Source: an uncultured Verrucomicrobia subdivision 3 bacterium
GTDB taxonomy: Bacteria; Verrucomicrobiota; Verrucomicrobiia; Limisphaerales; UBA11358
Assembly (NCBI GenBank): GCA_903820285.1
Contig: CAIJGS010000022.1
Location: 1-51,030, forward strand
Reading direction: 5' to 3'
Length of the DNA: 51,030 bases
Shown: positions 1 to 51,030 of the stretch, piece after piece
Position numbering within the stretch: the first letter of the stretch is position 1
How the letters are laid out: each line of letters begins with the position of its first letter
Program-made: the position numbers and the translations under genes
Notes under the pieces: generated by a model
Told to the model about the DNA's origin: nothing
Seen by the model: only the letters and a program-made list of their open reading frames with translations
The model's database searches: none

Positions 1-1
1 G

Positions 2-181
2 GATCTGCTGTACATGGCCGGCGGCGGGATCATGGCGCATCCGCAGGGGGCGGCGGCGGGCGTGCGGTCGTTGCAACAATGGTGGGTGGCGGCGGTGGAA
101 GGGCTGCCCGTGGAGTCGGCGATGGCAAAATATCCCGAGCTGAAACCCTCGCTCGATAAATTTGGAAAGAACGGCGGATGA
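2..181 (+). CDS. RuBisCO-like protein, C-terminal fragment (partial at left edge)
   Basis: The window opens inside a reading frame whose last 59 codons are present. Residues 6-16 of the fragment read AGGGIMAHPQG and are followed by AAAGVRSLQQ and a WW pair. This is the conserved C-terminal phosphate-binding loop and following helix of the RuBisCO large-subunit superfamily. The 5' part is outside the window, so catalytic residues cannot be checked. Form IV RuBisCO-like proteins do not fix CO2. One characterised subgroup (OiaX) acts on 3-oxo-isoapionate 4-phosphate in D-apionate catabolism and is encoded beside a DUF1537 kinase, exactly as here: its TGA overlaps the kinase ATG (ATGA, 178-181). 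Assignment to the superfamily is strong. The OiaX-like role is inferred from context. A true RuBisCO is unlikely given the short divergent tail and neighbour. Confidence 0.85.
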   Translation, partial: DLLYMAGGGIMAHPQGAAAGVRSLQQWWVAAVEGLPVESAMAKYPELKPSLDKFGKNGG

Positions 182-1542
182 AAGGTCGCAATTCACTACG
201 GCTCGCATTTTACGCGGATGATTTCACCGGGGCCACGGACGCGCTGGAACAGCTCGCGCGCGCCGGGGTCCAAACCATGCTGTTCATTGCGCCGCCAACC
301 CGGGCGCAGTTGAAACAGTTTCCGCTGCTCGAGGCGGTGGGCGTGGCGGGGGTGACGCGGTCGCTGCCGCCGGACAAGATGCGGGCGGTGCTGCGTCCGG
401 CGCTGAAGCATTTGAAAGACCTCGGTGCGCCGCAGGTGCACTACAAGGTGTGTTCCACGTTTGATTCCTCACCGGCGATCGGCAGCATTGGCTGCGTGAT
501 GGAACTGGGGCAACGGTTGTTCAAAGCGCCATTTATTCCGCTCTTGGCAGGCGCGCCGGCGCTGGGGCGATATTGTCTCTTTGGCAATCTGTTTGCGCGC
601 ATGGGCATTGGCAGTCAGGGCGCGATTCACCGGCTAGACCGGCATCCTTCGATCAGCCGGCATCCGATCACACCCATGCTGGAAGCGGATTTGCGACAGC
701 ATCTGGCGCAGCAAACCAAGTTGAAGGTGGCGCTGTTTGATATTTTGCAGGTGGCCTTGCCGGCAGCGGAGGCGCGGGCGGCGCTGCGCGATCTGCTGGC
801 GGAGCGGCCGGACGCGGTGCTGTTTGACGTGCTGGAGGCGGCGCACCTGGCGCACATTGGCGGCTTGCTGGATGAACGGGGCAGTGCGCGGAAGCCGTTG
901 TTCTCCGTCGGGTCGTCCGGCGTGGAGATGGCGTTGACAGCTCATTGGAAAGCGGCGGGCGAATTGCGCCGGAGCCGGGCGCATTTGATCAAGGTGCGGC
1001 CGGTGAAACAGTTGCTGGTGGGTTCAGGCAGTTGCTCGCCGGTGACGCAGCAGCAGATGGATTGGGCCATGGAGCACGGATTTGCCGAAGTGGCGCTACG
1101 GGCCGGTGTGCTGGCGAAGGCGACGCGAACGCAGGCGGAAATGCAGCGGGCAGTGCGGGCCACGGTGGCGCTGCTGGAGCGCGGTCGCAGCGTGATTGTG
1201 CATACGACGCGGAAGGGTTCGGAGCGGCAGGTGGCGGAAGTGTTGCAGCAGGCCACGGCGAGTGTTTTGGGAACGGCCTTGGGCCTGGTACTGCGGAAGG
1301 TATTGTTGCAGGCGAAAGTCCGGCGCGTGTGCATTGCGGGTGGGGATACGTCGAGTTTTGCGGCGCGGGCTATGGGCATCAAGGCGCTGGAAATGGTGGC
1401 GCCGCTGGTGCCGGGTGCGCCGTTGTGCCGGGCGTTTGCGCCGGGGTCGCCGGCGGACGGGCTGGAAGTGAATTTCAAGGGCGGTCAGGTGGGTCCGAAG
1501 AATTATTTTGGAATTTTAAAAACCGGAAAGTTGAAAACATGA
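178..1542 (+). CDS. DUF1537 four-carbon acid sugar kinase family, OiaK-like
   Basis: A 454-residue cytoplasmic ATP-dependent sugar-acid kinase. The N-terminal substrate domain begins with YADDFTGATD (residues 12-21) and carries a YKVCSTFDSSP segment near residue 90 and a HPITPMLEADLR segment near residue 162. The C-terminal nucleotide-binding domain has SGSCSPVT near 282 and GGDTSSF near 389, followed by a conserved PGSPADGLEV tail. Length and motifs fit full-length DUF1537 proteins. The combination with an adjacent RuBisCO-like protein is the genome context of 3-oxo-isoapionate kinase (OiaK), so phosphorylation of a branched C5 oxo-acid is the best guess; other acid sugars remain possible. 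It overlaps both neighbours by ATGA, implying translational coupling. It is not closely similar to the second DUF1537 kinase at 18081-19241. Confidence 0.88.
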   Translation: MKGRNSLRLAFYADDFTGATDALEQLARAGVQTMLFIAPPTRAQLKQFPLLEAVGVAGVTRSLPPDKMRAVLRPALKHLKDLGAPQVHYKVCSTFDSSPAIGSIGCVMELGQRLFKAPFIPLLAGAPALGRYCLFGNLFARMGIGSQGAIHRLDRHPSISRHPITPMLEADLRQHLAQQTKLKVALFDILQVALPAAEARAALRDLLAERPDAVLFDVLEAAHLAHIGGLLDERGSARKPLFSVGSSGVEMALTAHWKAAGELRRSRAHLIKVRPVKQLLVGSGSCSPVTQQQMDWAMEHGFAEVALRAGVLAKATRTQAEMQRAVRATVALLERGRSVIVHTTRKGSERQVAEVLQQATASVLGTALGLVLRKVLLQAKVRRVCIAGGDTSSFAARAMGIKALEMVAPLVPGAPLCRAFAPGSPADGLEVNFKGGQVGPKNYFGILKTGKLKT

Positions 1543-2198
1543 AACAGAAAACCCTCGGTCTGGTGCACACCTCGGCCACGTTGGTGCCCGTCTTTGGCGC
1601 GTTGTGCAAGGAATTATTGCCCGGCGTAAATGTCTTTAACATCGCCGATGACAGTCTGGTGAAAGGCATCATCGCCAGCGGCAGCCTGACGGCGGTGATT
1701 GCGCGGCGGGTGGCGTCGTATCTGGAATCCGCCGAGCTGGCGGGGGCGGATTACATCATGGTGACGTGTTCCTCGATCGGGCCGGCCGTGGAGGCGGGCG
1801 CAAAGCTGATCGGAGTGCCGGTGCTACGCGTGGACCAGCCGATGGCGGAGCGGGCGGTGGCGACGGGAAGGAAGATTGGCGTGGTCGCCACGCTGCGAAC
1901 CACGCTGGAGCCGACGGCGGATTTGATTTCCCGGCGGGCGGCGCTTGCGGGCAAGCACATTGAGCTGACGGCGCGTTTGTGTGAAGGCGCGTTTGAGGCG
2001 CTGATGAACGGTGACGCGGCGACGCACGATGCCAAGGTGGCGGCGGCCTTGAAAGAACTTTCCCAGCAGGTGGACGTGATTGTGCTCGCGCAGGCTTCGA
2101 TGGCGCGGGTGGTGGACACGTTGGCGGCGGAAGACCGGCGGGTGCCGATTCTGGCGAGTCCGCGCATTGCGGTGGAATATCTGGCGACGGTGCTGTGA
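1539..2198 (+). CDS. Aspartate/glutamate racemase superfamily protein
   Basis: A 219-residue cytoplasmic protein starting at the ATG that overlaps the kinase stop. It begins KTLGLVHTSATLVP and contains TCSSIGP near residue 75, where the Cys matches the N-terminal catalytic Cys of the Asp/Glu racemase fold, plus a GRKIGVVATLRT strand-loop near residue 109. In the second half the usual partner Cys position reads LAQASMARV (about residue 185), so the second catalytic Cys appears to be replaced by Ala/Ser. That argues against a classic two-base racemase and for an isomerase, decarboxylase-like or other activity, as seen in the arylmalonate decarboxylase and maleate isomerase relatives. Its place directly behind the RuBisCO-like protein and the DUF1537 kinase suggests a step in the same sugar-acid pathway. 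The exact reaction cannot be told from sequence. Confidence 0.8.
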   Translation: MKQKTLGLVHTSATLVPVFGALCKELLPGVNVFNIADDSLVKGIIASGSLTAVIARRVASYLESAELAGADYIMVTCSSIGPAVEAGAKLIGVPVLRVDQPMAERAVATGRKIGVVATLRTTLEPTADLISRRAALAGKHIELTARLCEGAFEALMNGDAATHDAKVAAALKELSQQVDVIVLAQASMARVVDTLAAEDRRVPILASPRIAVEYLATVL

Positions 2199-2215
2199 AG
2201 GGCGGAGGAATTTTT

Positions 2216-2248
2216 TAACCGCGGATGGACACAAATGAGCGCAGATAG
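2216..2248. repeat. Degenerate intergenic direct-repeat fragment (ccgcggatggacac type)
   Basis: Between the racemase-family gene and the BASS transporter lies a run with two diverged units of the form gCGGATGgACaC / gaGCGCAGATag. Such short degenerate units (n-CGCGGATGGACACGGATG-type) are remembered as common intergenic repeats in Verrucomicrobia, Planctomycetes and some Cyanobacteria. Only about one and a half units remain. The 86-bp gap shows no other signal. Confidence 0.35.
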
Positions 2249-2284
2249 GGAAAACGGATTCTTTTCCATTAGATCAACGAACTG

Positions 2285-3556
2285 ATGTATCCGCTGGGAA
2301 AATATATCTTGGGCGTGGTCGTCACCGTTTTGGTGATACTGGGGGTGGGTTGTTTGGGAGGCTGGCAGTCTGCTTTGGTTATCCTGACCTTGGGGGTGGC
2401 GGTGGGGCTGCGGTTTGTGCCATCGCTGCGGACGTATCAGTTCACGGCGTGGGTGATTGCGGTGGTGACGGCGGCGCTGATATATCCGGCGAATTTCCTG
2501 CACGTGGATGGATTCGACATGCGCAACAAGTGGGTGATGCTGGTGGCGATTCAGATGGTGATGTTCGGGATGGGGACGCAGATGAGTCTGCACGATTTTG
2601 CGGGGGTGGCGAAAAATCCGCGCGGGGTGTTGGTGGGCATTCTCTGTCATTTTTCCGTGATGCCGCTGGTGGGGTTTGCGCTGACAAAGATTTTCAAATT
2701 CCCGCCGGAGATCGGCGCGGGGGTGATTTTGATTGGCTCCTGTTCCAGCGGGCTGGCGTCGAATGTAATGGCTTACATCGCGCGGTCGAATCTGGCGCTG
2801 TCGGTGACGGTGACGGCGGTTACGACCATGCTGGCACCGTTTCTGACGCCGTTGTGGATGAAGCTGCTGGCGGGCACAATGGTGGAGGTGAGCTTTGTTA
2901 AAATGATGATCGAGATTGTGAAGATCATGATTGTGCCGATTGGCGCGGCTTTGTTGCATGATTATCTGAAACGGGCTTCGGGCCGCGGCTGGCGAGTGGT
3001 GTTGGTGGTGACGGCTCTGGCATTGGGGTGGCTGGGATTTCTGGCGCTGGGCGGCTGGGGCTGGCTGTCGGGTCAGGTGGGTGAAGGGGCCTTGTCGGTC
3101 ATCGGATTGGGAGGGTTTTTGCTGAGTGCGGTGGTGATTGGCACGGGTTATCACGCCCTGACGCTCCGGCTGGCCTGGCTTGATCGGATCATGCCGACGC
3201 TGGCGATTGCGGGCATCTTATACGTGACGGCGATGACGACGGCGGCGGGTCGGGACAATCTGTTTAAGGTGGGGATATGTCTGGTCATAGCATCAGGACT
3301 GCACAACATGGCAGGCTTCTTCTTTGGTTATTTTCTAAGCCGGGGCGTGGGGTTGGACAAAAATTCCGCGCGGTCGGTGGCGTTTGAAGTGGGTTTGCAA
3401 AATGGCGGGATGGCGTCGGGTCTGGCCAGTGCCATGGGCAAGCTCGCCACGGTGGGCTTGGCCCCGGCAATCTTCATCGTGTGGATGAATGTCAGCGGTT
3501 CGATCCTGGCGAATTACTGGCGCAAGCGGCCGGTCGATTCCGTCAAACCTGAATAA
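2285..3556 (+). CDS. Bile acid:sodium symporter (BASS) family transporter
   Basis: A 423-residue very hydrophobic inner-membrane protein with about ten predicted transmembrane segments. The GSCSSGLASNVMAY segment (about residues 151-164) and the later FEVGLQNGGMASGLA segment match the two discontinuous-helix substrate/Na+ binding repeats of the BASS family. Relatives move organic anions such as bile acids, pyruvate or pantoate with sodium. The position behind three sugar-acid genes suggests uptake of an organic acid used by them; this is inference. No clear Shine-Dalgarno lies before the ATG. Its TAA stop directly abuts the stop of the convergent permease gene, leaving no room for a separate terminator. 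Confidence 0.85.
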   Translation: MYPLGKYILGVVVTVLVILGVGCLGGWQSALVILTLGVAVGLRFVPSLRTYQFTAWVIAVVTAALIYPANFLHVDGFDMRNKWVMLVAIQMVMFGMGTQMSLHDFAGVAKNPRGVLVGILCHFSVMPLVGFALTKIFKFPPEIGAGVILIGSCSSGLASNVMAYIARSNLALSVTVTAVTTMLAPFLTPLWMKLLAGTMVEVSFVKMMIEIVKIMIVPIGAALLHDYLKRASGRGWRVVLVVTALALGWLGFLALGGWGWLSGQVGEGALSVIGLGGFLLSAVVIGTGYHALTLRLAWLDRIMPTLAIAGILYVTAMTTAAGRDNLFKVGICLVIASGLHNMAGFFFGYFLSRGVGLDKNSARSVAFEVGLQNGGMASGLASAMGKLATVGLAPAIFIVWMNVSGSILANYWRKRPVDSVKPE

Positions 3557-4522
3557 TTATTCGCGAGGCGCGCCCATTTTGTCGGCGGCCACGGCGATGA
3601 GGATGACGATACCTTTCACCACCTGCTGCCAGAAGGGGGAGACATCGAGGAGGAAAAGCCCGTTGTTGAGCACGCCGATGATGAGGCAGCCGAGCACGGT
3701 GCCGAGGATGGAGCCGCGACCGCCGCTGAGCGAGGTGCCCCCGATGACGACGGCGGCGATGGAATCCAGTTCGTAACCGAGGCCGGCCTTCGGGTCGGCG
3801 GCATCGAGCCGGGCGCTCACAATCAGGCCCGCGATGGCGGCGAGTCCGCCACCGAGCGCATAAACCCAGAGCTTGATGAGGTTGACGTTTAATCCCGAAA
3901 ACGCGGCGGCCTTTTCGCTGCCACCTACTGCATAGATGTAACGGCCCAAAATGGTGCGCCGCGAAATGATGACGAACAGGGCCACAAGCAGGGCGGAGAG
4001 CCAGACGGCCATCGGCACGCCCAGCCAAAAGCCGGCACCGATGAAACCGAATTGTGGGCCGAGATCGGTGATCGGAAAACCGCCGGTCCAAAGCATGGTG
4101 AAGCCGCGCGCGATGCTCAGCATGCCCAGCGTGGCGACGAACGGCGGCAATCGGAAGCGCGTGATGGTGACCCCATTGATCAAGCCCAACCCCAATCCCG
4201 CAAGCAAGCCAGCGACCATGGCACCGAACGGCGTGAATTGCAGCACCACGCCAAAGCATTTCAGAGTGAGACCGTTTTTCAACAGGCCGGCGGCGAAGGC
4301 TCCGGCGAAACCAAGAATGGCACCCACGGAAAGATCGATGCCGCCGGTGAGGATGACGAGGGTCATCCCGATGGAGAGGCACAGGTTGACGGCGATTTGG
4401 AGCAGGATGTTCCGGCCGTTGGCGAGGGTGAGAAATTTGTCCGAAAGCAGGCTCAGGGCAATGATCATCACCGCCAGCGCGATGAAGGACTGGAAGCGTT
4501 TGAAATGGTCGGATTTGAACAT
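3557..4522 (-). CDS. Ribose-type (RbsC family) ABC transporter permease
   Basis: A 321-residue integral membrane permease of the branched-chain/ribose type (BPD_transp_2). The signature ILTGGIDLSVGAILGF (about residues 58-73) is the conserved helix of RbsC-like permeases. A later GGTSLSGGRGSILGT (about 240-254) is the conserved cytoplasmic EAA-like loop that contacts the ATPase. It is the last gene of the reverse operon, 7 bp behind the DUF2291 gene. A matching binding protein is encoded two genes upstream. The expected RbsA-type ATPase is absent from the whole window. Substrate is probably the sugar metabolised by the upstream isomerase, kinase and transketolase genes. Confidence 0.9.
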   Translation of the reverse strand: MFKSDHFKRFQSFIALAVMIIALSLLSDKFLTLANGRNILLQIAVNLCLSIGMTLVILTGGIDLSVGAILGFAGAFAAGLLKNGLTLKCFGVVLQFTPFGAMVAGLLAGLGLGLINGVTITRFRLPPFVATLGMLSIARGFTMLWTGGFPITDLGPQFGFIGAGFWLGVPMAVWLSALLVALFVIISRRTILGRYIYAVGGSEKAAAFSGLNVNLIKLWVYALGGGLAAIAGLIVSARLDAADPKAGLGYELDSIAAVVIGGTSLSGGRGSILGTVLGCLIIGVLNNGLFLLDVSPFWQQVVKGIVILIAVAADKMGAPRE

Positions 4523-4529
4523 GGCGCCG

Positions 4530-5171
4530 TTATTGATTGGAAGTTAGGCGGGTCATCACCGGGACGACATGCAAGGGTTTCAGGTCGCTCGATTCATCGG
4601 CCACTTCGGCGCAGCCGGCGAAGGCGATGTGAACGCCGACTTTGGCCTGGGTGCGCAAGGGCGGCAGCACGGCGGTTTCGACGAGGTGATTCAGGGCGGC
4701 GGAGATGTCGTTAAAATCCTGTGAATTCGGGTAGTCGCTGACATTCAGGAGACCGGTGCCGTCGCGCAGGGAATTGCCGAAGACGGGTCCGGCGGGGAGG
4801 GAGATGTCGGCATTGGTGCCGGTGGCGGTTACGGCCAGGCGAATTTCATCGTCCGAGACGGACACCACGCGGCCGGTGCCGGCGACGAAATAGAAATAAC
4901 TTTCGCCCATGCCCACGCTACGGGCGAATTGCTTTTTGGCGGTGGCGGGATCGCTCTGGATGGCGGGCAAGAGCACGGTGGCGCTGACGGCTTTGTCCAG
5001 TGAAGCCAGCAGCCGGTTGGTCCAAAAGGTGCCGGCGAAATGGGTGGGGTCAAACGTGGCCGCCTTTTTCTCCGCCACGGCCTGTTGCAGGGGCACGACA
5101 TGGAAGAGCGGAAACCGCCAGCCCAAGCCGGCGAGCACAATCATGAAGCTGATCCAGCGGAGCGCGCGCAT
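4530..5171 (-). CDS. DUF2291 family protein of the ABC sugar transporter operon
   Basis: A 213-residue protein with one N-terminal hydrophobic segment (residues about 4-25), probably a membrane anchor or signal peptide, and a periplasmic remainder. Features seen are an FWTNRLL motif, DYPNSQDFNDISAALN, and an HIAFAGCAEV segment near the C-terminus. They agree with the DUF2291 family, which is almost always encoded next to ribose-type ABC transporter genes. Its function is unknown; a role in assembly of the transporter or delivery of the substrate is usually assumed. It sits 6 bp behind the binding protein and 7 bp before the permease, so the three are co-transcribed. In most such operons an ATPase gene follows; here it does not. 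Confidence 0.72.
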   Translation of the reverse strand: MRALRWISFMIVLAGLGWRFPLFHVVPLQQAVAEKKAATFDPTHFAGTFWTNRLLASLDKAVSATVLLPAIQSDPATAKKQFARSVGMGESYFYFVAGTGRVVSVSDDEIRLAVTATGTNADISLPAGPVFGNSLRDGTGLLNVSDYPNSQDFNDISAALNHLVETAVLPPLRTQAKVGVHIAFAGCAEVADESSDLKPLHVVPVMTRLTSNQ

Positions 5172-5177
5172 GGGGGC

Positions 5178-6131
5178 TTATTTCTTGCCGTAATCGCCGT
5201 ACTTGCTGACGTTTTGTTGTGTCACCAGTTCAACGGGGACGGGAATTTTCTGGGCGAAATCGCGTTTGCCTTTGACGTAGCTGTCGGCGTATTCGGCGGC
5301 CTGGCGGGCCATCAGCTTGGGGAATTGCATACCGGTGGCGGCGATCTTGCCTTCGGCGATGAGTTTGACCACGTCGTCCGCGCCATCGAAGCCGAAGACT
5401 TTGACGACATCAGCCTTGTTGGCGGTGACGAGCGCCTGATAGGCGCCCATGGCCATGGCATCATTGCCGCAGAAAACGGCTTTGATATTCGGATGAGCCT
5501 GGAGGATGGATTCCATGACTTCGAGGCCTTTGGCGCGGTCGAATTCACCGCTCTGCTGGGCGACCATTTTCAGGCCGGGGTAGCGGTCCACGACACTGTG
5601 AAAGCCCTTGGAACGGTTCCACGTATTATTGTCGCCGACGATGCCGAGGAGTTCGGCGTATTCGCCTTCTTTGCCCACGGTCTTCACAAAGTATTGGCCG
5701 AGTTTCACGCAGCCGGAATAGCTGTCCGAGAGCATCTGGGAGGTGGCGGCGTTGGTGGCGTTAATTTCGCGATCGATGCAAAACACGGGGATGCCCGCCG
5801 CCTTGGCCTTGAGCACACTGGCGATGGAGCCGTTGGCGTCGGTGGGGTTGAAGAGGATGGCCTGGTAACCGCCGGCGATGATGTTCTCGAAATTGGCGGC
5901 TTCTTTGGCGGTGTCGTTTTGGGAATCAAAAATGGTGGCCTCATAGCCGAGTTCCACGGCGCGGGCTTTGGCGGTTTCGCCGAGCACGACGAACCAGGGA
6001 TTGTTCAAGGTGGAGACGACGACGGCGATCTTGTCCTTCGCGGCGGTTTGGGCGCTGGCGGCGGGGAGGAACAGGCTGGCCAGCACAGCGAGGCTGGCGG
6101 CGAGCAGAACTTTTAACAGGGATGTTTTCAT
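5178..6131 (-). CDS. Ribose-type sugar ABC transporter substrate-binding protein
   Basis: A 317-residue periplasmic protein with a classical signal peptide (KTSLLK charged start, hydrophobic core, ASA-Q cleavage near residue 27). The mature part is a type I periplasmic-binding fold of the RbsB family: [28 protein letters not shown], and [14 protein letters not shown] close to the hinge. It would bind a monosaccharide (pentose, apiose-like or other) for the permease at 3557-4522. The 39-bp gap to the kinase gene upstream holds a G-poor leader with AACCAACC and no Shine-Dalgarno. In characterised D-apiose loci a related solute-binding protein binds apiose, but residues here cannot define the ligand. 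Confidence 0.92.
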
Positions 6132-6170
6132 GGTGAGTAGGAGTGGTTGGTTGCGCTTTGATTCGGGAAT

Positions 6171-7649
6171 TTAGAGAACCCGTTTGACGGCCTGCTGCCA
6201 GCCGGCGTAAAACGTCTGCACCTGGCTGGCGGGCATCTGGGGGTGAAAGTTTTTCTGTTCGCGGGGCAGGGCGGCGAGTTGTTCCAATGAGGGGCAAAGA
6301 CCAACGCCGGCCAGCCCCATCATGGCGGCGCCCCAGGCGGAGGATTCGGCGACTTCGGAGACGCACAGGTCGGTGCCGGTGATGTCGGCCGTGAACTGCA
6401 TCAGGAAACTGTTCCGGGTGGGGCCACCATCGGCGTGGAGGGTTTGCAAGGTCACGCCGGCATCGGCGCGCATCATGTCGAGCACATCGCGGATCTGGTA
6501 GGCGATGGCTTCCTGCGCGGCGCGGACGATGTGTTCCTTCTTGGAAAAAGCGGTGAGACCGACGATGGCGGCGCGGGCATCGGGCGACCAGTACGGGGCG
6601 CTCAGGCCGGAAAAGGCGGGAACGAGATAGACGCCGCCGTTGTCGGCCACTGCGCGGGCGAGGGGTTCAATTTCGGAGTTGTCATGAATCAGGCCAAGCT
6701 GGTTTTTGAGCCAGGAAAGGGAAGCGGCGGAGAAATTGATGAGGCCCTCGAAGGCGTAGGTGGGTCGGCCCTGCCAGACCCAGGCTAGGGCGGTGACAGC
6801 GCCGGTGGCGGAGGTTTTGCAGGTATCGCCGACATTCAGTAACACGCTCGTGCCAGTGCCGAAGGTGGCCTTGGCGGTGCCGGGCAGGAAGCAGCGTTGC
6901 GCGAAGAGGGAGGCTTGGGAATCGCCCATGACACCGGCAATGGGCACGGCGGCGGGGAGAATGCCGTCCGCATCGGTAGTGCCGTAGGTGGCGGCGCTTT
7001 CGCGGACTTCGGGCAGGGCGGTGATCGGTACGTTGAACAGCTCACAGAGGCCGGCGTCCCACGAGAGCGAGCCGATGTCAAACAGCAGGGTGCGGCTGGC
7101 GTTGGTGTAATCGGTGGCGAAGACGGCCCCGTGTGTCAGCCGGTGGATGAGATAGGAGTCAATGGTGCCAATGATGGCGGTGCCATCTCGAAGGCGGGCG
7201 GCGATGTCGGGTTTTTCGGTGACCAGCCAGGTGAGCTTGGAGGCGGAGAAATAGGTGTCAATTTTCAGGCCGGTCTGGCGCTGGACGGTTTCGGCGTGGC
7301 CTTGGGACTTGAGTTGCTGGCAGAGCGCATCGCCACGACGACATTGCCAGACCAGGGCGTGATGCAGGGGGCGGCCGGTGGCGCGGTCGAATACGAGTAC
7401 GGTTTCGCGTTGATTGGTGATGCTCAGGCCGGCGAGATCGGCCATGATGGAGCGATTACGTTCGACAACTTCCCGGATGACGGCGAGGACGTTTTGCCAG
7501 ATTTCCTCGGCATCATGTTCCACCCAGCCGGGCTGGGGATAAATCTGACGGTGATCACGGGCGGCCTTGTCCACGATCCTGCCGGTGGCGTCGAAGAGCA
7601 CCGCCTTGGTGGCGGAAGTGCTTTGGTCAATGGCGAGAACGTATTTCAC
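6171..7649 (-). CDS. FGGY-family carbohydrate kinase, glycerol-kinase-like
   Basis: A 492-residue cytoplasmic kinase. The start chosen is the GTG at 7649, which overlaps the upstream stop as GTGA and puts the phosphate-1 loop AIDQSTSATKA at residues 5-15, as in all FGGY kinases; a longer frame upstream adds 48 non-homologous residues. It keeps glycerol-kinase landmarks: NQRET (Arg-Glu of the substrate site), TGLKIDTYFSASKL, GDSQAS with the catalytic Asp, and FGTGTS. By family similarity it could be glycerol kinase. However, the operon also encodes an isomerase and a split transketolase, the set known for D-apulose (ApsK, AptA/AptB), so it may phosphorylate a ketose such as apulose. Glycerol cannot be excluded. 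Confidence 0.9.
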   Translation of the reverse strand: MKYVLAIDQSTSATKAVLFDATGRIVDKAARDHRQIYPQPGWVEHDAEEIWQNVLAVIREVVERNRSIMADLAGLSITNQRETVLVFDRATGRPLHHALVWQCRRGDALCQQLKSQGHAETVQRQTGLKIDTYFSASKLTWLVTEKPDIAARLRDGTAIIGTIDSYLIHRLTHGAVFATDYTNASRTLLFDIGSLSWDAGLCELFNVPITALPEVRESAATYGTTDADGILPAAVPIAGVMGDSQASLFAQRCFLPGTAKATFGTGTSVLLNVGDTCKTSATGAVTALAWVWQGRPTYAFEGLINFSAASLSWLKNQLGLIHDNSEIEPLARAVADNGGVYLVPAFSGLSAPYWSPDARAAIVGLTAFSKKEHIVRAAQEAIAYQIRDVLDMMRADAGVTLQTLHADGGPTRNSFLMQFTADITGTDLCVSEVAESSAWGAAMMGLAGVGLCPSLEQLAALPREQKNFHPQMPASQVQTFYAGWQQAVKRVL

Positions 7650-8131
7650 AGCGAATGGGAGTCGATCACCGGCGGGGCGGGATTTTTGCTTTGTGGCAGC
7701 GGAATGATGTCGGGGGGCAGGAATTCGGTTTTGGCCGGCGGCGAGAGAAACGTTTCCCGGGTGTAAAAGAAGCGCAGGGTTTTCTTGCCCCACAACTGCG
7801 GGTGCATTTCATAGAAGGCATCGGAGCTATCCTCCGGGCCATATTCGCACATGGTGAAATGTACCAGCCGCAGCCAGGCCTGGGTCATGGTTTCATGATA
7901 GCCGCCTGTGGGTGATTCGGGGATTTGCTTGGCGGCATTGTAGGCTTTGATCCAGGCACGGATCTGCAACGCGGCGGTTTCCAGCGGATAGCGGCGCAGA
8001 CAGATCCAGGCCAGCTTGATGTGCTGACGATGATGCCATTCGGCCAGCGGCCATTCGGCGGACTGGATTTGGGCGAGAAAGGCCCGGTCAGTGAGCGGGG
8101 GTATGTTTGGTTTTTCGGCCGCTTCGTTCAT
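7646..8131 (-). CDS. Conserved hypothetical protein in the isomerase/transketolase operon
   Basis: A 161-residue soluble protein without signal peptide or membrane segment. It has a helical N-terminal two thirds with EWHHRQHIKLAW (about residues 31-42), a GGYHETMT motif (about 76-83) and WLRLVHF, and a proline-rich C-terminal tail of about 35 residues. The His-rich pattern H-x2-H plus YHET could bind a metal or a phosphorylated ligand. I do not recognise an experimentally described family, although small proteins with an HxxHxxLAW-type motif are widespread conserved unknowns. It is 7 bp behind the transketolase C-half, and its stop overlaps the kinase start as GTGA. That makes it an integral operon member rather than a chance frame. 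Confidence 0.75.
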   Translation of the reverse strand: MNEAAEKPNIPPLTDRAFLAQIQSAEWPLAEWHHRQHIKLAWICLRRYPLETAALQIRAWIKAYNAAKQIPESPTGGYHETMTQAWLRLVHFTMCEYGPEDSSDAFYEMHPQLWGKKTLRFFYTRETFLSPPAKTEFLPPDIIPLPQSKNPAPPVIDSHSL

Positions 8132-8138
8132 GGCGATT

Positions 8139-9146
8139 TTATGATTTGGCAGCCAGCAGTTGCACCATGCGTTCGCTCAACCCTTCCATCGAAATGCCAT
8201 AATGGCGGAAGATGTCGGCTTGCGCGCCGGTGACAGTATCTTCATCCGGCATGCCGGTGATGCAGAAAGGCACGGGGATGCCGGCCGGCAGCAGGACAGC
8301 GGCGCAGGCCTCGCCGAGGCCGCCGTGGACGCTGTGTTCTTCCACCGTGATGAGGGCGCGGCATTCGCGTCCGGCCTTCAGAATGGCGGCGGTGTCGAGC
8401 GGTTTGATGGTGGGCAGGGAAAGGACGCGACCTTTCAAGCCCTGAGATTCAAGCTGGCCGGCGGCGAGCACTGCATGAACCACGGTTTCGCCGGTGGCGA
8501 GGAAGGCGAAATCGCTGCCGTCGCCGATTTGGATGGCTAGCCCGGGCGTGAACCGGGTGCCCGGCGCATGCAGATCATACATGGGTGCCTTGCCAAACCG
8601 TACAAAGACCGGCTTGGGCGATTGGGCGGCGAAGCGGATGGCTTCGCGGGTTTCAAAATTATCCGCCGGGACAATGACGATGAGATTGTGAATGGCCCGG
8701 AGGACCGCGAGGTCGTGCAGGGAATGATGGGTGGTGCCCAGTGCGCCATAGCTGACGCCGGAGCTTATGCCGATCAAGGTGGCGGGGACATCCGAGTAGC
8801 AGATGTCGTTCTTAATCTGTTCCAGTGACCGCGCCGTGAGAAAACAGGAAGGCGAGACGCCGAACGATTTTTTACCGCAGGCGGCGAGGCCGGCGGTGAT
8901 GCCGACGAGATTTTGTTCGGCAATACCGACTTCGACGAGTTGTTTGGGCAGCGCCTGGCCGAAAGGGCCGAGCTTGCCGGAGCCGCGTGAATCGCTGGTA
9001 ACGGCGACGATGTTGGGATTGGCTTTGGCCAGTTCCATCAGCGTGGCGGCGAATTCATCCAGGTTGGCGCGGCCCATTTTCAGGCCGAGCTTTTCCGCCA
9101 TGGCTTTGGCGGCGGGCGAGTACATGGACGGGGCGGGCGCGCTCAT
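8139..9146 (-). CDS. Transketolase C-terminal subunit (split transketolase)
   Basis: A 335-residue protein holding the pyrimidine-binding and C-terminal domains of transketolase. Seen are TSDSRGSG, VEVGIAEQNLVG with the catalytic Glu that contacts the thiamine pyrimidine, a THHSLHD segment, and the C-terminal TVEEHSVHGGLGEA strand. It pairs with the N-terminal half encoded just upstream, whose stop overlaps this start as ATGA; both halves are needed for activity. Split transketolases occur in several lineages. One characterised pair, AptA/AptB, cleaves D-apulose 4-phosphate to dihydroxyacetone phosphate in apiose catabolism. The neighbouring kinase and isomerase make that role attractive here, but an ordinary pentose-phosphate substrate is possible. 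Confidence 0.92.
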   Translation of the reverse strand: MSAPAPSMYSPAAKAMAEKLGLKMGRANLDEFAATLMELAKANPNIVAVTSDSRGSGKLGPFGQALPKQLVEVGIAEQNLVGITAGLAACGKKSFGVSPSCFLTARSLEQIKNDICYSDVPATLIGISSGVSYGALGTTHHSLHDLAVLRAIHNLIVIVPADNFETREAIRFAAQSPKPVFVRFGKAPMYDLHAPGTRFTPGLAIQIGDGSDFAFLATGETVVHAVLAAGQLESQGLKGRVLSLPTIKPLDTAAILKAGRECRALITVEEHSVHGGLGEACAAVLLPAGIPVPFCITGMPDEDTVTGAQADIFRHYGISMEGLSERMVQLLAAKS

Positions 9147-9997
9147 GCGACCTCCTTTAATTTGGCTTCGATGGCGGCGAGTTCCGCCAGGGCCTGTTTC
9201 AATTCAGTTTCACTGGGCACGCCATGATGCCACTTGGCCACGTCTTCCATAAAGCTGACGCCTTTGCCTTTCACCGTGTTGGCAATAACGCACGTCGGCT
9301 TGCCCGGCTCGGCGGGATGGGACAAAGCGTTGGTAAGCGCGGCAAAGTCATGGCCGTTGATGACTTTGACGGCCCAGCCGAAGGCGCGAAATTTTTCATC
9401 CAGCGGTTCGTTGCTGCACACATCGCGGGTGCGGCCGCTGATTTGCAGGGTATTGTGGTCAATGATGGCGGTCAAATTATCGAGATCGTAATGGGCGGCG
9501 GCCATGGCGGCCTCCCAGTTGGAACCTTCGGCGAGTTCGCCGTCGCCGAGCAGGGTAAAAACCCGGTACGGTTTGGCGTCGAGCTTGGCGGCAATGGCCA
9601 TGCCGGTGCAAATGGGCAGGCCGTGACCGAGCGCGCCGGTGTTCATTTCAATGCCGGGAATGTGGCGCGTGGGATGGCCCACGTAGTGGGACCGGTAGTG
9701 GCAAATGGTATCCAAATCTGATGCGGGGAAAAATCCCCGATCGGCGAGTACGGTGTACAATGCCTCGACGGCATGGCCCTTGCTTTGGACATAACGGTCG
9801 CGATCCGGGCTTTGAGCGGTGGCGGGCGACACATTGAGAATGCGGTTGTACAGCACGTTCAAGATGTCGAGGCAGGACAGACCGCCGCCGGTGTGGCCGG
9901 CACCGGCATGCGAAATGACCAACAACGTCTGCCGTCGCAACTGGACGGATTTCAGCGCGAGCTCGTGGTCGGATAACATTGGTTGGCCCATGATCAA
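9143..9997 (-). CDS. Transketolase N-terminal subunit (split transketolase)
   Basis: A 284-residue protein with the thiamine-diphosphate binding domain of transketolase. The N-terminus contains SHAGAGHTGGGLS and YVQSKGHAVEALY; the cofactor/metal motif is GDGELAEGSNWEA (starting near residue 152) followed by the DHN motif. The start overlaps the isomerase stop as ATGA; a second Met two codons further is a possible alternative. Together with the C-half at 8139-9146 it forms a heteromeric transketolase that needs Mg2+ and thiamine diphosphate. It moves or releases a two-carbon unit between sugar phosphates in the cytoplasm. Confidence 0.93.
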   Translation of the reverse strand: MIMGQPMLSDHELALKSVQLRRQTLLVISHAGAGHTGGGLSCLDILNVLYNRILNVSPATAQSPDRDRYVQSKGHAVEALYTVLADRGFFPASDLDTICHYRSHYVGHPTRHIPGIEMNTGALGHGLPICTGMAIAAKLDAKPYRVFTLLGDGELAEGSNWEAAMAAAHYDLDNLTAIIDHNTLQISGRTRDVCSNEPLDEKFRAFGWAVKVINGHDFAALTNALSHPAEPGKPTCVIANTVKGKGVSFMEDVAKWHHGVPSETELKQALAELAAIEAKLKEVA

Positions 9998-11427
9998 TCC
10001 TGCGGTGCGTTGTGGTGGTGCACGTCCCAGCCGAAATAATTGCGAAACGCCTCGGCCAGAATGCCGGCGGATTTGGACTGGGTCATGACCACGTGATGTT
10101 CAAAGCCTTCGCGGCAGACGTGGTGCATGAGGTTTTGGAGACGCGGAATTTTGGCGACGGCGCGGTTGCCGAAGGTGTCGAGCGGATCGTTGGTCAGCTC
10201 GCCTTCGCCCACGTAGGCGCGAATCCTGCCCTCGGCATCGGCGGTGGTGAGGCGGCCGAAGGTGAGCGGCCCGCCGGGGGTACGGCCATCGAGTGCGCCG
10301 TAAGTATTTTCCACGCCGAGGATGCTGCCGAGGATGGGGGCGGTGGAAATCTTGATGTCGGGCAGAAAACTTTTGGCCCAGTTACCGCAGTGGAAGAGCA
10401 CGCACTTATCGTCGTCTTCCGCATAATTGTTATTCCAATCCACCAAGGCGGCGGGCGTGCTGCCGGCCAGCTGCATGGCGTACATGGTGAGAACGCCGGT
10501 CACATCCACTTCGCAGGCGCTGGGCAGAAACTTGTCGCTCATCATGCTCATGAGCGTGCAGACGTTGCAGCCAAAATTCTGCTGCACTGAGGTCCAGCAT
10601 TGGATGGCGGTGGCGTCGATCGCGTTGGCATCCATCCAGTCGGTGAGGATGACGCCGAGCTTGGCCATCTGGACGAGTTTGGCGGGCGGCACGCCGGGGG
10701 CGGGCGCGTAGCCGGTAATTTCGGCCAGCTTGGCTTTCACGGCGGCGGCCTGGGCGTCGAGCTTGTCGGCCTTGCCCAGAAATTCGGACAAATCCACGGT
10801 GGTGACGCTGATGCCGTGGCGTTCGAGCAGCTTTTCCGAGTAACGCACGGTGTTAAACGCGCCGGGCCGGGCGCCGACGGCACCCAGGCGGACGCCGCGC
10901 ACGCCGTTGACCACCCGGCACACGCCGAGGAACTGCGACAAATCGTGGACGAAACTGGCGGACGTCGGGTGCGACACGTGCTTGCCGGTGAGGGAGAACT
11001 TGATGCCGGCCTGCACCAGGTTATTGCACACAGAAATCTTGCCGCAATAGGCATCACGGCGGCGGGCGGGGGAGAGCTGGGCCAGATCATCGGGGTAGCC
11101 CTGGATGAGCACCGGGACATTCAGCTTGGACAGTTTGAGCGTGTCGGCCACGCCCTTTTCGTCGCCGAAGTTCGGCAGGCAGACGAGGACGCCGTCGATT
11201 TCACCGGCGTGCCGGCGGAAGAGTTCGGCGCATTTGCGGGCGTCGGCATGGGTCTCGACGCCGCCGAGCTTGGAGTCGGTTTCGGCGAGCTGGATGGCTT
11301 TGATGCCGAGTTTGGCGAAGAGGGCGGCGATGTCCCGGCGCGCCTCGGTGACGAGCTGGTCGGGGAAAAAGTCACGGTTGCCGTAGATGACGCCGAGCAC
11401 GGGCGGTTTGCTTTTGATCGAGTTCAT
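9994..11427 (-). CDS. L-fucose/L-arabinose isomerase family protein
   Basis: A 477-residue cytoplasmic protein, the first gene of the reverse operon. The fold of the L-fucose/L-arabinose isomerase superfamily is indicated by GVIYGNRDFFP, the VCLPNFGDEKGVADTL segment near residue 90, QCWTSVQQNFGCNVCT near 275, and ACEVDVTGVLTMYAM near 310, where E and D match Mn2+ ligands. The C-terminal domain has FHCGNWAKSF with a possible metal-ligand His. It would convert an aldose to a ketose for the downstream kinase. The substrate is not fixed by sequence: L-fucose, L-arabinose or apiose are options. The stop overlaps the transketolase N-half start, and transcription starts from the divergent region 11428-11592. 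Confidence 0.87.
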   Translation of the reverse strand: MNSIKSKPPVLGVIYGNRDFFPDQLVTEARRDIAALFAKLGIKAIQLAETDSKLGGVETHADARKCAELFRRHAGEIDGVLVCLPNFGDEKGVADTLKLSKLNVPVLIQGYPDDLAQLSPARRRDAYCGKISVCNNLVQAGIKFSLTGKHVSHPTSASFVHDLSQFLGVCRVVNGVRGVRLGAVGARPGAFNTVRYSEKLLERHGISVTTVDLSEFLGKADKLDAQAAAVKAKLAEITGYAPAPGVPPAKLVQMAKLGVILTDWMDANAIDATAIQCWTSVQQNFGCNVCTLMSMMSDKFLPSACEVDVTGVLTMYAMQLAGSTPAALVDWNNNYAEDDDKCVLFHCGNWAKSFLPDIKISTAPILGSILGVENTYGALDGRTPGGPLTFGRLTTADAEGRIRAYVGEGELTNDPLDTFGNRAVAKIPRLQNLMHHVCREGFEHHVVMTQSKSAGILAEAFRNYFGWDVHHHNAPQD

Positions 11428-11592
11428 GTTCAGGGAATTGTTGTTCCTAGAGAATTCCCGCCCGCGCCCCAGAAGCCAAGCGGTTTCTTTTGAAGAAACG
11501 CCTGTTTGGCATTATTATCAAATAGTTTGGCGATATAAATATGACCGGAAATGCCCAAATGGGTTAAGTATAGGTGTCCCAATTAACCGCTC
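11428..11592. promoter_or_regulatory. Divergent regulatory region between isomerase operon and propeller/symporter operon
   Basis: This 165-bp stretch separates two divergent operons and must hold both promoters. The left half is GC-rich and the right half AT-rich. It contains a 17-bp perfect palindrome GTTTCTTTTGAAGAAAC at 11483-11499 (7-bp arms, 3-bp centre). It also has two direct copies of TTTGGC starting at 11505 and 11526, exactly 21 bp apart, the two-turn spacing typical of AraC-family half-sites. An inverted relative, GCCCAAA, lies near 11553-11559. The AraC-family regulator at 19258-20109 is an obvious candidate for the direct repeats. No convincing sigma-70 or sigma-54 hexamers could be fixed. 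Confidence 0.45.
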
Positions 11593-13419
11593 ATGCGCTT
11601 TATCCATGCAAAGGCTCGAATGACGCGGCTGCCCCTGCTTGCAGTGGCGGCCGGAGCGCTGGCTTTGGCACTGTCGGCCGGGGCGGGGGAAACACTGCAT
11701 TTACCGGTGTCGGCGGCTGGTTTCACTTTGGGCACGCAGATTTCCGCGAATGGCGAATCCAACCGGCTGGAGCTGACACTGGACCGCACGGTGGCGCTGC
11801 CCTTTGGCCAGTCGGCCCTCAAGCAAGGGGTTGCCCTGGCGGCGTATGGACCGGATCCGGCCAAACCCTACTTTACCGTCCGTTTTGCGATGCCGATTCC
11901 GCCGGAGAACGCGACCAATGAGGTGGCGGCCCTCGCGGGACTCGATCCGCAAGTATTCACGCACAATCATTCGCCGGGGTTTGAAATCCTGCCGAATGGC
12001 GATGCGCTGGCAGTCTATTTCAGCACCCCGCCGGGCAAGAGCGAGAGTGATCCGGAGACGTCTTTTATCCAGGCCCGCCTGCGTTATGGGGCGGAGGATT
12101 GGGATGTGCCGGAACTGTTTTTCAAGCTGGAGAATTACAACGACCAGTCGGGTCTGCTCTGGCGGGATGGCGGCAAGATTTGGTTTTTCGGCGGTGGACG
12201 CGGGCTTTCCGACTGGGTGCCGTTTAAGATGGCGGTTTCCACTGATAATGGCGCTAGTTGGACGCTGTCGCTGCCCCAACTGGACCAGCCCATGACCAAT
12301 GTGACGGCGCAGCCGATCACGAGTGCGTTTCGCGGTCCGGACCAGTCCATTTATTTTGCGATGGACGGGGACAAGTCCACCAGTCTCTTGTGGCGCAGCC
12401 AGGATAATGGGATTCACTGGCACGACATGGGCGGCCGCACGGGTGGCCGGCATACCGTAGTGGTGCCGCTTGCGGACCAAGGCCCCTTGCTGGCGATTGG
12501 CGGCAAGAATAATTCGGTGGACCATTGGACGCCGCAATCCGTTTCGACGGACTGGGGCGCAACTTGGAGCAAGCCGGTGGCCGGGGCGTTTCCGCCACTG
12601 GGCAGTGCGCAGCGGCCCTCGTTGATCCGGTTGGCGAACGGCGATCTCTTTTTTGTCAGCGACGCCTACATGCATAAGAAGGAAATCGCACCGCCGGCAG
12701 GCTGGAAGTACGGCAACGATTGCTTTGTGGCCATTTCGACAAATCAGGGTGTTTCATGGCGCGTCAAGCCGCTGCCGGTGCAGTTGCCGAATCATGAGCA
12801 CCGTCATTATGGCACGGTCGGCTACGTTACCGCGCGACAGGCACCGAACGGAGTCATTCATGTGCTGACCACGGAGACGCAGCCGTGTTTGCATTATGAG
12901 CTGAACGAAGCGTGGATTTTCTCGGATGCCGGTGATATTCCGCCGGAGACGACCGGCGGCGTGGTGAAAAGTTTTTCGGAATCCTATCCTAACGGAACTT
13001 TGCGTTCGGAATGGAGTGCGCGGATTTGTCCCGGCGGCCGATATCTGCTGGAAGGCCGGGAAACGGATTATTACGACACGGGCACTAAGCAGCATCAGGT
13101 GACGTATGCCAGCGGCCGCAAGACGGGTGAAGAAATTTTCTGGCAGCCGGATGGCACGAAACGCTGGACCTGGGTGCATGATCTGGCGGATGGGCGGAGC
13201 GTGTGGGTTCAATTCTGGCCGAATGGCCGGCGAAAGCTGGAGTCCAACTGGAATACGTACCCTCAGGCGCGCGATTTGAAGCGGAGCTTTTTCGGGCTAG
13301 TGGCGGATGGTCCGGTGCGGCAATGGGACGAAACCGGCCGGTTGACGTACGAATATCTTTTCAAGCAGGGCGAATTCGGCGGCGAAACTACGGGGCGTGA
13401 AAGGAGTTTAAGTCAATAA
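11593..13419 (+). CDS. Secreted Asp-box (sialidase-like) beta-propeller with C-terminal MORN-like repeats
   Basis: A 608-residue exported protein. A signal peptide covers about residues 10-34; the ATG at 11620 has a nearby AAGG and may be the true start, giving 599 residues. Four Asp-box motifs (S-x-D-x-G-x-x-W type) lie near residues 216, 269, 318 and 382 (STDNGASW, SQDNGIHW, STDWGATW, STNQGVSW), defining a six-bladed BNR propeller. Residues about 460-605 hold several YWQK/MORN-like beta units (YPNGTLRSEW, ASGRKTGEEI, WPNGRRKLES, DETGRLTYEY). Asp-box propellers include sialidases, keto-acid sugar hydrolases and some lyases. No sialic acid catabolic genes follow, so a Kdo/Dha-type or other uronic-sugar target is as likely. 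It heads the forward operon with the symporter 2 bp downstream. Confidence 0.85.
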   Translation: MRFIHAKARMTRLPLLAVAAGALALALSAGAGETLHLPVSAAGFTLGTQISANGESNRLELTLDRTVALPFGQSALKQGVALAAYGPDPAKPYFTVRFAMPIPPENATNEVAALAGLDPQVFTHNHSPGFEILPNGDALAVYFSTPPGKSESDPETSFIQARLRYGAEDWDVPELFFKLENYNDQSGLLWRDGGKIWFFGGGRGLSDWVPFKMAVSTDNGASWTLSLPQLDQPMTNVTAQPITSAFRGPDQSIYFAMDGDKSTSLLWRSQDNGIHWHDMGGRTGGRHTVVVPLADQGPLLAIGGKNNSVDHWTPQSVSTDWGATWSKPVAGAFPPLGSAQRPSLIRLANGDLFFVSDAYMHKKEIAPPAGWKYGNDCFVAISTNQGVSWRVKPLPVQLPNHEHRHYGTVGYVTARQAPNGVIHVLTTETQPCLHYELNEAWIFSDAGDIPPETTGGVVKSFSESYPNGTLRSEWSARICPGGRYLLEGRETDYYDTGTKQHQVTYASGRKTGEEIFWQPDGTKRWTWVHDLADGRSVWVQFWPNGRRKLESNWNTYPQARDLKRSFFGLVADGPVRQWDETGRLTYEYLFKQGEFGGETTGRERSLSQ

Positions 13420-13420
13420 G

Positions 13421-15016
13421 ATGAACTCCCTGCGCACATTGGATCTGGTGGTGATTGCGGCCTATTTTGTCGCGGTGGCGGGCATTGGTCTGCATTTTGC
13501 CCGGCGGCAGACCACAACCGAGGCTTATTTTGTGGCCCGGCGTTCGATCCCGTCCTGGGCGATGGGCATGTCCATTTTTGCCACCATTATCAGCAGCATC
13601 ACGTTCGTGGGGTATCCCGGGGCGGCGTTCAAAGGCAACTGGAGCATGCTGGTGCCGGGCTTCATGGCGGTGGGCGTGCTGCTGCTGGTGGGCACGACCC
13701 TGATCGCTTTTTTCCGGCATGCCGTAGGCATGAGCGCGTATGAATATTTTGAAAAACGGTTTGGCTACGGGGCGCGGGCGTACAGTGCCTTGGCGTTCAC
13801 AGCCGGACATTTTTCCAAGATGGGTTTCGTGCTGTTTACCATTACATCGGCGATTTGCGGGATGACCGGCTGGGATAAATATCAGGTAATTGTGGGGGTG
13901 GGTGCGCTGACAATTGTCTACACCCTGCTGGGCGGTCTGGAAGCAGTGATCTGGACGGAAGTATTGCAGGGGATCGTCAAGCTGATCGGCGTGGTGGTGG
14001 TTATTGGCGTATTGTTTTCCATCATGCCGGGCGGGCCGGCGGCGGCGTTTCACCTGGCGGCGGAGCACAATAAGATGAGTCTGGGCAGTTTTGATTTTGA
14101 CCTTTCGAAGGACGGCGGTTTCTGGGTGATGCTGCTGTACGGTTCGTTCTGGTATTTGCAGAAATACGCGGCGGATCAGACGCTGGTGCAGCGTTATCTG
14201 GTGGCAAAGACCGATCGCGAAGCGCTGAAGGGCGTGGCGATGGGCGCGTTGCTTTGCGTGCCGGCATGGACGGCGTTCATGCTGATCGGCACGTTGCTGT
14301 GGGCATATTACCAGCTTTCGGGCGAGGTATTGCCGGCGCAGATTCATGACGGCGACGGCAAGATTTTGAGCGACCGGGTGTTCCCCTTTTTCCTGACGAC
14401 GAAGATTCCCGCCGGGCTGGCCGGAATTTTCATGGCGGCGCTGTTTTCGGCGGCGATGTCCACGATGTCCTCGGACCTGAACTGTCTGGCGGCCGTGGGG
14501 GTGGAAGATTATTACCGGAAGCTGCGGCCGTCGGCGACCGACCGTCAGCGGCTGTTTGCGGGGAAGCTGATCGTGGCAGTCTGCGGGGCGTTGGCCGTGG
14601 GCATTGGCGCTTTCATTGCCCGCAAGGGGGACAGCGCACTGGTGTTGTATTACGCGGCCACTTCGATTGTTTCCGCCGGGCTGGCGGGGATGTTTTTGCT
14701 GGCGTTTTTCAGTCGCCGGGCGAACCGGCAGGGCTTGTGGATTGGGATTGCTGCCGCCCTGATTTTTACCGTGTGGGCCACATTGACCGGCGGCAAATAC
14801 AAGATGGTGGATCTTGGTTTTAACTTTACCTGGCCGGACGTGATGATTGGCGTGGTTGCCCATTTGATCGTGCTGGTGCTGGGTTATCTGGCGAGCTGGC
14901 TGTTTCCGGCCGATACCAATTTGAAATCGGAATGGACCTACTGGGGCTGGCGGGAAACCCGCAAGACGCTGGGCATGGAAAAGCTGGCAATGACAACGAT
15001 GGAGGCCAGCCCGTGA
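13421..15016 (+). CDS. Sodium:solute symporter (SSS/SGLT family)
   Basis: A 531-residue inner-membrane transporter with about 13-14 hydrophobic helices. The N-terminus (DLVVIAAYFVAVAGIG, then ATIISSITFVGYPG) and the YTLLGGLEAVIWTEVLQG segment are SSS-family signatures, and FSAAMSTMSSDLN near residue 350 is the Na2-site helix. It would import a sugar or sugar acid with Na+. AAGGAG lies 14 bp before the ATG, a rather long spacing. Its stop overlaps the GTG of the dehydrogenase gene, so transport and catabolism are coupled. The likely cargo is the product of the secreted propeller enzyme just upstream. Confidence 0.93.
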   Translation: MNSLRTLDLVVIAAYFVAVAGIGLHFARRQTTTEAYFVARRSIPSWAMGMSIFATIISSITFVGYPGAAFKGNWSMLVPGFMAVGVLLLVGTTLIAFFRHAVGMSAYEYFEKRFGYGARAYSALAFTAGHFSKMGFVLFTITSAICGMTGWDKYQVIVGVGALTIVYTLLGGLEAVIWTEVLQGIVKLIGVVVVIGVLFSIMPGGPAAAFHLAAEHNKMSLGSFDFDLSKDGGFWVMLLYGSFWYLQKYAADQTLVQRYLVAKTDREALKGVAMGALLCVPAWTAFMLIGTLLWAYYQLSGEVLPAQIHDGDGKILSDRVFPFFLTTKIPAGLAGIFMAALFSAAMSTMSSDLNCLAAVGVEDYYRKLRPSATDRQRLFAGKLIVAVCGALAVGIGAFIARKGDSALVLYYAATSIVSAGLAGMFLLAFFSRRANRQGLWIGIAAALIFTVWATLTGGKYKMVDLGFNFTWPDVMIGVVAHLIVLVLGYLASWLFPADTNLKSEWTYWGWRETRKTLGMEKLAMTTMEASP

Positions 15017-16158
15017 ACAGTGTTACGCTCCAGCAACCGGCGCGAATTGTTTTTGGCAACGGCTGTGCGCCGCAATGCGCGGAATTTCTGGCGCAGCGCG
15101 GCGTGAAGCGCGTGCTGCTGGTCACGGGCACGCCGGTGCTGCCATTGCTGGACGGCGTGCTCGCAGCCTTGCAAGCGGCGGGAATTGAAACGCTGCCACC
15201 GGTGCTGGTGGATGCCGAGCCGACCCGCGAAAAATTTGAGACAATTTTGCAGCTGGCGCGCGTCCGTCAAATTGATGGCGTGCTGGGGATTGGCGGCGGA
15301 AGTGCGATCGATGCGGCCAAACTGGTGGCGGCCCTGACCCGCAGCCGCCAGACGATTCCGGAGGTTTTTGGAATTAATTTGCTGTCCGGCCGGGAGCTGC
15401 CGCTGGTGTGCCTGCCGACCACGGCGGGGACGGGCGCGGAAGTGTCGCCCAACGCCATTTTGCTGGATGAAACGGACGACCTCAAAAAAGGCGTGGTTAG
15501 CCCGTATCTGGTGGCGGACGCGGCGTATGTGGATCCGCTGCTGACGCTGACGGTGCCGCCCGCAGTGACGGCGGCGACGGGATTGGATGCCCTGACGCAT
15601 TGCATCGAGGCGTATGCCAATAAATTTGCGCATCCGATCGTGGATGTCTATGCCTTGCAAGGCATCAAGCTGATCGCCGCGAATCTGTTGCGGGCAGTGC
15701 GTGATGGCGGCGACATCGAAGCCCGGGGGGCGCTGGCGCTGGGGAGTCTTTATGGTGGGCTGTGTTTGGGGCCGGTGAACACGGCGGCGGTGCATGCGCT
15801 GGCGTATCCGCTGGGCGGGCGGTTTCACATTTCGCACGGGGTTTCCAATGCAGTGCTGCTGCCACATGTGCTGCGGTTTAATTTCCCGGCGGCGACGGAG
15901 CGGTACGCGGAAGTGGCCGGCGCCCTGGGCGTAACCCGGAACGGCTCGAGCCTGTCGACGGCGGAGCATGGCGTGCAATTTTTGTCGCAGTTATCGCGCG
16001 ACTGCGGCGTGCCGCAAACGCTGGCCGAACTGGACATTCCACGGGACGCGATTCCGTGGCTGGCAAAATCGGCGATGTCGGTGACGCGTCTGTTGAAAAA
16101 CAACCTGCGACCGCTGACGGAAGCGGATGCGCTGGCCATTTACGAGGCAACATTTTGA
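15013..16158 (+). CDS. Iron-containing (group III) alcohol dehydrogenase
   Basis: A 381-residue cytoplasmic NAD(P)-dependent dehydrogenase. The GTG start overlaps the symporter stop (GTGA) and is preceded by GGAGG 6 bp away; the 27 residues upstream in the same frame lack homology. Motifs in order: RIVFGNG at the N-terminus, GIGGGSAIDAAK (nucleotide loop, near residue 95), TTAGTGAEVSPNAI, TGLDALTHCIEAY with a metal-ligand His, and NTAAVHALAYPLGGRFHISHG with further His ligands of the iron site. The family oxidises or reduces alcohol/aldehyde groups of small polyols and hydroxy acids. Placed before a DapA-like aldolase and a PdxA2/DUF1537 pair, it probably performs the redox step on a sugar acid or its aldehyde product. 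Confidence 0.93.
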   Translation: MNSVTLQQPARIVFGNGCAPQCAEFLAQRGVKRVLLVTGTPVLPLLDGVLAALQAAGIETLPPVLVDAEPTREKFETILQLARVRQIDGVLGIGGGSAIDAAKLVAALTRSRQTIPEVFGINLLSGRELPLVCLPTTAGTGAEVSPNAILLDETDDLKKGVVSPYLVADAAYVDPLLTLTVPPAVTAATGLDALTHCIEAYANKFAHPIVDVYALQGIKLIAANLLRAVRDGGDIEARGALALGSLYGGLCLGPVNTAAVHALAYPLGGRFHISHGVSNAVLLPHVLRFNFPAATERYAEVAGALGVTRNGSSLSTAEHGVQFLSQLSRDCGVPQTLAELDIPRDAIPWLAKSAMSVTRLLKNNLRPLTEADALAIYEATF

Positions 16159-16159
16159 A

Positions 16160-17074
16160 ATGAAGAACGGTTCCAAATATCATGGTGCGGTGGTGCCACT
16201 GGTCACCCCCTTTACGGCCGGCGGCGGGCTCGATGAGCCGGCGCTGGACCGGGTGGTGGATCTGATGATCGCCGGCGGCGTGGAGGGCGTGTTTGTGCTC
16301 GGCACCACAGGTGAAGGCGCGCACGTGCCGCGCGAACAGCGCCGGCAACTGGTGGCGCAGACCGTGCACCGCGTCAACGGGCGGGCTCTGGTATTCGCCG
16401 GTTTGGGCGATGTCCGGGAATCCGATCTGGCGGAGGCGAACCAGTTTTTTGGCGTGGGCGCAGATGCCGTGGTGGCCCATCCCCCGATTTCAGAAAAGGT
16501 CAAACCGGAGCAGCTGCAAGTGTGGTTCAAAACCCTACTGGACCGGCTGGAAGGACCGCTGCTGTTATACAACATGCCCATGACGACGGGCATGTCCATT
16601 CCGCTGGAGACGGTGGAACAGTTGCTGGGACATCCGCGGCTGGCTGGCATCAAGGATTCGGAAAACAATCCGAAACGCCTGGAGGAGCTGCTGAGCCGGT
16701 TTGGCGGCAAGAAGGATTTCTCGGTGTTCGTCGGTGTGGGGGCGCTGATGGAAAAAGGTCTGAAGCTGGGCGCGGACGGCATTGTGCCCAGCGTGGGCAA
16801 TCTCATTCCGGACGTGTGCCATCAGCTGTGCGTGGCGGCGCGGAAGACGGATGCCGCCGGCATGGCGGGTCATGTTTTGCGCATGAACACGGTGGCTTCG
16901 CTTTACCAGAAGGGGCGTACACTGAACGAATCGCTGGCGGTGCTGAAGGCGGCGATGTTTTGCCAGGGCTTGTGTGCGCCGGACGTGCTGCCGCCGCTGC
17001 ACCGGGTGTCCGAGGCGGAACTGGAAAAAATCCGCCGGCAGATGACGGAACTGCACCTGCTGAACGGAAAATGA
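16160..17074 (+). CDS. DapA/N-acetylneuraminate lyase family aldolase or dehydratase
   Basis: A 304-residue cytoplasmic TIM-barrel enzyme; the start is the ATG directly after the dehydrogenase stop, since upstream codons overlap that gene. It has GTTGEGAH (phosphate/carboxylate loop), Tyr137 in LLYNMP and the Schiff-base Lys165 in AGIKDSEN. Family members cleave or dehydrate 2-oxo acids such as N-acetylneuraminate, 2-keto-3-deoxygluconate or 5-keto-4-deoxyglucarate. The keto-acid specificity loop is not decisive. The context (PdxA2-like and DUF1537 next) suggests a keto sugar acid made during catabolism of the imported compound. It is a distant paralogue of the gene at 36349-37272. Confidence 0.9.
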   Translation: MKNGSKYHGAVVPLVTPFTAGGGLDEPALDRVVDLMIAGGVEGVFVLGTTGEGAHVPREQRRQLVAQTVHRVNGRALVFAGLGDVRESDLAEANQFFGVGADAVVAHPPISEKVKPEQLQVWFKTLLDRLEGPLLLYNMPMTTGMSIPLETVEQLLGHPRLAGIKDSENNPKRLEELLSRFGGKKDFSVFVGVGALMEKGLKLGADGIVPSVGNLIPDVCHQLCVAARKTDAAGMAGHVLRMNTVASLYQKGRTLNESLAVLKAAMFCQGLCAPDVLPPLHRVSEAELEKIRRQMTELHLLNGK

Positions 17075-18084
17075 AAACCACCCGGCCAGTTCTGGCATTG
17101 ACGATGGGTGATCCGGCAGGGATCGGCCCGGAAATCTGCGTGCGCGCCCTGACCGAACCGGCGGTATTAAAGCGGTGTGTGCCCGTGCTGTTCGGTGATG
17201 CCGGCGTACTGGCGCGGCTGAAGATGGCCAGCAAGGCAAAGTTTACGACGGTTTCCCTCCAGGAATGGGCACAGCTTTCAAGGCCGACCAGTCCGTTGGT
17301 GGTGGATTGTGCGGCTATTGCGGCCGCCAAAATCAAGCCGGGAACCATTTCGGCAGCATGCGGTCGCGCGGGATATATCTTCATTGAAAAGGCCATTCAG
17401 GCGGCACTGGCCGGGAAAGTAGATGGCGTGGTGACGGCTCCGATTCACAAGGAATCGCTCAATCTTTCGGGTGTTAAATTTCCCGGGCATACGGAAATTT
17501 TCACGGCGCTGACCAAGGCCCCGCGCAGTTGCATGATGCTGTATTCGGACAAGCTGACGGTGAGCATGGTCACGACGCACATCGGCTATTATGAAGTGCC
17601 GAAGAAGCTGTCGGTGGAACGGGTGTTGAATGTGATCGAACTGACGGCGCAGACGATGCGGCTGATGCTGCAGCGTGAACCGCGGATTGGCGTTTGCGGA
17701 TTGAATCCGCATGCGGGCGAACACGGTCTGTTTGGCCGGCGGGAAGAAGAGCTTTTGGTGGAACCGGCCGTCGCTGCGGCGCGCAAAAACGGGGTGGATG
17801 CGGTGGGTCCGCTGGTGCCGGACGCGGTGTTCACCACCGGGCAGCGGAAGAAATACGACGCGATTGTGACGCTGTATCATGACCAGGGGCATATCCCGTT
17901 CAAGATGCTGGCGTTTGATACCGGGGTGAATATTACTTTGGGCCTGCCGATCATCCGGACCTCGGTGGATCATGGCACGGCTTTTGACATTGCGTGGCAG
18001 GGGAAGGCGGATCCGACGAGTCTGTATTCGGCCATCAAGGTGGCCGCGGATCTGGCCCGGGGCCGACAGAAAGGAGCCCTATGA
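17071..18084 (+). CDS. pdxA2: PdxA2-like 4-phospho-sugar-acid dehydrogenase
   Basis: A 337-residue cytoplasmic NAD-dependent dehydrogenase of the PdxA family. Motifs: TMGDPAGIGPEI at residues 10-21, GHTEIFTAL near 141, LNPHAGEHGLFGREE-like region near 209, VPDAVF, YHDQGHIPFK with a metal His, and TSVDHGTAFDIA. PdxA proper makes the PLP precursor from 4-hydroxythreonine 4-phosphate. The PdxA2 subgroup, encoded next to DUF1537 kinases, oxidises D-threonate 4-phosphate or related phospho-acids with decarboxylation to dihydroxyacetone phosphate. The overlap with the following DUF1537 kinase (ATGA at 18081) supports that catabolic role over vitamin B6 synthesis. It also overlaps the DapA-like gene upstream. 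Confidence 0.9.
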   Translation: MKTTRPVLALTMGDPAGIGPEICVRALTEPAVLKRCVPVLFGDAGVLARLKMASKAKFTTVSLQEWAQLSRPTSPLVVDCAAIAAAKIKPGTISAACGRAGYIFIEKAIQAALAGKVDGVVTAPIHKESLNLSGVKFPGHTEIFTALTKAPRSCMMLYSDKLTVSMVTTHIGYYEVPKKLSVERVLNVIELTAQTMRLMLQREPRIGVCGLNPHAGEHGLFGRREEELLVEPAVAAARKNGVDAVGPLVPDAVFTTGQRKKYDAIVTLYHDQGHIPFKMLAFDTGVNITLGLPIIRTSVDHGTAFDIAWQGKADPTSLYSAIKVAADLARGRQKGAL

Positions 18085-19241
18085 TTGGAGTGATTGCGGA
18101 TGATTTGACGGGCGCGGCTGAGTTGGGCGCGCTGGGATTACGCCATGGCCTGCGGGCGGAGATTATCCGCAGCGGCATGCCAGGCGGCGAGGCGGATCTG
18201 GTTTGCGTGGACACCGATTCACGTTCGGCCAATCCGATGGAAGCCGGGAAGCGCGCGGCGGCGGCGGCCAAAATGCTATGGGGCGCCGGGGCCAAATGGA
18301 TTTATAAGAAGGTTGACTCGGTGTTGCGCGGCAATGTGACGTCGGAGGTGGAGGCGGTGCTGCGGCAGTCGAATTTCAACCGGGCGCTCCTGGTACCGGC
18401 GAATCCGTCGCTGGGGCGGATCATCCGGGATGGCGAATATTTTGTGAAGGGCAAGCCGATCCACCGGACGGAGTTTGCGCATGATCCGGAGTATCCGCGT
18501 CGCTCGTCGCAGGTATTGCGCTTGCTGGGAGCGCCGCAACATTTTCTGCTGCGGCTGGCGGAAGGGGATTTGGTTGTGCCGAACAATACGCTACTGATTG
18601 GCCAGACGGACACTTCGGAAATGGTGAGGAATTGGGCCGGAGTTCGTGCGCCCAACTTGCTGCCGGTGGGGGGCTCGGAATATTTCAGCGCGCTGCTGGC
18701 GGCGGAGTTTGCCGAGGTGTCGCCGGCGGTGCCGGATGATTTGAATTTTGACGAAGGGAAGCAGCTGTTCATTTGCGGCACCGCGAGTCCGTCGGCGCAA
18801 TTGCTGGTGAAATCGGCCAAGAAAGCGCGGACGCCGGTGTTCAGCCTGCCACAGGAGCTGATGTGGGGGGCGGAATTTTCGGACGGCGCGCGCGAAGTCA
18901 TTTCGCAGCGGGTGGTGGAGGCGTTTGGCTCGGCGCGGCGGGTGGTGTTGTGCGTGGGGTTGCCGCATGTGCATGATGTGAGGGTATCACGGCGGCTTTC
19001 CGAGAATCTCGTGGACATTGCCCAGCTCGTGCTGCGGCAGGTGGAGGTGAAGAATCTGTTTGCGGAGGGCGGCGCGACCTCGGCGGAACTGGTGCGGCGG
19101 ATGAAATGGGCACGGTTGGAAGTGCGCCGGGAATGGGCGCGCGGGGTGGCCACGCTGGCCCTGGCGGAGGGGACCTCCCGCTGGCTGACCATCAAGCCCG
19201 GTTCATATTCCTGGCCGGAACAGTGGACATGCGTTAAATGA
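18081..19241 (+). CDS. DUF1537 four-carbon acid sugar kinase, threonate-kinase-like
   Basis: A 386-residue cytoplasmic kinase starting at the ATG coupled to the PdxA2 stop, with AAAGGAG 5 bp upstream. N-terminal GVIADDLTGAAELG (residues 3-16) and CVDTDSRSA (near 48) form the substrate domain, YKKVDSVLRGNV (near 75) is the family-specific loop, and LFAEGGATSAEL (near 335) the ATP-binding Gly-rich segment. Characterised DtnK-type relatives phosphorylate D-threonate at C4, and the product is used by PdxA2, the adjacent gene here. It is shorter than the first DUF1537 gene (454 residues) and has different substrate-loop motifs, so the two kinases probably act on different acids. 17 bp separate it from the AraC regulator. 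Confidence 0.9.
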   Translation: MIGVIADDLTGAAELGALGLRHGLRAEIIRSGMPGGEADLVCVDTDSRSANPMEAGKRAAAAAKMLWGAGAKWIYKKVDSVLRGNVTSEVEAVLRQSNFNRALLVPANPSLGRIIRDGEYFVKGKPIHRTEFAHDPEYPRRSSQVLRLLGAPQHFLLRLAEGDLVVPNNTLLIGQTDTSEMVRNWAGVRAPNLLPVGGSEYFSALLAAEFAEVSPAVPDDLNFDEGKQLFICGTASPSAQLLVKSAKKARTPVFSLPQELMWGAEFSDGAREVISQRVVEAFGSARRVVLCVGLPHVHDVRVSRRLSENLVDIAQLVLRQVEVKNLFAEGGATSAELVRRMKWARLEVRREWARGVATLALAEGTSRWLTIKPGSYSWPEQWTCVK

Positions 19242-19257
19242 TTTTGTAATTAAGGGA

Positions 19258-20109
19258 ATGTCTGCCACGCCGAGCCAGTCTGACAACCTCGTATTTGTCG
19301 AGCCATCGCCGATTGCGCGACGGTTGCTGTGGCATATTTTTTCGCTCGGCACCCGGCGGGTGGAGCGGGAGGATCGGCATGAACGCTTTGAAAAACCCGG
19401 CGCGCATCTGTTCTGGGTGCAGTCGGGGGAAGGGGAGCTGGAGTACAAGTCGCGCCGCTTCAAACTGCGCCGGGGCAAGGAAATCTGGCTGGTGGACATG
19501 GCCAAGCCGCGCACGTATTTGCCGGCACCGGGCCGGCATTTAAACATCGTGGGTTTCCGTTTCGGCGGTCCGGGGCTGGAATTCTGGCACGAGGAGTTTC
19601 GCGACGAGGAAAACGCGGAGTTTACCCTGGAAGATTTCAAGGTGGTGACGCGCATCCAGTCGGAGCTGCTGCGGCTGGTCCGTCGCCGGCCGGCGGGCTG
19701 GGAGTGGCAGATTCACGTGCAGATCACGGAGATGCTGGGCCGGTTGCTCATGTCGCGTGACTTGCTGGTGTCGCCCCACCAGGAATTGCCGCCGCCGGTG
19801 CTGCGGGTATTGAATGCGATTTCCGCCAATCCGGCGCGGGATTGGAAGGCGAAAGAACTCGCGGCGCTCGGCAAGGTCAGTTATTCGGGCTTGCGGGCGC
19901 TGTTTCAGAAATCAAATCAGGGCACTATCCACGGTCACATTCAGCGGGCCCGGCTGGATCAGGCCCGGCTGCTGCTGGCGGACAAGCGGCTGTCCATCAA
20001 GGACGTTGCGGCCCAGTTGAATTTCTCCAGCGAGTTTTACTTCAGCCATTTCTTCCGGCATCATACGGGCATGACCCCCACGGAATTCCGGCAGCATCTA
20101 AAAGGATGA
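19258..20109 (+). CDS. AraC-family transcriptional regulator
   Basis: A 283-residue DNA-binding regulator. Residues about 20-110 form a cupin-like ligand domain (FWVQSGEGELEY, then a LVDMAKPRTYLPAPG segment). Residues about 180-283 hold two helix-turn-helix motifs typical of AraC/XylS, with KAKELAALGKVSYSGLRALF as the first and IKDVAAQLNFSS / YFSHFFRHHTGMTPTEFR as the second and signature. It lies inside the operon between the DUF1537 kinase and the GH2 gene and probably activates the surrounding genes in response to a sugar or sugar acid. The 21-bp-spaced TTTGGC repeats at 11505-11531 are possible binding sites. Confidence 0.93.
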   Translation: MSATPSQSDNLVFVEPSPIARRLLWHIFSLGTRRVEREDRHERFEKPGAHLFWVQSGEGELEYKSRRFKLRRGKEIWLVDMAKPRTYLPAPGRHLNIVGFRFGGPGLEFWHEEFRDEENAEFTLEDFKVVTRIQSELLRLVRRRPAGWEWQIHVQITEMLGRLLMSRDLLVSPHQELPPPVLRVLNAISANPARDWKAKELAALGKVSYSGLRALFQKSNQGTIHGHIQRARLDQARLLLADKRLSIKDVAAQLNFSSEFYFSHFFRHHTGMTPTEFRQHLKG

Positions 20110-20163
20110 CATCAAAGCGGTGGCCGGCGGATGGAGGCGGAAAAATCAAACTGTCAAATTAAC

Positions 20164-23019
20164 ATGTTTAAACAGCAATCTCCGTCCAAACTCGGGCGTA
20201 TTTCTTTCTTCCACCAAGGTAGCGGCATATGGCGCCGGATTGCCTTGGGATTTTTGCTGGCAGCCGGATTGGTGCCGGCCACGCAGGCGCAGGAGACGCA
20301 GCGGCTGTATCTTTCCGGTCACGACAAGGATGACGCAGTGCCGTGGAATTTTTTCTGTACCACGGGCGCGCACTCCGGTTACTGGACCAATCTGCCGGTG
20401 CCCTCGTGCTGGGAACTGCACGGGTTTGGCACGATTCATTATCACCGGGATGCGACCAATCCCGTGCCGGAGACGGGGCTATATCAGCATGATTTCACGG
20501 TGCCGGCGGACTGGTCGCGTAAACGGATTTTTCTCGTTTTTGACGGCGTGATGACCGATGCGGCGGCGCGGCTGAATGGGCAGTCCGTGGGGCCGGTGCA
20601 TCAGGGGGCGTACTACCGGTTTAAATACGAAGTGACGTCGCTGGTCAAAACGGGCGGCAACAATAATCTGGAAGTGACCGTGGCCAAGCATTCCGCCGAT
20701 AACTCGGTGAATCAAGCCGAGCGCACGGGGGATTACTGGATGTATGGTGGCATTTTCCGGCCGGTATCGCTGGAGGCGGAGCCGGCGGAGTTTGTTGACC
20801 GGGTGGCGGTAAATGCCAAGGCGGACGGCAGTTTTGCCCTGGATGTTTTTCCCAATGGCTCCACGAATGGCGGGGTGATTGAAGCGCAGATTCAGACGCT
20901 GGATGGGCAGGATGTGGGGCAGCCGTTTACGGCGATCATTGCGGGGGAGAAGGTCTCTTTGGCCACGCAGGTGGCCGCGCCGAGGCTGTGGACGGCGGAG
21001 ACGCCGAATCTTTACCAGGTGCAGGTGCGGCTGAAGGAAAACGGGCAGGTGGTGCATGCGACGAGCCAGCGGTTTGGTTTCCGCACGTTTGAAGTTCGCG
21101 ATGGTGATGGGCTTTATCTTAACGGGAGCCGGGTGATTTTGAAGGGGTGCGACCGGCATTCATTCTGGCCGGACTCGGGGCGCTGTCTGAGCGATGGCAT
21201 TCATCGGCTGGACATCGAGACGCTGAAGGACATGAACATGAATGCCGTGCGCATGTCGCATTATCCGCCGGACGCGCGGTTTCTGGATTTGTGCGATGAA
21301 CTGGGTCTGTATGTGCTCGATGAACTGGCGGGCTGGCACCATTATTACAGCACCGCTGCCGGCACCAATCTGGTGTGGGAGATGGTGACGCGCGATGTAA
21401 ATCATCCTTCAATTCTGTTCTGGGACAATGGCAACGAGGGCGGTTTCAATACCAACTTTGACCATTTGTTTGGCCAGTATGATCCGCAGCAGCGCCGGGT
21501 GCTGCATCCGTGGGCGACGTTCAGCGGGGTGAATACCACTCATTATCTGCCTTACAAACTCGCGAAGATCGCGGCCAATGGCTTTTCAACCGCCTATCAT
21601 AAAAATGATTATCTGGTGGACACCAACACTGCCAAGAAATTCATCTACATGCCGACCGAATTCAACCATGGACTCTATGATGGCGGGGCGGGGGCGGGCT
21701 TGGCGGAGATCTGGGACGTGATGCAGCACAGCCAATATATCGGCGGCGGCTTTATCTGGGCGTTTCTGGATGAAGGCGTGCGGCGGGCGGATAACGGCCA
21801 GATTGATGTGAGCGGCAACGAGGCGCCGGACGGCATTGTGGGTCCTTATCGCGAGCGCGAAGCGAGCTTTTATGCGATCAAACAAATCTGGTCTCCGGTG
21901 CAGGTGACACGGGGATCGAATTGGATTTTTTCGGTGGAAAACCGGTTCAGCTTTACGGATCTGCATGACTGTAAGTTCTCATGGCAGTTGCGCAAGTTTC
22001 CGTCCTGTCGCGGGACGAATTCGAATTTCAGGGTGACCGCTGACGGGGTGATTGAGTCGCCGTCGGTTCCGCCGGGCGGGACAGGTTATTTGGATTTTGC
22101 GTTGCCGGCCGGGGCGACGGGGGCGGATGAGCTGGCGTTGCGGGTGGAGGATCCGCACGGGCGGGAGTTGTGGACCTGGACGTGGTCGCTGGAGATTTAC
22201 CGCGATTATCTCAATGAGCTGTCGAGCGAACCGGTCACGCATCCGGCGGTGCCGTCGGAAACCAACGGAGTCATTACCGTAAACTCGGGCGATATGCTTG
22301 TGACGTTTAGCAAGGAGACCGGGCGGTTGACAGGTATTCGGCGAGGTGAACAGGTGATTTCGCTGATGAATGGTCCGCGGTTTACCGGTGGCGATGGCCG
22401 GGTAACCCAGATTACATTTACCGACGATGGGCCGGATTCGGTGGTCTCGGTGAAGTATGACGGAGCGCTGAAATCGGTTTCGTGGCGGGTGAATGGCAAC
22501 GGGTGGATCAATTGTGATTACACCTATGCGGCCGAGGGGACGAATGATTATCTGGGGGTGCTGTTTGACTACCCGGAAACGCTGGTGAAACACAAGCGCT
22601 GGCTGGGGCAAGGGCCTTATCGCGTTTGGCAGAACCGGCTGGAAGGGACCAGCTTAGGGGTTTGGGAGAATGATTACAACAATACCATCACGGGCTGGCA
22701 TGACTGGATTTATCCGGAATTCAAGGGCTGCTTCGCCGGGGTCCGGTGGTTGCAATGGCAAACGGCGGAGGGGTTGATCACCATCATTCCCAATCACGTG
22801 CCTTATACGCAGGTGCTGACGCCGGAGTTTCCGCCGGCCAATCTGGCGGGGCACACGCTGCCGCCGGTGCCGACTTGTGGCCTTGGTCTGTTGGATATCA
22901 TCCCGCCGATTGGCAGCAAGTTCCAGGCGGCGGAGGCGGTGTGTCCGGCCGGTCAGCGCGGCGTGGCCCATGGAGAATACCATGGGTCGGTTAGTTTCTT
23001 TTTCGGACCGTTGCCGTAA
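20164..23019 (+). CDS. Secreted glycoside hydrolase family 2 enzyme
   Basis: A 951-residue exported enzyme when started at the ATG at 20164, which places the signal peptide (GIWRRIALGFLLAAG, cleavage after TQAQ near residue 40) close to the N-terminus. Domains: jelly-roll sugar-binding domain (about 45-210), immunoglobulin-like domain (about 215-310), TIM barrel (about 315-600), then beta domains with a galactosidase small-chain-like segment (about 700-940). Glu425 in DNGNEGG is the predicted acid/base and Glu499 in MPTEFNHG the nucleophile. Members cleave beta-galactosides, beta-glucuronides or related bonds; specificity is open. It closes the forward operon behind the AraC gene and is followed by a structured non-coding region. 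Confidence 0.92.
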   Translation: MFKQQSPSKLGRISFFHQGSGIWRRIALGFLLAAGLVPATQAQETQRLYLSGHDKDDAVPWNFFCTTGAHSGYWTNLPVPSCWELHGFGTIHYHRDATNPVPETGLYQHDFTVPADWSRKRIFLVFDGVMTDAAARLNGQSVGPVHQGAYYRFKYEVTSLVKTGGNNNLEVTVAKHSADNSVNQAERTGDYWMYGGIFRPVSLEAEPAEFVDRVAVNAKADGSFALDVFPNGSTNGGVIEAQIQTLDGQDVGQPFTAIIAGEKVSLATQVAAPRLWTAETPNLYQVQVRLKENGQVVHATSQRFGFRTFEVRDGDGLYLNGSRVILKGCDRHSFWPDSGRCLSDGIHRLDIETLKDMNMNAVRMSHYPPDARFLDLCDELGLYVLDELAGWHHYYSTAAGTNLVWEMVTRDVNHPSILFWDNGNEGGFNTNFDHLFGQYDPQQRRVLHPWATFSGVNTTHYLPYKLAKIAANGFSTAYHKNDYLVDTNTAKKFIYMPTEFNHGLYDGGAGAGLAEIWDVMQHSQYIGGGFIWAFLDEGVRRADNGQIDVSGNEAPDGIVGPYREREASFYAIKQIWSPVQVTRGSNWIFSVENRFSFTDLHDCKFSWQLRKFPSCRGTNSNFRVTADGVIESPSVPPGGTGYLDFALPAGATGADELALRVEDPHGRELWTWTWSLEIYRDYLNELSSEPVTHPAVPSETNGVITVNSGDMLVTFSKETGRLTGIRRGEQVISLMNGPRFTGGDGRVTQITFTDDGPDSVVSVKYDGALKSVSWRVNGNGWINCDYTYAAEGTNDYLGVLFDYPETLVKHKRWLGQGPYRVWQNRLEGTSLGVWENDYNNTITGWHDWIYPEFKGCFAGVRWLQWQTAEGLITIIPNHVPYTQVLTPEFPPANLAGHTLPPVPTCGLGLLDIIPPIGSKFQAAEAVCPAGQRGVAHGEYHGSVSFFFGPLP

Positions 23020-23237
23020 TGATAATCTAGAAACGGGAGGCAAAGTCATTCAATGGAAAATGGCTTCTTATGCACCGCCATTAGCGTGGCGCAGGGTTTC
23101 CAACCCTTGTCATTGTACACATCTTTATTGGAGTTGGATAAGTGAGGTGCTGGAAGGATGCAAAAACCATAATGTCTTCAATAGTGGGGCGGGTTTGTAA
23201 GTAGCGCGCCGCAGTCCCCCCATCCGGCCTCCAGCCA

Positions 23238-23262
23238 CCTTCCCCCATCCGATGGGGGAAGG
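23238..23262. repeat. Near-perfect 25-bp palindrome
   Basis: CCTTCCCCCATC and GATGGGGGAAGG form 12-bp arms around a single C. This is the first of three hairpins in the GH2-GH78 gap. No T-tract follows, so it is not a standard intrinsic terminator. Confidence 0.75.
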
Positions 23263-23281
23263 AATTTCATTTGGGATTTTA

Positions 23282-23319
23282 CCAGGGGTGGCGGCCCATC
23301 CAATGGGCCTTACCCCTGG
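23282..23319. repeat. Two-level inverted repeat (CCAGGGGT...ACCCCTGG with inner GGCCCAT...ATGGGCC)
   Basis: The outer 8-bp arms lie at 23282-23289 and 23312-23319. The inner 7-bp arms lie at 23293-23299 and 23303-23309, with small internal loops and a CCA tip. The shape is typical of mobile or dispersed REP-like units. Confidence 0.75.
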
Positions 23320-23325
23320 CTAATA

Positions 23326-23354
23326 GCCTGCATCCCTTCAGGATGCTCAGAGGC
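23326..23354. repeat. Third hairpin of the intergenic cluster (GCATCC...GGATGC)
   Basis: The 6-bp arms at 23330-23335 and 23341-23346 enclose CTTCA. A further GCCT/AGGC pair lies at the ends with a 4-base bulge on one side. Confidence 0.6.
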
Positions 23355-23484
23355 CAAGTCGTTCTTCACAGCCTTTGGCCTAACAAAAGCATTCCTCATT
23401 TGACATCCCCAACGATGTGAGTAATGACAAGGGCTAGAAAGCCTGCGCAACTTGTTTCGACGTTATTCAATTCCAGTTTTTTGG

Positions 23485-26214
23485 TCAACGAGCAGTAAAC
23501 GTGTAGGTGCCGGAACCGGTGGCGAAGACCTGACAACCGTTTTCGGCGCGCAAGAAGCTGGCGCCCGGGTGGTTGACCTGGACTTTGGCGCCGGCGGCGG
23601 CGGGGACATAGACGGTGGCGGTGGTATTCGGGGGGATGACCACTTTCAAGGTGAAGGTGGTGCCAGCGCGTTTCCAGTCGCTCACAATTTTCCCCCGGAC
23701 GGAATCATAGGTGGCCCGGGTCCAGGAGACGTCGCCGACGGGTTGCGGGGCGATGCTGATTTGCTTGAAGCCGTTGCCGGCGGAGCGGATGCCGGCGAGG
23801 TCGTGGTAGAACCATTCCTGAATCTGGCCGAGCATGAAATGATCCTGCGAGGAGCCGCGGCCGGCGTCCCAGGCCTCGGTGAGGCTGGTGGCACCGAGTT
23901 TCAACTGGAGGCCGTAGCCGGGTTTGTCGGACTGGTTGTTGATGTCAAAAATCACATCGCTACGGCCGCCGTCGGCGAGGGCGCGGAGCAGGTAACGGTA
24001 GCCGACATCGCCGGCGGTGAGGGCGTTGGTGTGGGCGCGGACATCGGTCACGATAGCGTTCAGCACGCCGGCGCGGTTGGCGGGTTCGCACAGATTCATC
24101 ACGAGCGGAATCGAGTTGGCGCATTGGGAGCCGGTGGCGTAAGACTGTTTCGCCGCGTTATAAAACTTGGCATTGAAGGCGGCGCGGATTTTTTCCGCGA
24201 GGCCGGAATATTCCCGCGCGTCAGCTGATTTGCCGAGCAAACCAGCCACCTGCGCCATGATGGCGACATCCTGATAATAGAAGGCGGTGGCGGTGAGGGC
24301 GATAGGAGTGAGCTGGGAAACGCCGGGGTGTTTGGGGCCAACGTCGTACCAGTCGCCCAAGCCGTAATCGGCAAGGTAATTCTGCGTGCGGGTGCCGAAA
24401 TAGGCGAGGTACGCCTTCATGGCGTCGTAGTGCTGGCGGAACAGATCGAGGTCGCCAGCAAATTCATATTGCTGCCAGGGCACGAGGATGAACGTGCTGC
24501 TCCATTCGGGGGAATCGCCGAACATGCCGCGCAAGTGGGCGGTGTCGCCCTTGTCGCGGAAGATGGTGTATTCCGGCGCGATGGTGGGCACCAGACCGTT
24601 GGTGAGCTGGGAATCGCCGATGTCGTTCAGGGTCTTGGTGAACAGGCGGTTGAGATCGAATTCATAGCGCAGGGCGGGGCCGTTCAAGTGGTCTTCCTCG
24701 AGCCAGCCGAGGCGTTCGCGGTGGGGGCAGTCGGTCATGAGGCTGACCATGTTGGCGCGTTGCGCCCAGCGGACGAGCGTGCGGATGCGGTTGAAGAGGT
24801 CGTTGGAGCAGGCGAAGTCGCCGACGGGGTCGGAAGCGGAATTGACGGCGGCGGCGGAGAGCGACTTGACGGTCGGCAGCGGGCCGTTGGTGGTGGCGGG
24901 CGTGCAGTGAACCTGCACGTAACGGCAGCCGACATAGAAGAAGCGGGGCGACCAGGTTTCCACGCCGTCGGTGCCTTTGGTGAATTCGCACCAGACGGCA
25001 CCACGATGGCCGGCGCCCATGGAACCTTGATGCATGGAACCGTCGTCATTGATTAGTTCGGTTGGGTAGAGGCGGACATGGCTGCCGGCGGGACCGGTCA
25101 CGCGGATTTCCGGCAGGTGAGCGGTGTTCTGGCCGAGGTCAAAAACCACATCGCCATTGGTGAGGGTGCGGGTAGCGAAGGGGTGGTGAATTTCGAAGCG
25201 GCGAATGGGCGGGGCGGCACAGGAGAGACCTTTGAGCTCGCCGCCGGGGCCGCTGGTGATGGTGGCGGGTTGCCAGGCGGCATCGGGTTTAAATGTGGCG
25301 GTGTCCCAGCCGGTTTGGGCGAGGCGGGCGTCGTAATCTTCACCGCCATAAATGGAAGAGAAGGTGATGGGGCCGGGGGCGACCTGCCAGGATTCATCGG
25401 TGCCAATGGTCTCGATGGTGCCGTCGGCGTATTCGAGACGGATTTGGGCGATGGCCTTTTGGGGGCCGAAGGAGCCTTTGAATTTGGTGAAGCGTCCTTC
25501 GGTGGTGATGACGTTATACATGCCATTACCGAGCAGAACACCGATGGCGTTGGGCCCGGTTTTCAGGGAGGCGGTAATGTCGCGGGTGTCGTAGAGGCAG
25601 GTTTTGTCGTATTTGCTCCAGCCGGGGGAAAGGAAATCATCACCCACCTTTTGGCCGTCCGAGGTAAGTTCATATTGGCCAAGGCCGCAAATATTGATGA
25701 GGGCGCGGCGGAGATGAGGGTGAACGGTGAAGGTGTGGCGCAGGCGGGTGGAGGCAAGCGTGGTGTCGGCGGAGGCGATCCATTTGGCCCCCGACCAATC
25801 GGCGGGGGAGAGCACGCCCATGGTCCAGGTGGCGGTCTGGCTCCATGCGGAGGGTTGGCCGGCTTCATCCCAGACGCGGACTTTCCAGCCAACCTGTTCG
25901 GCTGTTTTTAAGCGGGCGCCGGCATAGGGAATCTGTACGGTGTCATCGGAGGCCAGCTTGCCGCTGTCCCAGAGGGGGTTCTTATCGCCACCTTGGGTGA
26001 CGATAATTTCATAGGCGGTTTGCCGCTGGCGCTGGCCGGTGCCGGCCAGTTTCCAGGACAGGCGCGGGGTGGCGGAATCCACGCCCAAGGGGTTCTGGAC
26101 AAAGTCGCAGCGCAGGTCCACCGGATTAAGCGCGGCCAGGGCGGAAAGGGTCCAGCAACCGCCGGCGGCGAGGTGGAGCAGGGCAAACTTTTTCAACTGT
26201 GGCGTAATGTTCAT
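23485..26214 (-). CDS. Secreted GH78 alpha-L-rhamnosidase
   Basis: A 909-residue exported enzyme that removes terminal alpha-L-rhamnose. The ATG at 26214 is chosen because it puts the signal peptide (FALLHLAAGGCWTLSALAAL, residues about 10-29) at the N-terminus; the frame stays open to 26334. Domains in order: fibronectin-like N domain with WKLAGTGQRQRQTAYEI, Bac_rhamnosid_N beta-sandwich with WIASADTTLASTRLRHTF, concanavalin-like domain with FDLGQNTAHLPEIRV, and the six-hairpin (alpha/alpha)6 catalytic domain. Asp495-Cys-Pro-His-Arg-Glu500 corresponds to the GH78 acid motif and Glu780 in LTEAWDAG to the general base. A C-terminal beta domain ends the protein. It is a single-gene unit transcribed toward the GH2 gene. 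Rhamnogalacturonan side chains are a plausible substrate. Confidence 0.93.
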   Translation of the reverse strand: MNITPQLKKFALLHLAAGGCWTLSALAALNPVDLRCDFVQNPLGVDSATPRLSWKLAGTGQRQRQTAYEIIVTQGGDKNPLWDSGKLASDDTVQIPYAGARLKTAEQVGWKVRVWDEAGQPSAWSQTATWTMGVLSPADWSGAKWIASADTTLASTRLRHTFTVHPHLRRALINICGLGQYELTSDGQKVGDDFLSPGWSKYDKTCLYDTRDITASLKTGPNAIGVLLGNGMYNVITTEGRFTKFKGSFGPQKAIAQIRLEYADGTIETIGTDESWQVAPGPITFSSIYGGEDYDARLAQTGWDTATFKPDAAWQPATITSGPGGELKGLSCAAPPIRRFEIHHPFATRTLTNGDVVFDLGQNTAHLPEIRVTGPAGSHVRLYPTELINDDGSMHQGSMGAGHRGAVWCEFTKGTDGVETWSPRFFYVGCRYVQVHCTPATTNGPLPTVKSLSAAAVNSASDPVGDFACSNDLFNRIRTLVRWAQRANMVSLMTDCPHRERLGWLEEDHLNGPALRYEFDLNRLFTKTLNDIGDSQLTNGLVPTIAPEYTIFRDKGDTAHLRGMFGDSPEWSSTFILVPWQQYEFAGDLDLFRQHYDAMKAYLAYFGTRTQNYLADYGLGDWYDVGPKHPGVSQLTPIALTATAFYYQDVAIMAQVAGLLGKSADAREYSGLAEKIRAAFNAKFYNAAKQSYATGSQCANSIPLVMNLCEPANRAGVLNAIVTDVRAHTNALTAGDVGYRYLLRALADGGRSDVIFDINNQSDKPGYGLQLKLGATSLTEAWDAGRGSSQDHFMLGQIQEWFYHDLAGIRSAGNGFKQISIAPQPVGDVSWTRATYDSVRGKIVSDWKRAGTTFTLKVVIPPNTTATVYVPAAAGAKVQVNHPGASFLRAENGCQVFATGSGTYTFTAR

Positions 26215-26546
26215 ATGAGCGTGTGCGTTCTTTTTAGCTGCTTTTCCAATGAATGGCGACATTTTGTGATGACTCTTCCGGCGAGGCGGAATGGGCGGCC
26301 GGATCGATGAGCCCGATAAAGTTGGCGATCGCACTCGCGCTAGACGTGATCTGCTGGTGGAAGGTTTCGTCCTTTGCAGCTGAAACGAATACTCTGATGG
26401 GCGGCCCGCCCAACCCCGTTCCCGGGCGCGGCCGGGAGGCCGGGGGCGGGTGGCTGATTATCACAATTCGCAAATGAATTAGTGCTTTTCGTATTATCAA
26501 TTTCAAAAGTGTGTGTTAGCTTTTAAATATCACCAATTTTGAAAAA
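26215..26546. promoter_or_regulatory. Divergent intergenic region upstream of GH78 and prepilin genes
   Basis: This 332-bp gap should contain promoters for both flanking genes. The right 90 bp are strikingly AT-rich compared with the rest of the window. A TATTATCAA stretch near 26492 resembles one at 11512-11521 upstream of the propeller operon. A strong GC hairpin sits at 26405-26450. Exact -35/-10 elements cannot be assigned. Confidence 0.4.
26405..26450. other. GC-rich hairpin in divergent promoter region
   Basis: CCCGCCC (26405-26411) pairs with GGGCGGG (26444-26450), and the loop itself is rich in CCGG pairs, so a long stable stem is expected. No T-tract follows on either strand. It could be a 5' leader structure of the GH78 transcript or a protein-binding site. 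Confidence 0.5.
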
Positions 26547-27389
26547 ATGTGCCTTGTCACCAATAACCGGCTGCGTTGTGTTCGCCGCCCTCATCAACAC
26601 TCAACACGTTTAAGCGGTTTCACCCTGATCGAGTTGCTGGTAGTCATTGCCATCATCGCCATTTTGGCGGCCATGCTGCTGCCGGCCTTGAGCAAGGCGA
26701 AGCAAAAGGGGCAGGGGATCGCGTGCCTGAGCAATACCAAGCAATTGACACTGGGGTGGATCATGTACCAGGGCGACAATAATGACCGCCTGATGGATTA
26801 TTCGGCGTGGGTTTATGGCGTGATGGACTGGACGTCGTCCTCGGATAATACCAATACGGCAATGCTGAGCGGCACCAACGAAATGGCGTCCGTGGCCAAG
26901 ACGGTGGGCTGGTACAAGTGTCCGGCGGATAATTTCAAAGCCCCGCAGAATCCGGGCGACCGGGTGCGCAGTGTTTCCATGAACGGCGCCCTTTCCGGCG
27001 GGGCCGGTTCCGGGCCCACGTTTGAGAACCAGAACAACCGGACGTATTTTGAAGCGCGGAAGTCCAACGATTTGAACAGTCCCGGGCCGGCCAATATCTT
27101 TGTGTTTCTGGACGAACACGCCGACAGCATCAATGACGGGACGTTCATGGTGAATCCGGGATATGCGCCGGGCAGTGAGATGTGGCGGGATTTGCCGGCC
27201 AGCTACCACAACGGTTGCGGCAGTTTTTCCTTTGCGGACGGCCATTCGGAAGTTCACAAGTGGATGGTCCGGGGCGGCGTATATTCCACACTCCAGACGG
27301 TCAAGTTTACCACGGGCAACTGGTCCTCGGTGAATCTGGGCAAGAATGTGGATTACGAATGGCTGGATGACCGCATGCCTTATCATTGA
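26547..27389 (+). CDS. Type II secretion/type IV pilin-like protein with H-x9-DG domain
   Basis: A 280-residue pseudopilin-like protein. Residues about 23-56 carry the prepilin peptidase site [10 protein letters not shown] with Glu at +5 and a long hydrophobic helix ([14 protein letters not shown]). The mature part is a globular domain ending with [20 protein letters not shown] (about 220-239), the H-x9-DG motif common in PVC bacteria. Such proteins are very abundant in Verrucomicrobia, Lentisphaerae and Planctomycetes; their roles are largely unknown, probably as cell-surface or secretion-apparatus components. It may be co-transcribed with the large beta-strand repeat protein 88 bp downstream, since no terminator lies between. 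Confidence 0.93.
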
Positions 27390-27477
27390 TATCGTTCGCA
27401 AATTTCCCACCGCAGTAACCAACCAAGCAAACGTTGCAATCCAACCAAGCAACTACTCAGACCACCGACCAAATCAT

Positions 27478-30400
27478 ATGAACCAAACCAAAATGCAACT
27501 GCCGCCGGCTTCCCACCCTGGCGGGAAGGGAGTGTCAAAACGAATCAATTCCTGGGCTGCCGGCTCCAAGGCGGCGGCCATGCTGGCAGTGGCGGCGGGG
27601 GCGCTGAGTTTGGGCATTGAAGCCCAGGCGCAGACGGCCACGTTTATCGGCTCGAATACGCGGCTGACAGTGCCGCTGAACTACAGCGGGGCGACTTCTT
27701 TCACCAATGTATGCAAAGTTTCCGGTCTGACCAGTCCGGCGGATCTGAGCATTTCCGGTCTGCCGGCCGGGGTCACCTACTCGATCACGGCGGCGAGCGG
27801 CCTGGCCTTGCCGGTGGACAACAGCCTGCCGGCCACGTCGATCACGACGAACCTGCTGGTTACCTTGAACTTGAACGGTTCGGTGCCGGAAGGTGTTTAC
27901 ACCTTGAATTTGAACGCCAGCAGTGGCGCAGTGAACAGCTGGCCTTTTAACCTCCAGGTGGCGGCCATGTGGAGTGGGGCAAGCTACATTGCCGGAACCA
28001 GTACCAACTGGGCGACCACCGGCAACTGGGCGGCGAATGCGCTGCCGGGTGCCAGTGATGACGTTGTGTTCGGCCAGTTGGGCGCAACCAACGCGGCGAC
28101 CATTACGAATGTGGTGCTTTCCGCGAGCACGGAACTGGCTTCGGTGCGTTTTGCGCCCACCAATTCGGGGTCCAAATTCTATACCCTGCAGATTAATCCC
28201 GGGGTGACGTTGAAGCTGTCCGGCACGAACGGCTTCAACATGATGAAGGATTATATGAATAATCTTAATAATTCGTCCGGCGGCATGACGGTCACCATGG
28301 TGGGTGGCGGTGCGCTGGTGGTCAGCAACAACAGCGCCCCATTTTTGTCCATGGTTGACAATAATACGGCGTCCGCACTGGATATGTCAGGCCTGGCCAA
28401 CCTGAATCTGAATGTCAGCGTGGTGGCCTTGGGCGATTGCAATTATTGGCCCTTTTACCGCGCATATAACGATTTGAATGCAAACGGCGGCTTTCCGCGG
28501 TCGTTTTTGCCGACGGTCAGCCTGGCCCGCACGAACATCATTACGGCATCCTATGCGGATCCCTTTAATTATACCAACGCCACAAGCCGGCGTTATTCCT
28601 TCAGTTTCCTGAATACCGAACTTTCGGGTACGAGCACCCAGCCGAAGGTTAACTTTGGCATCAGCAACGCGTTCTACATGGATTCGATCAACTTTGTCGG
28701 ACCCAACTGCCAGGGGACGGCGAACTTTAATTCCATCTACGCTGCCTCCAACCCGTTTGCCCTGTTCCGCAGCACGAACGGCGGCCGCATGTCGGTATTT
28801 TCCATCTCGGACGGCGGCGGCGACACCAATACTGCGCATAGCAATATGAAGGCGACCATTGATTTCTCGGCGGGTACGGTGGATTTGTTGGCGACCAATC
28901 TGTTTATCGCCCGTGACCGTCCGCTGATCGATGCGAGTGGCACGCCTGGCTATCAGGGTTACTTGTATATGGGCAAAGGTGTGGTGGATGTGAACACGGC
29001 CATTCTGGGCTACCGCCAGTTTGGTACTTTTACCAATACCACAACCTATAACGGCTATTGCGAAGGCCGCGTGCAGATTTTGAGCAACGGTGTCTTCCGC
29101 GTGAACAATGCGATGACGCTCGGTTATTCCGTGACCACGCCGGTCGCCGGTCAGGGCAGCGGCGGTAATAGCGGTTACGGTCAGGTCAACGTTCTGAATG
29201 GTGGTCAGCTGGTGGCCAACGCCATCAACGTGGGCGGCCCGGCTTACGCTGTCACTTGGAACAATTACATCACCGTGACCAACGCTTCGGTGACCATTTC
29301 GAACTATATCGGCAGCGCCAACCAGATGCTGGACTACATCACGTTTGCCAACGGCTCGCAGCTGACGGTGAACCTGAATGCCCTGAACACGACCCCGGTG
29401 GTCTATGCCACCAACTTCGTGATGACGGGTAGTAACAGCATCGTGATCGCGGCGATCAAGAACACGGGCGGCCTGACGGATGGCCAGAAGATTCCGCTGC
29501 TTACCTGGATGACCGGCAGCACGCCCAATTTCACCTTCTTCAACCAGAGCGGTGTGAACGGGCAGATCGTGGCGGACGGCACGGTGGCCAACCAGCTTGA
29601 CTTCCAGGTCATCCTCAGCACGCCCAAGACCCTGGTATGGAAGGGAAATCTGTCCTCCACCTGGGACAATTCCACGGCCAACTGGGTTGATGTGAACACG
29701 ACCTTGCATACCAACTTCTCGGCCGGTGACAAAGTCACCTTTGATGACACTGCTTCGGCGACCAGCATCAGCCTCTCGTCATCGGCGGTGATTCTGCCGG
29801 GTTCGATCACGGTGACGAACCAGACCAGCAGCTATGTGTTTAACAATAGCGGCGGCGGCAGCATCATCGGCACCTCGACCCTGACCAAGACCGGTGTCGG
29901 CAGCCTCGAGTTTGACGCCAGTGGAACGATCTCCCTGAACGTTCTGGGCGGCCAGCTCACCGGCTCGGGCACGGTTGGTGCAGTAACCATCGGCAGCGCG
30001 GGTTCGATGAACTTCACGGGTATCATCAACGGCAATCTGGCCAGCGCCGGGGTGGCGGTCAATGCCGGTACCATCAATGCCAGCATGACCGCGCTGGCGG
30101 GTGGCGTGGTGACCAACCAGAATGTGGTGAACGGCACCTTTGCGACGCAGGCGGGTGGATTCATCTATAACGGTGGCACCTTCACCTATGCGACGGGCAA
30201 TTCGGTGATTTCGACCAATTCGGAATTCATCAATGGCGGCGTAATCAATGGTGATCTGATCACCGTCAGCGGCGGCGGTACGTTCGAAGATCTCGGGTTG
30301 TCCACGGCCAACACTCTGACCTCGATCACCTTTCTGTCGGGTGCCACCTTCATACCCGGCGGCCCGGTCATCACGAATACGGTCATCGGCAGTGACGGTG

Positions 30401-31032
30401 TGGGATCGTTCCCGGGCGCGGTGCTGCTGAGCCAGGGTTCAACCAACATCATCAGCATCAACCTGGCCAATCCCCAGACGAACACATTGCTGATTGCGGA
30501 TCACTTGAGCTTTGGTCCCAGTGCCTCGGCCCAGAGTCAGAACGGCTGTACGCTGGTGCTGAACAATGTTGGCATCATACCGTTTGCCCTGGGACAGAGC
30601 TTCCACCTGTTTGATAACATCTACAGCGCGGGCTATCCGCCGTATTCCACGGGTTCATCCACGAACACCTATCCGGTCATCGTTCCCGCAACCCCCGGCG
30701 CGGGTCTGGCTTGGGATTTGTCGCACCTGTGGACCAGCGGCAACATCGCGGTCGTCAGCGCGTCCTCCGGACCGCAATTGACCAACAGCTTCGCGATGGA
30801 CGGCACGGGCACCAACTTCGTGTGCAGCTTCTCCTGGGATCCGTCCTATTACGGCTATCGTCTGCAGATTCTGGTGACGCCGCCCACGGTTGGTCTCGCG
30901 CCGAATACCAACTATCAATGGACGTCCATCTCCGGTTCCTGGACGAACCTGAGCATGACTATTACAAACGCCATCGGTTCCACGAACAATCTGTGGACGA
31001 ACTGCGTGTTCTACCGCCTGGTCTATCCGTGA
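27478..31032 (+). CDS. Large exported autotransporter-type beta-strand repeat protein
   Basis: A 1184-residue exported protein. The ATG at 27478 gives a signal peptide (KAAAMLAVAAGALSLG with cleavage at QAQ-T near residue 50); 44 upstream codons in frame overlap the previous gene. The rest is Asn/Thr/Ser/Gly-rich, with WSGASY...NWATTGNW (about 163) and LVWKGNLSSTWDNSTANW (about 720), the entry motifs of autotransporter-associated beta-strand repeats, followed by many short G-T-N beta turns (GQLTGSGTVGAVTIG). A parallel beta-solenoid is expected. There is no clear beta-barrel translocator or PEP-CTERM tail. The C-terminal NYQWTSISGSWTN segment resembles Verrucomicrobial surface proteins. Function unknown, perhaps substrate binding or adhesion. 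Codon use is more C-rich and regular than in the neighbours, suggesting high expression. Confidence 0.85.
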   Translation: MNQTKMQLPPASHPGGKGVSKRINSWAAGSKAAAMLAVAAGALSLGIEAQAQTATFIGSNTRLTVPLNYSGATSFTNVCKVSGLTSPADLSISGLPAGVTYSITAASGLALPVDNSLPATSITTNLLVTLNLNGSVPEGVYTLNLNASSGAVNSWPFNLQVAAMWSGASYIAGTSTNWATTGNWAANALPGASDDVVFGQLGATNAATITNVVLSASTELASVRFAPTNSGSKFYTLQINPGVTLKLSGTNGFNMMKDYMNNLNNSSGGMTVTMVGGGALVVSNNSAPFLSMVDNNTASALDMSGLANLNLNVSVVALGDCNYWPFYRAYNDLNANGGFPRSFLPTVSLARTNIITASYADPFNYTNATSRRYSFSFLNTELSGTSTQPKVNFGISNAFYMDSINFVGPNCQGTANFNSIYAASNPFALFRSTNGGRMSVFSISDGGGDTNTAHSNMKATIDFSAGTVDLLATNLFIARDRPLIDASGTPGYQGYLYMGKGVVDVNTAILGYRQFGTFTNTTTYNGYCEGRVQILSNGVFRVNNAMTLGYSVTTPVAGQGSGGNSGYGQVNVLNGGQLVANAINVGGPAYAVTWNNYITVTNASVTISNYIGSANQMLDYITFANGSQLTVNLNALNTTPVVYATNFVMTGSNSIVIAAIKNTGGLTDGQKIPLLTWMTGSTPNFTFFNQSGVNGQIVADGTVANQLDFQVILSTPKTLVWKGNLSSTWDNSTANWVDVNTTLHTNFSAGDKVTFDDTASATSISLSSSAVILPGSITVTNQTSSYVFNNSGGGSIIGTSTLTKTGVGSLEFDASGTISLNVLGGQLTGSGTVGAVTIGSAGSMNFTGIINGNLASAGVAVNAGTINASMTALAGGVVTNQNVVNGTFATQAGGFIYNGGTFTYATGNSVISTNSEFINGGVINGDLITVSGGGTFEDLGLSTANTLTSITFLSGATFIPGGPVITNTVIGSDGVGSFPGAVLLSQGSTNIISINLANPQTNTLLIADHLSFGPSASAQSQNGCTLVLNNVGIIPFALGQSFHLFDNIYSAGYPPYSTGSSTNTYPVIVPATPGAGLAWDLSHLWTSGNIAVVSASSGPQLTNSFAMDGTGTNFVCSFSWDPSYYGYRLQILVTPPTVGLAPNTNYQWTSISGSWTNLSMTITNAIGSTNNLWTNCVFYRLVYP

Positions 31033-31051
31033 TCAGAACGGGCTGATTATC

Positions 31052-31088
31052 AAGCCGGGGTTGAGGTAACACTTGGCCCCGGTTTTTT
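31052..31088 (+). terminator. Intrinsic terminator after the beta-strand repeat gene
   Basis: Arms AAGCCGGGG (31052-31060) and CCCCGGTTT (31077-31085, one G-T pair) enclose a 16-base loop and run into a TTTTTT tract ending at 31088. It is 20 bp behind the stop codon and separates the pilin/repeat-protein unit from the pectate lyase operon. Confidence 0.85.
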
Positions 31089-31160
31089 CATGCCAAAGAT
31101 TTAGCATAAAACATCAAATAACCATAACCAACCGGCGCGGCCGGCGTCTTATTGCCTCGG

Positions 31161-33458
31161 ATGAAACTTTCCTTGCCCATTGCTTCGAGCCTCTTGTCAT
31201 TCCTGTTAATGCCGGTCACCGCCGGCCTGGCCGGAGGCCTGAAGGTGGACCTGAATCCGCCGGAGCGGCGGACGGATATTCTGACGCCGCACTGGGAAAA
31301 CTGGGCCTGGCATGAGGGACAGGCGGGCACGCAGTCGTTCGGCGGGGTGACGGTGGCGTTGTCGGCGCCGACGGGGGAATTGTTGTCGCCGATTTTGTAC
31401 AAGGCGTCGGTGGATTACGGGGTGCACATGGCCATGGACGGGGTGGTGGTGCGCCCGTTTCTGGGGGATGGCAGCTTTGACCTGGTGATCAGCGGCCTGG
31501 CGCCGGGCCAGCATCGGGTGGTGTCCTATCACAATGAAGTACGCGACCACATGGTGCCGGCAGTGATGGATGTGGCGGTGGACGGGGTGAATCAAATCAA
31601 GGGATTGGTGCCGACGTATCGCGCCACAAATGATTACGAGGCGGCGAGTGCGTGCGTGGAATTTGTCGCCGTGGCCGGCCGGCCGGTGGTGCTTCATTTT
31701 CAGCCCGAATCGGCGGCGACTAACCAGAGCCTGATCATCAATGGTTTTGAAATTGATACGGTGGATCCGCTGAAGAAGGCAATCAAGCCGGTGCCGGCGA
31801 ATGATGAGGAACATTGGCCGAATGAATCAGCTTTGACTTGGACACCGTCGGATGGGGCCATGGCCCATCTTTTGTATTTTGGTACCGGTTCCAATGCGGT
31901 GGCAGGAGCGACGCAGTCCGCGCCGGAATTCAAGGGGCAGTTGCGTCAGGCCAGTTACGGGCTGCCGGCGCTGGATCCGGCGCTGGAATATTTCTGGCGG
32001 GTGGATGAAGTGGATGCGGCGGGCCGGGTGACGACGGGTGAGCTTTGGCGGTTCCGGGTGCGGACGATTGCCTTTCCCACGGCGGAAGGTTATGGCCGGT
32101 TTGCGCGGGGCGGCCGGGGCGGCCGGATTATCGAGGTGACCAATCTGCTAGATTACAATCCGGGCAAGGGTGAGGCGGTGATTCCGGGGAGTTATCGCGC
32201 GGCGGTGGAGGCGGAAGGGCCGCGAACCATTATTTTCCGGATTTCCGGTTTGATTCCGCTGAAGGCACCGTGTGCGGTGCATAATCCTTATTGCACGATT
32301 GCAGGCCAGACGGCCCCGGGCGATGGCATTTGCCTGGCGAATTATTCAGGCGGGGCGTATGGCACGCATGATGTGATCATTCGCTATATGCGATTCCGCA
32401 TCGGCGATGCCGCCCAGAAGGCCATGGATGGCGCGGGCCTGGGCAGTTGCGATAATTGCATTATTGATCATTGCTCGGTCTCATGGAGTTCGGATGAAGG
32501 CACGAGTTCACGCGGGGCGAGGAACATCACTTTCCAGCACAATATCGTGGCGGAGGCGCTGCATCACGGGCCGCATTATCGGGCCAATGACCGGACGAAG
32601 CTGGAGACGCACGCGTTTGCGGGGTCCATCAGTGGCAATATCGGCAGTTACCATCACAATTTGCTCGCAGATTGCACGGACCGGAACTGGAGTCTGGCGG
32701 GCGGGCTGACGCAGGGCGGGCATTACGCGGGTTATTTGGACATCCGCAATAATGTGGTTTACAACTGGACGGCGCGGACGACGGACGGCGGGGTGAAGGC
32801 GTTGAATTACGTGAACAACTATTACAAGCCACACGCGCCGAATCCGTTTGTGAAATGGCTGCTGAAGCTGGATGAGATCAATCCGGCGTGGGGTACGGAA
32901 AGTTATTACATGACCGGCAACGTACTGGAAGGGTACGTGGATGAAACGCACAATTGGGATGCCTTTGAGAATGGGCCGGAGCTGGCGAAACAGGTGCGCG
33001 TGGATCAGGAGCTGTTTCCGTCCTACGTAAAAACGCAAACAGCACGCGAGGCGTTTACGAATGTACTGGCGGATGTGGGGGCCAATTTTCCGAAGCAGGA
33101 TGCGATTGACCGCCATTTGATTGCCGAGACCCGGGATGGTACCACTCATTACACCGGCACGCGCGGAGCCACCTACGGCGACCGCCCGAGCCGCAATTTT
33201 GACGGGATCATTGACAATCAGGCGGACGACAAGTCGGCGGAAGGTTCGCCGAATTTTCCCTGGCCGGAATACAAGACTTACAATGTGCCGGTGGACAGCG
33301 ATCATGATGGCATTCCCGATGACTGGGAAAAGGCGCATGGCCTGAACCCGAATGATCCGAGCGATGCCATTGCCGATGTGAATGGGGATGGTTATACGAA
33401 TCTCGAAAAGTATCTGAACTCGTTGGTGGGCGAATATGCCTGGGCGGAAAAAAAGTAA
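31161..33458 (+). CDS. Secreted multidomain pectate-lyase-like protein (malectin-like + FnIII + beta-helix)
   Basis: A 765-residue exported protein; the ATG at 31161 gives a signal peptide (LSLPIASSLLSFLLMPVTAG). Domains: malectin-like sugar-binding domain (about 28-195), fibronectin type III-like module with LTWTPSDGAMAHLLYFG (about 220-305), then a PL1-type right-handed beta-helix (about 310-640) containing TIAGQTAPGDGI, HDVIIRYMRFRIGD, CIIDHCSVSWSSDE and NNVVYNWTARTTDGG. A C-terminal DSDHDGIPDDWEKAHGLNP plus ADVNGDGYTN segment is a calcium-binding dockerin/thrombospondin-3-like tail. It probably cleaves polygalacturonate by beta-elimination with Ca2+. First gene of the eleven-gene operon; its paralogue follows after 4 bp. 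Confidence 0.9.
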   Translation: MKLSLPIASSLLSFLLMPVTAGLAGGLKVDLNPPERRTDILTPHWENWAWHEGQAGTQSFGGVTVALSAPTGELLSPILYKASVDYGVHMAMDGVVVRPFLGDGSFDLVISGLAPGQHRVVSYHNEVRDHMVPAVMDVAVDGVNQIKGLVPTYRATNDYEAASACVEFVAVAGRPVVLHFQPESAATNQSLIINGFEIDTVDPLKKAIKPVPANDEEHWPNESALTWTPSDGAMAHLLYFGTGSNAVAGATQSAPEFKGQLRQASYGLPALDPALEYFWRVDEVDAAGRVTTGELWRFRVRTIAFPTAEGYGRFARGGRGGRIIEVTNLLDYNPGKGEAVIPGSYRAAVEAEGPRTIIFRISGLIPLKAPCAVHNPYCTIAGQTAPGDGICLANYSGGAYGTHDVIIRYMRFRIGDAAQKAMDGAGLGSCDNCIIDHCSVSWSSDEGTSSRGARNITFQHNIVAEALHHGPHYRANDRTKLETHAFAGSISGNIGSYHHNLLADCTDRNWSLAGGLTQGGHYAGYLDIRNNVVYNWTARTTDGGVKALNYVNNYYKPHAPNPFVKWLLKLDEINPAWGTESYYMTGNVLEGYVDETHNWDAFENGPELAKQVRVDQELFPSYVKTQTAREAFTNVLADVGANFPKQDAIDRHLIAETRDGTTHYTGTRGATYGDRPSRNFDGIIDNQADDKSAEGSPNFPWPEYKTYNVPVDSDHDGIPDDWEKAHGLNPNDPSDAIADVNGDGYTNLEKYLNSLVGEYAWAEKK

Positions 33459-33462
33459 TTTT

Positions 33463-35121
33463 ATGAAGATGAATCTGACGTGGATGAGGGCGATCAGCGC
33501 GGCGGTGGTCTGTTGTGGTCTGACGGTTTCGGCCCGGGAAAAATGGCCGGCCATGACTGAGGCGGAAAAGGCGCGCGCGGCGACCTTCAAGAAGCACGAG
33601 GCGGAAGTTTTGCAAGCCATCCAGCCGCAACTGGTGGAGTGGGCAAAGCGCGGAAAGCCTTTTTTCATCAATGCTCAAGTGCCGGCAGATCTGCCGCAGG
33701 CGCCGGTGCCGGCGTTTCCGGGGGCGGAGGGGGCGGGGGCGCATTCCTTTGGCGGCCGGGGCGGCAAAGTGTTTGTTGTCACCAATCTGGATGACAGCGG
33801 CCCGGGCACGTTGCGGGAGGCGGTGGAGTCGGCGGGGCCGCGCATTGTGGTCTTCAATGTGGCCGGGATCATTCACCTGAAGCTGCCGCTGTTTGTGAAG
33901 GCGCCGTACCTGACGATTGCCGGGCAGACGGCGCCGGGCGATGGCATTTGCATCGCGGGAGAAAGCACGCTGATTGACACGCATGACGTGGTGATCCGCT
34001 ATCTGCGGTTCCGCCGCGGCAATGGCAATGTGTTCGACCGCGATGACACCCTGGGCGGCAATCCGATCGGCAACATCATTGTAGACCATTGCTCGTGCAG
34101 CTGGGGCGGAGATGAAAATCTGTCCATGTACCGGCACATGGCGGGGACCACCAATGGCGGAGCGGATTTGAAACTGCCCACCTTGAACATCACCTTGCAA
34201 TGGAACATTTCCAGCGAGGCGTTGAATCCCTACAACCACGCATTTGGTGGCACTTGGGGCGGACGTAACAGCAGCTTTCACCACAATCTGTTTGCCTGCA
34301 ACACGGGTCGCAATCCCAGCGTGGGCATGACCTACGATTTCAACTTTGTCAATAACGTGCTGTTTAACTGGCGGCACCGTACGGTGGATGGCGGTGACAA
34401 GGGCAGTGAATTCAATATCATCAACAATTACTACAAGCCCGGTCCGGCGGTGAATCCGGGCGCGGTCGTCTACCGGGTTTTTCTGCCGGCAGCAACGCAG
34501 ACCAAAGCGGAACCGATACCCAAGTTTGGCAAAGCGTATGTGGCGGGCAACGTGGTGGAAGGCAATGCGGAAGTGACGCGGGATAACTGGGCCGGCGGCG
34601 TGCAGTTTGCCAGCGGCGGATCCAAGGATGATCCGACGACCACGGCGCCGGAGAAGGCGAAGGCGTTGATTGATTCCGTGCGCGTGGTAACGCCGTTTCC
34701 CATGGCACCGGTTACCCAGACTTCGGCCAAAGATGCCTGGCAGTCTGTACTGGCGGGCGCTGGCGCAACCCTGCCGCGCCGGGACCCGGTGGACGAACGT
34801 ATCTTGAAAGAAGTCCGGACCGGCAAGGTGACGTATGAAGCCGGGAAAGGCATCATCACCGAGGTCGGCCAGGTGGGCGGTTATCCGGAATACAAGGGCG
34901 AACCTTATGCGGATGTTGGGGCAGACGGCATTCCACTGTGGTGGAAGCAGAAATACAAATTGGATATGAATGACCCGGAACTGGCGCAAAAAGATTTGTC
35001 AGGCGATGGTTATACGGTGATTGAGAAGTACCTTGATGGTCTGGATCCGCGCAAGAAAATTGACTGGAGCAAACCGCAGAGCAATGTGAACGCGCTGACG
35101 CTCCGCAAATTGAGAAAGTGA
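33463..35121 (+). CDS. Secreted pectate lyase (PL1-like)
   Basis: A 552-residue exported lyase. The ATG at 33463 places the signal peptide (MRAISAAVVCCGLTVSA) at the start. After a helical linker with WPAMTEAEKARAATFK, the beta-helix begins at FPGAEGAGAHSFGGRGG and includes TNLDDSGPGTLREAV, TIAGQTAPGDGI, HDVVIRYLRFRRG, IIVDHCSCSWGGDE and NNVLFNWRHRTVDGG. The block order equals that of the preceding gene, so the two are paralogues with different accessory parts; this one lacks the malectin/FnIII modules. The C-terminus has WWKQKYKLDMNDPELAQKD, a dockerin-like repeat. Likely releases unsaturated oligogalacturonides in the periplasm or outside. The stop overlaps the transporter GTG. Confidence 0.92.
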   Translation: MKMNLTWMRAISAAVVCCGLTVSAREKWPAMTEAEKARAATFKKHEAEVLQAIQPQLVEWAKRGKPFFINAQVPADLPQAPVPAFPGAEGAGAHSFGGRGGKVFVVTNLDDSGPGTLREAVESAGPRIVVFNVAGIIHLKLPLFVKAPYLTIAGQTAPGDGICIAGESTLIDTHDVVIRYLRFRRGNGNVFDRDDTLGGNPIGNIIVDHCSCSWGGDENLSMYRHMAGTTNGGADLKLPTLNITLQWNISSEALNPYNHAFGGTWGGRNSSFHHNLFACNTGRNPSVGMTYDFNFVNNVLFNWRHRTVDGGDKGSEFNIINNYYKPGPAVNPGAVVYRVFLPAATQTKAEPIPKFGKAYVAGNVVEGNAEVTRDNWAGGVQFASGGSKDDPTTTAPEKAKALIDSVRVVTPFPMAPVTQTSAKDAWQSVLAGAGATLPRRDPVDERILKEVRTGKVTYEAGKGIITEVGQVGGYPEYKGEPYADVGADGIPLWWKQKYKLDMNDPELAQKDLSGDGYTVIEKYLDGLDPRKKIDWSKPQSNVNALTLRKLRK

Positions 35122-36347
35122 AAAGGTTTTCGGGTTATGCCTGGATGGTGGTGGCGTTGCTGTGGCCGGTGGCGATGTTAAATTATCTCGACCGGCAGAT
35201 GGTTTCCACGGTGCGCGCCTCGATCCGCGCGGATATTCCGGGCATAGCGAGCGACCAGGATTTCGGCACCCTCATGGCGGTGTTCATGTGGGTGTACGCG
35301 CTCCTGAGTCCGGTGGGCGGGTTTGTGGCGGACAAGTTCAACCGCCGATGGACGGTGATTGGCAGCCTGTTCGTGTGGTCGGCGGTGACGTGGGCGACGG
35401 GGCACGCGCAGACGTATGGGCAGATGCTGTCGTGCCGGGCGCTGATGGGCATTAGCGAGGCGTTTTATATTCCGGCGGCGCTGGCCCTGATCGCGGACTA
35501 TCACGCAGGGCGGACGCGGGCGACGGCGACGGGGATTCATCAGAGCGGCATTTACGCGGGACTGGCGCTGGGCGGATTGGGAGGGTATATCGCGGATCAC
35601 AGTTCGTGGCGAAATTGTTTTACCTGGTTTGGCATGGCGGGGGTGGCGTATGCGGTGGTGTTGATGGCGACGTTGCGCGATTCGAATCAGGGCGGGCAAA
35701 CGGGTGCGGCTGCGAAACAGCCGATTTCGCTGCGGGCGACGCTGAAGGCGCTGTGGTCGCAGCCGGCGTTTTGGATTTTGGTGGTTTATTTCACGTTGCC
35801 GGCAATTGCGGGGTGGGTGACCAAAAACTGGCTGCCGACCTATCTGGCGGACACGTTTCATTTGAAACAGGGGCCGGCGGGGATGTCGGCCACGGGCTAT
35901 ATTAGCCTGGCCTCGTTCGCAGGGGTGATCCTGGGCGGCGTGATGGCGGATGCGTGGATGGTGCGGACGGCGCGCGGGCGGGTGTTTACGAGCGCGCTGG
36001 GCGTGCTGCTGCTGGTGCCGGCGCTGCTGGGGCTGGGCCATGCATGGAGCCTGGGGGCGGCGATTGGCTTTATGATTTTGTTTGGACTGGGCTGGGGATT
36101 TTTTGATTGCAACAACATGCCGATTCTCTGCCAGATCGCGCGGCCGGAGCATCGCGCGACGGGCTACGGGTTCATGAACCTGGTCAGCATCAGCGTGGGC
36201 GCGGCAGCCACGGTGGCGCTGGGCTGGATGCGCGACCATGGTATTCGTTTTGCCGTGGCGTTTGAGGTCTCGGCGGCGGTGGCGCTGCTGAGCGCCGGAT
36301 TGATTTTATTTTTGAAACCGCAATTTGGAACCATGGAAAAAAATTAA
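35118..36347 (+). CDS. MFS transporter, hexuronate (ExuT/GudP)-like
   Basis: A 409-residue inner-membrane protein with 12 predicted helices. It starts at the GTG overlapping the lyase stop (GTGA). The N-terminal NYLDRQMVSTVRASI and FMWVYALLSPVGGFVADKFNRRW are the anion:cation symporter signature region with the MFS D-x-F-N-R-R loop between helices 2 and 3. GISEAFYIPAALALIADY matches the helix 4-5 segment. The closest described relatives import hexuronates, glucarate or galactonate with H+. With two pectate lyases upstream and a DapA-type enzyme downstream, galacturonate or unsaturated oligomer-derived uronates are the expected cargo. Confidence 0.93.
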   Translation: MKRFSGYAWMVVALLWPVAMLNYLDRQMVSTVRASIRADIPGIASDQDFGTLMAVFMWVYALLSPVGGFVADKFNRRWTVIGSLFVWSAVTWATGHAQTYGQMLSCRALMGISEAFYIPAALALIADYHAGRTRATATGIHQSGIYAGLALGGLGGYIADHSSWRNCFTWFGMAGVAYAVVLMATLRDSNQGGQTGAAAKQPISLRATLKALWSQPAFWILVVYFTLPAIAGWVTKNWLPTYLADTFHLKQGPAGMSATGYISLASFAGVILGGVMADAWMVRTARGRVFTSALGVLLLVPALLGLGHAWSLGAAIGFMILFGLGWGFFDCNNMPILCQIARPEHRATGYGFMNLVSISVGAAATVALGWMRDHGIRFAVAFEVSAAVALLSAGLILFLKPQFGTMEKN

Positions 36348-36348
36348 G

Positions 36349-37272
36349 ATGAAGTTACCTCTGACAGGCATTGTGCCGCCGATGATTACACCTTTGCAGG
36401 ATCGCGACACGCTCGACTGCGCGGGGTTGGAAAAACTGATTGAACATATTCTGGCCGGCGGCGTGAGCGGGCTGTTTATTTTGGGCACCACCGGGGAAGG
36501 GCCCAGTCTGAGCTACCGGCTGCGGCGGGAGCTGGTCCAGCAGGTTTGCGCGCAGGTGCGACAGCGCGTGCCGGTGCTGGTGGGAATCACGGACACGGCG
36601 TTTGTGGAGTCGGTGGGCGTGGCGCGCGCGGCAGCGGATGCCGGCGCGGATGCCGTGGTACTGGCACCGCCGTATTATCTGCCGGAGGCGCAGCCGGAAT
36701 TGCAGGAGTATCTGGATCATCTGGTGCCGGAGCTGCCGCTGCCGCTGTATATCTATAACATGCCAGCGCTGACGAAAGTTCACTTTGAATTGGACACGGT
36801 CAAGCGGGCGATGGACGAGCCGCGCATTATCGGGCTCAAGGACAGCTCGGGTGATATGAACTATTTTAAGCAGGCAGCGGAATTGGTCCGGCAGCGGCCG
36901 GACTGGACGCTGTTGATCGGGCCGGAAGAGAAACTGTTTGATTCGTTGCAGCTTGGCGGTTTTGGCGGCGTCAGCGGCGGGGCGAATCTCTTTCCTAAAT
37001 TGTATGTCGGGGTGGTGGAATCGTTTCGGGCGGGGAATCTGGACCGTGCGCGGCAGTTGCAGCAGCAGATTCAGCGGGTGAGCGATTCGTTTTATCGCAT
37101 TGGCAAATATTCCTCCTCGATCATCAAGGGCATCAAATGTGTGTTGAATTGCCGCGGGATTTGCGATGATTTCATGGCGGAACCGTTCCACCGTTTCCGG
37201 GCCGGAGAGCGCGAACTGGTGCGGGCGCGGCTGGCGGAAATTGAAAGTGAAATCGCCGCGCTGAAGCTTTGA
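36349..37272 (+). CDS. DapA-family aldolase/dehydratase (uronate catabolism)
   Basis: A 307-residue cytoplasmic TIM-barrel lyase beginning 1 bp behind the transporter stop. GTTGEGPS forms the carboxylate loop, Tyr136 in YIYNMP and the Schiff-base Lys164 in IGLKDSSGD are in the canonical places. Candidates are 2-keto-3-deoxygluconate aldolase, 5-keto-4-deoxyglucarate dehydratase or a keto-deoxy-aldonate aldolase. The neighbouring uronate transporter and pectate lyases favour a galacturonate-derived keto acid. It is a second DapA paralogue beside the one at 16160-17074. The C-terminal part has an unusual Cys-rich VLNCRGICDDF segment. Confidence 0.91.
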   Translation: MKLPLTGIVPPMITPLQDRDTLDCAGLEKLIEHILAGGVSGLFILGTTGEGPSLSYRLRRELVQQVCAQVRQRVPVLVGITDTAFVESVGVARAAADAGADAVVLAPPYYLPEAQPELQEYLDHLVPELPLPLYIYNMPALTKVHFELDTVKRAMDEPRIIGLKDSSGDMNYFKQAAELVRQRPDWTLLIGPEEKLFDSLQLGGFGGVSGGANLFPKLYVGVVESFRAGNLDRARQLQQQIQRVSDSFYRIGKYSSSIIKGIKCVLNCRGICDDFMAEPFHRFRAGERELVRARLAEIESEIAALKL

Positions 37273-37279
37273 GCGTTTC

Positions 37280-38809
37280 ATGAAATTGCCGTTCACAACG
37301 AATGTCTGGCTGGCCCTGCTCGGGGTCGTGGCGGCATATGGCGGCGAGAGCCGGGCGCTGGCGGCGGAATTGGCGCCGGATTTGATGGCGCCGTATGTGG
37401 CGCATTTCAATGCGATGGAGGATGAGAACGTCACCAATGTTGTCTCCAACGCAGCGTCGCTGGGGTGGCTGCAAAAGGAAATTCCGGTGTTTGCGTGTCC
37501 CGACCGGGAGGTGGAGGAGATGTATTATTTCCGGTGGTGGTCGTTCCGGAAACATCTGGTGCAGACGACGAATGGTGTGGCATTCACGGAATTTCTGACC
37601 AAAGCCACGCCGGTGAGCAGTGCGCTGGGGCACCAGTTGGTGGAAGGGCGGTGGTTGCATGATCAGGGTCCGGTGGATGACTATGTGCACTATTGGTTTC
37701 AAGATGCGGCGCACCGGCAGCAGATGCATCGGTATAGCAGTTGGGTGGCGGATGCGCTGTATCAGCGGTGTCTGGTGACTGGCGACACGAACCGGCTCGT
37801 GGCCATGCTGGGGGATTTGACGGAAGACTACCGGCAGTGGGAGCAGGAGCGGTTGACCACAAACGGCCTCTTCTGGCAGTTCGATGTGCGCGATGCGATG
37901 GAGGAATCCATCAGCGGTTCGCGAGTGAATAAAAATCTGCGTCCGTCCATCAACAGCTACATGTATGGCAATGCCCGCGCGATTGCCAACATTGCGCGTT
38001 TGGCGGGCAACAAAGTGGTGGCGCGGGAGTTTGCGCGGAAGGCGGATCGGCTGAAGGAGTTGACGGTGGAAAATTTGTGGAACGCGCCTGCCGGTTTTTT
38101 TGAAGTGCGTCGGGATAATGGAAAATTCTCCGAGGCGCGCGAGGAAATTGGTTTCATCCCGTGGATGTTTGAATTGCCGAGTGTGCGCAAAAAATATACG
38201 AGCGCATGGCAGCAACTGACCGACCCGACGGGTTTTGCCGCGCCGTATGGCATTACGACGGCGGAGCGGCGGCATCCACAATTTCGCACACATGGTTTTG
38301 GGCATTGCGAATGGGATGGCGCGGTGTGGCCGTTTGCGACGTCGCAGACACTTACGGCGCTGGCCAATGTGTTGGATGATTATGACACCTCGGTGGTGAC
38401 GAAGCAGGATTACTGGAAGGTGTTTCTGACGTATGTGCGCAGTCAGCACGCGGCGGGCAAGCCGTACATCGGGGAATATCTGGATGAGACCACAGGACAG
38501 TGGATCAACGGGGTGAATGGCCGGAGCCGGTATTACAATCATTCGACGTTTGCGGACCTGGTGCTTACGGGTGTGATCGGGTTGCGGCCGCGGCTGGATA
38601 ACGTGGTGCAGATCGAGCCGTTGCTGCCGCCGGGAACGTGGCCATGGTTTGGTTTGGAAGGGGTGAATTATCACCGGCATCGGCTCACGATTTTGTGGGA
38701 TGCGGATGGTTCCCATTTCGGTCATGGCCGGGGTCTGGCGATTCTGGCGGACGGGAAAGAAATTGCGCGTGCCAAAAAATTGGGAAAACTGTCGGGAAAG
38801 CTGCCATGA
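37280..38809 (+). CDS. MGH1/GH63-like (alpha/alpha)6 glycoside hydrolase, exported
   Basis: A 509-residue protein with a signal peptide (NVWLALLGVVAAYGG, cleavage near residue 30). The remainder is a helical (alpha/alpha)6 toroid of the mannosylglycerate hydrolase/trehalase type: YYFRWWSFRKHLV (about 79-91), VDDYVHYWF, QFDVRDAMEESISGSR with acid residues (about 197-212), SINSYMYGNARAIANIA, and GHCEWDGAVWPFATSQTL (about 338-355), the conserved active-site helix of this clan. Substrate unknown; such proteins are common in plant-polysaccharide loci and often accompany rhamnogalacturonan genes. The stop overlaps the next start (ATGA). Confidence 0.85.
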   Translation: MKLPFTTNVWLALLGVVAAYGGESRALAAELAPDLMAPYVAHFNAMEDENVTNVVSNAASLGWLQKEIPVFACPDREVEEMYYFRWWSFRKHLVQTTNGVAFTEFLTKATPVSSALGHQLVEGRWLHDQGPVDDYVHYWFQDAAHRQQMHRYSSWVADALYQRCLVTGDTNRLVAMLGDLTEDYRQWEQERLTTNGLFWQFDVRDAMEESISGSRVNKNLRPSINSYMYGNARAIANIARLAGNKVVAREFARKADRLKELTVENLWNAPAGFFEVRRDNGKFSEAREEIGFIPWMFELPSVRKKYTSAWQQLTDPTGFAAPYGITTAERRHPQFRTHGFGHCEWDGAVWPFATSQTLTALANVLDDYDTSVVTKQDYWKVFLTYVRSQHAAGKPYIGEYLDETTGQWINGVNGRSRYYNHSTFADLVLTGVIGLRPRLDNVVQIEPLLPPGTWPWFGLEGVNYHRHRLTILWDADGSHFGHGRGLAILADGKEIARAKKLGKLSGKLP

Positions 38810-41800
38810 AATTTTTTTTGCCGATTCTGCTTTTAGCCATCACCTCGTGCGCCTATGGCGCGCCGAAGAGGGTGGGGGCCATCATATCCATCGGGGCGAA
38901 TGGGCGGCTCGTTTATGCCGCCGACGCCCAGGGCAACCGGGTGCCGGATTTTTCCAGCTGCGGGTATGCGGGAGGCGACGGGGATATTCCGCCAGCAACG
39001 GTTCGCGTGGCAGTGGCCCCGGTGGCGGGGGATGAGACGGCGCGCATTCAGAAGGCTTTGGATTACGTGGGCGCGCTGCCGGCCGATGCACAGGGTTTGC
39101 GCGGGGCAGTGTTGCTATTGAAAGGTAGGCATGAGGTTTTGGGTGGTTTGCAGATTACCAATTCCGGCGTGGTGTTGCGGGGGCAGGGGATGGGCGAAAA
39201 TGGAACCGTGCTGGTGGCGGTGGGGAATGATCGGCGCACCCTGATCAAGATTGCCGGCAAAAACGATTTATCGGTTGCGACGAATACCGCCTGGTCGGTG
39301 GTGGATGATTATGTTCCCGCCGGCGCAACAAGTTTTCACGTGCAGGATGCCGGCGGTTTGAAGGTGCATCAGGCAATTGAGGTGGTGCGACCGAGTACGA
39401 AGGAATGGATTGAGATGCTGGGAATGACGGAGTTTGGCGGCGGCATCGGCGACTGGCGGCTGACGTGGAAGCCGGGCAGCCGGGACATTGTCTGGGATCG
39501 GGAGATTCAAAAGATCGAGGGCAATCTGGTGACGGTGGATGCGCCGATTACGACGGCCATAGAAACCAGTTTTGGCCGTGGCTTCGTGAAGACCTACGAC
39601 TGGCCCGGCCGGATCAGCGAGGTGGGGGTGGAGAATTTGCGATTGGAATCCGCTTTCGATGCGGCGAATCCCAAGGATGAAAATCACGCGTGGATGGCGG
39701 TGACGATGGAAAGCGCGCAAGACGCGTGGGTGCGGCAGGTGACGTTTGAACATTTTGCGGGGTCGGCGGTGGCGGTTTATGAAACGTGCCGGCGGACGAC
39801 GGTGGAGGATTGTTCGTCATTGTCGCCGGTTTCGGAAGATGCAGGCTGGCGGCGGCAGACGTTTTACACGATGGGACAGCAGACGCTATTCTTGCGTTGC
39901 TCGGCCGAACAGGGCCGCCATGATTTTGCGGTGGGACATAATGCCGCCGGGCCGAATACGTTTGTGCAATGCGAGGCGAGCCTGCCGTCCGGTGATAGCG
40001 GCACGATTGAAAGCTGGGCAGGCGGCGTGCTGTTCGACAATGTGCGGATTGACGGCGGCGGCTTGGATCTGATGAATCGCGGCAGTGCGGGGGAAGGGAC
40101 GGGATGGTCGGCGGCAAATTCCGTTTTGTGGCAGTGCAATGCCTCCAAAATCAACTGTGAAAATCCGCCGACGGCGCGGAACTGGGCGTTTGGTTGCTGG
40201 GGTGAATTTGAAGGCAATGGCATCTGGCGTGATGCCAATGCCTCGGTCCGTCCGGCGAGCCTGTATGTGGCGCAAGTTCATGACCGGTTGGGAGCGGCGG
40301 CGGCGGACAAGGTTAAATTGATGCAACGTTCGCTGGAGGAATATACCAATCCAACGGCGGAGCAGGCGGCCAAATTGATTGCCGATTCACGGAAACCCGC
40401 ACCGGAGCTAACTGATTTCATCGCCGCTGCCGGTACGCGTGACCCGATTCCGGCGGAAGCGGGTGAGGCCAAAAATGCAGACGATCTTTCGACGTCGGAC
40501 GCGGCGGTGCTGGCGACAAAGCACGCCATAGCCATCGTCAACGGCTGGCTGGTGTGCGATGGCAAATTGCTGACCGGTTCGTCAACGGGCATCAACTGGT
40601 GGCGCGGTAATATGCATCCGGGCGAAGCGGCTGACTACGGCATCAATTTGACCCGGTTTGCGCCGGGGCGTGAGGGGGCGGGGTTGACGGATGATCTGAC
40701 GGCGGTGGCGGATGGGTTGCAGGCGGGGCATTATGCGGCGCTCGATCATCATTACGGGTTGTGGTACGACCGTCGTCGCGAAGATCATGAGCGCGTGCGT
40801 CGTGTGGACGGTGATGTGTGGGCACCGTTTTATGAGCAGCCTTTCGCGCGTAGCGGCCAGGGCACGGCATGGGATGGCCTGAGCAAATATGATCTTACGA
40901 AGTTTAATCCGTGGTATTGGTCGCGGCTGAAAGCGTTCGCGGGAATTTGCGATACGCGCGGGTTGGTGTTGTTCAACGAAAGTTATTTCCAGCACAACAT
41001 TATCGAAGCCGGGGCGCATTGGGTGGATTGTCCGTGGCGGTCGGCAAACAACATCAACGGCACGGGTTTTCCCGAGCCGCCACCGTTTGCGGGCGACAAG
41101 CGCATCTTCATGGCGGAACAATTTTATGACGTGTCCAATCCGGTGCGGCGTGAATTGCATCGGGGTTTCATCCGGCAGAATCTGGCCAACTTTACGAATG
41201 AGGCGAATGTGATCCAGTTCACCAGCGGTGAATTCACCGGGCCGCTGGGGTTTGAGCAATTCTGGCTGGATACGGTGGGCGACTGGGAAACGGAAACGAA
41301 ACAGCATCCGCTGGTGGCGCTAGCGTGTCCTAAAAATGTGCAGGATGCTATTCTGGCCGATGCGCAACGTCAGGCGGTGGTGGATGTGATCTGTTTCCGG
41401 TACTGGTGGCAAACGAAAAAGGGCGGACTTTTTGCACCGGCTGGCGGGCTGAATCTTTCGCCGCGCCAGTTTGAACGGCAGTGGCGCGGGGGCGTGCCCT
41501 CGGATACGGATCTCGCCGGGATGGCGGCGGAGTATCGGCAAAAATTTGCGGACAAGGTGGTCTTGGCCAGCGGTGACGATGCTGATTTGTCGCGCGGAGC
41601 TTGGGCGTTTGTCTGTGCGGGTGGCTCGCTGCCCAATCTGCCGGTGACGGCGGATGCGGCGCTACTCGCGGCCATTCCTTCAATGCAGCCATGGGCACAG
41701 GTTTCGACTGACGGACGCTGGGTGCTGCGGGAGCCGGGTCGGCAATTGCTGGTGTACTCCGGCGAGGACGCGGCACCGGAACTCGATTTGACCGGTGAAG

Positions 41801-41922
41801 CCGGCATGTACCATGTGCACATGGTGGCGCATTCGGGCAAGGTGGCGGCAGCCTCCGGTGACGTGGTGGCGGGTAAAAAAGTGGTGCTGCCGGCGGGGGT
41901 GGTATGGCTGACGCGTGATTAA
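38806..41922 (+). CDS. Beta-helix / DUF6298-like fusion protein, probable lipoprotein
   Basis: A 1038-residue exported protein starting at the ATG coupled to the previous stop. The N-terminus (FFLPILLLAITSC) has an ITSC lipobox, so lipid anchoring at Cys15 is likely. Residues about 25-560 are a right-handed beta-helix with GGLQITNSGVVLRGQGMG, AWMAVTMESAQDAWVRQVTFEHF and FVQCEASLPSGDSGT. Residues about 575-960 form a second, TIM-barrel-like domain with STGINWWRGNM, ALDHHYGLWYDRRREDHE and LVLFNESYFQHNI, which I recall as DUF6298. A short beta domain follows (VLREPGRQLLVYSGE). Predicted role: pectic side-chain degrading enzyme with two folds; activity undefined. It lies 7 bp before the apiosidase-like gene. 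Confidence 0.78.
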   Translation: MKFFLPILLLAITSCAYGAPKRVGAIISIGANGRLVYAADAQGNRVPDFSSCGYAGGDGDIPPATVRVAVAPVAGDETARIQKALDYVGALPADAQGLRGAVLLLKGRHEVLGGLQITNSGVVLRGQGMGENGTVLVAVGNDRRTLIKIAGKNDLSVATNTAWSVVDDYVPAGATSFHVQDAGGLKVHQAIEVVRPSTKEWIEMLGMTEFGGGIGDWRLTWKPGSRDIVWDREIQKIEGNLVTVDAPITTAIETSFGRGFVKTYDWPGRISEVGVENLRLESAFDAANPKDENHAWMAVTMESAQDAWVRQVTFEHFAGSAVAVYETCRRTTVEDCSSLSPVSEDAGWRRQTFYTMGQQTLFLRCSAEQGRHDFAVGHNAAGPNTFVQCEASLPSGDSGTIESWAGGVLFDNVRIDGGGLDLMNRGSAGEGTGWSAANSVLWQCNASKINCENPPTARNWAFGCWGEFEGNGIWRDANASVRPASLYVAQVHDRLGAAAADKVKLMQRSLEEYTNPTAEQAAKLIADSRKPAPELTDFIAAAGTRDPIPAEAGEAKNADDLSTSDAAVLATKHAIAIVNGWLVCDGKLLTGSSTGINWWRGNMHPGEAADYGINLTRFAPGREGAGLTDDLTAVADGLQAGHYAALDHHYGLWYDRRREDHERVRRVDGDVWAPFYEQPFARSGQGTAWDGLSKYDLTKFNPWYWSRLKAFAGICDTRGLVLFNESYFQHNIIEAGAHWVDCPWRSANNINGTGFPEPPPFAGDKRIFMAEQFYDVSNPVRRELHRGFIRQNLANFTNEANVIQFTSGEFTGPLGFEQFWLDTVGDWETETKQHPLVALACPKNVQDAILADAQRQAVVDVICFRYWWQTKKGGLFAPAGGLNLSPRQFERQWRGGVPSDTDLAGMAAEYRQKFADKVVLASGDDADLSRGAWAFVCAGGSLPNLPVTADAALLAAIPSMQPWAQVSTDGRWVLREPGRQLLVYSGEDAAPELDLTGEAGMYHVHMVAHSGKVAAASGDVVAGKKVVLPAGVVWLTRD

Positions 41923-41929
41923 TTCATCT

Positions 41930-43519
41930 ATGAAGCTAAATCGTTTCGCTATTTGTGCGGGGCTGCTGTGGTTGCTGACGACGGGATTGTCGTTGCAAGC
42001 TGGCGGCATGGTGGAGCAATGGGGTGTTTTTCAGATCATCCTGCCGGGACCGACCAACGGAAATCCGTTTGTGGATACCACGCTTTCGGCCCGGTTTACC
42101 CAGGGGGATATGTCGGTGGATGCCACGGGATTTTACGATGGAGATGGCATTTATTGCGTGCGCTTCATGCCGGACCGGCTGGGTGAATGGCATTACACCA
42201 CGGCCAGCAGCGTGGCGAACTTGGATCATATTAGCGGCGATTTCACGGTGGTGAAACCGGCAGCGGAGAATCACGGTCCGGTGCGGGTGGCCAATACGTA
42301 CCATTTTGCGTATGCGGACGGCACACCGTACAAGGAATTGGGCACGACCTGCTATGCCTGGGTGAATCAGGATGAGGCGTTGCAGGAGCAGACGCTGAAA
42401 ACGCTGGCGGCGGCGCCTTTCAACAAACTGCGCATGTGTGTGTTTCCGAAGCGCTATGACTGGAATACCAATGAACCGCCGATGTATCCCTTCGCGGGCA
42501 TCCCGACGACGAACTGGGATTTTACGCGGTTCAATCCGGAGTTTTTCCGCCACTTCGAGCAGCGGATTGCCGACTTGCAAAAACTGGGTATCGAAGCGGA
42601 TATCATCCTGTTTCATCCGTATGACGAAGGGCATTGGGGTTTCGACCGGATGCCGGCGAGTGCGGATGACCGCTACTTGCGCTATGTGCTGGCGCGGTTC
42701 TCGGCCTACCGCAACGTCTGGTGGTCGCTGGCGAATGAGTACGACTTCATGAAGAAGAAAACGGAGGCGGACTTTGTCCGTTTTGGGGAAATCATTTCGA
42801 CGAACGATCCGAGTCATCATCTGATCTCCATTCATAACGGCCAGAAAATGTTTAATCACACGCTGCCGTGGATCACGCATGTGAGCGTCCAGAATGGCTC
42901 GGCGGTGGAAGACGCCGGTCGGGCGGAATTGTTTCGTGATATCTATCGCAAGCCGGTGGTGTTTGACGAAGTCAAGTACGAGGGCAACCTGCCTAAGCGC
43001 TGGGGTAATCTCTCGGCGGAAGAGCTGGTGTTCCGCTTTTGGGAGGGAACCGTCGCTGGCACGTATGTTGGCCATGGCGAAACGTATTTGAGTCCGGACA
43101 ATATCATCTGGTGGTCCAAGGGCGGCGTGTTGAAGGGCCAGAGTCCGGCGCGGTTGGCGTTTCTGAAACAAGTATTGGCGGACAGTCCGGCGGAAGGCAT
43201 TGACCCGATTGACAAGTGGCAGGATCCCACCATTGCGGGCCAGCCGGGCAAATATTATCTCATCTATTTTGGCAAGCAGCAGCCTGCCACGTGGGAGTTT
43301 AAGTTGCCCAAACCGCCGCTGGGTAAAGGCGCGCCGCTAACCAATGGTGTGGCTTTCACGGTTGAGATTCTGGACACGTGGAACATGACGGTCACGCCGG
43401 TACCAGGCAAGTTTAAGGTGAAGAAGGGAGATTACAGTTATGCCGATGAGGCGGGTCGGAGCATTGAACTGCCCGGCAAACCTTACGTGGCGCTGCGGAT
43501 CAAACGGGTGGAAGATTAA
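41930..43519 (+). CDS. DUF5060/DUF4038-type (apiosidase-like) glycoside hydrolase
   Basis: A 529-residue secreted protein; the ATG at 41930 is preferred over a GTG at 41915 since it starts directly with the signal peptide (RFAICAGLLWLLTTGLSLQA). DUF5060 beta-sandwich at about 25-110 (EQWGVFQIILPG, ATGFYDGDGIYCVRFMP), a GH-A TIM barrel at about 120-430 (ELGTTCYAWVNQDE, FNKLRMCVFPKRYDW), and a C-terminal DUF5605-like beta domain. Glu270 in LANEYDF fits the strand-4 acid/base and Glu347 in VFDEVKYE the strand-7 nucleophile. The barrel is related to GH140, whose founding member is an apiosidase acting on rhamnogalacturonan-II. That similarity links it to the putative apiose genes at 1-11.4 kb, but GH140 membership is not proven. 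Confidence 0.85.
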   Translation: MKLNRFAICAGLLWLLTTGLSLQAGGMVEQWGVFQIILPGPTNGNPFVDTTLSARFTQGDMSVDATGFYDGDGIYCVRFMPDRLGEWHYTTASSVANLDHISGDFTVVKPAAENHGPVRVANTYHFAYADGTPYKELGTTCYAWVNQDEALQEQTLKTLAAAPFNKLRMCVFPKRYDWNTNEPPMYPFAGIPTTNWDFTRFNPEFFRHFEQRIADLQKLGIEADIILFHPYDEGHWGFDRMPASADDRYLRYVLARFSAYRNVWWSLANEYDFMKKKTEADFVRFGEIISTNDPSHHLISIHNGQKMFNHTLPWITHVSVQNGSAVEDAGRAELFRDIYRKPVVFDEVKYEGNLPKRWGNLSAEELVFRFWEGTVAGTYVGHGETYLSPDNIIWWSKGGVLKGQSPARLAFLKQVLADSPAEGIDPIDKWQDPTIAGQPGKYYLIYFGKQQPATWEFKLPKPPLGKGAPLTNGVAFTVEILDTWNMTVTPVPGKFKVKKGDYSYADEAGRSIELPGKPYVALRIKRVED

Positions 43520-43520
43520 A

Positions 43521-46244
43521 ATGAAGCGTTTTTATTTCAGCATCGTCGGGTTGGCATTGCTGTTGGCTGGTGGCCGGTCATTGGCAGCTGAGACAGTTTC
43601 CATTGTCGTGGCGAGCAACGCCGCGCCGCGCGTGCTATTCGGAGCGGAACGGTTGGCGGCGGCAATTCGGGAAGTGGGGACGAATTCTCCACTGCTGACG
43701 CGCATGATTTTGTTCAGCGGTCAGGGCATGGACGCGGTGGTGACGAACCAAACATCAACGCCATCGCGACAGATCCGGGTCAATGTATCGCCCAAACTGC
43801 GTATCGCTCACGAAGGTTTTCAGTTTGGTCTGGCCGATAACAACGACGTGCAGATCTCGTCCAGTGACGATTCCGGTGCACTTTACGGGTGCTTGGAATT
43901 GGTCCGGCGCATTCGCAGCGGCGGCACGCTGGCAGAAATGGCTCAATATCAGGACAAGCCCGCGATGACGTTGCGCGGCACCTGCATTGGCATGCAAAAG
44001 ACATTCATCCTGCCGGGGCGGCATGTGTATGAATATCCCTACACGCCCGAACTGTTCCCGTGGTTTTATGACAAGGCGCTGTGGCGCGAGTATCTCGATT
44101 TTCTCGTGGAAAACCGGATGAACACTCTCTACCTGTGGAGCGGTCATCCCTTTGCCTCGCTGGTAAAATTGAAGGAGTATCCGTATGCGGTCGAAGTGCC
44201 GGATGACATTTTTCAGCAGAATGTGGAAATGTTCCGCTGGCTCACGCAGGAATGCGACAAGCGTGGCATTTGGCTGGTGCAGATGTTTTACAACATACTC
44301 GTGTCAAAGCCGTTTGCGGAAACGAATGGCATCGCCACACAACTTTCCGCACCGACGCCACTTACGGAGGATTACACGCGCAAATCAATCGCTGAATTTG
44401 TGAAGCAGTATCCGAATGTCGGCCTGATGGCGTGTCTGGGCGAGGCGTTGCAGGGGACGCCGAATCAGTTGGAGTGGTGTACCAACGTCATTTTGCCTGG
44501 CGTACTGGCTGGCATGAAAGCGGCGGGCTTGCAGCAGGAACCGCCGGTGGTCATTCGCACGCATGCGATGGATGCGGATGCCATTATGCCGGCAGCGTAT
44601 CAGGTTTATTCCAATCTTTTCACGGAATCAAAATACAACGGCGAATCGCTCACTACCTGGGAGCCGCGCGGTCCGGATCAGAAAACGCATCTGGCGATGA
44701 GCAAGCTCGGGCCGCATCTGGTGAATATTCACATTCTTTCCAATCTGGAACCGTTCCGTTACGGCGATCAGGAGTTCATCAAAAAGTGCGTACAAGCGTC
44801 GCGGGACCGGTTGGGCGCGACAGGCGTGCATCTGTATCCATTGTCCTACTGGAACTGGCCGGACTCGCCGGACATTGCATCCGTGCCGTTGAAACAATGG
44901 GATCGCGACTGGATGTGGTTCACTGCGTGGGCCCGCTACGCTTGGAATCCGGATGTGCCGGAGGATGCTGATCATGAATATTGGATTGCACGATTGGCGG
45001 AGATTTATGGGAATACCAATGCGGCGAACCATATTTTGCAGGCGGTCAATGCGGCCGGTGAAGTGGCGCCGCGACTGGTGCGGCGGTTTGGAATTACGGA
45101 AGGTAACCGTCAGACGCTCTCGCTGGGGATGACTTTGGATCAATTGGTGAATCCGGCCAAGTACAAGGCCATCGAGGATTTGTGGCTTTCGCAGGCACCG
45201 CCTGGTGAGCGGCTGGATGAATATGTGAAGAAAGAATGGAATCACGAACCGCATGTAGGCGAGACGCCGCCTTCCATTATTCGTGAAGTGTTGGATGCTT
45301 CGTCCAATGCCGTTGCGGCGGCGGCGGCGGCGGAGCCATTCGTCACCAAAAACCGGGATGAATTTGCGCGGCTGAAAAATGACACCCTCTGCATTCAGGC
45401 GATGGGTCAAAACTATGCGGCCAAAGTGAAGACGGCGGAATTGGTGCTGCGTTATAATTACAGCCATGACATTGCCGATATGGAAGCAGCGGAGCGGTAT
45501 CTCGCGGAGAGTTTGGTGGCTTACCAGAAACTCGATGACCTGACTCGTCCGGCCTATCACTTCGCGAATGGCATGCAGACTTCACAGCGGAAAATTCCGG
45601 TGTCCGGCGGGGCAAAAGGCATGGGAACGAATTATCTTTGGTCGCAGCTCTTGCCCATGTATCAGCGCGAACTGGCGGCTTTCCAGGACAAGGTGATACA
45701 ACTGAAGAAGCCGGTGCCGGTTGCGGCAGTGGCGGATGATGCCGGCATCAAAGCGTGGCCGACGGCGACGTTCAAGTTGATCAGCACCAATGCTGAAACA
45801 TACGTGGTGCAGTCGGGAGCCCGGGTGTTTGCCGACCGGGAGTTTGCAATTCAAAGTCTGGCGCCGGAACTGAACGGTTTGACCGGCATCCGCTTTGCCC
45901 ATGAGGCGGCGAAGAAGGGGCGTTACGTGCCGATTGAATTTGAAGCGGCGGAGCCGGTGCAGGTGCTGGTGGGTTATTTCAAAGCCACGCAAAAAGGCTG
46001 GCTGCAAGTGCCGAATCTGGAAACAGCGGCGCAGGCGGATGAGCGCGGCGGGGTGGACTGCCTGCTCGATAACGCGGCGGCCATCGCCGGTTGTCCCGAT
46101 GTGGAGGTGCATGCCTTCCGTTATGGGGCCGGGCGGCAGCGGCTCGAACTCATTGGTAAGGGCAGTTTTGTCATTCTCGGCATCGTGCCGCAATCAGCCA
46201 CTTTGAATAAACGCGATGCCCGTCACGGCACTCATCAGCAATGA
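43521..46244 (+). CDS. Large exported glycosidase-like protein with zincin-like N domain and TIM barrel, unclassified
   Basis: A 907-residue exported protein (signal peptide FYFSIVGLALLLAGGRSLAAE). Residues about 25-135 look like the small alpha/beta domain found before the barrel in GH20, GH67 and GH115 (VLFGAERLAAAI, DDSGALYGCLELVRRI). Residues about 150-480 appear to be a TIM barrel: LRGTCIGMQ, DFLVENRMNTLYLWSGHPF, LMACLGEALQGTPNQ, HAMDADAIMP, GATGVHLYPLSYWNWPD. A helical region follows, with a poly-Ala stretch near 600, and a C-terminal beta-sandwich. Alpha-glucuronidase- or galacturonidase-like activity is possible. I cannot place it in a named family. Start is 1 bp after the previous stop; its own stop overlaps the GH127 start. 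Confidence 0.75.
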   Translation: MKRFYFSIVGLALLLAGGRSLAAETVSIVVASNAAPRVLFGAERLAAAIREVGTNSPLLTRMILFSGQGMDAVVTNQTSTPSRQIRVNVSPKLRIAHEGFQFGLADNNDVQISSSDDSGALYGCLELVRRIRSGGTLAEMAQYQDKPAMTLRGTCIGMQKTFILPGRHVYEYPYTPELFPWFYDKALWREYLDFLVENRMNTLYLWSGHPFASLVKLKEYPYAVEVPDDIFQQNVEMFRWLTQECDKRGIWLVQMFYNILVSKPFAETNGIATQLSAPTPLTEDYTRKSIAEFVKQYPNVGLMACLGEALQGTPNQLEWCTNVILPGVLAGMKAAGLQQEPPVVIRTHAMDADAIMPAAYQVYSNLFTESKYNGESLTTWEPRGPDQKTHLAMSKLGPHLVNIHILSNLEPFRYGDQEFIKKCVQASRDRLGATGVHLYPLSYWNWPDSPDIASVPLKQWDRDWMWFTAWARYAWNPDVPEDADHEYWIARLAEIYGNTNAANHILQAVNAAGEVAPRLVRRFGITEGNRQTLSLGMTLDQLVNPAKYKAIEDLWLSQAPPGERLDEYVKKEWNHEPHVGETPPSIIREVLDASSNAVAAAAAAEPFVTKNRDEFARLKNDTLCIQAMGQNYAAKVKTAELVLRYNYSHDIADMEAAERYLAESLVAYQKLDDLTRPAYHFANGMQTSQRKIPVSGGAKGMGTNYLWSQLLPMYQRELAAFQDKVIQLKKPVPVAAVADDAGIKAWPTATFKLISTNAETYVVQSGARVFADREFAIQSLAPELNGLTGIRFAHEAAKKGRYVPIEFEAAEPVQVLVGYFKATQKGWLQVPNLETAAQADERGGVDCLLDNAAAIAGCPDVEVHAFRYGAGRQRLELIGKGSFVILGIVPQSATLNKRDARHGTHQQ

Positions 46245-48271
46245 AACGGATTATACTTAACATTTTTACGGGCGGTTTGGTAATGGCGGCCATGGCCGTC
46301 GGTGCCGGCAATTCCGGCGTGGTGGATGATACCGCCAGCCCGCATGCGCTGGTGCACAGCGTGGGACTGAATGAAACACACTGGACCACTGGCTTCTGGG
46401 GCGATCGCTTTGAACTGTGCCGGACGCAGATGGTGCCGGGCATGGACCGGCTGATGGAAGGGACAAACTACACCCAGTTTTTCCGCAACTTCGAGATCCT
46501 TGCGGGGCAGGCGACGGGAAGGTCGCGCGGCGCCTCATTCAATGATGGCGACTTCTACAAGTTTCTCGAAGGTGCCAGCGCGACGCTGGCGGTGACCAAT
46601 GATGCCCAGCTCAGCGCGCGGCTGGACCGGATCATTGCGGTGATCGGCAAGGCGCAGGAGACGAATGGCTACATCGATACATGGGTGCAGTTGCATCAAC
46701 GCGAACCGAATTCAAAAGCGGCCCCGTTTGGAGAACGAAATAATTTCGAGGTTTATAACATTGGACAGTTGATGACGGCGGCGTGTGTGCATTACCGGGT
46801 CACGGGCAAAACCAATTTTCTCAACATCGCCCGAAAGGCGGCGGACTGTCTCATCCAGGCCTTTGCGAAACCCACGCCGGAGACGGCGGTCAATTCCGTC
46901 TGTCCCTCGCATTACATGGGCAGCGTGGAACTGTATCGTGCCACCGGGGACGTGCGGTATCTGGACCTGGCGAAGAAATTCATCGCCATGCGCGACCTGA
47001 TCAAGGACGGCGAAAGCGATGATCAGGAGCGGATTCCGTTTGGGCAGCAGCAAGAGGCTGAGGGGCACGCGGTGCGCGCCAATTATCTGTATGCAGGCGC
47101 GGCGGATTTGTATTTGGAGACCGGCGACAAGGCGCTGTGGAAACCGCTGGCGGCGATCTGGACCAATGTGGTCACGGAAAAAATGTACATCACCGGCGGC
47201 TGCGGGGCGCTGTATGACGGCGCATATCCGGATGGCGGGCGCTTTCACAACAACATCAGCCGCGTGCACCAGGCCTATGGCCGGAATTACCAATTGCCCA
47301 ACATTACGGCGCATAATGAAACCTGTGCGAATATCGGCAATGCCCTCTGGAACTGGCGCATGTTTCTCGCCACGGGCGAGGCGCGGTTCATGGACGTGGT
47401 TGAGCTGGAACTTTATAATAGCGTGCTATCGGGCGTCGCGCTGGACGGGACGAATTTCTTTTACACTAATCCGTTGCGCGTGACCGATCCGCTGCCGGTG
47501 GCGTTTCGCTGGTCGCGTACGCGCGTGCCGTTCGTGGGATCCTTCTGCTGTCCGCCCAATCTGGTACGAACCGTCGCCGAATCGGCGGATTATGCGTATG
47601 GCAAAACGGGCGATGCGGTCTGGGTGAACCTCTACGGCAGCAGCGTGCTGGATACGCGATTGACCAATGGAGAATCGGTGAAGCTGGTGCAAGAAACGGA
47701 ATATCCGTGGAATGGCCGGGTGCATCTCCGCATCGAAGCCGCCGGTAAAAAAGAATTCGCACTCAAGTTGCGCATTCCGGGCTGGGCGGCGAGTGCGGTG
47801 GTGCGGTTGAATTTGGGCCCGGTGGATGCGAGTGCCAAGCCGGGCAGCTATTTTGAGATTCGCCGGGTCTGGCAGGCGGGGGATGTGGTGGATTTGGATC
47901 TGCCTATGCCGGCGCGCTTGATGACCGCCAATCCGCTCGTGGAGGAGGATTTTGGCCAGGTGGCGGTGCAGCGCGGTCCGGTGGTGTATTGTCTGGAGTC
48001 GCCCGACTTGCCGAAGGGCATCCGGCTTTCCGATGTGCGCGTGCCGACGGATATTCAACTGGAGGCGCGTTATGATCAGCGCCTGTTCGGCGGTGTGGCC
48101 GTGCTGGAAGGCAAGGCCCTGGCCATTGCGCCGGAAAATTGGAGCGGCCAGTTGTATCATGAATTTCACCCGGCGGAAGCGCGGCCGTTCAAGGTGCAAC
48201 TGATACCGTATTCGCTCTGGCAAAATCGCGGGCCGTCGGAGATGTCCGTGTGGCTGCCGTTGCAAAATTAA
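46241..48271 (+). CDS. GH127 beta-L-arabinofuranosidase
   Basis: A 676-residue exported enzyme with signal peptide (IILNIFTGGLVMAAMAVGAG). The (alpha/alpha)6 catalytic domain starts at HWTTGFWGDRFE and contains the zinc-thiolate site typical of GH127: Glu360 and Cys362 in HNETCANIG and Cys436-Cys437 in FCCPPN. By comparison with the characterised bifidobacterial enzyme, the second Cys of the pair acts as nucleophile. C-terminal beta-sandwich domains follow (LRIPGWAASAVV, QRGPVVYCLES). It releases beta-linked L-arabinofuranose from plant glycans such as pectin side chains and arabinogalactan proteins. Coupled by ATGA to the upstream gene and 4 bp from the GH43-like gene, which could provide further arabinose removal. 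Confidence 0.93.
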   Translation: MKRIILNIFTGGLVMAAMAVGAGNSGVVDDTASPHALVHSVGLNETHWTTGFWGDRFELCRTQMVPGMDRLMEGTNYTQFFRNFEILAGQATGRSRGASFNDGDFYKFLEGASATLAVTNDAQLSARLDRIIAVIGKAQETNGYIDTWVQLHQREPNSKAAPFGERNNFEVYNIGQLMTAACVHYRVTGKTNFLNIARKAADCLIQAFAKPTPETAVNSVCPSHYMGSVELYRATGDVRYLDLAKKFIAMRDLIKDGESDDQERIPFGQQQEAEGHAVRANYLYAGAADLYLETGDKALWKPLAAIWTNVVTEKMYITGGCGALYDGAYPDGGRFHNNISRVHQAYGRNYQLPNITAHNETCANIGNALWNWRMFLATGEARFMDVVELELYNSVLSGVALDGTNFFYTNPLRVTDPLPVAFRWSRTRVPFVGSFCCPPNLVRTVAESADYAYGKTGDAVWVNLYGSSVLDTRLTNGESVKLVQETEYPWNGRVHLRIEAAGKKEFALKLRIPGWAASAVVRLNLGPVDASAKPGSYFEIRRVWQAGDVVDLDLPMPARLMTANPLVEEDFGQVAVQRGPVVYCLESPDLPKGIRLSDVRVPTDIQLEARYDQRLFGGVAVLEGKALAIAPENWSGQLYHEFHPAEARPFKVQLIPYSLWQNRGPSEMSVWLPLQN

Positions 48272-48275
48272 ATTC

Positions 48276-49229
48276 ATGAAAACCGGTTGTGTATTTTGGG
48301 TTCGGTCGTTGCTGGTTGCCATCCTGATGATGGTTGCAGGGATGATTTCACCGGAAAGCCAGGCGGCGGAGACCAGTGGCGATACTATTTTCCTTTCCAC
48401 CTCGTTCCGGGATGCGGATCAGAAGTTCCTGCGCTTTTTATCGAGTATGGATGGGTATCACTGGACGAATGTGCCCGGCACGTTTCTGGAGGCCAAAGTA
48501 GGTGCGAGTCAGCAGTTTCGCGATCCCAGTCTTTTGCGCGGACCTGATGGCACGTTCCATTTGGTGTGGACGGCGGGTTGGCATCATGACCAGGGGTTTG
48601 GGTATGCGTCGTCGCGGGATCTGATTCACTGGTCGGCGCAGCAGTTTGTACCGGTGATGACGAACGAGCCGACGGCGGTGAACGTGTGGGCGCCAGAATT
48701 ATTTTATGATGATGACAAGTTCATCATCGTCTGGGCTTCCACCATTCCGGGTCGGTTTCCTGACAAGCTGGAGAAGCACGATAACAATCAGCGGCTTTTT
48801 TATACCACCACCCGGGATTTCACGAATTATACTCCGACGAAATTGTTCTATGACGGCGGGTTCAGCGTGATTGACCCGTTTATTTTGAAGGATGGCGGGC
48901 GATATGTATTGGTGTGCAAAGACAACTCGCGGCAGGCGTTGAATTTGCGGGTGGCCTTTGCGGATTCTCCGATGGGTCAGTGGCAGGAGGTATCCGCACC
49001 GTTTACGCAAAAGTTTACCGAAGGCCCGTGCGCGTTGAAGGTGGGCGACGACTGGCTGATCTATTTTGACGCCTACCGGCAGAAGATTTATGGCGCGGTC
49101 AAAACACATGATTTCAAGACGTTCACGGACATCACTCCGGAGGTCAGCTTTCCGGTTGGCCACAAGCATGGTACCGCGCTGCGGGTGCCGCGCGAAATTC
49201 TGGCGGGATTGCTGAAAGCGCAGCCTTAA
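48276..49229 (+). CDS. Secreted GH43-like five-bladed beta-propeller glycosidase
   Basis: A 317-residue exported protein (signal peptide SLLVAILMMVAGMISPE, cleavage near SQAA). The mature domain is a compact five-bladed propeller: FRDPSLLRGPDGTFHLVWT (about residues 86-104) supplies the general base Asp, FSVIDPFIL (about 198-206) the pKa-modulating Asp, and EGPCALKVGDDWLIYFD (about 249-265) the acid Glu. This fits the GH43/GH117 fold, with arabinosidase, xylosidase or galactosidase activity in known relatives. It lacks extra carbohydrate-binding modules. It is placed between the GH127 gene and DUF3826, as in other pectin loci. Confidence 0.86.
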   Translation: MKTGCVFWVRSLLVAILMMVAGMISPESQAAETSGDTIFLSTSFRDADQKFLRFLSSMDGYHWTNVPGTFLEAKVGASQQFRDPSLLRGPDGTFHLVWTAGWHHDQGFGYASSRDLIHWSAQQFVPVMTNEPTAVNVWAPELFYDDDKFIIVWASTIPGRFPDKLEKHDNNQRLFYTTTRDFTNYTPTKLFYDGGFSVIDPFILKDGGRYVLVCKDNSRQALNLRVAFADSPMGQWQEVSAPFTQKFTEGPCALKVGDDWLIYFDAYRQKIYGAVKTHDFKTFTDITPEVSFPVGHKHGTALRVPREILAGLLKAQP

Positions 49230-49246
49230 AAATCACTTTCTTTCAT

Positions 49247-49903
49247 ATGAAAAAACATATTGTCATACTGGTAATCCTGCTTGGATTTTCGGCGGTCACG
49301 GCGCTGGCGGACAAGAAATCCGGCGGCACCGATACCAATCTGCCACCCGAGCAAGTGGAGGTGAATTACACCAAAGCCATTGAAGGTCGCACCGACGGCG
49401 TGCTGAAGGCGCTGGCGCTGACCGATGCCGCCGCTGCGGCCAAGGTGCATGATGCCGTGATCGCCCAGTACCGCGCGCTCAAGGCCTGGCATGAGGCGAA
49501 CGATGCACAACTTAAGGCGGCCAAAGGTGACACCAATGCCGTGGCGGCAATCCGCGCCTCGTTGAAGACCTTGCATGACGGTTTTCTGGCGAAGCTGGGC
49601 GAGGTGTTGACGCCCGCACAGGTGGAAACCGTGAAGGACAAACTGACCTACGGCAAGGTACAGTTCACGTTTGGCGGGTATGTAGCGCAATATCCCACAC
49701 TGACCGAGGCGCAGAAACAGCGCGTTCTCGAGTTGCTCAAGGAGGCCCGGGAAGAAGCGATGGATGGCGGCAGCGCAGATGAAAAGACGGCGGTATTCCA
49801 GCACTACAAAGGCAAGATTAACAATTACCTGTCCAAGCAGGGTCTGCATCCCGCAAAGGCCAAGCCGAAGGCGGATGCAGCGGCGAATGCACCGGCAAAG
49901 TGA
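49247..49903 (+). CDS. DUF3826 family exported protein
   Basis: A 218-residue exported protein (signal peptide IVILVILLGFSAVTALA). The mature part is alpha-helical and charged: EGRTDGVLKALALTDAAAAAKVHDAVI, VLTPAQVETVKDKLTY, YPTLTEAQKQRVLELLKEAREEAMDGGSADEKTA shortened here by description, and a Lys/Ala-rich tail. These features match DUF3826, a family without known function that repeatedly occurs at the end of pectin and rhamnogalacturonan utilisation clusters in Bacteroidetes and Verrucomicrobia. Here too it closes the operon. A structural or chaperone-like periplasmic role is possible; no catalytic motif is visible. Confidence 0.85.
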   Translation: MKKHIVILVILLGFSAVTALADKKSGGTDTNLPPEQVEVNYTKAIEGRTDGVLKALALTDAAAAAKVHDAVIAQYRALKAWHEANDAQLKAAKGDTNAVAAIRASLKTLHDGFLAKLGEVLTPAQVETVKDKLTYGKVQFTFGGYVAQYPTLTEAQKQRVLELLKEAREEAMDGGSADEKTAVFQHYKGKINNYLSKQGLHPAKAKPKADAAANAPAK

Positions 49904-49943
49904 AAGAGTGCGATCCTGAAATTTGCATAATTTGATTTGCGTT

Positions 49944-49981
49944 GCATGTGCATTGTTTTCGATAAAAAGCAATGCATATGC
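49944..49981. promoter_or_regulatory. Inverted repeat upstream of a sigma-54 promoter (possible activator site)
   Basis: Arms GCATGTGCATTG (49944-49955) and CAATGCATATGC (49970-49981) match in 11 of 12 positions around a 14-bp AT-rich spacer. The element lies roughly 65-105 bp upstream of the -24 box, a normal position for an enhancer-binding activator. The sequence around it is AT-rich, unlike the neighbouring genes. Confidence 0.55.
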
Positions 49982-50047
49982 AATAAATAATGATGCCTGT
50001 TTAATGGGTGTATTTATAAAGTGTTGATAATCAACTAATCGAATACT

Positions 50048-50063
50048 TGGCATGCGGGTTGCT
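50048..50063 (+). promoter_or_regulatory. Candidate sigma-54 (-24/-12) promoter of the PEP-CTERM gene
   Basis: TGGCATGCGGGTTGCT agrees with the consensus TGGCAC-N5-TTGCW apart from T for the final C of the -24 box. The GG and GC dinucleotides are separated by exactly 10 bp. It lies 77 bp before the ATG at 50140, leaving a leader of about 65 nt rich in AACCAA. Confidence 0.65.
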
Positions 50064-50139
50064 TAAATAGTGGTGTCGATGCGAACCAAGTCGACGAACC
50101 GAAAACGAACCAAACCTAAACAACCAAATAAGAACGAAT

Positions 50140-51030
50140 ATGAAGACCAACAAAATCAACTTGCTCACCCTGGCGGCCTTGATCGTGGCACCGGCCCTTT
50201 ACGCGACGCCCGCCTTGAGCGACACCGGCACGCCGGCGCCGGTGCAAGGCAAGGATGACCCGTACAATCTGCCGCTGGCCGGACCGGTGATGCAGGCGGG
50301 ATCGACGGCGGCATCGCAGAGTTTCGATACGACGGTGATGCCGAGCCTGCTGAAGTTCATCCAGCAGACCTTGCCGGAAGGGCAGAACAACACCAAGAGC
50401 ACGGCGTTTGAAGTGGACCCGAGCAAACTGGTGATGGCGAGCACGTATAATGTGACGGCGACGTTTGTGTATGAGAATGCCGGGTACCAGAACGCGATTG
50501 GCGTGGACGCGGTGGCGGCGGGTCAGAAGGGTCCGCAGAGCGCGTTTGACGAAGTGACGAGCCCGACGGCGAAGCTGGTGTTTCCGGATGCGTCGACGCC
50601 CGCCGGTGGCGGGGCGGCGATTGGCACGGGGGCGACGACGGTGAGCCAGCCGGTGGTGCCGGGCGATTTTGTGAACCTGGGCAAGGTGGCGCAGGGGACG
50701 CTGCTGGATTTCTTTTTGATTGCGAACGGGGCGAATGGCGGGAGCCAGGTGATCTCGGCGAATTCGGCGCTGAACACGGATGGATTCAGCCAGCATGTGG
50801 CGGAATTTTCGACGCACATTTTCGCGGTGCCGCAGCTGAACAGCCCGTACCTGTTCCTGTCGTTTGAAGACTTGTGGGGCGGTGGCGACAAGGATGTGAA
50901 TGACACGATCATTGCGCTGAATGTGGGCGTGGCGACGGTGAACTCGCTGCTGGCGACGCCGGAACCGGCGATGCCGCTGACGTTCGCGGCCTGCCTGGGC
51001 CTGGCGCTGATCGCGGTGCGCAAAAACAAA
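50140..51030 (+). CDS. DUF4114 / PEP-CTERM sorted exported protein (runs off right edge)
   Basis: An open frame of 297 codons reaching the window end without a stop. It has a signal peptide (INLLTLAALIVAPALYA, residues about 7-23). The body is a beta-rich exported domain; LFLSFEDLWGGGDKDVNDT (about residues 244-262) is the DUF4114 signature with acidic Ca2+-like residues. The C-terminus carries PEPAMPLTF, a short hydrophobic helix (ACLGLALIAV) and a basic RKNK end, the PEP-CTERM tripartite signal for exosortase processing and surface or extracellular-matrix sorting. Only the last few residues or the stop are probably missing. It has its own putative sigma-54 promoter and AACCAA-rich leader and no Shine-Dalgarno. 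Role in exopolysaccharide-associated surface structure is likely but unproven. Confidence 0.88.
   Translation, partial: MKTNKINLLTLAALIVAPALYATPALSDTGTPAPVQGKDDPYNLPLAGPVMQAGSTAASQSFDTTVMPSLLKFIQQTLPEGQNNTKSTAFEVDPSKLVMASTYNVTATFVYENAGYQNAIGVDAVAAGQKGPQSAFDEVTSPTAKLVFPDASTPAGGGAAIGTGATTVSQPVVPGDFVNLGKVAQGTLLDFFLIANGANGGSQVISANSALNTDGFSQHVAEFSTHIFAVPQLNSPYLFLSFEDLWGGGDKDVNDTIIALNVGVATVNSLLATPEPAMPLTFAACLGLALIAVRKNK

Follow-up and report, generated by a model that had tools for sequence, protein, structure and literature searches.

The window, a stretch of 51,030 nucleotides, is the entire contig C22 (genome size 5.2 Mb, completeness 91%) and contains near its end what is probably a control region in a sigma-54 regulon of exosortase-anchored DUF4114/PEP-CTERM proteins. 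The regulon appears to be run by a dedicated NtrC-type activator, encoded in this genome on contig C151. This assignment draws on features read from the DNA: the promoter, its upstream dyads, their conservation and spacing, and the linkage and co-occurrence of the activator gene with the target genes. The positions of the features are given in Table 1.

Table 1. Promoter, candidate activator sites and target gene at the end of the window
Feature	Positions	Strand	Description
Sigma-54 -24/-12 promoter	50048-50063	+	TGGCATGCGGGTTGCT; GG at 50049-50050, ten bases, GC at 50061-50062
Distal dyad, candidate activator site	49942-49953		TTGCATGTGCAT; centre 100 bp upstream of the -24 element
Proximal dyad, candidate activator site	49972-49983		ATGCATATGCAA; centre 70 bp upstream of the -24 element
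Target gene	50140..51030	+	Signal-peptide-like start, DUF4114 and PEP-CTERM-like tail; runs off the contig end a few codons before the stop

The promoter fits the context TGGCAY-N5-YTGCW with ten bases between GG and GC (30 promoters aligned), and its position places the expected transcription start near 50074. A single protein of the genome, RpoN on contig C392, matches the Sigma54_DBD domain (200.5 bits). An inverted repeat with two 18-nt arms (49942-49959 and 49966-49983), which are 89% complementary, spans 106 to 65 bp upstream of the -24/-12 element. Each arm contains one near-palindrome (TTGCATGTGCAT and ATGCATATGCAA, with centres 30 bp apart), so that two putative activator dyads of the form TTGCA-NN-TGCAA describe the repeat better. 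The gene downstream contains a DUF4114 domain (PF13448, 40.5 bits, cut-off 27) and ends in TPEPAMPLTFAACLGLALIAVRKNK, in which a PEP motif, a hydrophobic stretch and a basic end can be recognized by inspection; the tail models of NCBIfam and Pfam do not match it. A preliminary description of this region had proposed a sigma-54 promoter with exact -24/-12 spacing, preceded by a 12-bp inverted repeat at which an enhancer-binding activator would act, and driving a PEP-CTERM gene in a PVC bacterium. The GG-N10-GC spacing, the PEP-CTERM gene and the host, a member of Verrucomicrobia subdivision 3, agree with that proposal, and its general mechanism is probably right. The repeat is also present, with arms longer than 12 bp and the two-dyad organization described above.

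The predicted sites are more conserved than the DNA between them. In five related promoters aligned on the -24 element, identity is 77% and 76% in the two dyads and 82% in the -24/-12 element, whereas it is 51% and 47% in the spacers between the sites; most of the related promoters are not independent of each other. The distal dyad is kept at an equal distance in C222b and, in the genome G041 of the same genus, in G041_C180 and G041_C104b. Across promoters, the dyad centres lie near -70, -80, -90, -100 and -110. The best period for the dyad distances, among those from 5 to 20 bp, is 10.5 bp (R 0.72, Rayleigh p 6e-5, n=19, with one hand-chosen site for each of 19 ortholog groups), as expected if the activator and the polymerase must face each other over a DNA loop. 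Other species of the genus have the layout as well, as do members of other families within the order. The DUF4114-PEP genes of Luteolibacter, Cerasicoccus, Chlorobiaceae and Desulfoluna have no such promoter and no such activator nearby. The sulfate reducer Desulfoluna butyratoxydans (L226:9683-14740) carries a cassette of DUF4114 PEP-CTERM, TPR, exosortase-like and EpsI-like genes without the promoter or the activator, possibly acquired by horizontal transfer. At G011:C16 (L140:4197-4283), a dyad and a -24/-12 element precede no long open reading frame, and a hairpin lies further along; this locus may encode a small RNA.

Within the genome, the complete arrangement of promoter and dyads marks one subfamily of PEP-CTERM genes and not PEP-CTERM genes in general. 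A -24/-12 search of the window with one mismatch allowed gave three matches against 2.7 expected, and a single match by itself proves little. The strict pattern has seven matches in the whole genome, against three for the reversed control. Four of the seven share the dyad layout: three immediately precede DUF4114/PEP-CTERM genes, and the fourth is at position 16234 of C222, at the contig end, behind two DUF4114/PEP-CTERM genes. The relaxed pattern gave 31 matches, against 21 in the control, and eight of these are PEP-CTERM promoters, seven from the DUF4114 family and one from the Npun_F0296 family of exosortase-dependent surface proteins. All seven DUF4114/PEP-CTERM promoters that are readable in the genome have the -24/-12 element with upstream TTGCA-NN-TGCAA dyads, some of them degenerate. 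The C292 promoter has a single dyad, and the dyads are poor at the G271 and C259 promoters. Among the approximately 50 PEP-CTERM genes identified by TIGR02595, the C259 gene is the only one with a similar promoter, and a general PEP-CTERM regulon was rejected on this basis. The preliminary description had put forward, as its own check, a search for the motif in front of further PEP-CTERM genes, and the recurrence at the DUF4114 family supports it in this respect. An order-wide scan for half-site and promoter was noisy, and its only use was to identify an additional member in this genome.

The genome encodes an exosortase on C1 (152 bits). On C292, a TPR gene and the first 107 residues of a second, operon-linked exosortase come after the DUF4114 gene, and the contig ends there. 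Several relatives have, downstream of the DUF4114 gene, genes for a TPR protein, an exosortase, a 166-amino-acid protein and an EpsI-like protein; the exosortase of these operons scores under the cut-off of every named subtype.

A gene for an NtrC-type activator is divergent from the DUF4114 gene, with the intergenic region in common, in G054, G115, G048 and G015; the same pair is present in G271 and the record SZAS-18 and, by coordinates, in G267, G150, G317 and G134, giving ten genomes in total. The N-terminal domain of the activator was found in 27 of the 29 genomes of the order that have the DUF4114 family and in 27 of the 291 that do not (Fisher p 5e-22 for 320 genomes, kinship ignored). 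The two genomes with the family in which the activator was not detected are G091 and G287. In an even sample of the phylum the activator is rare, turning up in 6 of 387 genomes when that of the window is not counted. Of 38 activator loci, 18 have a dyad with no more than one mismatch in front of the activator gene, compared with 0.9 expected from shuffles; three of the genomes concerned belong to another family of the class. This indicates that in many relatives the activator probably occupies dyads upstream of the gene that encodes it. Several further activator loci carry symmetric variants of the dyad, such as TTGCGAACGCAA. The ortholog in the genome of the window is encoded on the minus strand of C151 at about 19988-21361 (L100:4989-6362). 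It adjoins exopolysaccharide export genes, is not located beside a DUF4114 gene, and has no full dyad of its own. At six loci from other families (L289, L292, L293, L296, L297 and L304), the activator gene is divergent from an exosortase-like, glycosyltransferase or other PEP-CTERM gene, so the regulon is probably wider than the DUF4114 family.

The activator has a putative receiver-like N-terminal domain, a sigma-54 AAA+ domain and a C-terminal helix-turn-helix. The AAA+ domain (PF00158) scores above 200 bits in three orthologs, and the GAFTGA motif is present in all five aligned activators, including that of the window's genome. The TTLWRWRK motif of the helix-turn-helix is conserved in the alignment, and the Fis-type helix-turn-helix model passes its cut-off in G048 only. 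The full-length model of the activator has low confidence, with a mean pLDDT of 50, and only the first 123 residues, predicted with fair confidence to form a receiver-like fold, were used in a Foldseek search; NtrX, NtrC4 and VpsR are among the matches. The phospho-acceptor aspartate and the lysine of true receivers are absent from the activator alignment, as read by eye. Therefore, a paired kinase is probably not its switch, and we infer that the protein does not work as a standard phosphorylated response regulator.

The closest analogies to the activator are VpsR and FleQ, both orphan activators with degenerate receivers that control exopolysaccharide genes. Both resemble the C151 protein in their NtrC-type build, in a receiver-like domain without a phospho-site and in their link to surface polysaccharide, and VpsR does so additionally as a structural match, but both recognize other DNA sites, and VpsR is considered to act with sigma-70. 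The arrangement of the dyads is similar to that of NtrC at glnA, where two dyads about three helical turns apart are positioned about 100 bp upstream of a -24/-12 promoter. The pairing, spacing and distance to the promoter are alike; however, the NtrC dyad has a different sequence, and NtrC is phosphorylated by NtrB.

We propose that the C151 activator would bind dyads with the consensus GCATTGCANNTGCAATGC some 70-130 bp upstream of the promoter. DNA looping would then bring it to the sigma-54 polymerase at the -24/-12 element, where it would spend ATP to open the promoter. Control of the activator may come from a ligand, from a partner protein or from the amount of the activator itself. Several anchored proteins would thereby be expressed together and under tight control, along with the TPR-exosortase-EpsI machinery in cases where the target gene heads the operon. 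In addition, we infer a link of the regulon to exopolysaccharide.

The preliminary description had suggested that the upstream site may belong to PrsR. This response regulator, the phosphorylated member of the PrsK/PrsR pair, controls sigma-54 promoters of PEP-CTERM genes of Proteobacteria from an activator box about 63 bp upstream (PMC1569441). The two systems share the -24/-12 promoter, a possibly repeated upstream activator site, a PEP-CTERM target, a long untranslated gap and a link to exopolysaccharide genes, and the genome encodes PrsR-like activators, of which the one on C157 reaches 408.7 bits. This is below the TIGR02915 cut-off of 502.6 bits, which no protein of the genome passes, and the C151 activator scores 279.1. 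The five activator-linked kinases that were scored reach at most 95.8 against the PrsK cut-off of 300 (TIGR02916), and the linked TPR protein reaches 39.8 against the PrsT cut-off of 312 (TIGR02917). The PrsR box TTTACA is not common to the promoters, since it occurs upstream of the -24 element in 2 of 30, or in 5 of 30 when either orientation is counted, and Haft et al. found no PrsR outside Proteobacteria (PMC1569441). The system described here also differs in its operator sequence, in an activator without a standard receiver, in its phylum and in its restriction to one PEP-CTERM subfamily. The assignment to PrsR is thus probably wrong, with PrsR itself a very improbable occupant of these sites, and the activator is likely to be another NtrC-type protein. 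The genome encodes eight such proteins, and the separation of the C151 gene from the DUF4114 genes leaves room for one of the others to drive the promoter; we consider this unlikely, because the C151 type is distinguished by its divergent linkage in ten genomes, its co-occurrence with the family and the dyad upstream of its own gene.

The inverted repeat lies 38 bp past the stop of the upstream DUF3826 gene and folds better than shuffled sequences (-27.8 kcal/mol, z -4.5), as a terminator of that gene with no role in the promoter would. However, no run of T follows it, and the dyads recur behind unrelated upstream genes, helically phased and sometimes singly, as on C292, which makes a terminator highly improbable. 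Least probable of all is a chance resemblance, in which an A+T-rich gap happens to contain a repeat and a fortuitous -24/-12 match, one match being expected at that tolerance. It was already refuted by the conservation footprint, in which the sites are conserved and the spacers less so, by the recurrence at all seven promoters of the family, and by the relatives.

Sigma-54 control of PEP-CTERM genes has a precedent in Aquincola tertiaricarbonis, in which transcription of the PEP-CTERM gene pepA depends on RpoN and the -24/-12 element was mapped (PMC9850573). Haft et al. found such control only in Proteobacteria, and predicted further regulators and DNA motifs within and outside that phylum (PMC1569441). 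The dyads and their candidate activator look like one regulator of this kind. We found no paper in the open-access literature that names this operator or activator, and this proposed variant of the sigma-54 control of exosortase-anchored proteins is new. It supplies a concrete pair of operator and putative activator in a phylum other than Proteobacteria, makes the regulon predictable, and offers an entry to what turns on exosortase-anchored surface proteins in Verrucomicrobia, most of which are uncultured. A further suggestion is that separate phyla arrived at one and the same control logic by using different components. More speculatively, Verrucomicrobiota might have their own sigma-54 switch, independent of PrsK/PrsR, in which an orphan, autoregulated activator senses a second messenger such as c-di-GMP through its degenerate receiver, thereby coordinating the production of anchored proteins, exosortase and exopolysaccharide export.

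Several observations concern the genes themselves. The members on C298 (L037:490-1761) and G041:C96 (L082:7129-8337) have a Q/N-rich middle with flagellin-like stretches (LSQLSTGLKISSAADDAQ and QKLSTGLRINQAGQD), which precedes the DUF4114 domain and the PEP tail. Contigs break in or beside near-identical DUF4114 genes at the window end (51030) and on C222, C301 and C372. C301 and C372 begin with identical 141 bases, and therefore near-identical copies were probably collapsed or left unjoined in the assembly. On C392, a PEP-CTERM gene of the Npun_F0296 family (L102:4878-5738) directly adjoins rpoN. The window itself contains, at 43440-49903, a run of genes resembling alpha-D-galacturonidase, aceric acid hydrolase (GH127), a GH43 enzyme and DUF3826, which suggests the breakdown of rhamnogalacturonan-II.
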